Assembly (NCBI RefSeq): GCF_026262505.1
Contig: NC_067207.1
Coordinates: 12,678,082 to 12,742,081, forward strand
Direction of reading: 5' to 3'
Source of the DNA: Trichomonas vaginalis G3
Taxonomy: Eukaryota; Parabasalia; Trichomonadida; Trichomonadidae
DNA: 64,000 bases
Shown here: in pieces, positions 1 through 64,000 of the stretch
Numbering within the stretch: the stretch's first letter is position 1
Layout of the letters: each line of letters begins with the position of its first letter
Notes under the pieces: model-generated
Told to the model about the DNA's origin: nothing
The model's database searches: none
Seen by the model: the letters and a program-made list of their open reading frames with translations, nothing else
Program-made: the position numbers and the translations under genes

Positions 1-251
1 CTCTGCGAGACAAGGAAAAAAAAGGATAAACACTTTTCAAAACGATCATTTATATCGGTGTGAAGCACAACTAAAAAAAAGATCGAGCTTATCTAGTTAT
101 AACAATAAATCCACTTTCCAATTTATTGGTTAAACAGTTATCTCTAATCTATGATGAAGAGTAGATATTTTCATTTCGATAATGAGCATGCAATGAAAAT
201 AATTTACATATCGTTGCAGAGAACTCATAATAATATCAAAATTTGTTAATC

Positions 252-300
252 TTGTCTGACACTCTAACCAACTGAGTTAGGTGTGAATGACTTTTTAGTC
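252..300 (-). pseudogene. tRNA 5'-half relic
   Basis: Read on the minus strand, this stretch contains CTCAGTTGGTTAGAG followed by TGTCAGAC. That is the D-arm and box A region of a eukaryotic tRNA with the start of an anticodon arm. No matching anticodon stem, T-arm or box B follows, so it is at best a truncated tRNA copy or a tRNA-derived repeat fragment. Chance resemblance is possible but the D-arm match is long. Confidence 0.4.
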
Positions 301-391
301 GACATTGAATCTCGTTGTGTATATATTATGCAGGAACATTAGGACTTGACCGGTAAATATTAAAAAGTATTGAGCGTACATGAAAAGGTAA

Positions 392-619
392 TTACATTGA
401 CAAAATTATTGTTGTAATTTTATATTTCAAATAACCTAACAACAAAATAAGAAAGAACCAGTAAAACCTTATCACAAAATATTTTACCATTTCATTTGGA
501 TATAAGAGGAAATGTTTATCACACATTTTCATAATTGATTCAATCAAAAAATTCTCTAAAGGGCTATCATAAAATTTAAATTCAATTTTTTTTGGGAAAA
601 AATTAAATATAGAGGACAT
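392..619 (-). CDS. Small hypothetical ORF, possible membrane protein
   Basis: This 75-residue frame starts at an ATG 24 bp beyond the stop of the ankyrin gene on the same strand. The C-terminal half is hydrophobic (about residues 46-72, rich in F, I, L and Y) and could form one membrane segment. No family is recognised and there is no clear initiator motif. It may be chance reading of AT-rich sequence or a decayed tail of the ankyrin locus. Confidence 0.15.
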   Translation of the reverse strand: MSSIFNFFPKKIEFKFYDSPLENFLIESIMKMCDKHFLLYPNEMVKYFVIRFYWFFLILLLGYLKYKITTIILSM

Positions 620-642
620 TATTATTTTCCATATTCACTTTA

Positions 643-2270
643 TTAATTGTAATTTGCACCATGTGAAATAAGAATTTCGGCTGTTTCTCCACTATATTCA
701 CATGCGGCATAATAAAGAGCAGTTTTCCCTGCATTATCTTTTTCATTGATATTTGCACCATGTGAAATAAGAAGTTCTGCAATTTCTTTACGATTAAACC
801 ATGCGGCATAATGAAGAGCAGTATCTCCATCTTTATCTTTTTCATTGATATTTGCACCATGTGAAATAAGAAGTTCTGCAATTTCATATTTATTATGAAT
901 TGCTGCATAATGAAGAGCAGTATCTCCACATTTATCTTTTTTATTGATATCTGCACCATGTGAAATAAGAATTGTGGCTGTTTCTTTACTATTTTTCAAT
1001 GCTGTATAATGAAGAATGGACATTCCATTATTATCTTTCACATTAATTTTTGCCCTATGTGAAATAAGAAATTCAACTATTTCTTTACAATTCTTTTCTG
1101 CTGCTTTATGAAGAGCGGTTGCTCCATTAATATCTTTTTCATTGATTTTTGCACCATGTGAAACAAGGAATTCAACTATTTCTTTATAATTATTTTCCGC
1201 TGCAAGACGAAGAGCTGTCTCCCCATATTTAGTTTTTTCATTGATATTTGCACCTTTTGAAATAAGAAATTCGACTATTTCTTTACAATTATTTTCTGCT
1301 GCTTTATGAAGAGCTGTTCTTCCAAGATCATATTTTTCATTGATATTTGCACCAAGAGAAAGGATGTATTTGCAAAAGGATTGAATATTAAATATCGGGG
1401 AGTAAAATAAGCATTTTTAGCATCTTTAGTTTGATCCAAATAAACTAAAAATGCTTCAAGATTTTTGTATATTTCGCAATTGAATAAATCGATCTCTATA
1501 TTGTATTCATTCATCAAGAACGTAACAAAATCAATGTTGTGTGAGATAATTGCAAACATCATGCATGTTCCATTTGGTGTTTGATATTTCAAACATTCAC
1601 TCATGATCTCTGCATTTCCTCCTAAAAATGAAAATTCTAAACATTTTTGAGTTATTTCGGATTTAAATTTCGTTCTTAATAACTTGAAACAATCAACAGC
1701 TCCATGATAACAACATAATTCAAGTAATGAATATTCACAATTATATGGATATAAACTGTTTAAAATTTTTTGATCTTTATCAAATCCTTCTCTTTCCGTA
1801 AAAAAGATGAATCTTTCTAGGTCATTATACATAATTGCATTGTAAATGGTATTTTCTGTATGAATATCGATATTTGTTAAATCATTTTTGTAATCAATAT
1901 GGTTGTTTAATTTAATTCTATATTTTTTATAAAACAGGAAGTCAGGAAGAAAACCATTACCGTCGATCTGTGTTAAATGATAATCATCAGTAATGAATTT
2001 GGCAAGAGTCAAATATGAGTTTGTAAAGCGGTTATTGAATGTGATGATGCGAAAAATATCTTTGACAATACTTGTTGGGGAACAAACTCTTGAATCAATG
2101 AGTTCTGTTTTGATAATTTTGTAAATAGAGTTTAATTCTTCTTCATTTTCCGTTTTTAACTGATACAGCACATTATACGTATCGATATAGTATTTATAGA
2201 TACTTCGCAATTCAGTGTATTCTTTTGGGTGGATATATTTGGGCTTTAAACGCCTCCATAAATTTTTCAT
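643..2270 (-). pseudogene. DUF3447-type ankyrin-repeat protein, frameshifted
   Basis: The N-terminal part (ATG at 2270, about 290 residues) is the trichomonad DUF3447-like domain: HPKEYTELRS near the start, then LLELCCYHGAVDCFK and GGNAEIMSECLKYQ. The same landmarks occur in the intact paralogue at 43331-45643. At about 1395-1410 the frame changes. Minus-strand codons then continue in a second frame as eight 33-residue ankyrin repeats with exact 99-bp spacing (repeat landmarks at 1353, 1254, 1155, 1056, 957, 858, 759 and 660) and no stop until 643. The first frame dies at 1275. One single-nucleotide indel would explain the break, so this is either a recent pseudogene or a sequencing error. 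Ankyrin repeats normally mediate protein binding; the role of this large trichomonad family is not established. Confidence 0.85.
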
Positions 2271-2925
2271 TTTTTTATGAAAAAATTTCTAGAAATTTCA
2301 AAACAAAATTTTCGAAATTACAATTTCAATTTTTCTAGAAATATATATTAATTTTACTAAATATATGCATTATATTATATACTAATGAACTTTTTTTGCT
2401 TCAAAATGCTTTTCAATTCACTTTTTCGAAAGAAATACATCATATCTCAAGGCGGGAGTAAGATAATCCTTATCTATGGACAGAGCAGAATCAAAATCTC
2501 ACAAGCTGCTAAGAGAAATTTTAGATGAATATGCTATTTAGGCACTGGTGTACCTCCTTAAGACTTACAAACTACATTTAATATCATGATTAAGACAAAC
2601 TTCAGATTTCAATTTATGAATTATTTGCATTGTCAATATTCAAAAAAATATTTTCAATAATGAAGTAAAAAAGATCGAAATAAAACAAATTAATGTAATA
2701 GAAACTAATATAAATTTATAAAAACAACAAACAAGTAGAATGTTCAATAATACAAAGTAAATTTTGGAATAAATTTCGTCAAATATTCGGACTTTTGATT
2801 TCTAAATATATGCCATCATTCTATGATAGTAAGTGTTAAAAGTGTAATGATTCAAAACCGATTTAATAGTTGGCAAAATAATATAAATTTGTATTTTTCA
2901 GAAACAATGAAGTGGAGAATAAAGA
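2271..2925. other. Intergenic, nothing recognised
   Basis: This is AT-rich sequence between two minus-strand genes. I see no repeats with partners in the window and no convincing small ORF. Confidence 0.5.
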
Positions 2926-3219
2926 TCATTCGTATAAGTACTTCAGCATCACGTCTGCAGTAAGATTAATATTTTCATCTGCGTTTTTATGTTTTTGTAT
3001 TGGAATATTATAAATTGATTGATTTGGATCATATAATTTGTTGAAACCAGAATTCTGCATCTCTCGCTCATAAATATCGCCTAATATTGGAGGAAATTTC
3101 TCATGTAACGAATAATTTTTTTCTGGTGTATTTATAAACTGTATCATTCCTGGAGCATAATCATTAATGTTTGATATTTGATTATTTTGGCTGTGAGGGA
3201 AATTCAATTGTTCCCCCAT
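2926..3219 (-). CDS. Hypothetical 97-aa protein
   Basis: The frame opens with MGEQLNFPHS; the ATG at 3219 is preferred over an upstream in-frame TTG. The protein is hydrophilic, rich in Asn, Gln and Tyr, with no membrane segment or recognisable domain. Upstream on the coding strand is AAAAAGTGAC followed by TTTCATTTTT, so a TCATT initiator-like site lies about 35 nt before the ATG, which supports a real transcription unit. Function unknown. Confidence 0.5.
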   Translation of the reverse strand: MGEQLNFPHSQNNQISNINDYAPGMIQFINTPEKNYSLHEKFPPILGDIYEREMQNSGFNKLYDPNQSIYNIPIQKHKNADENINLTADVMLKYLYE

Positions 3220-3594
3220 TTGCAAAAATATCAAATATTTTAAAAAAATGAAATTGTCACTTTTTAGTCCAATCCATATTTACTTGAAAATGCCAAAACA
3301 CAACATAGAAATAAACAATGCATTTACTATTTCAATTTCGGTATCCAAATAAAAAATCTCATGGAAATTTGATTCTGAAAAACTAGATAAAACATGCATT
3401 CTCTCTTCAAAAATTATCGAGATGAATAACATTACCTATTTCTTCTCATCAATCATCATTACTCATGTATTTATGTCAATTTAATGATATATCTCAAGGA
3501 GATTCACTGAAGTATGCAAGGCTATCGAATAAAAAGATCTTCATTAAATAGATTTCTTAATTTTTTACAAACAAAAAAAAATTTTGAAATAAAT

Positions 3595-4704
3595 TCAAAG
3601 AGGAAGTGATAATTCTATCTTTTTCACCTTGTTATAGAGATTAGTAATATCACTTCGCGTTGAAGAAGACAACTGTTGTATCTGGAGTGCAGTTCTCTGT
3701 ATAACTAAGTTTTGGCTGTCATCATTTAATTTTGATGAAATTTTTGATATTGATTGGGTGAGTTCTTTGCAAAGAGTCTCTGTTTCTTTTGTATGAAGTT
3801 CAATTTCGTTAGTAGCAGCAGTTAAATCATCAATCATTCCATCTAGTTCGTCAATTGACTCTTCAATTGAAACAGATTTCTCATCTAATGAAACTAACTT
3901 CTCAGAATACTCTTTTTCGAACTCTGTAACAACTTGTTGAAGTAAGGCTAGTGGTTCTGTTAAGTTTGGTGGTTCATCAACAACTTTTTTAGGAATAAAA
4001 TTAGAAAGTGATTCAATTGTAATGTTATTGTTTGTTTGAATAGGAGAAGTTGAAGACTGTGCTTTTTTAGAGGCAACTCTTTGTAAGTCATTGAGCTTTG
4101 ACTCAATAATCTTTAAATCATTCGAATTATTAACCAAGGTTCTTTTAACTCTTGAAATTGTATTAACAGCACCACTGTCTGTTGGTTTAATGCCTAGTTT
4201 ACTAACTTCATGCTCTAAATATGAAATTTTATTGTTGATTCTTTTTTCATGCTGCTTTAATAGGGATCTAAGTGATTCAATCTTCATGTCTAAGCGTGGG
4301 TCGGTTGTGTTTTTCAATTCCTCTATTGATTTTTCGAATGATTGATTAGCTGTTGTTTTTATTTGCAAAGTAACATCGCTGATTGTTTGATCTGCTTTAA
4401 GCATATACTTTTCTTCAAAATTCTGAAGAAGATCTTTGTAATTTTCGAAATCATTTTGTGAAATCGTTGGAGTTTCTGTTTCAATCAATCTTTGTGTTTC
4501 TTGACGAATTTGTAGAAGCATCTTATTGAGATTTAATGGTAATTGTTGCTTGATGGCTTCAATTTGCTTATCCATGTTTTGAATGTCCATAAATTGCTTG
4601 AGAACTCTCTTTTTTACATTGATAGGTGAAACTTCCTCTTTAAATCTCTCTTGAGAATTATTTCTGCTGTTTGGTTTCAATGGAGGAAGGTTTGATTCTT
4701 CCAT
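3595..4704 (-). CDS. Coiled-coil protein, unknown function
   Basis: This 369-residue protein starts at ATG 4704 (MEESNLPPLKPNSRNN). A short disordered N-terminus is followed by long helical, charged heptad-like stretches. The clearest are about residues 30-200, with repeated Leu/Ile plus Lys/Glu, and about 240-365, with SIEESIDELDGMIDDL and ETETLCKELTQSISKI. A Ser/Thr/Asn-rich linker near 210-235 separates the two halves. There are no catalytic motifs. Such proteins are abundant in trichomonads and often cytoskeletal (costa, pelta-axostyle, flagellar base), but nothing here assigns it to one of those. It lies head-to-tail with the neighbouring minus-strand genes at 2926 and 5121. Confidence 0.8.
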   Translation of the reverse strand: MEESNLPPLKPNSRNNSQERFKEEVSPINVKKRVLKQFMDIQNMDKQIEAIKQQLPLNLNKMLLQIRQETQRLIETETPTISQNDFENYKDLLQNFEEKYMLKADQTISDVTLQIKTTANQSFEKSIEELKNTTDPRLDMKIESLRSLLKQHEKRINNKISYLEHEVSKLGIKPTDSGAVNTISRVKRTLVNNSNDLKIIESKLNDLQRVASKKAQSSTSPIQTNNNITIESLSNFIPKKVVDEPPNLTEPLALLQQVVTEFEKEYSEKLVSLDEKSVSIEESIDELDGMIDDLTAATNEIELHTKETETLCKELTQSISKISSKLNDDSQNLVIQRTALQIQQLSSSTRSDITNLYNKVKKIELSLPL

Positions 4705-5120
4705 TTTTGCAAAAAATACGTTTTTTCGTCCGATTGAAATACTTAGTTGCGTAACTCATTCTTCAATATCTATAACGATATGCAACTTTATTTTTGCTGG
4801 AAATTTTCTATAATTATAATTTCCTCATCAAAATCCTATGAAATTCCAGATATCTCTATATCTTGCAAGTGAAATCTCGATTAAAGCATGATATATATAC
4901 TATGTATAAGTCAAATCTTTGTCATAAACTGAAAATTTCAAGAAATATTAAATTGATCTTCACATCAACCTGAATTACTTGGTATTGAGAGTAAAATATT
5001 AATATAATGCATGTTAAGTATTTAAACATAAACACATGATAAGGAAATAAGATAAATATTATAGAAAATCATCGAAAATTTTATTAAAAAACAAATTATA
5101 TAAAAATAGATTGAAAATTC

Positions 5121-7088
5121 TTAATAAACTCTCTTTCTAATAGTATACTCTTGAATCGGGATGTCTTGACCTTTGAATCCCCAGTTTTCATTCTCAAATT
5201 GTTCAATAAAGCTACTTCTTCCTGTGCACCACAGTTCATCAGATATCTTTGCTAAATCAATGCCTGGTATTGTGTCAAATGGCTCTTCATCAACTAATTT
5301 AATGAGTGGTTCTCTCATATTAACAGTTGAGTAGGTTGGGAACATTCTTAAGAACCTAGACATAATAATATATCCCATTTCGAAGCCTCCTGTCACTGGA
5401 AATTCAGGTAGACCGCCAATTTTATCCCAAACTTCTCTACTGGCCATTAAGAAGCTAATTTGGTTGCATGCAACTGCTTGGTTATGGTTAGATGCTACAT
5501 TGAGTATCGGAACAAGTCCATCGTATTTAGATGTGCAGAAATCTCGAACATTTTGTGCATCGCTTATATCATTTCCAGAAAATGCATGGCGTATTGTTCT
5601 GTTGGAATTTGTCATGTATGTTCGAGAACGATAAATAATTCTTTTATCAAATTTCTGAGCATCTATGAAACCAAAGAAATCGCGGGACACAAAGTCTTTG
5701 AAGGTCATAAGAGCAATGAATTCACCCTTTGCACGTCTTATTCCGATGTTCCAGGCTGAATAAATTGTTTTTGTTGCTGATGAAGGGTGTCTGATCAATT
5801 TTACGTACTCAAGGAAGTATCTATACTGGAATTCAAGTTCAATATCTTCTCTTATCTCGTTTTCCTTCTCTGAAATATCAACTAAAATGAAATCTGCTCC
5901 AACATGCTGATGATCCTTATAAGCATTGGCCATTTCAGTAAGGAATTGAGTGAATGTTGCTTTATCACCGCTATTACTTATATTTACAGCAATAATAAAC
6001 GAAATATAATTCTTTTTCGCATTATATTGAAGAGGTTTGCCGAATTGCTTAGTAATGAGCTTCTCAATATTCACATTTGGCTTTCCAACAACAATTTGTG
6101 ATAAAGAAGTGACCGGAGAGGCAATATCCGAGTAGATATCATTTAAATCGCAATCTGGATAAGGTCTTACTGCGTATTTAAGGGCGTTTTCGAGTTTTAT
6201 GTTAGAGTTACCTACAATGCTAACATCTCTTGGTTCGACCGCGAAAAATTGTTCAATCAAAACTTTTGCGACTTCTTCTGGATAAATTATATGGAATAAA
6301 TCTTCCTTGTAGTAGTCCGTTCTATTCTTGTATTTGCAGTTAAACTGTGCTCTGAAAAGTGGATTTGTAAGGTCAAATGTTGATGAATCAAAAATGTTCG
6401 GAACGTAAACAAGTTTTGAGTTATACCAGCGTAAGCTATCGATAGAAATACTGTCAATAGGTGGCATTACTAATACTATCATGCGTTTCCTGTAGGAGGT
6501 AAGAAAACCACAAGCATCTTTTGCATATTGAATCGAATCTGGTGAAAAAGAAGTTGTATCTGCAACAATAGCACCCTGAATATTCAGTAATGGGAAGAAA
6601 TTATACAAAATACTCGATGGACCAAAAGTATCGGCACTGTTGAATGGAATATACTTTATTTTGCGCTTAACAAGTTCTTTTATTACATATTTTCCAACTG
6701 CAGAACTTGCTCCAAATACAAGTACGTAAGTATCACGTTTAAAAGAAAAGCTTGTTTGAAAACCAAAAAGACGAGCTAAATCATTCATATAGTCAGATCG
6801 ATTGATGCATGTATTTGTTAAATTAGAGTGAATATTCGGGTAATGGAAATTTGGATCACTAAATTTTGGAATAAAATAAGTAGAAATGTCCGAATTATTA
6901 ATCATGACTACATCTTTGTTTGGATCGATATCAATAAATGCTTCTGAACTGATAAGATAATAAAATGAAATTATTAAAGTAAAAATAATGCCGATTACAT
7001 ATAGTAATTGGTGGAAACTTCGAATTCCACATGCTTTCTTAAAACATAAAGGTACTATAAACGCACCAGATCCTTTTCTTTTCGGCAT
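5121..7088 (-). CDS. Type II membrane protein: Rossmann-like domain plus GT2-like glycosyltransferase domain
   Basis: This 655-residue protein starts at ATG 7088. A short Lys/Arg-rich cytosolic tail is followed by one hydrophobic anchor at about residues 27-46, a type II topology typical of Golgi/ER glycosylation enzymes. Residues 121-135 read YVLVFGASSAVGKYV, a Gly-rich nucleotide-binding loop like NAD-dependent epimerase/dehydratase (SDR) proteins, with a Rossmann-like region to about 340. From about 360 a second domain resembles family-2 glycosyltransferases (YISFIIAV, a VDISEKENE strand end, then WNIGIRRAKGEFIALM). The usual DxD after that strand is not evident (MTFKDF instead), so activity is uncertain. 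The C-terminal GGLPEF/GGFEMGY stretch fits the acceptor half of a GT2 fold. The likely role is surface glycan synthesis (inference). The order anchor, Rossmann, GT is unusual. Confidence 0.7.
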   Translation of the reverse strand: MPKRKGSGAFIVPLCFKKACGIRSFHQLLYVIGIIFTLIISFYYLISSEAFIDIDPNKDVVMINNSDISTYFIPKFSDPNFHYPNIHSNLTNTCINRSDYMNDLARLFGFQTSFSFKRDTYVLVFGASSAVGKYVIKELVKRKIKYIPFNSADTFGPSSILYNFFPLLNIQGAIVADTTSFSPDSIQYAKDACGFLTSYRKRMIVLVMPPIDSISIDSLRWYNSKLVYVPNIFDSSTFDLTNPLFRAQFNCKYKNRTDYYKEDLFHIIYPEEVAKVLIEQFFAVEPRDVSIVGNSNIKLENALKYAVRPYPDCDLNDIYSDIASPVTSLSQIVVGKPNVNIEKLITKQFGKPLQYNAKKNYISFIIAVNISNSGDKATFTQFLTEMANAYKDHQHVGADFILVDISEKENEIREDIELEFQYRYFLEYVKLIRHPSSATKTIYSAWNIGIRRAKGEFIALMTFKDFVSRDFFGFIDAQKFDKRIIYRSRTYMTNSNRTIRHAFSGNDISDAQNVRDFCTSKYDGLVPILNVASNHNQAVACNQISFLMASREVWDKIGGLPEFPVTGGFEMGYIIMSRFLRMFPTYSTVNMREPLIKLVDEEPFDTIPGIDLAKISDELWCTGRSSFIEQFENENWGFKGQDIPIQEYTIRKRVY

Positions 7089-7094
7089 TTTTAA

Positions 7095-7115
7095 ACTTTA
7101 AGAAAGTCACTTTTT
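7095..7115 (-). promoter_or_regulatory. AAAAAGTGAC motif upstream of the membrane GT-like gene
   Basis: On the minus strand, AACAAAAAGTGACTTTC lies about 17-30 nt before the ATG at 7088. The same core appears in the same orientation before the genes at 3219 (minus) and 11954 (plus), and at several transposon ends in this window. Its role as a promoter element is inferred from position only. Confidence 0.35.
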
Positions 7116-7500
7116 GTTCCGAATTTTATATTTTTACTATTTCTTGTGATGTGAGCATATCAGATACATCCTTATAATCAAAGCACAGTTCAAATCTTGA
7201 TTTTTTCTCACTAAATGCTTATATTGTCAGTATTAACACTGCGTTTCATATAAATTTACATTAATAATATTGATTATTTAACACCACTTGATAAAAGCAT
7301 ACTGATTGCTTTCTCTAAGTCTATGCTTATTGTGTAGTTCGAATGTGATTCCATATTTTCATATTTATTTCTATGTTTTCATCATCTGTAAAAAGAAAGG
7401 ATTATGAAGAATTTTCTTTCTTAAGCATAAGTATATTTAATGCCCAGATAAATGTGAGCATGTCTTATTTCGACTATTATAGATGATGTGAAGTGTCTTA

Positions 7501-7512
7501 TCATTTTCGTGA
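7501..7512 (+). promoter_or_regulatory. Initiator-like TCATTTT before the exonuclease gene
   Basis: TCATTTTCGTGA directly precedes the ATG at 7513. It fits the trichomonad Inr consensus TCA(+1)YW, which is normally found within about 20 nt of the start codon. Confidence 0.5.
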
Positions 7513-8175
7513 ATGTATCGACAAGGAATGCGCACTCAGTCCACTGATATTTCAAACTTAGATACATTAGACTCGAACATCTTATCACATTTAGAAGAGC
7601 TTACTGGCGTTTGGAAATATGGAACAGCAAAAAAAGTTGAGTTCTTTCCGGATGAGTTTACTACAGTGATGCTCACTACTTCTGATAGTCCAGAGCTCCC
7701 GAAAATATTGAAAGTATTAGAATTAGGTCCTTTTATCACGATGGATCTCGAGTGGTATTCTCAATCGCAGGATTCAATTTCAATTTACACGTTCTGCACA
7801 GCGGATTTATGCATATTAATTCAACAAGTTGGTGATGCACCTAGAAGGGAACTCAAAGATTTCATCCTCAGAAATAAATTTGTTGTTAAAGATGTTGGAA
7901 ACGATATGAAGCATCTTAAATCGGTATTCGGTTATGATTTTGACTTCAATTATGATGATGTGCACAGAACAGTATTCATGAAGTATCATTTGAAAGCCGG
8001 TTTTGATGCTATGATTGAATCATATGCTAATAGTGAGCCAACAGCAGCATTTAAGAACAAATCTATTATATTTTCAGATTGGGATCAGATTCCATTAGAA
8101 CCTCAACAAATTTTGTATGCAACATTCGACTGTGTAGGTCTCAGTAAATGCTACCCAAATCTTCCTGAACATTAA
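7513..8175 (+). CDS. 3'-5' exonuclease-fold protein (DEDD, WRN/RNase D type)
   Basis: This 220-residue protein consists almost wholly of one DnaQ/RNase D-like exonuclease domain. Motif I is MDLEW (D78, E80). Motif II lies in KDVGNDMKHLK at about 130-140. Motif III is QQILYATFDCVGLSKCY near 198-214, where the Tyr and Asp match the DEDDy subgroup's YxxxD pattern. The family removes nucleotides from 3' ends using two metal ions. Stand-alone WRN-like exonuclease domains occur in RNA or DNA processing, and the substrate cannot be told from sequence. There is no helicase or HRDC region. The start is supported by the TCATTTT initiator 12 nt upstream. Confidence 0.75.
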   Translation: MYRQGMRTQSTDISNLDTLDSNILSHLEELTGVWKYGTAKKVEFFPDEFTTVMLTTSDSPELPKILKVLELGPFITMDLEWYSQSQDSISIYTFCTADLCILIQQVGDAPRRELKDFILRNKFVVKDVGNDMKHLKSVFGYDFDFNYDDVHRTVFMKYHLKAGFDAMIESYANSEPTAAFKNKSIIFSDWDQIPLEPQQILYATFDCVGLSKCYPNLPEH

Positions 8176-8227
8176 CTACAATAAAAGAATAATTTTAAAA
8201 ATATTTCCGTGTCCATTCAAAGATTTT

Positions 8228-9270
8228 AAGGGTGCACCCGTATGTACGTTTATTTGAGAGGAGGATTACCCTCTCAATTTTGAGGGATTCGTTAGTTTAT
8301 TTTCTCGATGAATATGCAATAAAATTTGATTTTTACCTTATCAATATACTTCATATAATATACACATGTTCATGTATAAACTTTTTTTCCAAAATCCTCA
8401 GGAATTAAGGGATTTTTGAATTTTAAGAATTTTTTTCGAATTTTTTCGAAAAAAAAATATTTTCAGAACAGCCTTAACGGCTAAGATTTAGGAACAATGT
8501 TAAGTTTCAAAAAGAAAGGAGGTCTGATATAGACAACATATATCGTTGAAGGTTGAAAAAATCTCTAATATTTGAGCCCAAAATTTCAAATTTTAATTTT
8601 TTGAAAAAAGAGGCCACCCGTATGTACGTTTATTTGAGAGGAGGAGGATTATATTTTTGAAAGGGTGAAACATTATGAATATGTTAATTATATAATAATA
8701 TGTATTACTATAAAAAAGAAAAAATAAAGCACGTTAAAATTTTCTTTCTTGATTTTTTACAAAATCTACTTAGAATTATGCAAAATATGACTAAATAATT
8801 ATAAATTTCAAGTTAAATTTTAATTTTGATAAATAATTTAAATTTCAAAATATCAAGTTCAGTTCGACTATGTATGTAGTAATTCCTCAATAAAGTGCCA
8901 AAACCCTATTAAAATATATGAACATTTTCAACATTTTAATGTTTTTATTTAAAAATTTGATGGAATATGAGCTTCAAACAATTATTATGTAAATAAAAAA
9001 TAATTAAATATATGTATTTATTCGTATTACAACCGTAGTAAGTCGATTCTTCCTTTCTTCTACTGAGGTTTGAATTTGATTTCGAATTGTAAAGAGATTC
9101 AAAGGGAAAATACTAGCGGATAAAAACTACCTCCATGAAAGGGTCATAATGGAGTCAAGTTGTATTTTTTGATATTTTTTGCTTTTCGAGCCTAAATAGG
9201 TAGCCAAGATAATGCCTAAAAATAAGGTTCTAAATTCTGAAGTTTACATAATCCTCTCGTGTGCACCCTT
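8228..9270. mobile_element. Non-autonomous inverted-repeat element, about 1.04 kb
   Basis: The left end is AAGGGTGCAC (8228-8237) and the right end is its exact reverse complement, GTGCACCCTT (9261-9270). A GAGAGGATTA block also recurs just inside both ends. Flanks AAAGATTTT (left) and AAAGAGTTG (right) agree at 7 of 9 positions, consistent with a diverged 9-bp target duplication. A direct repeat of about 33 bp starting CACCCGTATGTACG occurs at about 8235 and again at about 8616, suggesting an internal duplication. No coding capacity. The same 10-bp terminus occurs in the small element at 55061-55184. Confidence 0.65.
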
Positions 9271-9578
9271 AAAGAGTTGTATAAATTACACGTAATAAAT
9301 AATAATTAAATTCCTTCAAGTGAGTAATCATTTTCAGATCTTTATTCTTGAAATAGTTCATTTAGATGTTATATAACAATTATGCATCAAAAATCGAATT
9401 TATCCAAAATCTGAACACTTTTGATAAAGAGTCACCTTTTCATCAAATTTTGTCATCTGCCAGTCTCAAATTTGCATTATTGCTTATTTGAAGTTCATAT
9501 TTAAAAATGCAACATAATTGAAATTTAAACCTTTCAAAATTTGTAAGATATCTTCTTGTCACATTTTACTAAGATTTC

Positions 9579-10106
9579 ATGATCTTTTCGATTTTAGCTC
9601 TCGTTTACGAGTACGAAAATCCATTTGAACTTGCAAGCGCATACGAATCAAATGAAGCCAATAGCGAATTCTCTCACGCATGGCGCACCCACGATTATGA
9701 ATACCATTCACCAGATGAGAACTCCTATGAGTATGAAAACCCATGGGAAATGACAACAAACGAAATCGAATACGTTGACGACCCAGTCGAAGCCAACGAG
9801 TACTACGAATACGAAACAAATTATCAAGAAATTTACGAGTATGAGCAGAACTATGAAGATGAAAACATTTACCCAATGGCATACTACGGTCCAACTTCCG
9901 GCAGATGGTTGAACGAGATTGAGTACTTTGAAGAAGAGGAGGAAGAGAACGGCGTTCAGCCAATCTATTACATCGAAGAAGAAGAGAATGCCCTCGAAGA
10001 AGAGCAGGACTACGATGCCAATGAATACGGATACATTTACGAAGAAAACGACTATGCTTATCCATACGAGGCCAACTACTATACCTATGAGTATAGACCT
10101 CTTTAA
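9579..10106 (+). CDS. Acidic Glu/Tyr-rich protein, possibly secreted
   Basis: This 175-residue protein starts at ATG 9579, with an initiator-like TCACA about 20 nt upstream. A short hydrophobic N-terminus (MIFSILALVY) could be a weak signal peptide. The rest is extraordinarily rich in Glu, Tyr, Asn and Asp, with a recurring YEYENP motif (near residues 10 and 49) and runs such as EEEEEE. There are no cysteines or recognisable domains. Codons are strongly biased to C- and G-ending forms (TAC, GAG, CCA), unlike its neighbours, which suggests high expression. The antisense and third frames are open over much of the same stretch only because of this composition. The protein would be very negatively charged; cation binding or a surface/granule matrix role is speculation. 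Confidence 0.7.
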   Translation: MIFSILALVYEYENPFELASAYESNEANSEFSHAWRTHDYEYHSPDENSYEYENPWEMTTNEIEYVDDPVEANEYYEYETNYQEIYEYEQNYEDENIYPMAYYGPTSGRWLNEIEYFEEEEEENGVQPIYYIEEEENALEEEQDYDANEYGYIYEENDYAYPYEANYYTYEYRPL

Positions 10107-10665
10107 ACATTTTAAATATGAGTAATTAAAGATTTAATTATTCTTTAAAACATATTCCTCTTTTTCACACCATCATGGAAATACAATGTCTCAGCGTTAC
10201 CATTTCGTATACCATCTTTGACATGAAAACACTCAATAAAATGGATAATATTGATGACCTTGTCCAATTTTGTATTAAATGGAACGCAATTATTGTCGAT
10301 TAAAGGGTTTAGCCTATGATTTATACTTTGTGATACATACAAACTATATTTATGAATACCATTTTAATAGAAATATCTAAATTCATCTATTTCAAAATAT
10401 TCAAAATTCTTTTACAAAATATGCTAATTTACATTATGAAAATATGCTCAAAATTTGTTCGTGATAAATTTTCATAATTCAGTATTGTTCTCTTATAAGA
10501 TTTTAAGGTGAAATTTTGAAAATTTCATGAAAATTAATCCCCCATTCCTTCTGAACCATTGAAAAAGATAGTATATGGGCTATTGGAAAAGATTTCAGAA
10601 TATGGGCTGTATAATAAAAGATTTTGAGCAAGAAATTCAAATAACGAACTATTTGTCGAGATAAA
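10107..10665. other. Intergenic, nothing recognised
   Basis: This is AT-rich sequence. A 65-codon minus-strand frame (10145-10342) has no support from composition or an initiator. Confidence 0.4.
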
Positions 10666-11547
10666 ATGTCGCGTCCAAACAGTGCAATTCGGATTAGATC
10701 TTCAATTAATACAAATAGAGAGAAAAAGAACCTTCCTGGACTCACAAGACGTTGTCTATCCTCGACAGGTAACAAGACTTCGAAAGAAGATATAGATGAT
10801 ATGAAGCTTCAGATCGCAAAAATGGAATTAGAAACACGTCAAATCAAATCAAAGACAGTGAGAATGAACCAAGAAATCAGAGATAGAAAATCAGCCATGA
10901 GTAAAGCTTTAAATAGTAAAACGGAAAATAAAACTGTTGTAGTTGCAACAGAATCGACAATTCAACAACTGCGAGAGAATGTAATTGCATTAGAAAATAC
11001 ATTATATAATACAAATAAAGAATATGAGCAACTTCGAGTTAAAGATTCTTTGCTTCAATCACAAGAACTTCAAGAGGAGCTTAAAGTTTATTACCTCGAG
11101 CATCAACGCTTACTTCAACAGAAGGAAGCAGTAAATACAGGCGAAAAAATTATTACAATCGAATTAAATAAATTAAGAGATCAGATTGAACAGTATCAAC
11201 GCGACCAGAAAGCTATTGATGCTGCTCAAGATTCTATAGAAAGTCTTATAGACAAGCTTGAAGCATATCAAAAAACAGAAACAAAAGTTTTTAAATTTGA
11301 TTTAGATAAAAAACTCAGAGAAGCTCCATCAAACGCACAGGCGCATGAGCAAGCACTACGCGCAAATATATCAGAGTTGAAGAAATCAATTGTTGCTGAA
11401 GCTCAAAGGCTCAGAAATATAGAAGCTCGCGATACAGAAAATATGGATGAACTTCAAGGAATTATTGAATCCCAAATCATGCAAATTGTCGAAGCGGTTC
11501 AGAGATTAGATAATGAGAATAATGAGGAGGAAGAATTTAGAGAATAA
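10666..11547 (+). CDS. Coiled-coil protein, unknown function
   Basis: This 293-residue protein starts at ATG 10666. The N-terminal 45 residues are basic and Ser/Thr-rich (MSRPNSAIRIRSSINTN). From about residue 45 to the end it is almost continuous charged alpha-helix with heptad-like spacing (QLRENVIALENTLYNTNKEY, ELNKLRDQIEQYQRDQK). It ends in an acidic tail (NNEEEEFRE). This layout is common for structural proteins of the trichomonad cytoskeleton or flagellar apparatus, but no specific family is recognised. Confidence 0.8.
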   Translation: MSRPNSAIRIRSSINTNREKKNLPGLTRRCLSSTGNKTSKEDIDDMKLQIAKMELETRQIKSKTVRMNQEIRDRKSAMSKALNSKTENKTVVVATESTIQQLRENVIALENTLYNTNKEYEQLRVKDSLLQSQELQEELKVYYLEHQRLLQQKEAVNTGEKIITIELNKLRDQIEQYQRDQKAIDAAQDSIESLIDKLEAYQKTETKVFKFDLDKKLREAPSNAQAHEQALRANISELKKSIVAEAQRLRNIEARDTENMDELQGIIESQIMQIVEAVQRLDNENNEEEEFRE

Positions 11548-11953
11548 TGTTATTTTTTGTAAATATAAATTTTGTTTTTATTTTGATTTAATTATTTAGA
11601 TGTCTAGGATTAAGTCATTATACTTTCATGTTCAAAATATTCAATACGGCTATTATGTAATGCAATCTAGATTCATGATTGTTAATCTTCTTGTTCACAG
11701 CAATATTTGGATTCCTTATGTAGTGATATGCTGTTTTTGTGAATAGTAAAACCAGATCATTATATATTTTGAACTCCTAAATTATTGTGGTAAAAGATTA
11801 AGAGTTTTTCTTATATGTGTATACTTTTAATGGAATAAGTAATGTATTTGCATGAACCATTAATGATTTTTCAAATGGGTTCAATCATTTGAAAGGGTCA
11901 TCGTTTAGTCTCAAATTTAAAAAGTGACGATTTTTAAGAAATTTCGCTATAGA

Positions 11954-13096
11954 ATGGCTTTTACAATTAAGGAATTATTCCAAATCCAAGCTGCTCTTTA
12001 CACAATAGTTCTCGTTGGATTCATACTTGCAATGTTTAAAGTCTTTGTTCCTCAAGAAATTTGGCCATTATATGAAGTGGTAAGGCTTTCTTGCTTTGCT
12101 GCAATGATGTTTAATTTAATAGGCAATACAAAGTATTCAATGGCTAATTGGAAGCCATTTTTCCCAATTTTTATTTCTCAATTAATAATTCATCTCGCTA
12201 TTTTAGCTGCAGCGTTTATTAAAAAGGCTGAATCTCGTGTTCTAACCTACATTCAATACGTAACATCCTTCTGTTTCCAAGAGTGCACAATTTTCATTTA
12301 TCAAATTCTCGATGTTATATATCCGAAACAATATAACGTAATTGCTATTATGTTCCTACTCGCTGAAGAGTTCATTTACATCCCAATTCTCAAAATACTT
12401 TTGTTTGTCTTAAATGGACCAGAAGAAGAGGAAGAAGATTCTGATGCCGTCAAAAAAGTACCATCAGATGAAGATGATGAGCTTCCTGAGCAAGATGGTG
12501 TCGAAGGAGTTGAAGGAGAACCTGATGAAATTTCAAAAGATGGAAATCCAAATGAAATCAAAGATGATCAGCCATCTGTACCAGATCCAGAAGATGTAAG
12601 GCCAGAATCAACTGAAAAGAAGACAACAACCCTTAAAAAGACAATTATTTTCGCTTGGGTAAATCCAAACACAATTTGCACTATTCTTGGCTTTATTTGG
12701 GCTGGTATTGGTGTTAAAATGCCAGATTTGATGACAAACTTCATTACAGACCTTTCAAAATGTGTAAGCGGTTCAATGATTTTCGGAATTGGTGCAATGG
12801 TTGGAGGAATCAACATGTGGAGATGGCACAACTTCATACCGATTGTATTATGTGTTAATTACGTAATATTACCACTTTTAATTATCGGATTTTGCAGATT
12901 ATTTAAAGTTACTACAGAACAGTCCAGATGTGTTGTCCTTATGTCTGTTAGTCCAACATCTCTCATTGCCCTCCACCAATTACCCGATTCTGATGACATG
13001 ATCGGTCCAAGAATCGCATTTATGTGGTCTGCACTTCTTTGGCTGCCATTCCAATTCATTTGGGGAGACATCCTCCTTTATACAAGTATTGTTTGA
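11954..13096 (+). CDS. Auxin efflux carrier (AEC/PIN-like) family transporter
   Basis: This 380-residue protein uses ATG 11954; the in-frame GTG 30 nt upstream lies inside the AAAAAGTGAC motif and is unlikely to be a start. About five hydrophobic segments fill residues 1-155. An acidic, disordered cytosolic loop (about 157-220, starting PEEEEEDSDAV) follows, and then five more hydrophobic segments run to the end, starting AWVNPNTICTILGF. The two helical bundles, the central variable loop and the NP motif (NPNT) at the start of the second half match the AEC/PIN-like carriers. Plant PINs move auxin; protist members move unknown organic anions. It is expected in the plasma or vacuolar membrane. 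Confidence 0.8.
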   Translation: MAFTIKELFQIQAALYTIVLVGFILAMFKVFVPQEIWPLYEVVRLSCFAAMMFNLIGNTKYSMANWKPFFPIFISQLIIHLAILAAAFIKKAESRVLTYIQYVTSFCFQECTIFIYQILDVIYPKQYNVIAIMFLLAEEFIYIPILKILLFVLNGPEEEEEDSDAVKKVPSDEDDELPEQDGVEGVEGEPDEISKDGNPNEIKDDQPSVPDPEDVRPESTEKKTTTLKKTIIFAWVNPNTICTILGFIWAGIGVKMPDLMTNFITDLSKCVSGSMIFGIGAMVGGINMWRWHNFIPIVLCVNYVILPLLIIGFCRLFKVTTEQSRCVVLMSVSPTSLIALHQLPDSDDMIGPRIAFMWSALLWLPFQFIWGDILLYTSIV

Positions 13097-13568
13097 GGTT
13101 TTTTAGATTTTACTTTGTTATTTAAAATTCAATAGAATATTGCCCTTTATTTCTATATATCTCATTTAAAACATTACTATCTATAGTTTTCTTTTTACGA
13201 ATATTATATTTAAATTACGATATTCAACAAAAAATTTGATGAGAACCGAAAGAAATTGATTAATCACACTCTATTTTTATATAATAGCTACTATACAATA
13301 TAATAAGTTGTGTTTCATCAACCAAATGGAATTATCCATGGACGATCAGTTAAGGTGATAAATACGCCCATTGAAAAATTGCAAATTTAGATGCATCAGC
13401 TAATGATATAGATATTCTTAGTAAGGAAAAGTGATTTTTATGAGTTTCTCTTTACTGATATCTGTTTTCATCGTTCATTTTTGAATATAAAAACCTCTCA
13501 AAAGAATAAACTAAAATCTTGAAAGTTTCGATGTATAACGTTTTTTATAAAATACAAACAATAATATA
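13097..13568. other. Convergent intergenic region
   Basis: This is AT-rich spacer between the 3' ends of the AEC transporter (plus) and the CAMK-like kinase (minus). No feature is recognised. Confidence 0.5.
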
Positions 13569-14573
13569 TTAATGGAGGTATATCTGGTTATTCAAGGAAG
13601 GCAAGATCTTGCTCATCCTTGTTCTGGCTGTCTTTCTTGCTCTAAACAATAAGTTTTCAGTACTGATGTCTAATTTCTTCTTGAAAGAAAACTTCTGAGA
13701 AGCAGAAATCTTTGGAATGTTGCATTTCTGCTTTGAAATCTGGTGCTGGCGTGTGTTGTTGAGGAAAACGATGAGTTCTTCATATGATGCTCTCTCCTTT
13801 GGATCAGGAACAAGCATCATCTTGATCAAATCGCCCATAACACCTGGAGCAGCTACAATAACTTCAACTAAGCCTTGCTTTGCATTCTTGATGTATTGGG
13901 CTGGAGAACAAGTGTTCCATGGATAGGCATAAGCAGAAAGCATGTGTAAAGTGACTCCTAATGACCAGATATCGATCTTCTTGACATCGTAGCACTGGTT
14001 TGTGAATGTCTCTGGTGCCATGTAAATTGGGGTTCCGACAATTGAGTGTCCGCAAAAATCTTCTTCAACTGACATTCCAAAGTCAATGATCTTTGGTCTG
14101 AAGTTGGAATCGAAGAGAATATTCTCGGGTTTGATGTCTCTGTGGTATATTCCCTTCTTGTGCATGTAGTTCAATGCATCGATAAGTTGATTTGCAATTT
14201 CAAGCTGTTCTGTAAATGTGAACATGGTGTGGCATTGGATGTGTTCGAACATATCACCATTACTGCAATACTCCATGATAATGGCGATAAATTCCTCTTC
14301 ATATAGGACATCAAAGATTTTTACAATATTTGGATGATCAAGTTCAGAATGCAAGCGCAATTCACTTTCCAAATACTTCATATTCTCATTGGTATCCATG
14401 AGCTTCCTTTGGATAATCTTAATTGCAACTTTTTGCTGTGTCTTTAAATCTAATGCCAAAACTACAACAGCAAATCCTCCCTTTCCGATCTTCTTAATGA
14501 TTTGGTAATGTCCGATCTGTGAGGGAAGAACAACTTCCTGAGAAGCATGGATTGTTGGAAGGTTACAGTGCAT
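13569..14573 (-). CDS. Serine/threonine kinase, CAMK/AMPK-like
   Basis: This 334-residue protein uses ATG 14573; an upstream TTG is rejected. The kinase domain begins near residue 23 (HYQIIKKIGKGGFAVVV, Gly loop), with the catalytic Lys in KVAIKI. The catalytic loop is YHRDIKPENILF (near 143), the metal-binding motif is KIIDFGMS and the activation segment ends GTPIYMAPET, followed by DIWSLGVTLHML. All canonical catalytic residues are present, so it should be active. The KPEN and MAPE signatures and subdomain spacing fit the CAMK group. A roughly 60-residue basic C-terminal tail (FSFKKKLD, RARKTARTRMSK) follows the domain. Target unknown. Confidence 0.9.
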   Translation of the reverse strand: MHCNLPTIHASQEVVLPSQIGHYQIIKKIGKGGFAVVVLALDLKTQQKVAIKIIQRKLMDTNENMKYLESELRLHSELDHPNIVKIFDVLYEEEFIAIIMEYCSNGDMFEHIQCHTMFTFTEQLEIANQLIDALNYMHKKGIYHRDIKPENILFDSNFRPKIIDFGMSVEEDFCGHSIVGTPIYMAPETFTNQCYDVKKIDIWSLGVTLHMLSAYAYPWNTCSPAQYIKNAKQGLVEVIVAAPGVMGDLIKMMLVPDPKERASYEELIVFLNNTRQHQISKQKCNIPKISASQKFSFKKKLDISTENLLFRARKTARTRMSKILPSLNNQIYLH

Positions 14574-16098
14574 ATTGAAAAAATGTTCGAGCAAATAAAT
14601 TGAGAAGAAATTCAGTTAGAATTATAAAAAATTCAATTCAAAAAATAATCAAAATATATATCAAAGGAACATAATGTATACGCAAATTGAGTCATCTTTA
14701 TCAAGGAAAAAAATTCACAATGCAAATGTATATAACGTATGGTTTTCAAAATTTGAAAAGTTAAAAGTTAACTTCGGAAGAATAATTTGCATATATGGAG
14801 AAAAAGGAAATATAAAAACATTAAAATTAAGGACTTTTATTTGGATTGTATTGAAATTATGAAACAAAAGTCTAAACAAATTTTGAGACTTGCGTATCAA
14901 TTTCAACCAAAGATGAAATTTCTTGTTTATTATTAATGTAAGATATAAATAATTAATATTAATAATTGAATTAGAAAAAAGATTTTTAATTACAATGCTG
15001 CACATTACTATTAAAAATCAAATAAGCTGATATACTTTTTTACGCCGTTAATGAAATTTTAGAGAAATTGAAAAGCCAAAGCATTGAATTTTTGAAGGTC
15101 TCATAAATTTTCGATAGATTTTTATTCATGATGGTTTGGATCGTTATATTACTGCAAGCAAAATTTGATTTTTATTTTTTAAGTGCCCTCAATAATTTAA
15201 AAACGAAAAATTTTACTATATTTATATTACCTTATCATATCTCAATAATATTAATTTGAAAAATATTTTTGAATCAAAAAATCAACATTTCATCATACGG
15301 TTCATATTTTGTGAAACATATCCGATATATGCATAAATCATATTAATCATCATTTTATACAGTAATATTCAATTTTCATTTATACTGAAAATAATTTTCG
15401 ATTTTAAAACAGTTTTTCAGATCTTTAAATAGTAAATATCCATGTAATATCATTTAATGTCAGCTATTAAATCATTAGAAAACAGCTATTCTCTAATTTC
15501 AATTACATTCAGAATTATATTCATTTAATTCCTTCATAAGTTCATGTGTAACACGATGTGAAAACTCTTTAATCAGTAGATTCACGAAGAATCTGTAAAA
15601 CATCGGTTGTTGATATTATTCAAATACCTTAATTCTTGATAATTTATACATCTTTTAAACTACTCTTTGAAAAACACATTTTCCTCCAGTCTTTTGGTGA
15701 TTATATTCATATTATTAAATTCTTCTCATTACAAATAAATGATGTTATCATAAATTCTTCAAGGAATCATGATATTTGAGTCATTGCTCGTCTTATGATA
15801 GTATTATTACCTTCTCGACTAACTGCATTTTGTAAGGTAAGTCGAAAAAAAATCACTTTTCAATTTTTTCAAGCCCCAAAATTTTTTTTAACCTCGGTAG
15901 GGAAAGCATGATGTTTACCTATTGTACCAGCACGGTTTCTACATAGGAAAAAACAACTATTTCTCGCATGACGAGCGATATCACTTTTTTTCCATTAATT
16001 ATCAATTCCTGTAAATAATTCGTATCAAGACGGAAAATCAAAGTAAAATCCGAAATAAAAATTTTTTACATTGAAACAATTGAATTTGATTGGTGATA
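14574..16098. other. 1.5-kb intergenic region
   Basis: This is AT-rich sequence. A short imperfect inverted pair (GCTCGTCTTATGA near 15785 and its counterpart near 15966) frames about 190 bp and may be a small degraded palindromic element. No coding region is supported, although chance 60-95 codon frames exist. Confidence 0.4.
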
Positions 16099-16110
16099 TC
16101 ACTTTCCAAG
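16099..16110 (+). promoter_or_regulatory. Initiator TCACT before MdaB-like gene
   Basis: TCACTTTCCAAG leads directly into the ATG at 16111. It is a textbook match to the trichomonad TCA(+1)YW initiator and places the start codon about 10 nt after +1. A matching TCACT stands 17 nt before the ATG of the duplicate gene at 17016. Confidence 0.6.
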
Positions 16111-16650
16111 ATGAGTTTAAAGGACGCTAAGGTTCTCATCCTTAATGCAGGATATAATCAGCCTCCAATGGCTAAGGGCAAGCTCAATGAGGCCCTTGCC
16201 AATGATATGGAGAAGTACCTCCAAGGAAAGGGCCATGAGACTAAAATTACACACATGGAACAGGGATACAAGGTTGAAGAGGAAGTTGCCAAATTCAACT
16301 GGGCTGATGTTATCATTGTCCAAACACCAACATGGTGGCTTGGCCTTCCAGGTCCAGCCAAAACATACATTGACTCCGTCCTTAGCGCTTACATGATGAA
16401 TCCGGACAAGAAGGATGGTAAGAAGGTTTCTGCTACATTCGCAGCTACTGAAGAAACAATGGTAGATCCAAAATCTGCCTATCAAGGATTAGGAGCTGAT
16501 CAAGTTTGGTGGACATTATACCAGAATTTCTTCTTCTGTGGAATTGGAAAGCTCCCAATTGTTACAGTTAACAATGTTCTTAACCCAAGCTTCAAATTTG
16601 ATGAAGCTGTTTCCAAACTTCATGCTCATCTTGATAAAGTTTTAGTATAA
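16111..16650 (+). CDS. MdaB-like flavodoxin-fold NAD(P)H:quinone oxidoreductase
   Basis: This 179-residue protein starts at ATG 16111 (MSLKDAKVLILNAG), immediately after a TCACT initiator; the upstream TTG is rejected. The N-terminal beta strand followed by a loop (NAGYNQPPMAKGKLNEAL) matches the FMN-binding start of MdaB/NQO-type proteins. The central ADVIIVQTPTWWLGLPGPAK is the family's flavin-contacting P-x-W-W-G-L-P motif. GADQVWWTLYQNFFFCG and a helical C-terminus complete the fold. The family reduces quinones or drugs by two electrons using NAD(P)H, protecting against oxidative stress. It is cytosolic (no targeting sequence). A near paralogue lies 365 bp downstream in the same orientation. 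Confidence 0.85.
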   Translation: MSLKDAKVLILNAGYNQPPMAKGKLNEALANDMEKYLQGKGHETKITHMEQGYKVEEEVAKFNWADVIIVQTPTWWLGLPGPAKTYIDSVLSAYMMNPDKKDGKKVSATFAATEETMVDPKSAYQGLGADQVWWTLYQNFFFCGIGKLPIVTVNNVLNPSFKFDEAVSKLHAHLDKVLV

Positions 16651-17015
16651 ACAACTAATATTAGTAATCTTATTTAAGTTTTTAAAGACGATGAGGCTAA
16701 TTAAAAGAGTAAGGCCACAATGTAAGGATCAATTTCAAAAATTTTTCAGCAATAAAACTTAGCGCATGGATTTCTTTGTATGTTACATAGTTTTTAATGT
16801 TTTTCCATTGTTACATTTTTCTTTCAACAAGTTTTTGCAGTCAAATCAGTCGGATTACGGTTTGAATAGATAAAAGCTCTCAATTTTATTTTTTGAATTG
16901 GTTAAGCAATCACCGAAATATACTTGTTCCTTATCATATATGTAGATAGAGTGATCACCAGCCAACTATAGAATTGAATACCTCGCGATCAAAAACTATC
17001 ACTTCATTTTTCTTC

Positions 17016-17538
17016 ATGAGCTTGAAGAACGCTAAAGTACTTCGACGCTGGCTTTGCCCAGGTTCCAAGCAATGGCAAACTCAACAACTCCCTTGCTGAA
17101 GAAGCTGCCAAGTACCTTCAATCAAAAGGACACGAAGTCAAGATCACACACATGCCACAGGGCTACAAGGCAGAAGAGGAAGTCGAGAAGTTCAACTGGG
17201 CTGATGTCATCTTCTTCCAGACCCCAGTTTGGAACATGAGCCTTCCATGGCCAGCCAAGCAGTACTTTGATGCCGTTTTGGGCCTTTACAACATGCAGAA
17301 GGACAAGAAGCCAGGAAAGCATGTCATCATGTCCGGCACATTCGGCACTCCAGAGGCTGCTTTAAACAGCTTCCATGCAGATGGTGCTGAACAAGTCTGG
17401 TGGACAGTCACAACATGCTTCAAATTCGCTGGAATTGAAAAGTTCCCATCCGTTTCTTTCTGCAACGTTATGGGTGGTGTTGATTTCAATGCATTTTCTC
17501 AGAAGTTACATGAACATCTTGATAAGTATCTTCAGTAA
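17016..17538 (+). pseudogene. MdaB-like flavoprotein, frameshifted tandem duplicate
   Basis: The copy starts MSLKNAKVL from ATG 17016, after a TCACT initiator, but the frame then breaks at about 17042. From about 17044 the homologous sequence continues in another frame (DAGFAQVPSNGKLNNSL, then HMPQGYKAEEEVEKFNWADV) to the stop at 17538. Compared with the neighbour, about five nucleotides appear to be missing where ILILN should be encoded. The remaining frame keeps the QTPVWNMSLPWPAK flavin motif and has C-ending, highly expressed-type codons. So either the loss is very recent or it is an assembly error. If intact it would be a second quinone reductase of about 176 residues. Confidence 0.75.
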
Positions 17539-17883
17539 ATAGACTATATTCTAGAATAAAAATGCGTTTCTTTTACATGTTCTACAAACATATTTTGATT
17601 TGAGAATTGACAAAGTAAGGAAAATGAGACAAGTGAAAACAAAGAAAGAAAGAGAAACCCTTTTATATCAAAATAATGCATTTTTCGTTGATAAAAATCA
17701 TAAAATTTATGAAACAAATTGAAAATTTTAAATCAAACTTAGTAATCATGCAGTAAAAGTTCCTGAGAATATTAGTATAGAATTAAGAAGCTTCAAATTC
17801 AACACTGGTTCATGTGAGTAACAAAATTACGAAATTCAAAATTTTGACATTTGTCTATAAGCTTATAAATTTGATCAGGACTA

Positions 17884-20432
17884 AGGATGTCAATTTGGAA
17901 GAAAAGTGAGAAAATTCCTAAAATGCAAAAAATGAATTTTCCAAACGTACTTTTTTATCTCATTTTTTTGATTTTGAAAAAAATTTGGAGAGAAGAACTC
18001 TTCGTTTTTGAATTTTATCACGATGGTTTTAAAGTATATTAGACACATGTATTGGTATTACTATTTTTGTATATTTTGAGAGAAAATCCCTAAAAAGTGA
18101 GAAAATCTAAGACGGTTTGAGAAAATATATAAACTATTGAAAATTTGAATTAAACTTCTAATTTGGAAAAAAGAAATTTGGAAAGAAGAAAATTCAAAAA
18201 TCGAGATTTAGACTCAGCATCAAATGGAGAACAAAATGTTTCTTCATATGAAGGAAAAAAAGTTTCTTGTGAAGAAATAGAGTTTTTAAAATTTTATTGT
18301 ATGTAATGAAATAAACAAATATTAAAATTATTTTTTGATAACAAGAAAATTCCCAATAGAAAATATTTGAGAGAAAGAAAAAAAAATGAAAAATATTACT
18401 CTCCTTTATATTTCATGAGATTTTAAATTTATTCTCATAAAATTGACAATTTTATACGTTTAGATGAAAATAAGTGATTTTGGTTGAAATAGAAATTATT
18501 GTTTGCTTACAGCTATCAAATAGATTTTTGCTATTTTGATTAAAATTTGTTAATCAAATTAATAAAATTTTTCTAAATATCTTAAATATCTGGATCACTC
18601 ACATATACAATGAATTGAACGATAAAAATAATACAAACTCAACTAAGTTTCCTGTCTTTCAACTAAAAAAAAATTATGCAAATTAAATTAAATTGTTTAT
18701 TCAAATATAAAACAAAGATGAAGTAATTACAGTTATCATAAACTTTATGAATAACTCTGTAATTGGTTCAGATTTTCGTAAAAATATTTTTATTAATATC
18801 GATAAGAATACGTTTACCTACTATCACAACATATCGATAAACAAGAGTAGAGTGATTTTTATCATCGAAACTTTTTAAAAGCTGTAAGCTGGAAGGAAAA
18901 ATCTTGTTTTTTCTGAGTTAGTTGTAGAACTATTGATGCACGAGTTATCATTGTGATGTAGAAGGATGTCAATGTACTGACTGAAGGATATGAAGTGAAT
19001 TGAATTTCATTGAATTTCAATTTGATCAAAATTTGTTGAAATGATATGAATGTGTAGGGTTGCAAATTTGGAAAAAAGGTGAGAAGTTTCCAATCTCAAA
19101 AAAACACAACTTCTAAAAGACGATTATAAAAAAATTATTTTTTTACTTTACATTTTGAAATCCAGAACTTTTTTGGAATTTTTTCGGTGTCTTTCATAAC
19201 AGCCAATACATACGATAATATATACTGAGCCATTTAAACCATGATTTGAGCATCTTTAAGAATTAGCAATGCTAATGACCTAATCGTTGTCTGGAAATTT
19301 CCTTTGGAAGTTTCCAAAATTCTTGGCTTATTAAATTTGAGAGAGAATTGGAGAAAATTCAAGGGCTGGAAGTAACGTTCACTTTTTGGAAGTTATTAAA
19401 ATATGTTTTAAAGTGCATTTAGAAACGATATTCTGCAGCATTTCATCTTAAAAAATTGAATTCAAGAAGAAGTTTTTTGAAGCTGTAAAATAATTTTTAA
19501 TAAAAATGCATAAAATAGTATATTGAACATATTTGGTATCAAAAAATTGAATAAAGGAAAAAGTTTTTGGAAGTTAATTTGAATTGTTTACATTTTTTTC
19601 TTGATCTGGAAGTAAATAAAAATTCACTATTTCATGCATGCTATAAAGAGGTCATTCACAATATTTCATGTACACATTATAGTTGATTGAAAGAAAGATT
19701 CCCAAAATTTGGAATCTTATTTTGCTTCCTAAGAAGAGATTGAAAACCACAGTGGAGGAATTGCATCTTATATCTTTAATATTATGTTTTCACTCTTTAG
19801 ATTACCAATTATATAAACATTTGTAAATGAAATTGTTTTGATTTCTTCCTTTTCTTTTGCATTATAAAGAATATTCAATACCTTTCGAAATATAGTAAAT
19901 TTTATCAATATCAATTAAAGTTAGATATAGTGATTATAGAAATAATTTAATTATTTATCATACAAGCATATTTATCTTATGAACAAGCATTACATATCAT
20001 ATAAATCTTAACAATAAATGAATATTTATATAATCTTTGAACTTCCAGAAAATCTTCCAAAAATGAATTTTTTTCTCTTCCAAATTTATGCTGTTCTTCC
20101 AAATTTGCAACCCTAGAATGTGTCAACATCTGTATCACTCTCTTTCACTCCTTCCCTATTCTTTCGAGAACGAAGCTAGCTCAGCTTTCGCTGAGCGAAT
20201 TGACACTTTTGATGTCCTAAACGTACATGCTCTCAAATTTATCGAAAAAAATTATACCACATAAACTAGTATATTCTTATTTTAAATATGATATTATCCT
20301 TAGAATCCACACTAGAATATATTTAAATCAACTTTTAAAAAAGTTCGAATCCTGCGCGTCTCACTTTTTAAATTTTCCAAAAGGAAAATTATATTCTCCT
20401 AAAATGAAAACAATTTTCCGAATTGACATCCT
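17884..20432. mobile_element. Inverted-repeat-bounded non-coding element (outer)
   Basis: AGGATGTCAATTTGGAA (17884-17900) is repeated inverted at 20416-20432 with one mismatch. Flanks read GATCAGGACTA (left) and GATTCAGGATATA (right), similar but not a clean duplication. The interior is AT-rich without genes and contains a second element (19056-20115). Probably a decayed MULE-type or other DNA transposon derivative. Confidence 0.45.
19056..20115. mobile_element. Nested non-autonomous element, about 1.06 kb, with target duplication
   Basis: Perfect 18-bp terminal inverted repeats AGGGTTGCAAATTTGGAA (19056-19073, reverse complement at 20097-20114) are flanked by GAATGTGT on both sides (19048-19055 and 20116-20123). 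No coding region. Size, AGGG terminus and an 8-bp duplication resemble the elements at 8228 and 58936. It sits inside the outer repeat pair 17884-20432, so it inserted later. Confidence 0.7.
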
Positions 20433-20803
20433 GATTCAGGATATATAGATTTGTAAGGTATTAGAGTTTATGAGGTTTATTCCTTGAAAGCCGAGACAGA
20501 TTCTATAAATAAATGATTTTTATTCTAAATTATCCTGAATGGAAATATTTTATCAAAAAGCACATGTAGAGTTTAAATTACAATTTAAAAATTAATCAAA
20601 GCTTTCATAATTTGAGAACTTTACAAAAATCCAAAAACCATTGAATATTCATTTTTTATGAAAACAATAAATTTTGTGATAATACCTCTATTGGTATATA
20701 AATACTTTTTTCATCATGATGTAAAACCGTTTCGTTATTAACTCTGAAATGAAAAGTGATAGAAATAAACTATATATTCTATATCAACGAAATTTGAGGA
20801 GAG

Positions 20804-20885
20804 GTTATCGATTTTGTAATTTAATCGTCGTCGTTATCGATTTTGTAATTTAATCGTTATCGTCTTTTTCTAAACGTGCATTTTT
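20804..20885. repeat. Left terminal inverted repeat of the 8.44-kb element
   Basis: It contains two copies of a roughly 25-bp core (TTATCGATTTTGTAATTTAA) separated by TCGTCGTCG, then CGTCTTTTTCTAAACGTGCA. It pairs with 29152-29233 on the opposite strand. Confidence 0.85.
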
Positions 20886-21289
20886 ACATTAAAAGCAATG
20901 CAACTCCAAAATTAATTGGTATTTAGACTTTAATTAGGTGCAGACAAACGAAATGCAGTCCAAATATTTTGGTGATATATGAATTACATAAATTTAAGGA
21001 AATTGAAATTATATCTTTTTAAATTTTTAGGAAAACAGATTTATAGAATTGTTTAATTCATCAAAATAATGCAGACTTAGGTCAAATTTTCCAAATTTAA
21101 TCATTTGCAAGACTTTCAAGCGACTTCAAAATGTCGAAATATAAGTCCAAAAATAAAATTACGATTACAGTCTATCCTCAATTATTATCACGCTAATTAT
21201 TGAGTGACCCATGCGTTCGTATGTATGTAATACCTTTTAAAAAGGAGATGAGAGAGATAAACGACATTTACAATTTAAATCTGATGTAT

Positions 21290-21500
21290 TTACTTGTTAC
21301 ATTTACAAATGTAAATGTTTCTCGTAATGTTTACATTTTGTAAGTATAACGAATAAAAATGACGCACTTTTTTTACAAAGTCAAATTATGCGATACAACT
21401 TTACTTGTTACATTTACAAATGTAAATGTTTCTCGTAATGTTTACATTTTGTAAGTATAACGAATAAAAATGACGCACTTTTTTTACAAAGTCAAATTAT
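21290..21500. repeat. Two direct repeats of about 100 bp, period 111 bp
   Basis: The block beginning TTTACTTGTTACATTTACAA at 21290 is repeated without visible change at 21401-21500 (period 111 bp). Each copy contains a small palindrome, ACATTTACAAATGT. It is subterminal in the 8.44-kb element. Identity between copies indicates recent duplication. Confidence 0.8.
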
Positions 21501-22466
21501 TGTTCGATTTTTGCAGCTTGTAAACGATTAATTGTATAAAGTAATTGATATTAGCACGACATAACTGAATAATTCTAATATTGAAATCAAAAGCCCTTAA
21601 AATATCATGATATTTTAATTTCATAACAAATCTAGGAGACTATTTGATGAAAACATATCCGATGTGGGTTTTTGTTGTATTATATAACTTGTTATTGACT
21701 TCTTAGCTTTCCAAATTTTTTTCGATAATGAGAAAACGAATGAAAAATCAACATTTGGTCCATTTAAAATTTGATTTGTTTACATTTTTTTTACTTTTTG
21801 AATTTCAATTTATATTTTCCTCAAGAAATACTTTAGATTTTAAGAAACTAAATCATATAATCTACTAAGAAAATATATTAAATCCTATAATACTCAAAGT
21901 TTTGTGATAAATCCGATCTTTTTTATTTTACTTTTATTATGTTTTTGCAAACTTAAGGTCCTCACTAGGTAAAACATAATACTCTTTGAAGTTAAGTATT
22001 TTCACAAAGAGAGGACCAACAATATCAAAAGATTGAATAAAGATTTGTATTATTTTATTTATTTTTAAGAACATGTTTAAGAACCCTCATTATCTCCACG
22101 AATATTGCATATTTTTCTATTCTAAGACCACCAAAATTACGTTTTAATATAGAAAATAACATATTTATGTGATGCTAAAGTCGAAGTCCTTAAAAAATTA
22201 GTGTTAAACATCCATTTATTACAAAATTGAAGAAATATGTAAAATATAACACATAATTTAGTTATTTGACTCAATTATTAGTTATGCAATATCAGTTGTG
22301 TTTATATCTGCGTTATATCACGAGATGCATTGAATTGTCATAATTAGATCACCGTAAATCTTATCAATTTTTGATACACTTCCGGTGAAAAATTTAGCCT
22401 TGACAATAGGATGAAATATATTGTAAAAAAATAAATTTTAGATTTTGAAGTTTATCATTTCGAATA

Positions 22467-23651
22467 ATGAAATATAAACAATACAAATTTTCTGTCGTTT
22501 CGAGATTCATAAATGATCGGAATCTTCCAGCTCCGACTGAAATAGAACTTTCGGAAGCTAATTTTCAAGACGAATCTTCTTTATTAAGATTTATTTTGGA
22601 TATCCCTAAGGATTTAAGCTTTTCCATTGACTCATATTCAATGAATCTTTTGATACATTTCATTATCGAGCAATCTACACAAAATGAAACAATATTAAAA
22701 TTCACAATTCAAAATATCACTTCTTCGAATATCTTTCAAATAGATTTGATACTACTGGAAAATTTATTCGAATATTTATCGCATTATATTAACCAGATTT
22801 TTTTCATTTTTTCATTAAAATTAATTCATTTTAAAGCTTTAGATAACATACAATACCTTTATTTATCAACATTTTCCGATCAATATGATGAGATATTACG
22901 TTTCATAAGCAGCAGTGACAATTCTCTCTATATCATCGATACATTTATTGCTTTGATTAAAAACAATATTCTTGACGTTGAATTCTTCCAAAACGCAGTT
23001 TTACTCAAGAAAGAAATTTTTTCTAGTATTATTGAGTACGAAAATCAATATTCAACTTATGCAATTGCAAATTTCTTTACAAAATTATTAAAATATTACC
23101 CAGGATATGCAACTGCTCTTCCATGTTCGGATATACTAATATCAAATTATTTCAACTTTTTTAATGACGTGAATTCAATTATAAATAACGAAGATTTTGT
23201 TTATCTTCTCAAATTTATAGTTTTATTTTATAAAGCAGTCGATATAACATCTGAGATGGCTTTAGAATTCATAAAAACACTTGAAATTCTGCGAAGTCTT
23301 TCTCCTCACTATTCATTTACAGAGTATGTAGTTCAGGGGTATTATTGTGTACTTCCTCTTATACCCATGCAAATTTCATCTACCGATTTTTTAAATTCAC
23401 ATGAATTTTTAATTAATTATGCAATTGAGAATTCAAATCTTCACAAATATTTGAAATTATATTCCAGATGTTTCCGCAGATTTGATAGCGATGAAATATT
23501 CAAAAATGTTTTTCATATCTTAAACCTTGTAGAAGTTACAACAGAATATTTATCAGAAAATCAGGATCTTTCTGAGAAACAGATCTTTATTTGCAACGAT
23601 ATCCTAACGAGGGTTAATTTAATTTTTATTTTTTATTTCAAGTTTGAGTAA
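22467..23651 (+). CDS. Unknown helical protein carried inside the MULE
   Basis: This 394-residue protein starts at ATG 22467, preceded by an initiator-like TCATTTCG. It opens with a short conserved-looking segment (MKYKQYKFSVVSRFINDR) and continues with Leu/Ile/Phe-rich amphipathic helices of the kind found in armadillo/HEAT-like solenoids. No specific family is recognised. The last eleven codons run antisense through the 3' end of the HP1-like gene, so its natural C-terminus may have been cut and replaced. It could be a captured host gene fragment carried as a passenger, or a component of the element. Confidence 0.6.
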   Translation: MKYKQYKFSVVSRFINDRNLPAPTEIELSEANFQDESSLLRFILDIPKDLSFSIDSYSMNLLIHFIIEQSTQNETILKFTIQNITSSNIFQIDLILLENLFEYLSHYINQIFFIFSLKLIHFKALDNIQYLYLSTFSDQYDEILRFISSSDNSLYIIDTFIALIKNNILDVEFFQNAVLLKKEIFSSIIEYENQYSTYAIANFFTKLLKYYPGYATALPCSDILISNYFNFFNDVNSIINNEDFVYLLKFIVLFYKAVDITSEMALEFIKTLEILRSLSPHYSFTEYVVQGYYCVLPLIPMQISSTDFLNSHEFLINYAIENSNLHKYLKLYSRCFRRFDSDEIFKNVFHILNLVEVTTEYLSENQDLSEKQIFICNDILTRVNLIFIFYFKFE

Positions 23652-23975
23652 ACTTTCAAGATAATCTATATAAGCCTTTTGATGTTCTTCATCTAGATTC
23701 TTGTTTAATATGTGATGAATTTGATTTTTTTTTGAAAATTCAAGATAAAATTCTTTTTTATCTTGATCAACAACATGAACAATTCGAGTACAGCGTAACA
23801 TTTCATCAATATTTTCTGTTTTCTTCGTTTCTAGATATTTTTCAAATATTTCTTGCGGAATCTCATTTTGATATACCCATTTATTTTTTTCCGGATGCTG
23901 ATCTTTGTACTTAACGAAATATTGCTTGACTATTCGCTCAGAAACAACATATTCGATCTCTTTTCTCTTTCTCAT
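23619..23975 (-). CDS. Compact HP1-like protein (chromodomain plus chromoshadow-like domain)
   Basis: This 118-residue protein starts at ATG 23975, with an initiator-like TCACA about 14 nt upstream on the coding strand. Residues 8-50 align by eye with chromodomains: EYVVSERI, then YFVKYKDQHPEKNKWVYQNE and IFEKYLE, matching the pattern EYxVExI..YLVKWKG..NTWEP..F. Of the methyl-lysine cage, Tyr9 is present and Tyr23 replaces Trp; the third aromatic is not evident. Residues 60-114 resemble a chromoshadow domain: TRIVHVVDQDKKEFYLEF, ending AYIDYLESLLKLE like VIAFYEERLTW. There is almost no hinge. HP1 proteins bind H3K9-methyl nucleosomes and dimerise through the shadow domain. Here the gene sits inside a transposon, divergent from the transposase. 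It overlaps the end of the 394-aa gene by 33 nt. Confidence 0.65.
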   Translation of the reverse strand: MRKRKEIEYVVSERIVKQYFVKYKDQHPEKNKWVYQNEIPQEIFEKYLETKKTENIDEMLRCTRIVHVVDQDKKEFYLEFSKKNQIHHILNKNLDEEHQKAYIDYLESLLKLEIKNKN

Positions 23976-24199
23976 TGAATATTTGTGACACTTTTGAATT
24001 CAATCAAATCAAAAATATTTGAAATTGCTAGAATTTTTTTCTTTCTCATGAATATTTGAAATGACTCAAAAGGAAAACTCGTTCGATTCAATTCAATTTT
24101 GAATCAGAATTTTTTAAGGACCAATAAATCAAATTATGTTAAGAAAATCTTTTTTTAACTCAGAGTATCAAAAGTACGTTAAACCTTCAATTTTATCTC
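23976..24199. promoter_or_regulatory. Divergent promoter region inside the MULE
   Basis: This 224-bp gap separates the HP1-like gene (minus) from the transposase (plus). It contains a TCACA initiator for the minus gene near 23988; the plus gene is preceded by TTATCTC directly before its ATG. The two genes could share control, by position only. Confidence 0.4.
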
Positions 24200-25090
24200 A
24201 TGTCGGAAAGCGAACCGACAATAGTGGAAGAGAATCAAACTATATCAGTATCCATCCAAGCTATTGTTGATGAAGAAAAAGGAGATGGAGCTGATATGCT
24301 GGATTTAATTCAAAATGAATTGAATTCCCGTAAAAAATTGAAATATAGAATGGAAATACCTGAAAATTCCCCAATTCCAATTCTCAAGGAAAGATATAGC
24401 AAATTAAAATTTACAGATCCTACAGAAGCTGCTATATTTATTGCAAAAGATTCATATAATTCTTTTTATCCATTAAATTTTGAGCAAGGAAAAAAGTTTC
24501 GTTGTCCTAACTGCCAATTTTGCATGGAGCTTGTAAAGACTCATGAAAATGGTCAACTTTTCTTCATTCCAGTAATTAAACACGAGCATAGAGCAAAGCA
24601 ATGCAAGCCGAGTAACAATATACCAAAAATTCTTAAGTTGCAAGCAGGAAAAAAAGTCTATGAATTAGCAAATTCTGATAATGTTCCTCAATGCAAAGAA
24701 ATTTTTGCAAAAGAATTGAATATTCCCAATGCAACTTATACGATGTTCCATAATATAGTAAATAAACTTAAAGGAACCACAAAAGGGGATAGAATTCAAT
24801 CTTACAATTATTTCTCAACAATTTTTTCAATCATAAACAAAATCGAACAAGGATTCTGCGAAATGATTTTAGTTAAAGAAGTTAACAATGAAATTGAATT
24901 GCATACATTTAAGAAAGGTGATGAATTACCTGAAAATTCAAAAGACTTTCAAATTTATTCATTTATTGTAATTCCTCCAATAACTCATTTTTACATGCAA
25001 ACACAAGCTTTTTGCGGAATAATTCAAATTGATGGAACGTTTTTATTTTGTATTAAAAAAGGAAACTTACTCATTATTGGGAGTATATAA
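24200..25090 (+). pseudogene. MULE transposase, N-terminal part (split gene)
   Basis: This 296-residue frame starts at ATG 24200. Residues about 95-140 hold a FLYWCH/FAR1-like zinc-binding region (FRCPNCQFCMEL ... KHEHRAKQC). Near the end lies IIQIDGTFLF, the first catalytic Asp of the DDE transposase domain. The frame stops where the nested element begins (TAAGAATTTCCG). The C-terminal part resumes at 27045 after the insertion. Compared with the related transposase at 57939-60674, roughly 20-25 residues between the two parts are missing, so the insertion was accompanied by a deletion. Confidence 0.75.
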
Positions 25091-25192
25091 GAATTTCCGA
25101 AAAGTGACACCCAAAAAGTGACACTTTCAATAGGGAGTAACACTTAAAAAGTGACAATTTAAAATTCACAATAAATAAAAATAATAAATTTT

Positions 25193-25762
25193 TTAGTCTA
25201 TTAAATTATTCTTTTCTTTGAAATCCTCTAAAAATTCTTCGAAATGTTCTAAAATATAATCTGGAGAATTATAACAAAATTCATTAATTTCTAACATATA
25301 CGTATCTAACAATTCATTTGGAATTTCAAACGATCTTAAATATGTAATTGAATTTTGTATCTTCTCATTTATTTGAGAAAGTTTTTCTTCAGCATTTTCC
25401 AATAAAAATCTTAATGGATTCAAATTGGCTTCTTGATTCTGAACAAAATTTAATACTTGGTATAAACGTGATTGAACTTCTCTTTTCAATTTTGTTTTAT
25501 AATCTGTCAATCGAGGCTCGCGAATTCTAATTGAAGGAATAAAACCTGTTTGAAGTAAATCGTTTTTAATACGATAAAAGTAATTGGGTGCAACTTCTTC
25601 TAAAAGATTTTTGACAAAAACATCAATTCTTTGATTTTTAACGCAGCCAAAATCGTGATATTTTATCTTTTTAAATAAAGATTCAGAAACGTTATTCACA
25701 ACGGTTAATTCATTTGGTCTGGCAGCGGCTATCCACATCATAGCCAACAATTCCTTATACAA
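25193..25762 (-). pseudogene. MULE transposase C-terminal remnant
   Basis: About 185 residues align by eye with the C-terminal part of the transposase at 57939-58934. ELTVVNNVSESLFKKIKY corresponds to LALTNNISESINKKIKY, which holds the catalytic Glu of the DDE triad. IPNELLDTYMLEINEFCYNS corresponds to IPMEIKLSILTQITEFGCNT. The N-terminal two thirds, with both catalytic Asp residues, are absent; the hairpin array begins exactly where the upstream coding region should be (MYKELLAMM is array sequence). No separate function is expected. Confidence 0.7.
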
Positions 25763-26745
25763 AATTCAAAAACTTGGGTGCAATCAGAACTGATTGCACC
25801 CAAGTTTTTGAACTTTCTTGAGGGAATTAAAGGGTGAGAGATTTATAGTCTATCTATATATCTCCCGCCCTCTAATTCCCTCCCTGACAGCGGGAAACTT
25901 TGTCTGAATGTTAAACTATTCAGACAAAGTTTCCCACTGTTTGCGAAGGAATTGTTGGCTATGATGTACTGATTCATGATCAGTACATCATAGCCAACAA
26001 TTCCTTATATAAAGTTCAAAAACTTGGGTGCAATCAGTTCTGATTGCACCCAAGTTTTTGAACTTTCTTGAGGGAATGGAAGAGTAAGAGGTATACATTA
26101 TGAATATATACCTCTTACCCTTCCATTCCCTCTCTGACAGCGGGAAACTTTGTCTGAATGTTAAACTATTCAGACAAAGTTTCCGCTGTCAGCGAAAGAA
26201 TTTTTCCATCTGGTGCATAGAGTGTGAATCTATGCACCAAATGGAGCAAGTCCCTCGCGAAATTGCCCAAACTTGCGTCGCATTTCAAAGATTGCGACCC
26301 AAATTTTGGCGATTTCTAGTAGAGATGGAGTATTTTGAGTCACTGACCTATATGCAGTGGCTCAAAGGGCTCCATCTCTACTTTGAAGCAAGGAAACTTT
26401 CCTCGAAATTTTGATAATTTGAAGAAAGTTTTCAAGCAATTAACAAAGGATTACTCGCTATGAGGTAAAAATTCTAGATTTTCACCTCATAGCGAGAGCT
26501 TCCCTTTCATTGCTTGAAAACTTTCCCCAGCTTCAAAATTGGGGAAAGGGCTGTAAAGTCGACTCCGATACCAGCAGGTACCAGAGTATTTAAAAGAGAA
26601 GCCCTCGTACGAGTTTCTATGAAGACCTTCTCATTCAAGAAGATCTTAATAGAAAATCGTACGAGGGCATTGGAAACTCGCGTCTGGTACATGTTGGTAC
26701 CAGAGTGTTTGAGATTTGAAGACTCTGGTACTAACATGTACCAGA
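25740..26745. repeat. Hairpin array 1: consecutive hairpins with 62.5-bp centre spacing
   Basis: Thirteen hairpins follow one another with centres at about 25788, 25851, 25913, 25976, 26038, 26101, 26163, 26225, 26287, 26350, 26413, 26475 and 26534. Spacing is 62-63 bp throughout, with about 60 for the last step. Two further hairpins centre at about 26634 and 26714. The best stems are 28 bp perfect with a 5-nt loop (25946-25973 / 25979-26006) and 27 bp with a 2-nt loop (26011-26037 / 26040-26066). The first three hairpins recur 250 bp later (four spacings). Most other arms are unrelated in sequence. Later hairpins have 4-5 mismatches per stem, so the right end looks older. Frames through it are chance. 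Confidence 0.85.
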
Positions 26746-27044
26746 ATTTATGATGAATTTAAGATGGACCATTATAAAATGGTAGCGGTTTGTTTCAAAA
26801 AAATTTAGATGAGATTTGCATAGATATAGATTATATGATTTATACATATGAAAAATAATATATAAAAATATAATTTGGAGATAATTATGTAAATAATATT
26901 TTAAATATTTGAATTTGAGGTATAATTTTATAGTAAAATATATTATAAAGAGTATTTATATAAATATTGTAAAATAATATAAGTAATAAAAATTGAGACC
27001 CCCTCCCTGTTTTTGATGTTTTGTCACTTTTTCGGTAATTCTTA

Positions 27045-28124
27045 TTGTTTCTAACAATTAAGGATATGCTCACTAAATTGAAATCTTTTATTCCACCAAG
27101 CAGATTCAAGAATATTTATTCCGATCAAGGTCCGGCAATTATAGCTGCTGTTAGAGAATCAGGCTTTTCTTGCGATCATAAATTTTGCTTACGTCATTTT
27201 GCAACAAAAAGGGAATACATCAATGTCTATTCCGAAATTGTTGAAGTCGCTTACGCAGACCATCCTCAAAAACGAATTGACTTGATTAAAAAGTTAGAAA
27301 CTCGTTTACAAGAGGAATATCCAAACCGCGAAAATAATCAGGATCTCTTTAAGTACTTAGATAGTATTAACCCATTTGAAGGATTCGCTGACTACACCGC
27401 TGGCATACTCACAACATCTCTTATTGAATCCCTTAATGCCGAAATTAAAGATAAATGGGATACATATGAACCCGCCGAACTAATTATCCGTCTCATTGAA
27501 CATGAATTCAATCTTGTTAAAAATGTTTTAACAGGTGATTTTAAATCAGATAATATTATCAAAAATCTAAATGAAACTTTGAAACATTCAGATATGTTTA
27601 GCTCGGTATTATATGATCCAATTCAAGAATTATATTATGCAACTTTTGGTCGCTATACATATTGCGTAAAAATTATGTCAGATTCACAATATTCATGCAC
27701 ATGTAAGCACATCGAATTATACGGATTACCTTGTATTCATGTAATCGCCGTATTGAATCACTTTTCGAACAAAAATCTTCTTAAAAATTTGAATGATGCA
27801 GTTCATGCTCGCTTCAAATGTTCAGAGTTTATGACTCCTGTGGAAGATTTAATGAAATTTTATGTTGACCAAGCATCTTTAAAAATTCCCGGAATAAATT
27901 TCAACCTGGGAGAGATTGAAAAATTAAGGGGAAAAGGACTAGGATTAAAGCATTTTACGAAAAGTGATGCTGTGTTGTTAGTTATTTATTTACTTTTTTT
28001 AATATTTTTTAAAAAAATAAAAGAAAATTCAAATAATTTTGTATCTCCCATGATATATCGACCCACGAGTACTAATGTGGCTATAATTAGAGATTGCAAC
28101 TCTATTATGATCATAGTCCGGTGA
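27045..28124 (+). pseudogene. MULE transposase, C-terminal part (split gene)
   Basis: This is the continuation of the transposase begun at 24200. FKNIYSDQGPAIIAAV carries the second catalytic Asp. HKFCLRHF is the CxxH motif typical of MULE transposases. LTTSLIESLNAEIK provides the Glu. Around residues 225-250 of this frame is a SWIM zinc finger (SCTCKHIELYGLPCIHV, CxC...CxH), which many MULE transposases carry at the C-terminus. The frame has no ATG start of its own near the beginning; it is the downstream half of a gene broken by the element at 25088-27045. Confidence 0.75.
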
Positions 28125-29151
28125 TATACAATAAGATTCAAATTTTGAAAGAATTAAATTAATAAAATCCCGGTGAAAAAAATAAAAACAGCTTCTAAAA
28201 GTATAGTTATCTTAAAATACGAACTTTAACACAAGTTTTTTGATCCAATAGAAAATTGAATTCTTTGAATAAATAAAATATTTTATGTATTAACATATTA
28301 AATTTCCTAATTATTTTTTCTTCTTGGGAAAATTTTTGAATTCGAATAGAAAATTCAATAAATTGAAATTGGGTTGAAAGAATTCTCCATATTAACTTGT
28401 CATATATTTCAGATCATATAAATTAAGTTAATTAAATTTTTTAAAAACCTTAATAGGATAAAAAAAAGAATTTACACTCTCTCACTTTGAAAACGTAGAA
28501 AATGCCAATCTATTGGTATACATTTTAGTTTTGTTAAGTTTACAAAACGATTACTCTAGATTTTAAAGATTTATCAAGAATTTAGAGAATATCCTTCTCA
28601 AAACAACTTCAATAGCGAAGGATTAGTATTGAATCGGATTTGTAACATAATTATAGTACATTACAATACAATTTCTCCGACTTTTAAATATTTTTGAAAT
28701 ATTTACAAAATATGCTCTTTCTATCATCGATACTTTAATACAGAGCAAATTTAGTAAATGTCATCACGTTATTTTTTCATAAATCGTTTTCGAACTTTTG
28801 AAATATTTATTTTAAACCAGTTTTCTACATTTAATATGTGAATTATATCAAAAGTAGATGGGCGATACTTGTAAATCTATTTAAACTATTAGTTTGCTAT
28901 TATTGAAGAACTTTATAATTTTTTTTTCTTATGTATGGAATTAAAGATAATTTTGCCGATTCCAACTGGTTTTTCTATATGAGTTAAATATGCCAAGTGA
29001 AATTGGACTTGCCAATATTGTAAATTGAAGTATGGACTATATATCGATTTTCATTGATTGATGAATAACTCGGAGTAATGTAATTGTTGATAATGAAAAA
29101 TAGTTTTCAATTGCTGGTAAGGGCCAATGTATGTTCAATAGCTCCGAAAGC
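28125..29151. other. Right non-coding part of the MULE
   Basis: This is AT-rich sequence between the transposase end and the right terminal repeat. I recognise nothing else in it. Confidence 0.4.
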
Positions 29152-29233
29152 AAAAAATGCACGTTTAGAAAAAGACGATAACGATTAAATTACAAAATCG
29201 ATAACGACGACGATTAAATTACAAAATCAATAA
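29152..29233. repeat. Right terminal inverted repeat of the 8.44-kb element
   Basis: It is the reverse complement of 20804-20885 with about one substitution (CAATAA in place of CGATAA at the outer edge). AAATTTGAGG follows at 29240-29249 as the target duplication. Confidence 0.85.
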
Positions 29234-29452
29234 TGACCCAAATTTGAGGCTATAAATAATATTGACAAACCGTCTGAAAACATTCAATATGACACTTTTA
29301 TGATTTTTATCAACTCTCCACATCGGCTCTTTTAAAATATTTTGAAATTTTAATAAGTGTATGAATCTACGCATCTTTGATCGAAGTTTTTTGAACCATT
29401 CTGAATTTTTTGAATTAAACTTCTTTCAGATTTCGTTTGAACCTCTGTGAAT

Positions 29453-29875
29453 ATGGCATCACTCGATTTCTGCACCAACCAAGATAATAGCGATGAGAAT
29501 ATAAACCCAGAAAGTATAGAACTTGAAGTTTTCTTAGAATCCAATAAATTGTATATCAGATCAAAAATGAACGACATTCCTGTCTTCGAAATCGAAGGGG
29601 ACTATACAGATCCAATAATAGAAGGAATTATTCAAGCTATTCAGACTGGAACACTTAATGATAAAATTTTGGAATTGCTTGATGGCTTTTCAGCCATAGC
29701 CAATATATCCTGCGTTAAGTGCACAGTTAATGATGATCGTCCTAATCAAAATCACGTCACTACACTTTATCTGCATCGTAATCAGATCCAGGAAAACGTC
29801 TTCCGTTCTGTGATCTCGGTTGCATCACCTTGTTTGATTCTTAACAATTCTAATAATACTAAACTTTGTTATTAA
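29453..29875 (+). CDS. Hypothetical 140-aa protein
   Basis: The ATG at 29453 (MASLDFCTNQDNSDEN) is preferred over the GTG two codons upstream. The protein has an acidic N-terminus and then alternating strand/helix-like segments (IELEVFLESNKLYIRSK, VFEIEGDYTDPIIEGIIQAI). Cysteines occur at C-V-K-C near the middle. No family is recognised. The coding look (codon bias, balanced composition) favours a real gene. It lies just outside the right end of the MULE. Confidence 0.55.
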   Translation: MASLDFCTNQDNSDENINPESIELEVFLESNKLYIRSKMNDIPVFEIEGDYTDPIIEGIIQAIQTGTLNDKILELLDGFSAIANISCVKCTVNDDRPNQNHVTTLYLHRNQIQENVFRSVISVASPCLILNNSNNTKLCY

Positions 29876-30401
29876 TTTTTGTCGTCTAAAAATTTATTGT
29901 TTCATTTTTTTATTTGTTCTAATCCCATTCATAAATATACCATATTTGGATATACAAGTAAATGTCGATCATTCTTATTGATTGAGAAATCAGATATATG
30001 ATGAGTTTGGATTGAGCATAGTTTGATTAGGTAAATTTTGATTTCAGATATAAGATATCAATTTTGATTTCAAAGGTATATTTATTTTCGGTATGAAATT
30101 ATGTTCATTATAAAAAGATATTATAGCTGATTTTTCAAATAAGCATCAAAACTATTAACTTCGCCTAAATCTTCATTGTCAAGCTAAGTAAAAAAGAACC
30201 ATTAATTCCAAATTTCCTGATCAATTAAGGATTTATTTGCAGAAAACGCTGAAAGATTACGAAGAAAAAAAAAATATTCATGAGTTAAAAATTGAATGCA
30301 TTTTCAGCAATAATATATATTTCTAAATGATTATCAAATTTAAGCGATTTTTAAAGTATGATTTGAAGTATCGAAACGATTATTTTTCATATAAAACTAA
30401 C

Positions 30402-32153
30402 ATGATGGACAGGGATATGTCGGCAATGTCATTTCAAACTTTTCAGAAAGATCCTCTTTCTGTATCACGAGAAAGGGATCTTGCCAACGGAGTTTTCAAG
30501 TCATCTGTTGATGTTGATCGCTCTATGTGGCGTGAAACAGTTTTAAATCGAAACCCTGAGATAAAAAGATTACGCGAAACCGTCAATCCTCTTCAGCGAG
30601 CCATTGCATTTTCCAGACAATATCTTCCAGATAATCGTTTTGTTGATCCAAATGTATTAATTTCTCTCATCAGTCAGCATCTTAGAACTCTCGGTTTAGT
30701 TGAAACGCATTCTTCTCTTCACAAAGAATGGGAGCATCAAGTCAGTACTCCTCATTTACAAGAATCTGCCTTAGCACTTCTTGCCCAACGTGCGATTCAA
30801 AGATCCGAGAAGTTTTGGGAGCTTACAGTTCCATCATGTCATAATGTACCAGGTTTAAAGCAAACACAAGCAGCTCTTGCTTCAGTTGTTTCAACCACGA
30901 TCGGATCCACTCCGAAATTGCTCGAAGATACATCTCCTCTCTCCCAAGAGAAAGAGGGTGATGAAAACTTCATCAAATACGAAAACGGCTTCCCTGTTGA
31001 AGCTTCTCTTAACCAACTTATCTATTATTCCACATCTCGTAAGGATAGATACGCCGAGCTCATGAATGCCATGTGCTTGACAATTAACTCATACAGCTCC
31101 AACAAAGTCTTCTTAAAAAAAATATGCGAAAGAACTTTGCAATGTAATGACCAAATGAGTGTTGTCCCATGCATGAAACTCATTTCTGTATGGATTAATG
31201 GTGCAGGCAAAGATCTTGAGCCCGAAATTCTTGAAAAAATTAATCTATTCTTCGAAGAACACGTACGTCCCAGATTTCCAACCATCAACATTACATCTAT
31301 TCGTGAGATCAAGAAAACAAACCACCTCCGAGACGGCAAAACCATTCCTGTCGAGCTCGGAAATATCCAAGGTTTATGGAACGACAACTTCGACATCATT
31401 GACCTTCCAGCGTCAGAGCTTGCCCGTCAACTTACAGTTTGGAGCTACACCCGCTACTACGCGATTCAAAGAACAGAACTTCTTGACTGCGCTTGGGAAA
31501 AGCCACGTCTTAAACACAGGGCTCCGAACGTTGTAGCCCTTACAACCCACTTCAACCTTGTTTCTCAGTGGGCAGCAAGCAAAATCATCGAGTCTAACCT
31601 CACAAAGAAGAGGTTGGACACTTTAAGTTATTTCATCAACGTATTGAACATACTTTACGATACAAAGAACTACTTAGACGCTATGGCTATCCTTGGTGGC
31701 CTCGACCATAACGCCCTCTACAGAATGAAGGTCCATTTCTCACTTCTTCCGCAAAGTGATCGCGATACTTTGGAAAAAATACGCGATAAGTTCTCTCCTG
31801 ACAAACAGTTCGCCAAATTGAGATCATTATTCGATGAGGCCATTGAAAATAAGGAGCCTGCACTGCCATACATCGGTGTTCTCCTTTCCGACCTTTTCAA
31901 ATTTGATGATGCAACACAACCTTTCATCAACGGACTCATCAATGTCAGGAAAGTCATGAAGGTATACTCAATGATCTACAAGATCGAGTGTTTCTCCAAT
32001 TACAAATACATGTATCTGCCAATCGACCAAGTTCAGGAGAAATTGAGCAAATTCGAACCAATAGATGAGGATAAGTTACTCAACAGATCATTCGAGGTAG
32101 AGCCAGAAAGCGCTCAGACAGAACTCGACCTTTTGAACCAGAACAATAAGTAG
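30402..32153 (+). CDS. Ras guanine-nucleotide exchange factor with LisH motif
   Basis: The ATG at 30402 (MMDRDMSAMSF) is chosen because the preceding 25 codons are AT-rich and a TCATA initiator-like site lies about 14 nt before it; the protein is then 583 residues. Near residues 84-112 is a LisH-like dimerisation motif (ISLISQHLRTLGLVETHSSL). About 210-275 resembles the RasGEF N-terminal helical module. About 333-560 is the Cdc25-type catalytic domain: LPASELARQLTVWSY, LDCAWEKPRLKHRAPNVVAL, FNLVSQWAASKI and LGGLDHNALYRMK. The family opens Ras-like GTPases to exchange GDP for GTP at membranes. A LisH module in front of a RasGEF is uncommon outside protists. Confidence 0.85.
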   Translation: MMDRDMSAMSFQTFQKDPLSVSRERDLANGVFKSSVDVDRSMWRETVLNRNPEIKRLRETVNPLQRAIAFSRQYLPDNRFVDPNVLISLISQHLRTLGLVETHSSLHKEWEHQVSTPHLQESALALLAQRAIQRSEKFWELTVPSCHNVPGLKQTQAALASVVSTTIGSTPKLLEDTSPLSQEKEGDENFIKYENGFPVEASLNQLIYYSTSRKDRYAELMNAMCLTINSYSSNKVFLKKICERTLQCNDQMSVVPCMKLISVWINGAGKDLEPEILEKINLFFEEHVRPRFPTINITSIREIKKTNHLRDGKTIPVELGNIQGLWNDNFDIIDLPASELARQLTVWSYTRYYAIQRTELLDCAWEKPRLKHRAPNVVALTTHFNLVSQWAASKIIESNLTKKRLDTLSYFINVLNILYDTKNYLDAMAILGGLDHNALYRMKVHFSLLPQSDRDTLEKIRDKFSPDKQFAKLRSLFDEAIENKEPALPYIGVLLSDLFKFDDATQPFINGLINVRKVMKVYSMIYKIECFSNYKYMYLPIDQVQEKLSKFEPIDEDKLLNRSFEVEPESAQTELDLLNQNNK

Positions 32154-32970
32154 AAATAACTTATTGTCGATCAAATCGATCAGTTCATGGCGTAGAATCT
32201 TATTTTTGGTTAATTAATTTTGTAACTCTTTAGGTTTTTTCTGTTTTATTAAAATTTCGAAAACAAATATATATTTTTTACTATTATCTATTAAGTAATT
32301 CCAAATTGAATTATATTATGTTTGATTGCTCTATAAAATTAACTTCTATTGATCAATTGGAGATCGAAATAATCATAATAATATTATATTGCTTAGGTTT
32401 GTATTGGGAATTTAATTTTTAGTGGATGTTAAGTGCAATGTTCTTACTGTCTTAGTAAAATTCAAAACCTTATATATTGATTACAATTCTTTTAGTATAT
32501 AATAGTGCAATTTCTGAAAAACTGCCTTACTATGAACAAGCATTATGAGGTTAAGATCATATATGCATAGAAGCTATGTTTCATTCAGAATATTGATTCT
32601 TTACATATTTTATCAAGAAAATATATGATTATAATGCACTTGTATAATATTTTCATATATTTAATGTGATATTACATGACCGCAGGTGACATTTCAGCTG
32701 AAAAGAATACGATTAGGAAATTAATGCAGATTTTATGTGTGCACACAGTACAGTATCAAAAAATCTCATTTAAACTTAAATGATAAAGTAAGGAATTTTC
32801 AATAAACGAAATTCACTTCATCTTGCTTGAATAAAGATAAAAAAGCATGAAATACATGATCTACATAAAGTGAGAAATGTTATTTTAAAGTAATGTTGTT
32901 TTTACTATTGGTGTGAAGCACCGGTATGACATGTTGAAAAATTTCAATAATATTTTTTTTGGGAGAAAAA
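32154..32970. other. Intergenic, nothing recognised
   Basis: This is AT-rich spacer between RasGEF and the TKL kinase. There are no repeats with partners in the window. Confidence 0.4.
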
Positions 32971-35862
32971 ATGGGGAAACATAAGAAAAGTTTAAGCTTG
33001 GAAAGAAAATTCTGGAGTGAAGAGTTAGTAAAAGCATACGAGCAAGTTGATCAATCGCTTTCTCAAGTATCATGTTACGAAAATCAACTTCAAATTATAT
33101 CTTTACAAATGTACGATTTTTTAGATAGATTTCTCAAATCAGACCCCGAAAAACCTCTCACTAGGCTTCAAGCCGAGAAAATTGTCGATTATATTCAGTC
33201 ATGTTCAGAACTTGCGAACTTTTGCCAAAAATTAACAGCTGGAAAATGGCTTGGCGTATTCCTCTCAGAACCAACGCACTCATCGGTCAATGTGTTTTCA
33301 AAACTATGGGCTGATTGGGCTTCTTGTGCCAATTGTTTCATGTTTCCTTCTTTTGAATTCATCGAATCACTTTACTACGGCTTTTCTCAAGATCTCATTA
33401 GTATACACACAGCACTGATCGGCATTGCGCCTGGAATTTCTACAAGATTTAAAGGAGCTTTAGTCAAACGAATGATAGAAATAGAAGCGTGCATTGGAAC
33501 ATCAGACTTAGATCGTAACAGAACAAGCCCATACATTTTAAAGCATCAAGACTGGCAGATTATCAAAGAAAATATCGGATTGGGCGGATACGCTACAGTA
33601 CACCTCGCAAAGATGAGATCTACCGGCGAAATGGTGGCTGTCAAAGAGCTTAAAGCAGTCCAGCTCAATCAAACCCGCGTTATCTACTTAAAACGTGAAA
33701 TCGACGCTTTAATGCGACTTTCCCACCCAAATGTCATTAAATTGATCGGCGTAACCGTTACTCCTCCATTTTGTATCGTTACTACATACGTTCCGAACGG
33801 TTGTTTGATTGATTTAATTAATGGAAAAAGTATCAACCCTAGATGTACTCCAATCTTCAGAATGAGGATCGCTTTGGATACAGCGAGAGCTCTAGAATAC
33901 ATCCACAGCATCGGATTGATACACAGAGATCTAAAACCTCCAAATATTCTTCTTGATAATAATGATCGTGCTATCGTCTGCGATTTCGGTCTCGCACGTA
34001 TCGTATCTTCAATGATGTCATGCGAAATAGGCACTACACAGTGGTGCGCCCCTGAATTGTTGACATCTGGAAATGATTATAATCAATCTGTTGATGTTTA
34101 TGCGTATGGTATCATGCTTTGGGAATTACTTACACAGAAGATACCGTTTAAGGGTCTAAAATGCATCCAAATCTGCGAATGCGTTCTGAAATACGCAGAA
34201 AGACCAGAGATACCAGAAGATTGTCCCGAAATGTTTGCTACTGTCATAAAGAGATGCTGGGCGCAACATCCTGAAGAGCGACCAACTTTCCAACAGATCC
34301 GTGAAGTATTTGAGAGAGGAGATGTCTTAATTCCGGGAACTGATAGGGACGAATACATGAGATTCGTAGAGCAAACACGTCCAGAGCATGAAAATGCAAT
34401 GAGAATGGCCGCATCGCAAAAATCAATTGTAGATATGGCTCTGGAAAGGATGAACAAGCTCAGTTCGTACGACCAGTTATGTATATCTGCTTTGGAAACA
34501 CTTTTATACTCAGGACAGCCACTGATGCCTCATATTAAGAAAATTGTTATCATGGCCGGTTTCAAAGAAGGCCAAGAACTCGCTAAACGTGCTATTACAA
34601 GCATTGTTAACGATTTGAACTCAAATGCAACTACTGTTGCCATTGAAATTCAGCCATTATTCGTAAATGATCCAGAATTTGTCATTTCGATGATTGCAAA
34701 GCTTCATGTTCGTATCAGAGATTTCCTAACAGTCCTCAAAGAGTACTTAAAGTTCGGTCAAAACCAAACTCCTCATATTGTTGACTTGTTAAGGTCATTT
34801 ATATCATTAGACTGCCTCGATTACATTTTCTCATGCTTGGATGACAGATACGTCCACATTATACTCACTCAATTCTATGCTCAGTACGGATGTGACAAAA
34901 ATCTTCCAAGAATTGCATTTACAAACATTGAATGTCTCTTCTACTCACTAAGGAAGCTTAAGATGAGTGGAGAGCTCCGTATGATTGATAAAGATAAAGA
35001 AGAACAGCTTGCTCAAGTTATGGAGATGCTTCCAGAAGGAACTTGGCCTCAGCATAACAATTTCCTTCTTATGGCGGATTGTATATTCCCCTGGATGCTC
35101 CGTTCCAATATTGGACAAGCTACAGCCGATATTATGTTAACTTGTGTAAAATACCAAGACACAATTGATTATTTGAAGACAGAAGAAGCTTACCAAGTTA
35201 TCATTAAGATGCTTTCTTCACAGAGACTGACAATTGTCCTTGCAGCTGTCGAGATATTGAAGGTTATTCAGCCCCCATCTAAATATCTCGTCCCAATTTT
35301 CAATGAAACCGTTTCTGCATACAAAATTCATAACAATGAAAAAATTTTCATTTCAATTATGCATATGATTAACACAAATATCAACACATTTGAGATCAAT
35401 GAGTTCTTCTATTGCTTCTTAAGTAATTTAGGAACCGACCAAAAAGAAAATTTGGAGTATCTCAAATTTATGTTGAAATCTAATGCAAAGAGGCATACTA
35501 TTACTTATACAGAGCCATTGAGTAAGAGGATTTCATCGAAATTGTCAAAATTAGATTTTAATTCTGCTGCAGCTCTTGGATGTCTACTTCAGCAGTTCAC
35601 TCCTAGATCGCAGGACTTAGCGTATGGTATTTGTTCGGCTCTTTCCTATCTTTACGGCAGCAAACCTCCATTTTCTGTCGCAATTCCGTTTTTGAACTTC
35701 ATCAAGGAGTCAATGGGAAAGGAAGGAGTGTTGGATAAGCTGGCGGCTGAAAGATTCTCTGTTTACCTTTACCATGTTCCTCTCCTTTATCCACAAGATC
35801 CAAGAGTTCCGGTGATTATTGAAGGATTCACTGAAGCTTACGAATCTTTGATAAAGGCCTAA
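32971..35862 (+). CDS. TKL-group protein kinase with C-terminal helical repeats
   Basis: This 963-residue protein uses ATG 32971; an in-frame TTG 12 nt upstream is rejected. Residues 1-185 are a helical N-terminal region. The kinase domain spans about 194-450: IGLGGYATVHLAKM (Gly loop), VAVKEL (catalytic Lys), IHRDLKPPNILLD (near 316), VCDFGLAR (near 335), GTTQWCAPELL and YAYGIMLWELLT, closing with RPTFQQIREVFE. These are classic tyrosine-kinase-like signatures with all catalytic residues present. The remaining 510 residues are Leu-rich helices resembling armadillo repeats. This N-helix/TKL/ARM layout is a recurrent trichomonad kinase design. Substrates are unknown. Confidence 0.9.
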   Translation: MGKHKKSLSLERKFWSEELVKAYEQVDQSLSQVSCYENQLQIISLQMYDFLDRFLKSDPEKPLTRLQAEKIVDYIQSCSELANFCQKLTAGKWLGVFLSEPTHSSVNVFSKLWADWASCANCFMFPSFEFIESLYYGFSQDLISIHTALIGIAPGISTRFKGALVKRMIEIEACIGTSDLDRNRTSPYILKHQDWQIIKENIGLGGYATVHLAKMRSTGEMVAVKELKAVQLNQTRVIYLKREIDALMRLSHPNVIKLIGVTVTPPFCIVTTYVPNGCLIDLINGKSINPRCTPIFRMRIALDTARALEYIHSIGLIHRDLKPPNILLDNNDRAIVCDFGLARIVSSMMSCEIGTTQWCAPELLTSGNDYNQSVDVYAYGIMLWELLTQKIPFKGLKCIQICECVLKYAERPEIPEDCPEMFATVIKRCWAQHPEERPTFQQIREVFERGDVLIPGTDRDEYMRFVEQTRPEHENAMRMAASQKSIVDMALERMNKLSSYDQLCISALETLLYSGQPLMPHIKKIVIMAGFKEGQELAKRAITSIVNDLNSNATTVAIEIQPLFVNDPEFVISMIAKLHVRIRDFLTVLKEYLKFGQNQTPHIVDLLRSFISLDCLDYIFSCLDDRYVHIILTQFYAQYGCDKNLPRIAFTNIECLFYSLRKLKMSGELRMIDKDKEEQLAQVMEMLPEGTWPQHNNFLLMADCIFPWMLRSNIGQATADIMLTCVKYQDTIDYLKTEEAYQVIIKMLSSQRLTIVLAAVEILKVIQPPSKYLVPIFNETVSAYKIHNNEKIFISIMHMINTNINTFEINEFFYCFLSNLGTDQKENLEYLKFMLKSNAKRHTITYTEPLSKRISSKLSKLDFNSAAALGCLLQQFTPRSQDLAYGICSALSYLYGSKPPFSVAIPFLNFIKESMGKEGVLDKLAAERFSVYLYHVPLLYPQDPRVPVIIEGFTEAYESLIKA

Positions 35863-36145
35863 ATGTTATTTTATGTTGTTTTTTTCTATTCTTAAATCGA
35901 TTTATTTTTAATCAAAAAAAAATCATTGGTACTTTGTATGTAATAAAACATATTTAAATCTTAAGGATGTCCGCAGATGTCTCTCAAAATTTGATCGAAT
36001 TGAAAGGTTGATATGTGAATATCATCATATAAAAAAAAGGAGATTGCTATAACTCATTAAATATGTGATGGTGGTGCATTATCACTAATCTTGAAATGAT
36101 TGTTTAAAAAAATTGAGGCTTTGATTATCATTATTACCCTATTTT
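35863..36145. other. Intergenic, nothing recognised
   Basis: This is AT-rich spacer downstream of the TKL kinase and upstream of the inverted-repeat element that begins at 36146. Confidence 0.4.
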
Positions 36146-37512
36146 TACCCTCTATTTCCAGGAATTACTGTCACTTTTTTCCACTTTCTAAAAAAGCTTC
36201 TATATCTCGACATATATAGACATTTTCGAAGCATTTTAAAAGAGAATATGATAGAAAAGATGTTGAATTTTATGATTTTGTACTTTATATGGAAATATGA
36301 GATATGAGATTTAATATGATTTGATTGCAAGTTGAAATTTTTGATTTTTATAATATAGCATTTTTATGATATAAAGAGTGTTTTTATGATAAAATTTTTG
36401 CTCAAAAACAAAAATTTTGGTAAAACGGTAATTCCTGGCTGACGTTAAAATATGCTTTGTTCTCCACTAAAAATAGTATTTAATGATATAAAAATCAATT
36501 ATTTTGAGTATTCATAGACTTTTTTGTTGAAACTTCGAACGCATGAAAACTACTATTAGAATAGATTAAATTGAAAATAAACAGCGGAAACAAATTCAGC
36601 ACATTTTATATGATTTGGTGCTGTGACAAAAGTATATCATTCACACTCAAAGGAAAATCTGATTATCCCAATAAAATAGAAATAAATCAATAAAAAGTAT
36701 AATAGATACATTCTATTTGGATGATGATACTATATCATTTATCAAATTTTGAAAATATTTATTTTTCACGAATTCGAACCGAAACAAGACCTCGAACTCG
36801 TCAAAATTTTAAAAAATGAATATTTATCAAAATAAATGCAGGATTTGTTGATTACATCATTAATACTCCATTCTTTTAGTAAATACATGTGCATTAGCCT
36901 TTTCCTTGCAAAAGATTGAATTAGATTTTTCAATTTATTCGGATTAAAATATAATTTTCGTTTATCCATATCTATGTAAATACATTAAACATCATAACAC
37001 TTTGAAATACTATTGTTTTAGTAATCAATTTCTTATCCTTATCATTTCTACAATTGGGATTATTCACTTCATAATACAAAAGTTCTAAAAATGTCAAAAA
37101 GTATTCATTTTAGGAATAAAAGACTTAATTTAAATTTAATATAAATATTCTTATATCTATACAAACAAATTGTGAGAGCATTCAGGTGGCCCCATAAGTA
37201 ATAACATATCAGTATTTTGATATGATACCTCATATATAAGGTTTGATTAGAAAGTTGAAATTAGCTTTTTCAATTTTTCATCAGTGAAAATGTTTGATAC
37301 CTCATACCTATTAAAATAGCCTAATTTCAGTCCCATCCCTCTTGTATTCGTTGAGATAAGGAGATTTGAAATTATGCAATTTCGACGCCGTTACCCTCTC
37401 CATTTGCCACAAAAATGTAAGGGATATATAACACTTCTGTATAAATTAATATTTTATTGTTATTTTTTTAAAATAATACTTCAATCATGCTAAAATTGAA
37501 TTTTTTTTTTGA

Positions 37513-37585
37513 TGCAAAAAAGAGTCGATACGAAAAGCAGACTTTTTTTTGTACCCCCTCTCAATTTTTTTTCCAGTTTTCGTAC
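37513..37585. repeat. Left inner inverted repeat
   Basis: It is about 70 bp with a CGAAAAGCAGACTTTTTTTT stretch and CCAGTTTTCGTAC, and is the reverse complement of 40437-40504 with a few mismatches and one indel. Confidence 0.75.
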
Positions 37586-38188
37586 TTTTTTACAGAGCAT
37601 AGTATTTGATGTCCAATGTTTGCCTATGATCAGAACTCATCTTTCTCCTGTTCATATTTCAATCTCTGGTCTAGACATATATCACATCAAATATCATATT
37701 TGATTATTCACAATTGTTTAAAAGATTTTACACGCACAAGCATAATGTTTTGTGCAAAGTACAATTTCAATGTGTTAATCTATAAAACTTGATTTTTATT
37801 GCATATGCAATTAGGCATCTTTTTTAAAATAGAGTTTTGAAGATAAGCATATATGAGAATGATATGTACTTGTTATTGTAAGAACAATTAATGTTATAAA
37901 TTTATTCAATTATTATAGATAATGAAATAAATATTTTATTATATAAAAAAGAGTGTTTATTCATTATAAATAGAGTTCTGTTAAGCAAATATTTTATTTG
38001 TAACGGGTAAACTATAAATTTGCATGTTTGAATTATTGAGATCAAATATTCGCATGCAATCAATAAATTTGCTGCAAAATTATAATCTCAAGCATGTACT
38101 ATTTTGAAACAATAAAGCATCAGAGAGCCTTTTCACTATGATCTTTCAGAAAATGAAAGAACATAGAAAAACTGCCCTTTATAAAGAT

Positions 38189-39180
38189 GCTATGACCTCA
38201 ACAAGGGTCAGAGCCTGTATCTGTATGTCCTTCAGGGCCGAGATAAGAGGATATCGTCAATGATGTTGGCGATCTCCCTCAAACTCGGCCCTGAGGATTA
38301 GTATTGCAGGCTCTGACACATGTTGAGGTCAGAAATTCGGGTTTGCTGTTTTCCAGGGTCGGATTCCTCTCCTGTCGCCCTAGATCAGGACGACATTTGG
38401 GAAATCCGGCCCTGAGGACTGTAAGTGAGGCCCTGAACCTTTGCTGAGGCCAGAGCTTAGTATTTGTTGCTTCTCAGAGCCGAGTTCCGCTGAGAAGTGT
38501 CCGTGATCTGAACAATCTCAGGGAACTAGGCTCTGAGGACTGTAAGCGAAGCCCTGGTCTCTGCTGATGCCAGGGCCTGTATTTTGAAATCCTTCAGGAC
38601 CGATATGAGAGGAGATCGCCAATAATGTGGATGATCTCCCTCAAAATCGGCCCTGAGGATTGATCTTGCAGGCTCTGACCTTTACTGTGGCCAGAGCTTC
38701 GTTTGGTAAGTATTCCAGGGCCAGATTCCTCGCCTGCCGCCCGGGGTCAGAGCGGCATTTGGGAAAGCCGGCCCTGGGGACTGTAAGCAAAGCTCTGGCC
38801 TTTTCTGAGGCCAGAATCTGTGTATTTCTTTCTTTCAGGCCCGAATTTGAGGGAGATCGTCAATGATGTTGACTATCTCTCTCAAATTCGGGCCTGAGGA
38901 TTGTATTTGCAGGATCTGGCCACTGCTAAGGCCAGAGCTTCGTATGGGCACTCTCTTGGGACTGAATTCCTCTCCGGCCGCCCCGAATCAGGGCGGTCTT
39001 TGAGGAAACCAGCCCCAAGGATTGTTTGCGAAGCTCTGGCATTTCCTAAGACCAGAGCTTGTGAATTTCATTCAGAGCCAAGTTCCTCTCGGATCGAACC
39101 TAATGAGGAAGACCGTTGAGGAACTTGGCTCTGAGGAGATCAATTGTTTGCTCTGGCCTCGATGAAGGCAAGAGTTTTCA
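38189..39180. repeat. Hairpin array 2: eight 120-121 bp units, GC-rich
   Basis: Short hairpins of the form TCTGGCC-N8-GGCCAGA recur at 38189, 38310, 38430, 38551, 38672, 38792, 38913, 39033 and about 39150, a 120-121 bp period (117 for the last). Between each pair sits a larger hairpin such as TCAGGCCCGAATTTGAG / CTCAAATTCGGGCCTGA (38835-38897). Alternate centres are therefore about 60 bp apart. Large hairpins fall into three types in the order A-B-C-A-B-A-B-C. Arms differ between types but stay complementary within a unit. GC content is near half, far above the surroundings. Confidence 0.85.
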
Positions 39181-39539
39181 AGGGAATGTTTTGATGGGAT
39201 GAGTCTATTATCAGTAAGCTCGTCCCATCAAAACATTCATTTAAAAATTGAATGAATAATTATCGTATCTATTCAAAAATTAAAAATTTAAAGATGAATA
39301 AAATTATAATACATATGAAAGAGAAATAAATTACATTGAAATTGAATAAAAAATTCCCAAAAAAAATTCAAAAAACTGAAAATAAAAAGAAAAAATATAA
39401 AATTTGATAAGAAAAAACGATTTGAGTTAAAAAACGTTTCTACAAAACATGAATATTTATGATTTAGAATAAATTGTGAATAAAATTTACTAGTTTAAAG
39501 AAGAATGAGAAAATTAAATTATATTGAAAAGAAGATACT

Positions 39540-40016
39540 TTAGAAAGGAGTTTACGATTGCAATATTATATGGTATAACATTGTACTCGTAACCTCCTTT
39601 CGATAATCTAATTTCTAAAGCAACATTGAGATATGAAAAAAATTAACTTTCTTCGAAAGGGGTTTATAATTGCAATATAATATGACATTATATCGCAAAT
39701 GTAAACTCCTTTCGGTAATCAAATGTCTAATGTCACATTGCGGAACAAAAGTGAGAGATTCTCCCGATCTGAGTACGTAATTGCAGGATGCCATTGCAAG
39801 ACCCTGCAAATATGTACTCAGATCGGAAACTTTGTTCCCAATGTCACATTGCGGAACAAAAGTGAGAGATTCTCCCGATCTGAGTACGTAATTGCAGGAT
39901 GCCATTGCAAGACCCTGCAAATATGTACTCAGATCGGAAACTTTGTTCCCAATGTCACATTGCGGAACAAAAATGAGAGATTCTCCCGATCTGAGTACGT
40001 AATTGCAAGAACATAG
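39540..40016. repeat. Hairpin array 3: tandem 111-bp units
   Basis: A 111-bp unit starting TGTCACATTGCGGAAC is present at 39731, 39842 and (partial) 39953, nearly identical. Each holds a large hairpin (CCGATCTGAGTAC ... GTACTCAGATCGG, 39764-39826) and a small one across the unit joint (GTTCCCAATG / CATTGCGGAAC, 39834-39857). Two diverged units with GAAAGGAGTTTAC-type arms precede it (about 39544-39720). Because 111 is a multiple of three, frames are open on both strands; these are not treated as genes. Confidence 0.8.
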
Positions 40017-40436
40017 AGATATAGTATGCAACAAATGCTTTTATCAACTTATTTACACTCATATAATTATATTCATCCTTCAATCTTGATTATATTTCAT
40101 ATTTCTGAGCAAACATAGAGCCTCAACTCATAATTATAAAGACTACCAATTGTAACCATATAAAAACACAATTTTTTAAAAGTTATTATTATTCAACTTC
40201 CTGTGATACGGTATTTTGATTACATTTCTTAAATTTTTGTAAAACAAGCATAGATCTATCATGAGCAATCATATGATAGTAAATATATTGCTTCCATGCT
40301 AAATTCAATTGAGATTATCTTGACATTAAACTTAGAATCCTCTCAAATTCAAGGAGATAATCACAATACAGCTATATTTTAATGCTGCAGTATAGCGAAA
40401 GCTCTCAGATTATTATACACTACTAATACCATATGA

Positions 40437-40504
40437 GTACGAAAACTGGAAAAAAAATTGAGAGGGTGTACGAAAAAAAAGTCTGCTTTTCATATAGTTT
40501 CTGC
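40437..40504. repeat. Right inner inverted repeat
   Basis: Partner of 37513-37585. It begins GTACGAAAACTGG and is followed within 20 bp by the right copy of the outer 23-bp repeat. Confidence 0.75.
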
Positions 40505-40545
40505 AAAAAATAACCTTAAATGGTAATTCCTGGAAATAGAGGGTA

Positions 40546-41733
40546 TTTACTTAATTTTAACTGAAATTCCTTTCCTATCATCAATGAATTATCAGTCGCT
40601 TGATTTAATTGTGTTGATTTGATATTATCGGTGAAGGTATCAATTTATCAGTATATATATATATATATTCGAAAGAAATTGATGCTTAAGATGCGATGAT
40701 AAAGTTGGTATAATTATATCACTAAATAATGATTTATCTTTTTAATAAATATCATGAATTTGTCATGTAGTGTTCGGTTAACCTTTAAGCATGATAAGAA
40801 CCGTTAAGAATGATCTGTGTTAAGCCTTTGTCACCCAATATATGAGCGTTTAGGCATATATTATTCCTTACTAACATTTATTTAAATTTTTAAAAAATGA
40901 TTTTAAATGACTTTGTGATGATTTTCATTTCAAACCTAATGCAAACAAAGAACTATAAGATAAAATAAAAGTAGACGTATTATTTATTAAATGGAAATAA
41001 TAATACACCAAAAGAATTTTATCATTTATGGAAAAATATAATAAAAATATGAATAAATAGTATAACAAGCTATTGTGTATACATTATTCTATTGAAATAT
41101 GTATAAAATGTAAATTGGAAGTTAAAATAAAAAATTCAATTTAAAATGTAATGAAAATTATTACTATAATCATGAAAACTGCAATAAAAATATTTGTTAT
41201 GCACAAAAATATATGATTAATGAAAATATAATTAAAAAATGAATTTTAAAATATAAAATTTCAACTGAAGTTACTTATTAGTATATTTTATGATGTTAAA
41301 AGAAGACTTTGTACATGTATCATTAAAATAATATTTTAAAAAAAATACCAAAAAGCGATTTGAGGAAAAATATTGATGGAGAAAATTTCTATAGAAACGC
41401 TAGATAGTCAATTTCAATTTGAATTCATTCAATTTTCAGAGAGTATATTCAATTTTTGAACATCATTTATAACGGTATAAAAATTATAAAATCAAAAGGA
41501 TATATTGAGTTTATGATTATTTTTTGTGACAATTTAAGCAACCATTTTATAATTTGAAATTTTAAAATTTATGATAATTAAGCTTGTGTATGTGAATTGA
41601 TCTCTTTTAAACGTGCGATCGATTTTAAAAGATTGAAAAAAGATAATTTTCTGTGAACCTATTCAAAAATTCTAATAAAAAATTTTTATGTTGAATATTT
41701 GAGTTTAGAAAATCAATCAGTTCATTTCTCGTG
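40546..41733. other. AT-rich intergenic region
   Basis: This is very AT-rich, with a short TA run near 40649-40668. No supported gene. TTCATTTC about 15 nt before 41734 is a likely initiator for the next gene. Confidence 0.4.
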
Positions 41734-42456
41734 ATGTCTAAAATGCACGTCTTGATCTTAGTTGCTCATCCAGATCCAACTCACAAAGCAACTGCCTTCC
41801 GCTTCGCAGATTCTGCCAAAGCTGCTCTTGAAGAAGCTGGTCATGAAGTTAGATATGTTAACTTAATGGAAGCTGGATTTGATGTCGTTGCCTCTATGAA
41901 TGATTTCAAGAGAGTCGAAATGGATCCATTTGAGTATCCTGCAAACCAGGCCATTCCTGACAATCTCATTGATACAATCAAAGTTCAACAGGAGAATCTC
42001 AAGTGGTCAACACATGTTCTCATCTTTGCTCCACTTTGGTTTGGCCGTCTTCCAGCATGCTTTTACTCTTTCTCAGAGCGTGTATTTTCATTTGGATTCG
42101 CCTACGATGGTGAGAGTCCTCTTCATCAAAATGTCTTGAAGGGCCGCAAAGTTGCCATCATTGTTTCAGCAGGAGTTGCCCCAATGTTCTTCGATCCAAA
42201 GAAAGGTAACGGTCTTGATGCTTACTTATGGTCTGCTATGTATGGCTTCAACTATGCAGGCTTCACAATCCTTCGTTCTCTTGGAATTTATGGTGCAAAT
42301 TCTCCAAGGAGGAAAGCAATGCAACCAGAACTTCAGAAGAAGATCAATGAAAAACTTCTCAAACTTGATCAATGGAAGACAGTTGATGGTGAAAGAATCT
42401 ATTCCAATTTCATTAATCTTGAACAGGTCTTCCCTGAAAACATTCTTAAAGAATGA
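41734..42456 (+). CDS. NQO-type flavodoxin-fold NAD(P)H dehydrogenase (quinone)
   Basis: This 240-residue protein starts at ATG 41734; the preceding GTG is rejected, and a TTCATTTC initiator-like site is about 15 nt upstream. HVLILVAHPDPTHKATAF is the FMN/FAD phosphate-binding start of the NQO1/flavodoxin_2 family. HVLIFAPLWFGRLPACFYSF is the characteristic P-L-W-F-G-x-x-P flavin loop. FAYDGESP and KGRKVAIIVSAG follow in the family order. These enzymes transfer two electrons from NAD(P)H to quinones or similar acceptors. It is related in fold, but not closely in sequence, to the MdaB pair at 16-17.5 kb. Presumed cytosolic. Confidence 0.85.
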   Translation: MSKMHVLILVAHPDPTHKATAFRFADSAKAALEEAGHEVRYVNLMEAGFDVVASMNDFKRVEMDPFEYPANQAIPDNLIDTIKVQQENLKWSTHVLIFAPLWFGRLPACFYSFSERVFSFGFAYDGESPLHQNVLKGRKVAIIVSAGVAPMFFDPKKGNGLDAYLWSAMYGFNYAGFTILRSLGIYGANSPRRKAMQPELQKKINEKLLKLDQWKTVDGERIYSNFINLEQVFPENILKE

Positions 42457-43330
42457 AACTCAATTTTTAATGATACCTCAAAATATCTTAACCCAACATA
42501 AAAAATAAGCATTCTTATGCCTAAATTTAATCTTTTTCATTTGAGCTAGAAATGATTACTAAGATGTGTTTAATAGCATTTGAATATAATAATGTATCAA
42601 TCAATTCAATGTAAGTTGATTTCAGGCAAATTTTGATAACATGATGGCTATTTTACAAATTCATTTTAAATTTCAATATAATATGGTGGATACTAGTTAT
42701 TTCACTTTTAACCGATTAATGAATATATGTCATTGAGGTATAGAAAACAAATAAAATAAATTTGCAATCAAAATATACAAATTTTTAAAAACATATAAAT
42801 CATTTGTGTTTTTGAGATTCAAATAATTACCTGCCTTATTTTTCGCAGCTTTTTTATTGTTTGGTTACTATAATACACTGAGAATCGGGATTCATTGTTT
42901 ATGCTTTTCCAAACAAATGACGATTAAAACTTCAGAGAGTTTGAATGAACTCATATCATATAATCAACAAATATTTATTTTGCCGACGGCGGTTACACTT
43001 GTCCGAAATTATATTATATCAAATTTGATTTTTTGGCCTAAATAGTTGTTGTGAGTTTATGTCTTCACACTAGAGATCACCGAACTTTATTCAACTCAAT
43101 TGAACAAAAAGTAATACGATTGTTTGTGTTCGAATCTAATCATCTGGATGAAAATTGTATTGTTTTCGACTTTTCTATTGCTATTGTGTCATTTCATATC
43201 TACGAACTTAATTAAAATTCATAAATTATATCCGAAATTATTTCCGAAAACTTTGTGATAATTGATCTACACATGTCTAGCATAATATTTGTTTCTTCTA
43301 AAATGTAAATGACCTTTTCATAAATTATTA
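42457..43330. other. Intergenic, nothing recognised
   Basis: This is AT-rich. A 62-codon frame near 42857 is not supported. TTTTCATAAATT at about 43316 is the probable initiator region of the next gene. Confidence 0.4.
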
Positions 43331-45643
43331 ATGTCCGAACAAGACATTCATCCAACTAAATATAGCGAACTGCGAAGTATCTTTGAACACTACATTGATT
43401 CATATATTGCTTTATATCAGCTGAAAACGGACAAAGAAGAAGAATTAAACGAAATTTACAAAATGATCAAAACAGAATTGATTGATTCAAAGATATACCC
43501 ACCAAAAAAGATTGTGGAAGATGTTTTAGATATCATTCTGTATAATAATCGCTATACAAAGTCATATTTATCACTTGCAAAACTCATATCTGATGATTAT
43601 CATGTAGAAGAGGTCAAGTATGTTGAACTTATTTCAAACTTCCTGTTTTATAAAGAATATGGAAATAAATTAGACAAATCCGGTGATTTTTTTGAATTTA
43701 ACTTTGAAAATCTGGATATTCATAAAGAATATACAATTTACAGAGCAATTATGTATAATGACTTAGAAATGTTCATCGCATTCACGGAAGTAGAAGGATT
43801 TGATAAAGATCAAATACTTGAAAGTGGTTTATATCCATATTCTGAAGTAGGATATTCATTACTTGAATTATGTTGTTACCACGGAGCAGTTGATTGTTTC
43901 AAGTTTTTAAGAACGAAATTTCAATCAGAAATAACTAAAACATGTTTACAACTCTCATTTTTAGGAGGAAATGCAGAGATTATGAGTGAATGTTTGAAAT
44001 ATCAAGAACCAGATGAACAATGCATGGAATATGCAATTATTTCACACAACATTGATTTTGTTACGTTCTTGATGAATGAATACGATATAGAGATCATTTT
44101 AGATCATTGTACACAGTACAATAATCTTGAATCATTTTTAGTTTATTTCGATCAAACTAATGATGTTAATAATTGCTTTATTAGATCGATAATCTTTAAT
44201 ATTCCATCTCTTTGCGAATATTTCCTATCAAATGGTGCAGATATCAATCAAAAAGATTATGCTGGAGAAACCGCTCTTCATAATGCAGCATATTATAATA
44301 GCAATGAAATAGCTGAAGTTCTTATTTCACATGGTATAAATATCAATGAAAAAACTCAATATGGAAAAACCGCACTTCATATTGCAGCAAGTGAAAATAG
44401 TAAAGAAACAGCTGAAGTTCTTATTTCACATGGTATAAATATCAATGAAAAAGATAATGATGGAGAAACTGCTCTTCGTATTGCAGCAAGTGAAAATAAT
44501 AAAGAAACAGCTGAAGCTATTTTATCACTAGGCATAAATATCAATGAAAAAGATGAAAGAGGAAAAACCACTCTTCATATTGCAGCAGAAAATAGTAATG
44601 GTAAAGAAACAGCCGAACTTCTTATTTCACATGGTATAAACATCAATGAAAAAGATAATGTTGGGAAAACCGCTCTTCATTATGCAGCATATTATAATCG
44701 TAAAGAAACAGCTGAAGTTCTTATTTCACATGGTATAAATATCAATGAAAAAACTAATGATGGAGAAACTGCTCTTCATATTGCAACATCTTATAATAAT
44801 AGAGAAACAGCCGAAATTCTTATTTCACATGGTATAAATATCAATGAAAAAGATAATGTTGGGAAAACCGCTCTTCATTATGCAACATATTATAATAATA
44901 GAGAAACAGTCGAACTTCTTATTTCACATGGTATAAACATCAATGAAAAAGATAATGTTGGGAAAACCGCTCTTCATTATGCAGCATATTATAATCGTAA
45001 AGAAACAGCCGAAATTCTTATTTCACATGGTATAAACATCAATGAAAAAGATAATGATGGAAAAACCGCTCTTCATTATGCAACATATTATAATAATAGA
45101 GAAACAGCCGAAATTCTTATTTCACATGGTATAAACATCAATGAAAAAGATAATGTTGGGAAAACCGCTCTTCATTATGCAGCAACTGGAAATAGTAAAG
45201 AAACAGCTGAAGTTCTTATTTCACATGGTATAAATATCAATGAAAAAACTAATGATGGAGAAACTGCTCTTCATATTGCAACATCTTATAATAATAGAGA
45301 AACAGCCGAAATTCTTATTTCACATGGTATAAATATCAATGAAAAAACTAACAATGGGAAAACCGCTCTTCATTGTGCAGCATATTATAATCGTAAAGAA
45401 ACAGCCGAACTTCTTATTTCATATGGTATAAGCATCAATGAAAAAGATAATGATGGAAAAACCGCTCTTCATATTGCAGCAGATCATAATGGAAAAGAAA
45501 TAGCCGAACTTCTTATTTCATATGGTATAAGCATCAATGAAAAAGATAATGATGGAAAAACCGCTCTTCATATTGCAGCAGATCAAAATAGTAAAGAAAC
45601 AGCCGAACTTCTTATTTCACATGGTATAAATATCAATGAATAA
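43331..45643 (+). CDS. DUF3447-type ankyrin-repeat protein
   Basis: This 770-residue protein starts at ATG 43331. Residues 1 to about 290 are the DUF3447-like domain (HPTKYSELRSIFEHYIDSY, LLELCCYHGAVDCFKFL, GGNAEIMSECLKYQ, DFVTFLMNEYDI). About 15 ankyrin repeats of 33 residues follow, with consensus GKTALHYAA..N.KETAELLISHGININEKDN. The DNA repeats are 99 bp and several copies are nearly identical, so unequal recombination is likely. The stop at 45641 falls inside a repeat: the next bases still read as a decayed repeat (TCTCTTCATATT), so the protein was once longer. Its paralogue at 643-2270 is frameshifted. Probably a protein-interaction scaffold; no established function. Confidence 0.9.
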   Translation: MSEQDIHPTKYSELRSIFEHYIDSYIALYQLKTDKEEELNEIYKMIKTELIDSKIYPPKKIVEDVLDIILYNNRYTKSYLSLAKLISDDYHVEEVKYVELISNFLFYKEYGNKLDKSGDFFEFNFENLDIHKEYTIYRAIMYNDLEMFIAFTEVEGFDKDQILESGLYPYSEVGYSLLELCCYHGAVDCFKFLRTKFQSEITKTCLQLSFLGGNAEIMSECLKYQEPDEQCMEYAIISHNIDFVTFLMNEYDIEIILDHCTQYNNLESFLVYFDQTNDVNNCFIRSIIFNIPSLCEYFLSNGADINQKDYAGETALHNAAYYNSNEIAEVLISHGININEKTQYGKTALHIAASENSKETAEVLISHGININEKDNDGETALRIAASENNKETAEAILSLGININEKDERGKTTLHIAAENSNGKETAELLISHGININEKDNVGKTALHYAAYYNRKETAEVLISHGININEKTNDGETALHIATSYNNRETAEILISHGININEKDNVGKTALHYATYYNNRETVELLISHGININEKDNVGKTALHYAAYYNRKETAEILISHGININEKDNDGKTALHYATYYNNRETAEILISHGININEKDNVGKTALHYAATGNSKETAEVLISHGININEKTNDGETALHIATSYNNRETAEILISHGININEKTNNGKTALHCAAYYNRKETAELLISYGISINEKDNDGKTALHIAADHNGKEIAELLISYGISINEKDNDGKTALHIAADQNSKETAELLISHGININE

Positions 45644-46398
45644 GAAAATTATGAAAACCTCTCTTCATATTATATTACTTTATAATAGTAAATATATAGT
45701 GAACAGGATATTGTCATCAAAATAGTAAAGAAAAATTATGGGTTATGAAAAAATGAATATTGGAATAGTAATCTCTGTTAAATTGCAGATATTGTTGTTA
45801 TAAATTTTTTAATAATCCCAATTTTGGCCTTCCTCTCAATTTTTTCTATCAACTTCACTTTGACACGTAAAGATTATGTGTTAAAAATTTATTTACTGTA
45901 TTAGATGTTAAAATATGCATAGATATAGATCATAGATTATGTGTGCAAAATTATAAAAAATTCTATCGAATATTCATAATTTTTTTCACTCATTTGGCCT
46001 AATGAAAAAAAGGAGAAAAAATAAAAAAAAAGCAATGAGAAAAATGGTCATCGATGAAGACATCACTTTGAGGTATTTTTAAATACTGTATCTTATAGGG
46101 AGGAAATATGTAATGGGCATTTGGACTGAGACCTAGTATTCGCCAAGATCTGCGACACCAAATTTGAAAATTTTTAACAACAGCTTCAAATTCTAAAACG
46201 ATATTATGGGAGACTTGTCAAATTGTTATTAGTAAACTCCTCAATTTGTTGGATTCTAGAGATATTGAATCGAAATAAAAATAAATTTGTCTAGAATATG
46301 TCTCTTCTCAGAGTTTATTAGGGATATTTTTGTACAAATATAAAATATAACTTTATTGTAAAAATAAAAATAATAAAATACAAGAAATTATAAGCCAC
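45644..46398. other. Decayed ankyrin tail plus intergenic spacer
   Basis: The first 90 bp or so continue the ankyrin repeat beyond the stop codon in recognisable but mutated form. The rest is AT-rich spacer with no feature seen. Confidence 0.5.
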
Positions 46399-47334
46399 TT
46401 ACTCTTGTTTTGCTTCTTTGTTATCTCCTTTATCTTTTTCTGAGCTGTGCAAATCTCCTGGCTTTCCACAATATAAATCCAAGTGTTTAATGTTAAGAAT
46501 GCGAAGGCTGGTGCCATCATCTCTTGTTCTGTTATTATCAAGCTTAACAAACTCCAATGGAAGGAATTCTGGATTGACTTCGCTTCTAATACCGTCTAAT
46601 GCGTAAATAGGAGATTCAAGAAGGGCCGTAGGACGTCTGACCATCTCATTCGAAAGGAGTTGAGTAAGCTGGCTATCGAATTCGACGCTTTGTTGAGATT
46701 TGTTGTCCTGAGATTTGCCCATCTCTTCGATCTCTTTCTGTAAGTTGTTTTGGTCTCTTGATCTGCGGGCTTCTGCATCTGTGTTGTCTGGAGCTGATTC
46801 AGGAAGAGGTGTTGCTGTATATTGATAAGTGTAAGTATTTGGAAAATTCGGGTAAAAAGCAGGGATATGGGATTGCTTGCCTTGGCTTTGCTTCATTTCT
46901 GGAGGGTTGTAAATTCTGAAAGGCATTGGCTTCTCCCAAAGTTTTGGTTCCGAATTCATTGGTCTCTGTTCTTGAGGTTTTAGTTGCTGTTCATAGAATG
47001 GATTTATATTCTTTTCGAATGCTGGATAATTGTCAACAAAGAATTCGAATGGAGTGATGAGTTTATCTGCTTGAGATAAGAAAACTGTTAAGGTACTGAC
47101 GGATTCTCTATTAGGAAGATTGTTAAGAGCAAAGAATAGATCGTAACCATTTGTATCGATACGACCGCAATGGTTTGTTACCCTTGTTGAATTTGTACAA
47201 ACTTCTCTGATGTTTGCTATAACTGCTTCAACTAGAATGTCTAACGCAGTCTCAGAAATAGTAGAAAAGCCACATTTTTGGGCAGTTTGCGCAATAATAA
47301 TTTTGAGGATTTGCTCTGTGAATTCGTCAGACAT
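46399..47334 (-). CDS. TAF8-like TFIID subunit (histone-fold plus TAF8 motif)
   Basis: This 311-residue protein starts at ATG 47334. Residues about 1-80 form a histone-fold/bromo-associated domain (ILKIIIAQTAQKCGFSTI, ALDILVEAVIANI, GYDLFFALNNL). Residues 156-170 read HIPAFYPNFPNTYTY, matching the TAF8 C-terminal signature IPxFLPxFPxxHTY. A low-complexity, Gln/Glu-rich stretch and a short acidic/basic C-terminus follow. In other eukaryotes TAF8 pairs with TAF10 and links lobes of TFIID at RNA polymerase II promoters. Trichomonad TFIID is poorly described, so the TAF8 call rests on these two signatures together. Confidence 0.65.
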   Translation of the reverse strand: MSDEFTEQILKIIIAQTAQKCGFSTISETALDILVEAVIANIREVCTNSTRVTNHCGRIDTNGYDLFFALNNLPNRESVSTLTVFLSQADKLITPFEFFVDNYPAFEKNINPFYEQQLKPQEQRPMNSEPKLWEKPMPFRIYNPPEMKQSQGKQSHIPAFYPNFPNTYTYQYTATPLPESAPDNTDAEARRSRDQNNLQKEIEEMGKSQDNKSQQSVEFDSQLTQLLSNEMVRRPTALLESPIYALDGIRSEVNPEFLPLEFVKLDNNRTRDDGTSLRILNIKHLDLYCGKPGDLHSSEKDKGDNKEAKQE

Positions 47335-47761
47335 TTCTAGTTTACAATAATCGTTAAATTTAGAATAATCTTCATAAAAATCCTTATTTTTGTGAAAATA
47401 TTATTATCTTAATGATTTCTAACAAATGTGAATTCCAAAATTTTTTCAAAATCCATATTTTGAATTTAAAAATTGTTGAAATTTTTTTCATTTTTCAAAA
47501 AATAAAAAAAATTTAGAATAAAATGTATTAAATTCACGAATTCTACATCGATAACCTCATTATATTTTTCATATATTTTTATATTCTTTTCTTAATTATG
47601 TTATTTTAACAAGAATTTCAAAAATTTGTATCCAAAATAAGGAATTTGTTTGATTATTGTCAATAAAAACATAATGAATCAATTCAGGAAAAGTATAAAC
47701 AATTATTTATTAGCAAAATAATATTGTATGTAAAGAAATGAGAAAAATAATAAAAGAATTA

Positions 47762-49072
47762 TCAGTTAACAACTTGTTCGAGTTCAATAAGTCTTCTAAC
47801 CAACATTACAGCCATGTGATCCGTCTCTTCAGCCTCTGCAACGGCGTCTCCCTCCTTTTCCTGACTAATTTCGTCGTAAACCTTGCGGAAGAGTTCGAAT
47901 CCTAAGTCGTTCTCAATTTTCTGGCGAAGTTCCTCGATGCAGTAAGTCAATGATTGGTTTGCTGGATTTTCATCGAATTTTTCTCTTGATCCGTCCAAGA
48001 ATTTCCATGTATCGCACTCCTCAGGTGATTCCAGTGCTTGTCTGATAGCGTTGGCCGCTTCTGCAATTTCGTTGTGGTCATCTTCATCAATAAAATCATC
48101 TTCGAACTCATTATCGAAATTAGCGTGGCATGGCTTAGTAGGTGAGAGTTCTGACTCATCTATGAAGTCATCTTCGTATTCTGGCTTCTTTGGTTCAGGT
48201 TTCTTGGTTAATTGGCAGAAATTAGCTGGAAGGAAGCGTTTCTGCTTTGTAGTAATGATTGTTTCGCGTTGTGTAGCTAAATCGCCCATAGCGGATTTGA
48301 CGAAAGGAAGTTTGAGGATTTGAGCTGTTGATGGACGCTCCATTGGGTTTTTAGAGAGCATACCATCAACTAAACGACGGATTTCTTGAGGGTATGATGA
48401 AGGAATAGGCTTGTAATGGCCTTTCATGAGGTTATTAAACAATTGTGCTGTATTATTGCCTTCGAAAGGTTTTCTAAGGGTACACATTTCATACAAGAGA
48501 ACACCGAGTGAATATATATCTGCTTTTTCGTTGTAAGGGTCTCCGCGCCAGAGTTCTGGAGCTAAATAGTAAGGAGTACCAATCATAGTGTGAGCAAGCT
48601 CAAATGAGTTAGCGAGGGACTTAGCTACACCGAAATCACCAAGTTTGACGACATCGTTCTTTGTAAGGAAAATATTTTGCGGCTTAAGATCGCGATGAAG
48701 GACGAGTTGACCGTGAATGTATTGCAATGCCATAGTAATTTGTACAAAGATATCAAGAACAGTTTGGACTGGTAAGAGCTGTCCGTTCTGCCTTAAAAGT
48801 TTATCATTTAAATCTCCTCCGTCTACGTATTCCATAGCGATGTATAAATGATTTCCAGTTGTCCAGGATCCCTTGTATGCAACAATATTTGGATGTTTCA
48901 GTTTAGAAAGAAGATCTACTTCAGCAAGAGCTTTTTCTTTTTCTTCATCGGTCATTTTAGAGAGTTTAACTTTCTTCAAAGCAACTTTTTCGTTTGTTTC
49001 CTTGTCTATAGCTAGGTATACCTTTCCATATGCACCTTCTCCAAGCTCATGCTGCAAAGTATATCTCTCCAT
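47762..49072 (-). CDS. Nek-family serine/threonine kinase
   Basis: This 436-residue protein uses ATG 49072 (MERYTLQHELGEGAYGKV); the TTG eight codons upstream is rejected. Gly loop GEGAYGKV, VALKKV (catalytic Lys), LHRDLKPQNIFLT and KLGDFGVAKSL are all present. GTPYYLAPELWRGDPYNEKADIYSLG and CTLRKPFEG are typical of NIMA-related kinases. The C-terminal region contains two acidic repeats with the shared core DDFIDE and a final helical segment (ENDLGFELFRKVYDEIS). Neks control flagella, basal bodies and mitosis; the family is greatly expanded in flagellated protists. It is divergently oriented to the DOCK gene 895 bp away. Confidence 0.9.
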   Translation of the reverse strand: MERYTLQHELGEGAYGKVYLAIDKETNEKVALKKVKLSKMTDEEKEKALAEVDLLSKLKHPNIVAYKGSWTTGNHLYIAMEYVDGGDLNDKLLRQNGQLLPVQTVLDIFVQITMALQYIHGQLVLHRDLKPQNIFLTKNDVVKLGDFGVAKSLANSFELAHTMIGTPYYLAPELWRGDPYNEKADIYSLGVLLYEMCTLRKPFEGNNTAQLFNNLMKGHYKPIPSSYPQEIRRLVDGMLSKNPMERPSTAQILKLPFVKSAMGDLATQRETIITTKQKRFLPANFCQLTKKPEPKKPEYEDDFIDESELSPTKPCHANFDNEFEDDFIDEDDHNEIAEAANAIRQALESPEECDTWKFLDGSREKFDENPANQSLTYCIEELRQKIENDLGFELFRKVYDEISQEKEGDAVAEAEETDHMAVMLVRRLIELEQVVN

Positions 49073-49966
49073 TTTGTTCCAAACAGAGTTTTTCAAATCG
49101 TTATTTTTTTTTTGAAACGATTTTGAAAAAAAATATCGAACTCATAGAAGAAAGACTTTAATAATGCAAATAATTTAAAAATATTTATAATCTTATCAAT
49201 TGTACATTTTCCATGCATAAGTGGTTGCATGCAAAAATTCATCATTCCTGCATAGATTATCACTTTCTGCCAATGTGACAATTTCAGTTTTTGTTCACTC
49301 TATCATTTCCACATTATTAAACTACAAAATTTCTCTTTCTTGATTCATTTTCTTCCAAATTGTCATTGATTTCCATGGAAAATGTACATTTTCACAAAGA
49401 AAAACGTAATATCTATACTTTAGAAAACAATAAAATGCTATCATTTTTGCTTATAATTCGAGATAAATTTATTGTCAACAATGATATTGATTGATGGAAT
49501 CTCTGATTGTACACTTAAGCCACTAATATACTAAATATGCCTATTCACATAGTCACCATGTCTCATAACACATTTTTGTTTCAAAAATTGGGAAATCGCT
49601 GAATAACAGATATTTTCAAAACAATATCCCATGGATAATTATTCTTTTACTACTGTGAATATCGATTTTTGTTGTATTTTCGTTCAAGTGAATTTGATGG
49701 ATATTTGAAAAAGTTGTCAAACATTGCTAATTCAATGTCACCTTTCCATGATAAAAATGTAATAATTGTAAAATATTAACAAGCATGAGTAAATAATAAG
49801 ATAAAACCTTTACAGGAAAAAAGTGTAGTGAACTTCACAAAATACAACAAATGAAGATAAACATGTTATATTTGATCCTGTGCACATATTTAAGTGAAAA
49901 AATATACCCTATGATTAATTATTAAATCACTTTTTCAATTCAAAATAGACGTTTTGACAAAATATC
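49073..49966. promoter_or_regulatory. Divergent intergenic region between Nek and DOCK genes
   Basis: This 0.9-kb AT-rich region serves as upstream sequence for both genes. On the DOCK side, TCACT (49927-49931) is initiator-like and TAGACGTTTT (49946-49955) resembles the T. vaginalis M5 core promoter motif, remembered as CCTTTTAGACGTTT. Both lie within 40 nt of the ATG at 49967. The Nek side shows no clear initiator. Confidence 0.45.
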
Positions 49967-52900
49967 ATGTCAACCTGGGAACCAGAATCCGGGTTGGCTA
50001 TTGCCAAATTTCCATTTCTTGCTAATGGACAGAAGCAAATTCCAATGCTTGCTGGCGATCAGTTTGAAATTTACCACAAATCAAAAGATTGGTACCATGG
50101 AAAGAATATATTTTCTGGTTTAGAAGGTATCTTTCCAAAATCCCATGTTGCGTTTTATCCTGGCCCCGGACAGCATCATAATATACTACTTTCGAAGCCA
50201 GAAGACTTACTTTTAAGGGAAGCTTCGATAGCATTCAGTAAAATCATCGAAGAAATCCAAGCCAAGCACAATTCAATTTCAGATGATGAGCGTCTTAAGC
50301 AATTTAATGTTATTTTCGATATGATTTCGAATATAGACTTTATGAAATCGAACCCGGACAAGGCCGAAACCTTCTTAGAGCACCATAGAAATGTAGCTTC
50401 TTGCATTGATGAAATCTACAAGATCCTCAACGTTAGCCTCAACTTGAGATCTTTCACGGCTTCTCCAACTACTATGACAACATGGGGCCGTGAAATGTTC
50501 GTCCAAGGACAAGAGGCGACCGTTAGGTACTCGTACCCTTCGTATACTCTTGTTCGATTGAGTATTGAAATCAAAAACTTGAAGAAACTGACAAGTTTCA
50601 GATTTGCAGTTTGCCAATCGAAAAACAGTCCGTTTACATCATCACCAATCTCATTCAAATTTGATCCAGCTGATTTTACAAAGGGAAATCCAAAAGTTGA
50701 ATTACTCATCGATCAGTTAGATCTTTCTACGGTCAAAGATCAGATGTATTTAGCTATATATTCATATGATATCATCCCTATGAAGAGCGGCCACGACGAT
50801 TGCAGAGAATGCAATTCTTGTGCGTTAGTTGAACTTCCAGTCTGCAGATCTCGTACAATCATCCAGAAATCACAGGAAAAACCAATCGTAAGAGAAGCAG
50901 TCTCCAGAATAGCTTCTGATGACAAGATTCAGAACCTTCATTTCGATCTCATCAAAGAGCAGGTCAAGACCGTTGGCATGTTAAGCTACGAGGTCAAATT
51001 CTCAGCTTACCAAGGAACTTACGATACATTGGTTGAAAAATTCCCTTCATTGGCCCATTGTACGAGAATCGACCCATTCTTCCTCCCGCAGACCGTTCTT
51101 CCGACTCAGAAGCGTTCAATTCTTTACTTTACAATCAAAGAAATCGAACAAAAGTCAAAATTCAAGCGAACAAGAATCGTAATTCGTCTTCTCGATAACC
51201 GCAATCAGTGCTTCATTCCTTGCATAGAAAATATCGAGTCCCACCAATTCGACCAAATTGCTTGGATTTCGGCTTCATTTAAGGGTATTCAGAATTTGAG
51301 GTCCTGCGAGACATTTGGTATCGATCTTTCTAAGACAAATACAGCCCTCGAAGACCTCTACCTCGCAATCGAGCTCCAACGCGCTGATGGATCAGTTAAA
51401 CCGTCAGGATATACAGTTATTAAACTTGCCGGCCCGAACGGATGCCTTCCACAGAACTATTCGACAATAACATCGAAGCTCTACCACTTCTCAGTCAGAG
51501 ATGAGTTTCCGAAAATTTCTGATTTCAATATCAACCCAGAGAAGCCAAGAGGCAAAGAAAAGGCACCGCAGTCAATCGGCCACATCATCTACACCCTCTC
51601 CTTCGCTTCAACAAACTTAACGAACGACGAAACCCTCTATAATCTCGTAGACTACAATGGAAACAACAATAACCTTAACATAACGCTCAGCAACTGGCAG
51701 AACATCCAACTCTCCGAGTGGTCGAAGTTCGTCAGAGAGCTTCTCAAGAATTTCTGCTTTATCATCGCAAACAACTCAGCATTATCGAGCCAGGCATTCC
51801 AATGCTTACGTACGATCTTTACTTTGATATCTGTGACACCTTCTTACGGTGCACATATCAAATTATTGGATGAATTCGTCGAAGGAGACTTCCCACGCAT
51901 AATCAAGGAGAACAACAGCCTCGGAGAATTCTGGCTAATTATTGGCCAGATAAACGAAGAGTTTACAAAGCAAGATACAAATACTATGGAATATAGAAAC
52001 TTAATCAAGGTTTCTCCATACATTTTGAGGCTCGTCGCAACATCCTTCAAAGCTTCAGTCATCGATCTCAAGATGAACAAGATGATTGACAGATATAAAG
52101 AAAATATCACCCCAATTTTCCAGAAATTATCCGAAATCGTAAGCGAATACAACCCAGACGATCCACCGCAGATCAAATCCCTCGTTTTCGCTAAACAACA
52201 GCTCATTTTGAGGTACTTTGCCCAAATTATTGCAGCAATCCACTGCAGTTTCGTAGGAGAAGACGTAAAATGCATCACAGACTACGTAGTTAATTTCATT
52301 AAGGCAATCAGATACCATCCAGAGGACAGAAAGCAAGTTCCAATCGACAAATCAAAGCTCCGTGTTATGCTTGCACTTTCTACAACCGAATGCTGGCTCA
52401 ACAAGACCGAGAGAGACATCCTGAAGCCTCTCTTCGCCGAGGAGCTCAACAGGGCCGCTAAACTTCCTCATTGCATTGAATTGGTCGTCGTAGTTCTTGC
52501 GTCACTTTTCTTTTCGGTTCGCGATGATTTTATCGTTCAATTTATTCCACTATTAAGGGACGTTTTCTTCCATCCTATTCCTGAGAACTTGACTCACAGG
52601 ACACCTCTGATCAGACTGATCCTTACTGTTGCCTTCACAAATCCGAAAGTATTCGTAGAAGAACACAATGACTTGATTATCGAAGTTATGAAGTCCAAAG
52701 AGATTGGTCCACAGGAGAGATTGTTCCCATTCGCCCACTACTTGAGAGAGAACGCCAAAGTTCTCAAGAAGAAGATGGCTGACGACAAATTCAAACTCAA
52801 AGTTGACTTATTATCATCATACTTAGATTTATCCATCGAAGCACATAACTGCTCATCCAACGGTCAACTCCATGAAATGATTTATCCAAATGTTTCCGAT

Positions 52901-54634
52901 TTCACCGTAATTAACCAGTTAATGCAGGAAGTCAAGCGAGGAGACCTTCCTCAATTCGGTGGAATCTTACTACCACTCATGACATGTTACGCCCTCTACT
53001 CCAGTTCCGATAACAAACTTACAGATCTCATGGAAATTTACTTATTCCTGATGCCTGTTGGTTTGACCGTCCCAACAATGAGGGCCATCTACACATTGAG
53101 GAAAGAGCCTGGCTTTGAGAGGGTTATGAACCTATTTGACCCTGATATCTGTCCAGATCTTTATAAGTTCGCTTATTACACATCCAACATCACGAAAGAA
53201 GAGCAGATCGAAGCCAACCAAGACTTACTCGTCAATTCATACCTCGGACTGACCGATTACTGCAGAAAGAACGAAATCAACGAATTTATTCCAGAATTCT
53301 CCTGCAAACTCGCCGAATTACAAGCCATGTCCAAATCCAACATGCTCGAAGCCGCCCTGTGCATTGTACACTGGTGCAGACTCGTTACTCCCAATGATTT
53401 GCCACCAGATTCTCAATTAAAGCCAAATATTCCATTTATGAAGCTGCAACCAGCAAATCTGAACGAGGGCATTGACGAGAAGTACATCATTGATCCACAA
53501 CTCCCAACAAAGAGAGTTTGCAGATCAATCCGCGATATTCTTTTTGCTCTCTACGTGAAAGCGATCAAACTCGTACAAGACGCGATGGTTCCAGACTTTG
53601 CACTCGACATCATCCGCGAATGCAAGGAACGCGTGATTTTTGATCGTAAATTACGGATCATGGGATTATTAGACGAACTTTTAACTCTCGAGAGCCAGAT
53701 CTACACTGCAACAGCTGCAGAACACATTTTCTTCTACTACTACCGCGTTGTTTTCTTCGGCAACGGCTTCAAAGAGTTCTATCGCAACAAGACAATGATG
53801 TACAGAATGAGCGGCTTCAAGAACATCAACCAGTTCATCAAAGACTTGAAACTGATGTTCCCTGGCTGCAACGCGCACCAGTCACAGAAAGAGTTCGACA
53901 AAGAGAAAGAGACACTCGATCCACAGAACGGCATGGTCATTTTGGCCACAAACTGCGAACCAACATCACAACAGGAAGTTGACGATGTTTTGGCCATTCC
54001 TGACTACGGCGGAAATGGTCCTAAATTCATCGGCAACTTCAAGAAGATTGAGAGTGTCTCTGTCTTCAGGACACGCATTGGCAAACCACAGAAAGGAAAG
54101 GAGTACGTGAATGAGTTTGCAGGAGCATTCACTGAAGAAACAATTTACTTCACTGACGGATCATTCCCTGGATTGACAAGATGCATTCCTATACAGAACG
54201 AGAAGACACAGACAAGAATGATCACTCCTATTGAGAACGCAATCATAACAATGAAATCAAAGGCTATGGAAGTCATAACAGAAATGAACACAATCAATTT
54301 CTGCGAGCAAACTAAGTCAGGAACTCCAAATGGCCAACAGATTTTGTTGTTGATATCTGGTATTGTTGATGCTGGTGTAAATGGTGGTACACAGATGTAC
54401 ATCGACGCTTTCTTGAAGCCAGACTTCTTGGAGAACCATCCTGATGAAGAGAAACACGTAAAACAGTTGAGAGAGTGTTTCTCAGAAACAGTCAGAATTC
54501 TTAACAAAGCAATGGTTGTCGCTGGAAGACACGTTCCTCCGGGAATGGACAAGAAGTACGAATCTGCTGTGGCTGCTTTCGGTCCTTTGAAAGATAACTT
54601 CAAATCAATCGGAATAGAAATCGATGAAGAATAA
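49967..54634 (+). CDS. DOCK-family guanine-nucleotide exchange factor
   Basis: This 1555-residue protein starts at ATG 49967. Residues about 5-70 are SH3-like (LAIAKFPFLANGQKQIPML, GDQFEIYHK, GLEGIFPKSHVAFYP). About 383-510 is the C2/DHR-1 lipid-binding domain (RSILYFTIKEIEQ, LYLAIELQRADG). A long helical/ARM middle follows. The DHR-2 catalytic region spans about 1170-1540: FYYYRVVFFGNGF, VFRTRIGKPQKGKEYVN, FTEETIYFTDGSFPGLTRCI and IENAIITMKSKAMEV. DOCK proteins activate Rac/Cdc42-type GTPases at membranes to drive actin remodelling; an SH3 at the front resembles the DOCK A/B groups. This would suit amoeboid transformation and phagocytosis in trichomonads (inference). The acidic end (IGIEIDEE) is short, without a PxxP tail. 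Confidence 0.9.
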   Translation: MSTWEPESGLAIAKFPFLANGQKQIPMLAGDQFEIYHKSKDWYHGKNIFSGLEGIFPKSHVAFYPGPGQHHNILLSKPEDLLLREASIAFSKIIEEIQAKHNSISDDERLKQFNVIFDMISNIDFMKSNPDKAETFLEHHRNVASCIDEIYKILNVSLNLRSFTASPTTMTTWGREMFVQGQEATVRYSYPSYTLVRLSIEIKNLKKLTSFRFAVCQSKNSPFTSSPISFKFDPADFTKGNPKVELLIDQLDLSTVKDQMYLAIYSYDIIPMKSGHDDCRECNSCALVELPVCRSRTIIQKSQEKPIVREAVSRIASDDKIQNLHFDLIKEQVKTVGMLSYEVKFSAYQGTYDTLVEKFPSLAHCTRIDPFFLPQTVLPTQKRSILYFTIKEIEQKSKFKRTRIVIRLLDNRNQCFIPCIENIESHQFDQIAWISASFKGIQNLRSCETFGIDLSKTNTALEDLYLAIELQRADGSVKPSGYTVIKLAGPNGCLPQNYSTITSKLYHFSVRDEFPKISDFNINPEKPRGKEKAPQSIGHIIYTLSFASTNLTNDETLYNLVDYNGNNNNLNITLSNWQNIQLSEWSKFVRELLKNFCFIIANNSALSSQAFQCLRTIFTLISVTPSYGAHIKLLDEFVEGDFPRIIKENNSLGEFWLIIGQINEEFTKQDTNTMEYRNLIKVSPYILRLVATSFKASVIDLKMNKMIDRYKENITPIFQKLSEIVSEYNPDDPPQIKSLVFAKQQLILRYFAQIIAAIHCSFVGEDVKCITDYVVNFIKAIRYHPEDRKQVPIDKSKLRVMLALSTTECWLNKTERDILKPLFAEELNRAAKLPHCIELVVVVLASLFFSVRDDFIVQFIPLLRDVFFHPIPENLTHRTPLIRLILTVAFTNPKVFVEEHNDLIIEVMKSKEIGPQERLFPFAHYLRENAKVLKKKMADDKFKLKVDLLSSYLDLSIEAHNCSSNGQLHEMIYPNVSDFTVINQLMQEVKRGDLPQFGGILLPLMTCYALYSSSDNKLTDLMEIYLFLMPVGLTVPTMRAIYTLRKEPGFERVMNLFDPDICPDLYKFAYYTSNITKEEQIEANQDLLVNSYLGLTDYCRKNEINEFIPEFSCKLAELQAMSKSNMLEAALCIVHWCRLVTPNDLPPDSQLKPNIPFMKLQPANLNEGIDEKYIIDPQLPTKRVCRSIRDILFALYVKAIKLVQDAMVPDFALDIIRECKERVIFDRKLRIMGLLDELLTLESQIYTATAAEHIFFYYYRVVFFGNGFKEFYRNKTMMYRMSGFKNINQFIKDLKLMFPGCNAHQSQKEFDKEKETLDPQNGMVILATNCEPTSQQEVDDVLAIPDYGGNGPKFIGNFKKIESVSVFRTRIGKPQKGKEYVNEFAGAFTEETIYFTDGSFPGLTRCIPIQNEKTQTRMITPIENAIITMKSKAMEVITEMNTINFCEQTKSGTPNGQQILLLISGIVDAGVNGGTQMYIDAFLKPDFLENHPDEEKHVKQLRECFSETVRILNKAMVVAGRHVPPGMDKKYESAVAAFGPLKDNFKSIGIEIDEE

Positions 54635-54954
54635 TTTTAATATTATTTCTTTTATTTTTTTTTATTTATTTTTTATATTTTTTTATATTAAAAGGTAATT
54701 TTAAAATTTTTGAATTCAAAATAATCGTTTTTGAGCAAATTTTTATATAAGAGTACCGGAAATAAGTTGTTGACGCCGAAAAAAAGTTGTATAGACAGAG
54801 GATTTGTTACTGCCAAATAATTAAAAACTACATAAAGTATCATAATACATCCCAAATTCATGTCTTAGCAAAAAATTTATAAAATCATATTTATTCTTTT
54901 GTTGTCATTAATAATATGATAAACTTGTCAATGAGTGATTGGTTATATATGCAT

Positions 54955-55058
54955 TTAATCGAAAATCAGATCTGAATATTATATATGCATACTTCTATAA
55001 GTATTTAAACCAAGTAATCGTATTTTTTTTTTAATATTCAGATCTGATTTTCGATTAA
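54955..55058. repeat. Small foldback element with 26-bp arms
   Basis: Perfect inverted arms at 54955-54980 and 55033-55058 (core CGAAAATCAGATCTGAAT) surround about 52 bp. It abuts the next palindromic element with only 2 bp between them. Confidence 0.7.
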
Positions 55059-55060
55059 TT

Positions 55061-55184
55061 AAGGGTGCACTTACCACTTTCTGACACTCTCTCAAAAAGA
55101 GATATACGGGCGTGAAGAGGCATAGAAAATAAAACCTTAAACAAGAAATTTGAGAGCATGTCAGAAAGTGGTAAGTGCACCCTT
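55061..55184. mobile_element. 124-bp MITE-like element
   Basis: Terminal inverted repeats begin AAGGGTGCACTTACCACTTT, with about 26 bp perfect pairing at each end. The terminal AAGGGTGCAC equals that of the 1.04-kb element at 8228-9270, so it is probably a short deletion derivative of the same family. A TTAAGGG/CCCTTAA context at the borders makes the exact ends ambiguous. Confidence 0.65.
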
Positions 55185-55268
55185 AAAAAAATTCAAAGTG
55201 AATTTTCGTTTGCGCAAACTGAAGCCTTTTAAATTCCAGAAATATTATTATTGTTTAATAAATGCTGT

Positions 55269-56264
55269 TTATCTTCTTAAATATTTACTATGTAGGATGC
55301 CGTAAACATCATTTGATTGGGTGATTTTTGGGTCAAAGAAACAATTATCTGTATAGAAAAATGGAAAATAATTATTATTAGATTCGCTTATCAAATTTGT
55401 AATTGTGACGTTTCCTCTGGTAATTATATTTTGATGGTAAATAAATGAATTTGTAACAGTCAAAGAAATATCTTTTCTATAATGTTCTTGAAGTAGACAG
55501 ATTGCAAAATTATTCATAAAGTTAGAGAATTCAACATTAGTTGTTCCTTCGCACCAAAAAATTACATCATCATATCCTGCAATATTTCCTATAATGTTGC
55601 AATAAGCAAAATTAGTTATATCTTTTGGAGTATATATTCTTAAAGATTGATGTGAGATAGTACTTTCATAAAACTGGTTATTTTCTCTAAATTCTGAATA
55701 CCTACAAATACCTTGACTTCCATGAACATTCAAATTCATTGATGATAATCGTTGGCATTTATTTTTCGTTATATTGCAATTTGAAATAAGAATATCACCA
55801 TTTGATATATGAATTGTTGCAAATCCTGTAGTTTCATTCAAACCACAACTAGAAACTGTAACTTGTTTTGCATAATTTTTGTGTGATGATATTTTTTTAA
55901 CACTCTGTGAGAATGCTTGATGACCAAATTTTGCTATTGATTCGCAATAACATACTTGTTGTTGAACAAATTGACCTGAATTTGGGCAATAAAAGTAAAC
56001 TGACCCACCATAAGATGTTGAACTACATTTTCGAAATACGCTATTTTCAACTAATGTACAGATGTTGTTCGAAGTTTCGAAATAAATTGCACCGCTAATC
56101 TTGCACTTTATAAATAGACAATTTAAAACATAGTAATTGGTATTACCTGTATTATCATAAATCTTCTTATTATCATGCGTTTGAAGATAATTTTCTTGAT
56201 CTTCAAAATATTCTTCCCAATTTCGTTTTCTGGCTGTGCGGGTTCTTGTGTTCAAAATTTTCAT
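55269..56264 (-). CDS. Pmp-like right-handed beta-helix protein, short form
   Basis: This 331-residue protein starts at ATG 56264. It has repeated short beta-strand motifs ending in small residues and Asn/Cys: NCLFIKCKISGAIYF, NSVFRKCSSTSYGGSVYF, SNCNITKNKC and YCNIIGNIAGYDD. The CKxSGAIYF / YGGSVYF pattern is that of trichomonad Pmp-like (polymorphic membrane protein-like) beta-helix proteins, usually large surface proteins with a signal peptide, a membrane anchor and a short cytosolic tail. This one has a charged N-terminus (MKILNTRTRTARKRN), no signal peptide and no membrane segment. It may therefore be a truncated family member. Adhesion is suspected for the family but not shown for this protein. 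Confidence 0.65.
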   Translation of the reverse strand: MKILNTRTRTARKRNWEEYFEDQENYLQTHDNKKIYDNTGNTNYYVLNCLFIKCKISGAIYFETSNNICTLVENSVFRKCSSTSYGGSVYFYCPNSGQFVQQQVCYCESIAKFGHQAFSQSVKKISSHKNYAKQVTVSSCGLNETTGFATIHISNGDILISNCNITKNKCQRLSSMNLNVHGSQGICRYSEFRENNQFYESTISHQSLRIYTPKDITNFAYCNIIGNIAGYDDVIFWCEGTTNVEFSNFMNNFAICLLQEHYRKDISLTVTNSFIYHQNIITRGNVTITNLISESNNNYFPFFYTDNCFFDPKITQSNDVYGILHSKYLRR

Positions 56265-57207
56265 GATATTTTAACTCTTCGACAGAGAAAATTTTGAAAA
56301 AGATTTAATTCAATTTTGTTCAATTCAATATTGAATGTGTTATAAGATTCATTATAAAAATGTATTCTTTAATAGAGTGTTATTATACATAATACTTATA
56401 ATAATGGAAATTAAAACCGCTGCACCATTCATTTCAATCTATAATTATAATTAGTCTGGTGAATTTTATAATCATAATTCCATTGACTTTAATTGAAGGC
56501 CTTTGAAACTCAAGTTCTGCAACGTCACGTAAATCATTCTAACTTTTTTTAAAATTCAATTTCTCAAAAATTTCTGAAAAACCGCTAGATTCATTAGGAT
56601 TTGATCTTTTTTAGTATTCAATTTCCTATAATGCCGGCGAGAGACATATGCAGATTCTCTTTGGTTATTGCGTTGATTTCCAAAAATAAAAAATAAAATA
56701 CAATAAATATTTTAACAATACTCTACTTAAGCCAAGGACTGCTAAATTTATGAAAAGTCATATCATTCTCGTCAATATGGATATTGCCAGTGAAAAGAAA
56801 ATTTTGAAATTTGATTTTTTTTTTATAATCGAGTGCAGAAATACTTATCATTGTCTAAGGTGGAGATACGCGAGAGCTAGATCTGTATTTGTCCACACTT
56901 TTGGTCATATTTTGAAAAACAAATTAAAATTAATTAACTTCGAAGATTTTAGTATCAAAAAGTGTTTTATGCCCCTATACAAGTAAAGCAATACTGACAC
57001 GTCTTTGTAGATCCAGATTTAATGTTTTGCCATATGAGCTTGAACTCTCAATATGGCGACGATAAAAATTGAGTAAGGTTTACTTTGATCATCTTCCATT
57101 CACAGGGCAAATGAACCTCATTTCAGGACTTAATATTTATAATATCTTTGGATAATATATTCAGCGATATCATCTCTTAGGCCACCATTATTATTGTGGC
57201 AAACCCA
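56265..57207. other. Intergenic region, no gene recognised
   Basis: This is AT-rich. A 78-codon frame at 56750-56986 has no supporting features. Confidence 0.4.
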
Positions 57208-57390
57208 AATTTTAGCTAAAAGTGACAGGGAAAAAAAAACGTTTAGTATTAAAAAAAAGACCGATGAGAGCTTCGTTCGAAATATAGAGGAAACTGAGAA
57301 TGCGCAACCATTCTCAGGGAATATTGGATGCTATTCCCGTTCCCTCTGTATGGAAAATTGAGGTTTTCAAAGGGAGTTAAAATAATATCA

Positions 57391-57863
57391 AATTTATACT
57401 AATTTACTTCAAAATACAAAAGTATTTGACAGCTAAAATTAGTTACTTTAGCAAGCCTATCAATACCCTTTTACGATTATTGCTACTTTTTCGAAATAAA
57501 AGTAAAAACAAATTTATACTAATTTACTTCAAAATACAAAAGTATTTGACAGCTAAAATTAGTTACTTTAGCAAGCCTATCAATACCCTTTTACGATTAT
57601 TGCTACTTTTTCGAAATAAAAGTAAAAACAAATTTATACTAATTTACTTCAAAATACAAAAGTATTTGACAGCTAAAATTAGTTACTTTAGCAAGCCTAT
57701 CAATACCCTTTTACGATTATTGCTACTTTTTCGAAATAAAAGTAAAAACAAATTTATACTAATTTACTTCAAAATACAAAAGTATTTGACAGCTAAAATT
57801 AGTTACTTTAGCAAGCCTATCAATACCCTTTTACGATTATTGCTACTTTTTCGAAATAAAATA
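57391..57863. repeat. Four identical 120-bp tandem repeats
   Basis: The unit beginning AATTTATACTAATTTACTTC starts at 57391, 57511, 57631 and 57751 with no difference seen between copies; the fourth is cut near 57863. Each unit contains short palindromes (AAATACAAAAGTATTT, GCTAAA-N9-TTTAGC, TACTTTT-N7-AAAAGTA). The period divides by three, giving an open plus-strand frame of 169 codons that is rejected as a gene. Identity implies very recent expansion. Confidence 0.9.
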
Positions 57864-57938
57864 AATTTATTATCAAAAACCTTTTTTTTCTTAGTAAAAA
57901 TAAAATGTTATTTTATATCAAGTTTTTATTCATAAATT

Positions 57939-58934
57939 TTATAATGTTGTATAAATTTGAAGGTGGAAATCTGTAATAATTTTATCTTGAAAAGACTTGG
58001 CATTCTCAACAATGAATTGAGGGGTATTGCATCCAAATTCTGTAATTTGCGTGAGAATACTAAGCTTGATTTCCATTGGGATACTTAATTTCGAAAAATA
58101 CCGGGTCATTCGTTTTTGAACCTTTGCTGCCTTGACAACTTTATCAAGTAGGTCATCTAAACCCAATTGAAGCGTATTTAAGTTTGCTGATGAGTTAACT
58201 ATTAACGATTTAATTTTATCAGTGAGCATTATACATTTTTCTGTATCCAGTCTGAATGTAGACTTTTTTGGCTTTTTTTCAGATGGCAACGGATTTGGAA
58301 TTTTGTCTCTGAGCCTTATATCTTGAGAAATTCTGTAATAAAATGAAGGAACGATAAAATCGATTAATTTCATCACAAATCGATCAAATCTCATGAAAAT
58401 TGTTCCGCCAAAGTAGTAATATTTAATTTTTTTGTTAATCGATTCTGAAATGTTATTTGTGAGAGCTAAATTTTCATCTCTTTCAGCGGCTGTCCATCTT
58501 TCTTGGTTTGATATCCATTGATTTTGTATGTATTTTGAAAATTCTGGGAATTTTTCGGTTATTTCCAGAATTTTTTTGAACGTTGGTTCAATCCATTCTT
58601 TCTTGCCATTTCTGCCGTATGCAAGATAGTTCATTTTTGTATCTAATATCAATTTGTCTGAACTCTCAAATGCATAATCTTTCAAATTTTTTCTGAACGC
58701 CATCATTACATGAACTGCACACCAATGAAGGATAACTTCTGGAAAAGAGTTGATAATCGCATTTTCGATTTCTTGTGCACAATCTGACATAAAATATTTT
58801 GGTTTTACTTTTGCCCAGTTAAAAAATGCCTTGAGACAGAATGCAATATTTTCTGAAGTGTTTGGATAAACGACAAATTGAAAAATTGGGAATGCATGTG
58901 TATTTGGAAATTTGGCTGATATCATGTAAAACAA
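57939..58934 (-). pseudogene. MULE transposase, C-terminal part (split by insertion)
   Basis: This 331-codon frame holds YFMSDCAQEIENAI (second catalytic Asp), LHWCAVHVM (CxxH) and ALTNNISESINKKIKY (catalytic Glu), then a Lys-rich tail region and helical C-terminus. There is no SWIM finger comparable to the 27-kb transposase. Its apparent start is the junction with the element at 58936-59983. Removing that element and one target copy joins it in frame to the part at 59989-60597. Confidence 0.8.
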
Positions 58935-58935
58935 C

Positions 58936-59983
58936 TAAGGGTTTCGTTTTGCGAAAAAAACGTACAATACGCAATTTCGCTTAAAAAACATTTAGCTAGC
59001 AATTTCGACCTTTGACTCCACTCAAGACGTCACTTTTTTAATTTTGCGGTATCATATTTTTGGAAAATCTTTATGAATATTATATAAAAAGTCTCTTTAA
59101 TATCTATATTTCATATTTTTATCGATTTTTAAAGTTTTTGCGAAAAGTATTCAATTATTTTTGCTATTTGGTCGGGTAAATGTCAGATTTGCGACATTTT
59201 CTGATATGATATTCAGATTCTACGTTGATAATAATGCTTATAGAACCCTCTTGCTATTGTGTCAAAATTGCGAAACCGATAACAAAAATATCTCGCAATA
59301 TCAAAATTGAGATATTGAGTGAATTATGCATTATAGAGATTAAAAATCTGATTTGTGAAAACATCTCATCAGTTTCTAGCTAATTCAAAAATCTTTACTA
59401 TCTTATTCGATTAAAATGAAAAGGGAATAGTTTCATTATGTTTTAAATGACAGCCTTATAATATAATCATAGTTTTCGCTCAATATGTAGCATTTTTTTT
59501 TCGAAATCTATGGTCAATATCCTAAATACTGATTGCTTTGCATTCATATCTCTTACATTTTCTATACCCACATCAATATTCATTGCTATTCCTATCTTTT
59601 TCATTTTTGTTTGTTTCTCATAATTTCTCAAAAAACATGATAACTTGATATTTGTAAATATCATACTTTATAACGTAAATAAGAACTTGACCTATTAAGA
59701 AAAGCAGTAATGAAAAGAAAATCTGAAATTCATAAAAATTACAAGTTTCTGATGACAATTAGCTTAATTAAACCAGGTACAAGATTATATAATTGTATTT
59801 TCTATCCAATTATCCATATAATATCTTATCCAGAAAAAATAACTTGATCAATATCAAATGATTTTTTAACTAGTAAATAAAGTATTTTCTTTACACACAC
59901 ATTGTATATCATAGTTTTTTTTTTGGTTTCGCAAAACATCCAAAAACAAATATGCTATAAAAGTGACAATTTTAGCAAAACGA
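58936..59983. mobile_element. 1.05-kb non-autonomous element inserted in a transposase gene
   Basis: The left end TAAGGGTTTCGTTTTGC and right end GCAAAACGAAACCCT are inverted repeats. TAAAACAAC lies on both sides, a 9-bp target duplication (or 7 bp if the TA-ended form of the repeat is taken). The interior has no recognisable gene; a 65-codon frame at 59467-59664 is unconvincing. AAAAGTGACAATTTTAGC stands near the right end. Confidence 0.8.
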
Positions 59984-59988
59984 AACCC

Positions 59989-60674
59989 TTAAAACAACAT
60001 TTTAAATTCAAGTAATGAATGGGTTGCATCAATAAAATGCTCTTTCACAATTTTGATTATGTCCAGAAATTTGAAAGAAGCATAATAAAAGATTAATTTC
60101 TTTGGTTTGTTGTAATTATCGACATCGAAATAAATTAAATCTTTTGGTGACTCTTGTTCTTTGATACCCTTAAATAATTGAGTTGACTTGAATCGATTAT
60201 CATCGTACTTTTGAATACCTTTGATCTTTTTATTTCCTTTTTCCTGAATTGTTTTCATTTGATCTGAATATGCATTCAAAAAAGATGGCCTGTTAAGTGG
60301 ATCATCCAGATCAAGTTTTTTGTCGCATTCAATTTGAGCCATTTTCGGATCACCCCCCTGTTTTATAAAATTAATAAGTACCCGACGATAGCATTGTGAT
60401 AATGTGTGGTATTTCTTTGTCTCATCTTTGATTTGATTGTGATTATGTGTTCCATTATATTCTGTTAGGATATATTCTTCATCATCCTTTAGAAATGAGA
60501 TACATGCTTCACATTTATCTGCACTGCACCTGAATTTTAATTTTGTTCCCCCTAAATTTGGATTTTTTTTAATTGATATGGACAACCTGCATGGCATTCG
60601 TTATCAATGACAGCTTTCATAGCATCTATATAAGATAGCCTTTCTTTAAGTTCGCATGGTGCATCGATATGCAT
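59989..60674 (-). pseudogene. MULE transposase, N-terminal part (frameshifted)
   Basis: The main frame (to 60597) has a FAR1/FLYWCH-like zinc-binding segment (FRCSADKCEACISF ... GTHNHNQ) and ends with FIDATHSLLEFKMLF, where FIDAT is the first catalytic Asp. A likely true start is ATG 60674 (MHIDAPCELKERLSY) in a different frame; the switch occurs near 60590, so there is one extra frameshift besides the insertion. Together with 57939-58934 this gives a transposase of about 560 residues that is dead for two reasons. Confidence 0.7.
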
Positions 60675-62100
60675 CAAAAAAATGAAATGAAATTTCAATA
60701 TCAAAAAAAGCACAAAATTTGAAAAAATTCACAAATCTCGGTTTCTGAAAGAAAATGGCCTCTTAAACTTTGTGCATATATTCATCTATAAGACACATTG
60801 TATCCATATATTAATTAGCCAACACAACTTATCTGGTATCGAGAAAATTCAAAAAAAGCACAAAATTTGAAAATTGCTCGGTTCTACATTCAAAATAAAT
60901 TTCATTAATTTTTACGTACATATTAAGGTACTTATCTTCTACATATATAATCTTCATTAGATATATACATGATAAATAAAATTCATAAAACATTAAAAAT
61001 CAAAAAATTAGATGAACCTTGGCAATTAAACTTTATTAAATAATAGTTGTTTATAAATTATATTATATTATTATTTAATATTATTTTGATAATGAAGATT
61101 TTATTTTGCAATAATATAAAAAGGTAACTAAACTACTTTCGCCGATCCGATTTGCTCCATATTTAAAATATAGCTTGCATATGTAGAAGAAAAGCTAATT
61201 TTGAAGTACGCCCGAAATCCACCAACAGGATTTCGAGCTACTAAAAAGGTACTTTTAAATGTAATTTTTTTTATAAAAAATTAAATTTATTTTAAGATCA
61301 GACTAAAAACCAATTTTATGGAAAATCTATATCGACAAATTTATTACTTATTGGGTATATAGATTTTTTGATTATGGCGATTATGTCTGATATGCTTCCA
61401 ATAAGCCAAAACACATTTCATACTGATTTCTATAAAAGGTATCTTTATTATAGAAGTGTAAGCTATATCTGTTTGTTTTTTTATTATAACAAATTCAAAA
61501 TTCTCTTATAAGGACTAGATGAAATCTGTATTATTAAATCATTAGCTAAATGAAGGTTCAAATAGAAAGTAAATATCAATTTATATGATACTGAAACCAA
61601 ATAGTTCTTTTAATAAAAGATAACACGCTGAAAATTATTGAGTATTTGCAAATCTCAAAAATCTATTGGTGAATTTGGCTCAACTTTTAAAATTATAACA
61701 TCCATATCAAATCATAAAAGCAGACAAAAATTAAAGCCAAACCTATCGGCCAATTTTTTTTTGATATTTTGATTTTTGAGGTATACTTTTAAAAGTGGAT
61801 TTAAAGCACTTATGAAAAAACATTAACTTCTGTCGTTATGATTATTGATTTAGACAATAATGATTTTAATCTTTGATTATCAAAACACTAAAGTCATCTT
61901 TTTAACATTTGCTTGGTAGCATTAACTCAAGTCTAAAGTACTATTTTATGTGGCACTCTTAGAATTTTTGTATTCATTGTACACGCTGAAATAGTACTAT
62001 TAAAGTTATGGCGGACTTTCAAAAAATAGTTTGGTCACCTTTTAATATAAACGAAATTTTTTACCTTATGAACTTTTGATGGAAATATGCAAATTTAAAA
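60675..62100. other. AT-rich right part of the second MULE
   Basis: There is no gene. The phrase AAAAAGCACAAAATTTGAAA occurs twice (about 60704 and 60853) as a short direct repeat. Nothing else is recognised. Confidence 0.4.
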
Positions 62101-62108
62101 TAATAAAG

Positions 62109-62236
62109 AAAGCCGCGAGCGAAGCGATCGGCTTAGTTCGAAGATTTTGATTCAAATCTTTGCTGATCTGTAATTCGCGGAAGCCGCGAGCGAATCGAGC
62201 GGCTTAGGTCTAAGATTTTGATTCAAATCTTTGCTT
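62109..62236. repeat. Two direct repeats with GC-rich AGCCGCGAGCGAA motif
   Basis: A roughly 57-bp block starting AGCCGCGAGCGAA and ending GATTCAAATCTTTGCT occurs at 62111 and 62182 (period 71 bp) with a few substitutions. It is GC-rich against an AT-rich background. A short hairpin (ACACCC-N5-GGGTGT, about 62322-62338) lies 90 bp further right, next to the element end. Confidence 0.7.
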
Positions 62237-62376
62237 ATATTCCTTAAATTCTTTATGAAACTCGCAACAGTTCCATAAAAAATTTTAAATTCTAAACTGT
62301 CGAAATTACCGATCGGTAATCACACCCTTCACGGGTGTGTCACTTTTAGCTAAAATTACCCCTACTCTTATTATTG

Positions 62377-63103
62377 TTGGCTGACCAATTTCAGAAGAAA
62401 AATAACCTTTCGACAATGATTGCATCTTTATGATGTGTTAATCACAAAGTTATGAACAATTCTATTTTTTGCTTTTAATAGAATTTACAGCACCTGGAAA
62501 ATCTTTTGATTTTGCAAACAAAGTCACACCACCGCAAAAGCATGTTCTTCAGTTATAACTTATCATGGACATTTGTTTGTTAGACTATTAAATATACAGG
62601 TTTGAAACAATAAGAATAATTGTTTTTCTCTCTTTGAGAACTAATCTGAATTATATCTATAAAGATAAATCAACCATAAACTACAGCAATAAACCTCTTT
62701 AGTTGCCACCATTGAAATGAAAGCTTCGGGGCCTGAAAAAAATTAGAAAACACAAAATTTTCTTAATTTATATTTTTGAATGTTCCCTACCAAACAAATC
62801 GCTCTAATCGCCATTTCGAGCGTTATTCCAACTCAATGGATTTCAGAGGGAATGTCAGAAGATTTTTTATTTTCTTCCATATTCTATCGTTTTTTCGGTT
62901 TTTAATTTGATTTTTGGTATCAAATATAAACCAAGATTTTTAACAAAAAATTGTTGATTTAGTCTAACGTTCATGCATTCAATTTGAAAACAGTTAAAAT
63001 TGCTTGGTATAAATGGATGCATATAGCATGTAGATAAACATTTTGTTCTAAACATTTTTCATAATTGTGGTCTTTTTTTTTCATTCTACAAAAAATTCAT
63101 ATT
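62377..63103. other. Intergenic, nothing recognised
   Basis: This is upstream sequence of the kinase at 63104. No clear repeats or genes. ATTCATATT directly before the ATG contains a TCATA initiator-like site. Confidence 0.4.
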
Positions 63104-64000
63104 ATGGATTACGTTCGTCCAATCATTGTTCGTCATGGATATTCAGTGGAACGTGTTTTAAACAACCAGCAGTATGAATCTTCCTATATAGTTAGCAAGC
63201 CAGATACTGGCAAACAATATTGCATCAAAGCAATTGTTTTAGGACACGTTGATCAGGCAATTATTAGCAGTTTTTTGGAGCCTAATAGTACTCTTCTCAA
63301 ACGAACTGCACATCCTAACATTCGATCAATCCAAGACTATTTTATTGATACAAATTGCTATTTTCAAGTCATGGAGTATATTCCTAAGGGAAGCATACGC
63401 AGATATATAGACCATGCTGGAAAAGTCTCAATAGATGACTTACACTCTTATACAAGCCATCTTTTACAAGCTGTAAATTATATTCACTCAAACCAAATAG
63501 CTCACCATGATATTAAACCATCGAATTTAATGATCGATGATTTCAACAGACTCAAACTTTCTGATATCGATTTAGCTTCATACTGCGTGAATGGCTTATG
63601 CAACAGCTTTCATGGATCATTGCAGTATATAGCTCCAGAAGTAATCAACCAGATACCACATGATCCGTTCAAAGCTGATGTATGGGCTATAGGCGTTTGT
63701 TTGTATGAAATGGCTACAGGAGTTCTCCCATGGAGAAGTACTTCGCTTGCAGACCTCAAGAATGAGTTGTCTCTCGGATATTACACATTTCCTTCTGAAA
63801 TTCCTTATATTATCCAGGCACTTATTCAAATGTGCTTGATTCCAAATCCAAACGAAAGATGCAACCTCAGAGACTTACTTGCAGTTCTTCAGGGTGTTCA
63901 GCAGCCACCAATTCCAAGAATGCCAAGAATCAAAGAAATTCCAAGTTCCCAGCTTAGTTCACGCGCAACACCTATCAAGAGTGGAATTGGAAGCAACAAA
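63104..64000 (+). CDS. Divergent serine/threonine kinase, 3' end outside the window
   Basis: An open frame runs from ATG 63104 (MDYVRPIIVRHGYSVERVL) to the window edge, 299 codons so far. Kinase landmarks are recognisable but altered. There is no Gly-rich loop. YCIKAI gives the catalytic Lys. The catalytic loop is AHHDIKPSNLMI, with His in place of Arg in HRD. The DFG motif reads LSDIDLAS, keeping Asp but losing Phe and Gly. HGSLQYIAPEVI and ADVWAIGVCLYEMATG are normal. The closest overall look is CAMK/AMPK-like. All three residues usually needed for catalysis (Lys, Asp, Asp) remain, so weak activity is possible, but it may be a pseudokinase. Confidence 0.8.
   Translation, partial: MDYVRPIIVRHGYSVERVLNNQQYESSYIVSKPDTGKQYCIKAIVLGHVDQAIISSFLEPNSTLLKRTAHPNIRSIQDYFIDTNCYFQVMEYIPKGSIRRYIDHAGKVSIDDLHSYTSHLLQAVNYIHSNQIAHHDIKPSNLMIDDFNRLKLSDIDLASYCVNGLCNSFHGSLQYIAPEVINQIPHDPFKADVWAIGVCLYEMATGVLPWRSTSLADLKNELSLGYYTFPSEIPYIIQALIQMCLIPNPNERCNLRDLLAVLQGVQQPPIPRMPRIKEIPSSQLSSRATPIKSGIGSNK

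Follow-up and report, generated by a model that had tools for sequence, protein, structure and literature searches.

An evenly pitched palindrome array in a Mutator-like transposon of Trichomonas vaginalis, with arms probably re-paired by template switching

A row of evenly spaced hairpins in Trichomonas vaginalis G3 DNA is read here, with a probability of about two thirds (0.68), as a tandem array of palindromes borne by a Mutator-like (MULE) DNA transposon, the pitch of which would be inherited and the arms of which would be re-paired by template switching, with any function lying in the DNA and not in RNA. The array is a non-coding segment of about 1 kb of the transposon, and a shortened copy of the element is present in the window, as we call the whole stretch of 64,000 nucleotides that was analysed (contig NC_067207.1, positions 12,678,082 to 12,742,081 of the forward strand; positions below count from its first letter). 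A previous reading made from the letters of the window (the sequence-only reading) had listed 13 hairpins, and a palindrome scan recovered all of them, each centre lying within 0.5 bp of the position given there. As that reading had stated, the pitch is nearly constant, with 62.5 bp for ten of the 12 centre-to-centre steps and 61.5 and 59.5 bp for the remaining two, and a perfect stem of 28 out of 28 pairs with a 5-nt loop is found at 25946-26006. The last of the 13 is a weak hairpin of nine pairs (26521..26548, centre 26534.5), which occupies position A of a fourth round and has no significant homology to A, and it is followed 100 and then 79.5 bp on by two strong hairpins that are out of phase (26601..26745, centres 26634.5 and 26714). 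Of 17 palindromes above the scan cut-off in the 64-kb window, 13 lie inside the array. When the window was cut into 120-nt pieces in steps of 60, the 30 that folded best all fell in this array, termed family 1, or in the family 2 element described below. The chance that the array reflects coincidence, low complexity or an assembly artefact is practically nil, and such an origin can be regarded as already refuted: the two halves of the array fold with z scores of -32.5 and -18.0, none of 100 dinucleotide shuffles of either half folded equally well, the array is found nearly whole at 39 further scored places and further families share a similar layout. Two other candidates were rejected, namely a coding repeat, as no ORF runs across the array and its 250-bp unit is not divisible by three, and a known RNA family, as no Rfam match to the array reached the gathering score.

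Constant spacing had been attributed to unrelated palindromes, most arms sharing no sequence and only the first three recurring, and this view did not survive a pairwise comparison of 64-nt segments. Among the 15 hairpins compared, high-scoring pairs are almost confined to a lag of four or eight, with z scores at lag four of 35 for hairpins 1 and 5, 13 for 2 and 6, and 31 for 3 and 7, and the homology reaches partly into a third round (10.8 for 5-9, 9.5 for 1-9, 5.8 for 4-12 and 3.7 for 7-11); pairs 4-6 and 6-12 scored 4.7 and 4.8. Since the arms recur at a lag of four, one step of the pitch corresponds to a fourth of a tandem unit 250 bp long. Unit 1 (25735..25984) comprises hairpins A1, B2, C3 and D4, centred in the palindrome scan at 25788.5, 25851, 25913.5 and 25976, unit 2 (25985..26234) comprises A5, B6, C7 and D8 (26038.5, 26101, 26163.5 and 26225), and the diverged unit 3 (26235..26496) comprises A9, B10, C11 and D12 (26287.5, 26350, 26412.5 and 26475). 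Sequence comparison thus identifies the array, for most of its hairpins, as a tandem repeat of a four-palindrome unit present about three times, of which the third round has diverged so far that not every hairpin can be traced: homology of unit 3 was detected for A9, C11 and D12 and not for B10. Furthermore, D8 resembles D4 weakly (z 2.3 for pair 4-8), and the 64-nt comparison detected no homology for pairs 6-10, 8-12 and 9-13. That the spacing might be just the length of an ancestral unit, an outcome considered in the sequence-only reading, therefore holds in that the pitch is a quarter of the unit and fails for B10, D8 and A13, which do not align. The even pitch would accordingly be a tandem-unit length passed on by inheritance, while units may be expanded or trimmed by unequal exchange, a process suggested by the unit clusters found elsewhere in the genome.

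The host of the array is a non-autonomous MULE copy of 1971 bp (25081..27051), the short form of family 1, whose boundaries are common to copies with different flanks and are also marked by two empty sites (L049 and L050). Its terminal inverted repeats lie at 25081..25110 on the plus strand (GAGTATATAAGAATT..CCGAAAA..GTGACA) and at 27022..27051 on the minus strand; in family 1 as a whole they are about 30 bp long and imperfect, and both end motifs are present in 13 copies. A search of the genome (180.9 Mb in 86 contigs) yielded at least 40 nearly whole array copies, the window included, with 96-100% identity (40 of 802 candidates scored). Matches start at 25080 or 25081 in 12 of 20 compared loci and end at 27051-27054 in 15 of the 20. 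Beside the array, a 182-aa ORF (25193..25741, minus strand) represents the C-terminal remnant of the element's MULE transposase, the gene of which is intact in a 3396-bp form. Two loci, L021 and L022, carry 1421 internal bases more than the window copy and have ORFs of 556 and 559 aa, respectively; L021 has lost its left end, and its ORF runs out in other sequence, while L022 is the full 3396-bp form with an intact 559-aa MULE transposase (PF10551, 32.7 bits with a cut-off of 27.6). A protein search returned two proteins, 99% and 36% identical. The window copy, which has its ends in common with the autonomous copy and contains no intact transposase, is a deletion derivative, with the junction of the 1421-bp deletion at 25735..25736 and its right side inside a further hairpin of the long form. 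At 1971 bp it is longer than a typical MITE. The array was found at all four extracted places with an intact transposase (L022, which equals L045, and L046, L047 and L048), and in the long form it occupies approximately 2040-3090 of 3396, with some 250 bp between its beginning and the start codon of the downstream transposase gene. A foldback layout, with tandem repeats in long inverted ends on both sides, is absent, the array being located only upstream of the transposase gene. By eye, the deletion at 25735 ends in a hairpin stem, and a short inverted match (GGCTAT/ATAGCC) has been left where its two sides meet.

Family 1 also fits a satellite in that its tandem units expand in clusters, as seen on contig C4 with many 250-bp units: at L043 and L044 (C4:14.53-14.56 Mb) they are amplified into a satellite-like cluster in both orientations, and the 5.3 kb of L043 contain 67 palindromes scoring 12 or more. 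On contig C2 (1185-1553 kb), 16 family 1 copies form three groups with steps of mostly about 5.1 and 6.36 kb, and one of 2.76 kb, which suggests a larger tandem repeat carrying the family 1 element.

Compared by eye with the empty sites L049 and L050, the window copy displaced 65 bp of target without a duplication, and a target duplication is absent from all 12 short family 1 copies examined. MULEs are expected to have target duplications of about 8-11 bp; of two full-length copies with both ends seen, one has a 9-bp duplication (CATGCCAAT) and the other, L022, has none. In one set of eight copies, the right end was not found within the extracted piece for seven. The lack of a duplication together with the replacement of 65 bp of target is unusual for a cut-and-paste element. 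The insertion is hosted by an outer element, which extends over 20804..29237 as judged from inverted 29-bp tandem repeats at both ends, and it interrupts a transposase-like gene on the plus strand (24200..28124), leaving ORFs at 24200-25090 and 27066-28124, the second of which includes a SWIM zinc finger. A 19-base core of the outer-element ends is identical, with no mismatch, to the end sequence of a T. vaginalis "unknown repeat" (PMC2725143). A 545-base piece of the interrupted gene is found at 99-100% identity in at least 40 places (40 of 65 candidates scored).

Other hairpin arrays, which the sequence-only reading had proposed to seek and measure, do exist: two further families and two further clusters were found. 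Family 2 is represented in the window by a 2980-bp element (37522..40501) with no ATG ORF of 120 aa in it; its ends (GAGTCGATACG..ATAGTTTC) and a 9-bp target duplication (TGCAAAAAA) were read by eye. Such 9-bp duplications were seen by eye in four of four family 2 copies with both ends; L031 and L034 are without one end. The array of this element (38232..39247) has a 241-bp internal repeat and large hairpins at 38263, 38384, 38625, 38746, 38866, 38987, 39103 and 39211, mostly 120-121 bp apart, with a bulged hairpin near 38505 seen by folding only and smaller hairpins between the large ones. Further hairpins with a period of 111-112 bp follow at 39543..40007 (centres 39572, 39684, 39795 and 39906). 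In the array of large hairpins, the last five centre distances (121, 120, 121, 116 and 108) do not differ between the copies (11 of 11). To the left of these, a distance of 112 occurs in L035 and L038, and one centre of L036 is missing. Large-hairpin arms of families 1 and 2 gave no pair above z 4 among 135, and a link through other hairpins was rejected, the hits above z 4 (2 of 120 pairs for the small hairpins, 1 of 60 for those of the 111-bp period) being taken as chance.

Family 3, identified at L020, consists of 250-bp units with four hairpins, h1 to h4, spaced 62 to 63.5 bp apart, of which h1 (17 pairs with a 21-nt loop) was missed by one palindrome scan of this locus. At least 48 matches, some of them overlapping, cover at least 1198 of the 1201 query bases (40 of 532 candidates scored), and matches overlap in one long array along C4:16688857-16691805. 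The family 3 unit aligns end to end with that of family 1 (z 15, 137 of 231 bases or 59% identical, four internal gap events). By hairpin, h1 matches B (z 13.6 and 10.2) and h4 matches A (5.7 to 8.3), while h3 is weak against D4 (3.6) and strong against B2 (10.4); h2 is similar to A (5.3 to 7.6) and not to C. Because of this cross-matching an older 125-bp unit is suspected, with the register of C and D uncertain, and the 250-bp unit is perhaps a doubled 125-bp unit of two hairpins, as far as the alignments suggest. With families 1-3 masked, a cluster scan of L009-L028 and the window gave two further clusters, at L009:8278-8874 and L020:215-512, with steps of about 119-122.5 bp, neither of which resembles families 1-3 by BLAST at 1e-6. 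Over 325 kb of window and loci, with some overlap, palindromes scoring at least 15 number 54.8 per 10 kb in family 1 and 2 sequence and 2.3 elsewhere, the third family being counted under the latter.

The stems have remained paired while the units diverged. When eight diverged family 2 copies (L035-L042) were compared with the window, 1475 pairs comprised 1117 that were the same, 177 with a one-sided change, 138 that were compensated and 43 with a double change without pairing, compared with 29.6 compensated and 546 one-sided changes expected under independence; these cells are not independent, since the copies are related and hairpin types have moved between positions, so that the events are fewer than the cells. 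Similarly, three homologous hairpins of families 1 and 3 show 4, 9 and 7 compensated changes, with 1.2, 2.3 and 1.9 expected (in total 20 versus 5.4). The comparison of C7 with h2 (10 compensated versus 2.4) was excluded from this count because the two have no detectable homology (z 1.0) and unrelated palindromes would look alike. Among 31 recent family 1 copies or parts of copies there are 32 one-sided changes, one double change that does not pair and no compensated change, and template switching is therefore slow relative to point mutation.

How such pairing could be renewed is indicated by 19 orientation-normalised family 1 units. In hairpin C of L044 unit 225 the left arm is CCCTCTCTGACAG, the loop GTTAAACT and the right arm GTTTGCGAAGG; in L044 unit 720 and ten L043 units the left arm is CTTCGCAAACAG and the loop AGTTTAAC, with the right arm unchanged. 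The altered left arm and loop are the reverse complement of the loop and right arm, and both forms coexist. The ten altered L043 units are distributed as five in each half of an inverted duplication, and the hairpin C units of L043 and L044 probably go back to one amplified event, so that few independent events are claimed. Because L043 is itself an inverted duplication, its whole-cluster loop-inversion count and G.T/A.C counts were set aside. In L044 unit 475, hairpin C has a mixed form that a simple switch event does not explain. Loops are also inverted elsewhere: in the same orientation, the loop of hairpin A is TT in 14 units, AA in four and shortened in one, and the window's family 2 hairpin 38866 has the loop TGATG, which reads CATCA in L032. 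Arm homogenisation together with loop inversion is described as a mark of template switching in the accounts of PMC8794818 and PMC8604942. In such a process, the replicating strand would fold back so that one arm serves as template for its partner and for the loop, and arms would thereby stay complementary while units diverge, a general role that may be extrapolated from the scar in a few paralogues. We infer from these comparisons that the pairing is renewed at least partly by DNA template switching, presumably also beyond the hairpins named here. Hairpin-primed copying, which the sequence-only reading had offered as an explanation of the pitch, is thus partly supported by the arm-templated copying and loop inversion in paralogues, but such copying restores pairing within an existing hairpin and is not what determines the pitch.

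According to a different explanation, the main force that maintains pairing and pitch is selection on a DNA structure required by the transposon (cruciforms or a regularly folded single strand), with switching doing no more than supplying the variants, and we consider this unlikely. The constancy of the last five family 2 distances is tighter than drift alone suggests, although the distances do vary farther left. The 250-bp unit length is common to families 1 and 3 despite 59% identity, and retention of the array at all four extracted places with an intact transposase points in the same direction. In five near family 2 copies (L030-L034), gap events number 2 per 193 substitutions in the array versus 21 per 203 in the flanks (p 0.0001). 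However, the flanks are homopolymer-rich, which inflates their indels, and with eight diverged copies added (13 copies) the array has 6.0 gaps per 100 substitutions versus 5.7 in the left flank. Depletion of changes in stems among recent copies is weak and inconsistent as well: in recent family 1 copies, 18 of 654 stem bases are variable (2.8%) versus 20 of 357 other array bases (5.6%; p 0.036), a difference that could reflect selection, whereas a count including gap columns runs in the opposite direction (51 of 730 versus 12 of 281). Variability of the transposase remnant (3.1%) is close to that of the stem bases.

It is less probable still that the array functions as a transcript, be it a non-coding RNA with a defined fold or a precursor of transposon-silencing small RNAs. 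In favour of such a role, very strong RNA folding is predicted for both strands. Against it, G.T mismatches do not consistently outnumber A.C mismatches: the one-sided mismatches of family 2 amount to 51 G.T and 43 A.C (p 0.47), and the G.T/A.C counts in stems are 10/13 for the window, 9/15 for the long form and 22/15 for L044, the last of which speaks against the DNA reading. Selection on one RNA strand is therefore unsupported, and with no Rfam match at the gathering score the proposal of selection for a regularly folded RNA finds no support. In favour of a small-RNA source, 34-nt small RNAs of T. vaginalis have been linked to reduced gene and transposon expression, with a candidate piRNA region described on chromosome IV at 14-24 Mb (PMC7845603), and 22 of 84 transposase matches lie on contig C4 at 14-24 Mb, the identity of C4 with chromosome IV not being established. 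By contrast, and with regard to the dicing-type precursors suggested in the sequence-only reading, miRNAs accounted for 0.0046% of the dataset in the survey reported in PMC7844918. Returning to the transposon-borne array inherited as DNA, a cis-acting role is plausible, and the array, if active, would aid transposition or amplification of its own element as DNA. A more tentative extension, and somewhat doubtful in our judgement, is that transposons throughout the T. vaginalis genome carry DNA hairpin arrays of one class, comprising several families with a two-hairpin unit of about 110-125 bp, in which pairing is inherited through switching as the sequence drifts and a cruciform-prone structure serves the transposon in cis (e.g. 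by fork stalling or transposase loading).

The kind of transposon is known, and the evenly pitched palindromic tandem array with template-switch re-pairing would be a new variation on it. By description alone, family 1 resembles TvMULE1-4, single-gene elements whose non-coding regions measure several hundred bp and whose copies are nearly identical; TvMULE3, with a 557-aa transposase and 30-bp ends, is similar in size to the 559 aa of family 1, while the duplications of TvMULE2-4 are 10-14 bp and that of family 1 is 9 bp (PMC2725143). The words hairpin, palindrom and tandem are absent from the main text of that paper. Muta1 (PMC5225508) and Tm1 (PMC3169594), Mutator/Foldback elements with subterminal tandem repeats, are likewise MULEs with tandem repeats in non-coding DNA and duplications of 8-9 bp, but their repeats are 9-15 bp long and lie within the inverted ends, whereas the units of family 1 are palindromic, 250 bp long and confined to one side of the gene. 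Hairpins attributed to template switching share with the present ones arm homogenisation, multi-base compensatory changes and inversion of the loop or spacer, but those reported in PMC8794818 and PMC8604942 belong to RNA genes and yeast coding DNA, whereas here they form arrays in a transposon. A literature search by titles and opening lines of abstracts, with subscription papers and Repbase outside its scope, brought up no account of such arrays in transposons of T. vaginalis. When stems stay matched over long periods, this is usually read as a mark of RNA selection. Here, compensatory changes are abundant although the transposon DNA is apparently non-coding and shows no consistent RNA strand bias, and pre- and post-switch forms of a hairpin are found side by side. 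If this reading is true, the arrays would offer a natural system in which covariation driven by mutation can be told apart from covariation driven by selection, and they would yield false hairpin calls in miRNA prediction for T. vaginalis.

Further tandem repeats of the window, with units of 120 bp (57378-57865) and 111 bp (21289-21500), lie beside or inside other transposase-bearing elements and contain weak hairpins only. Finally, the window holds 99-bp coding tandem repeats at 652-1361 and 44241-45692, which, judged by their sequence pattern, encode putative ankyrin-like repeats.
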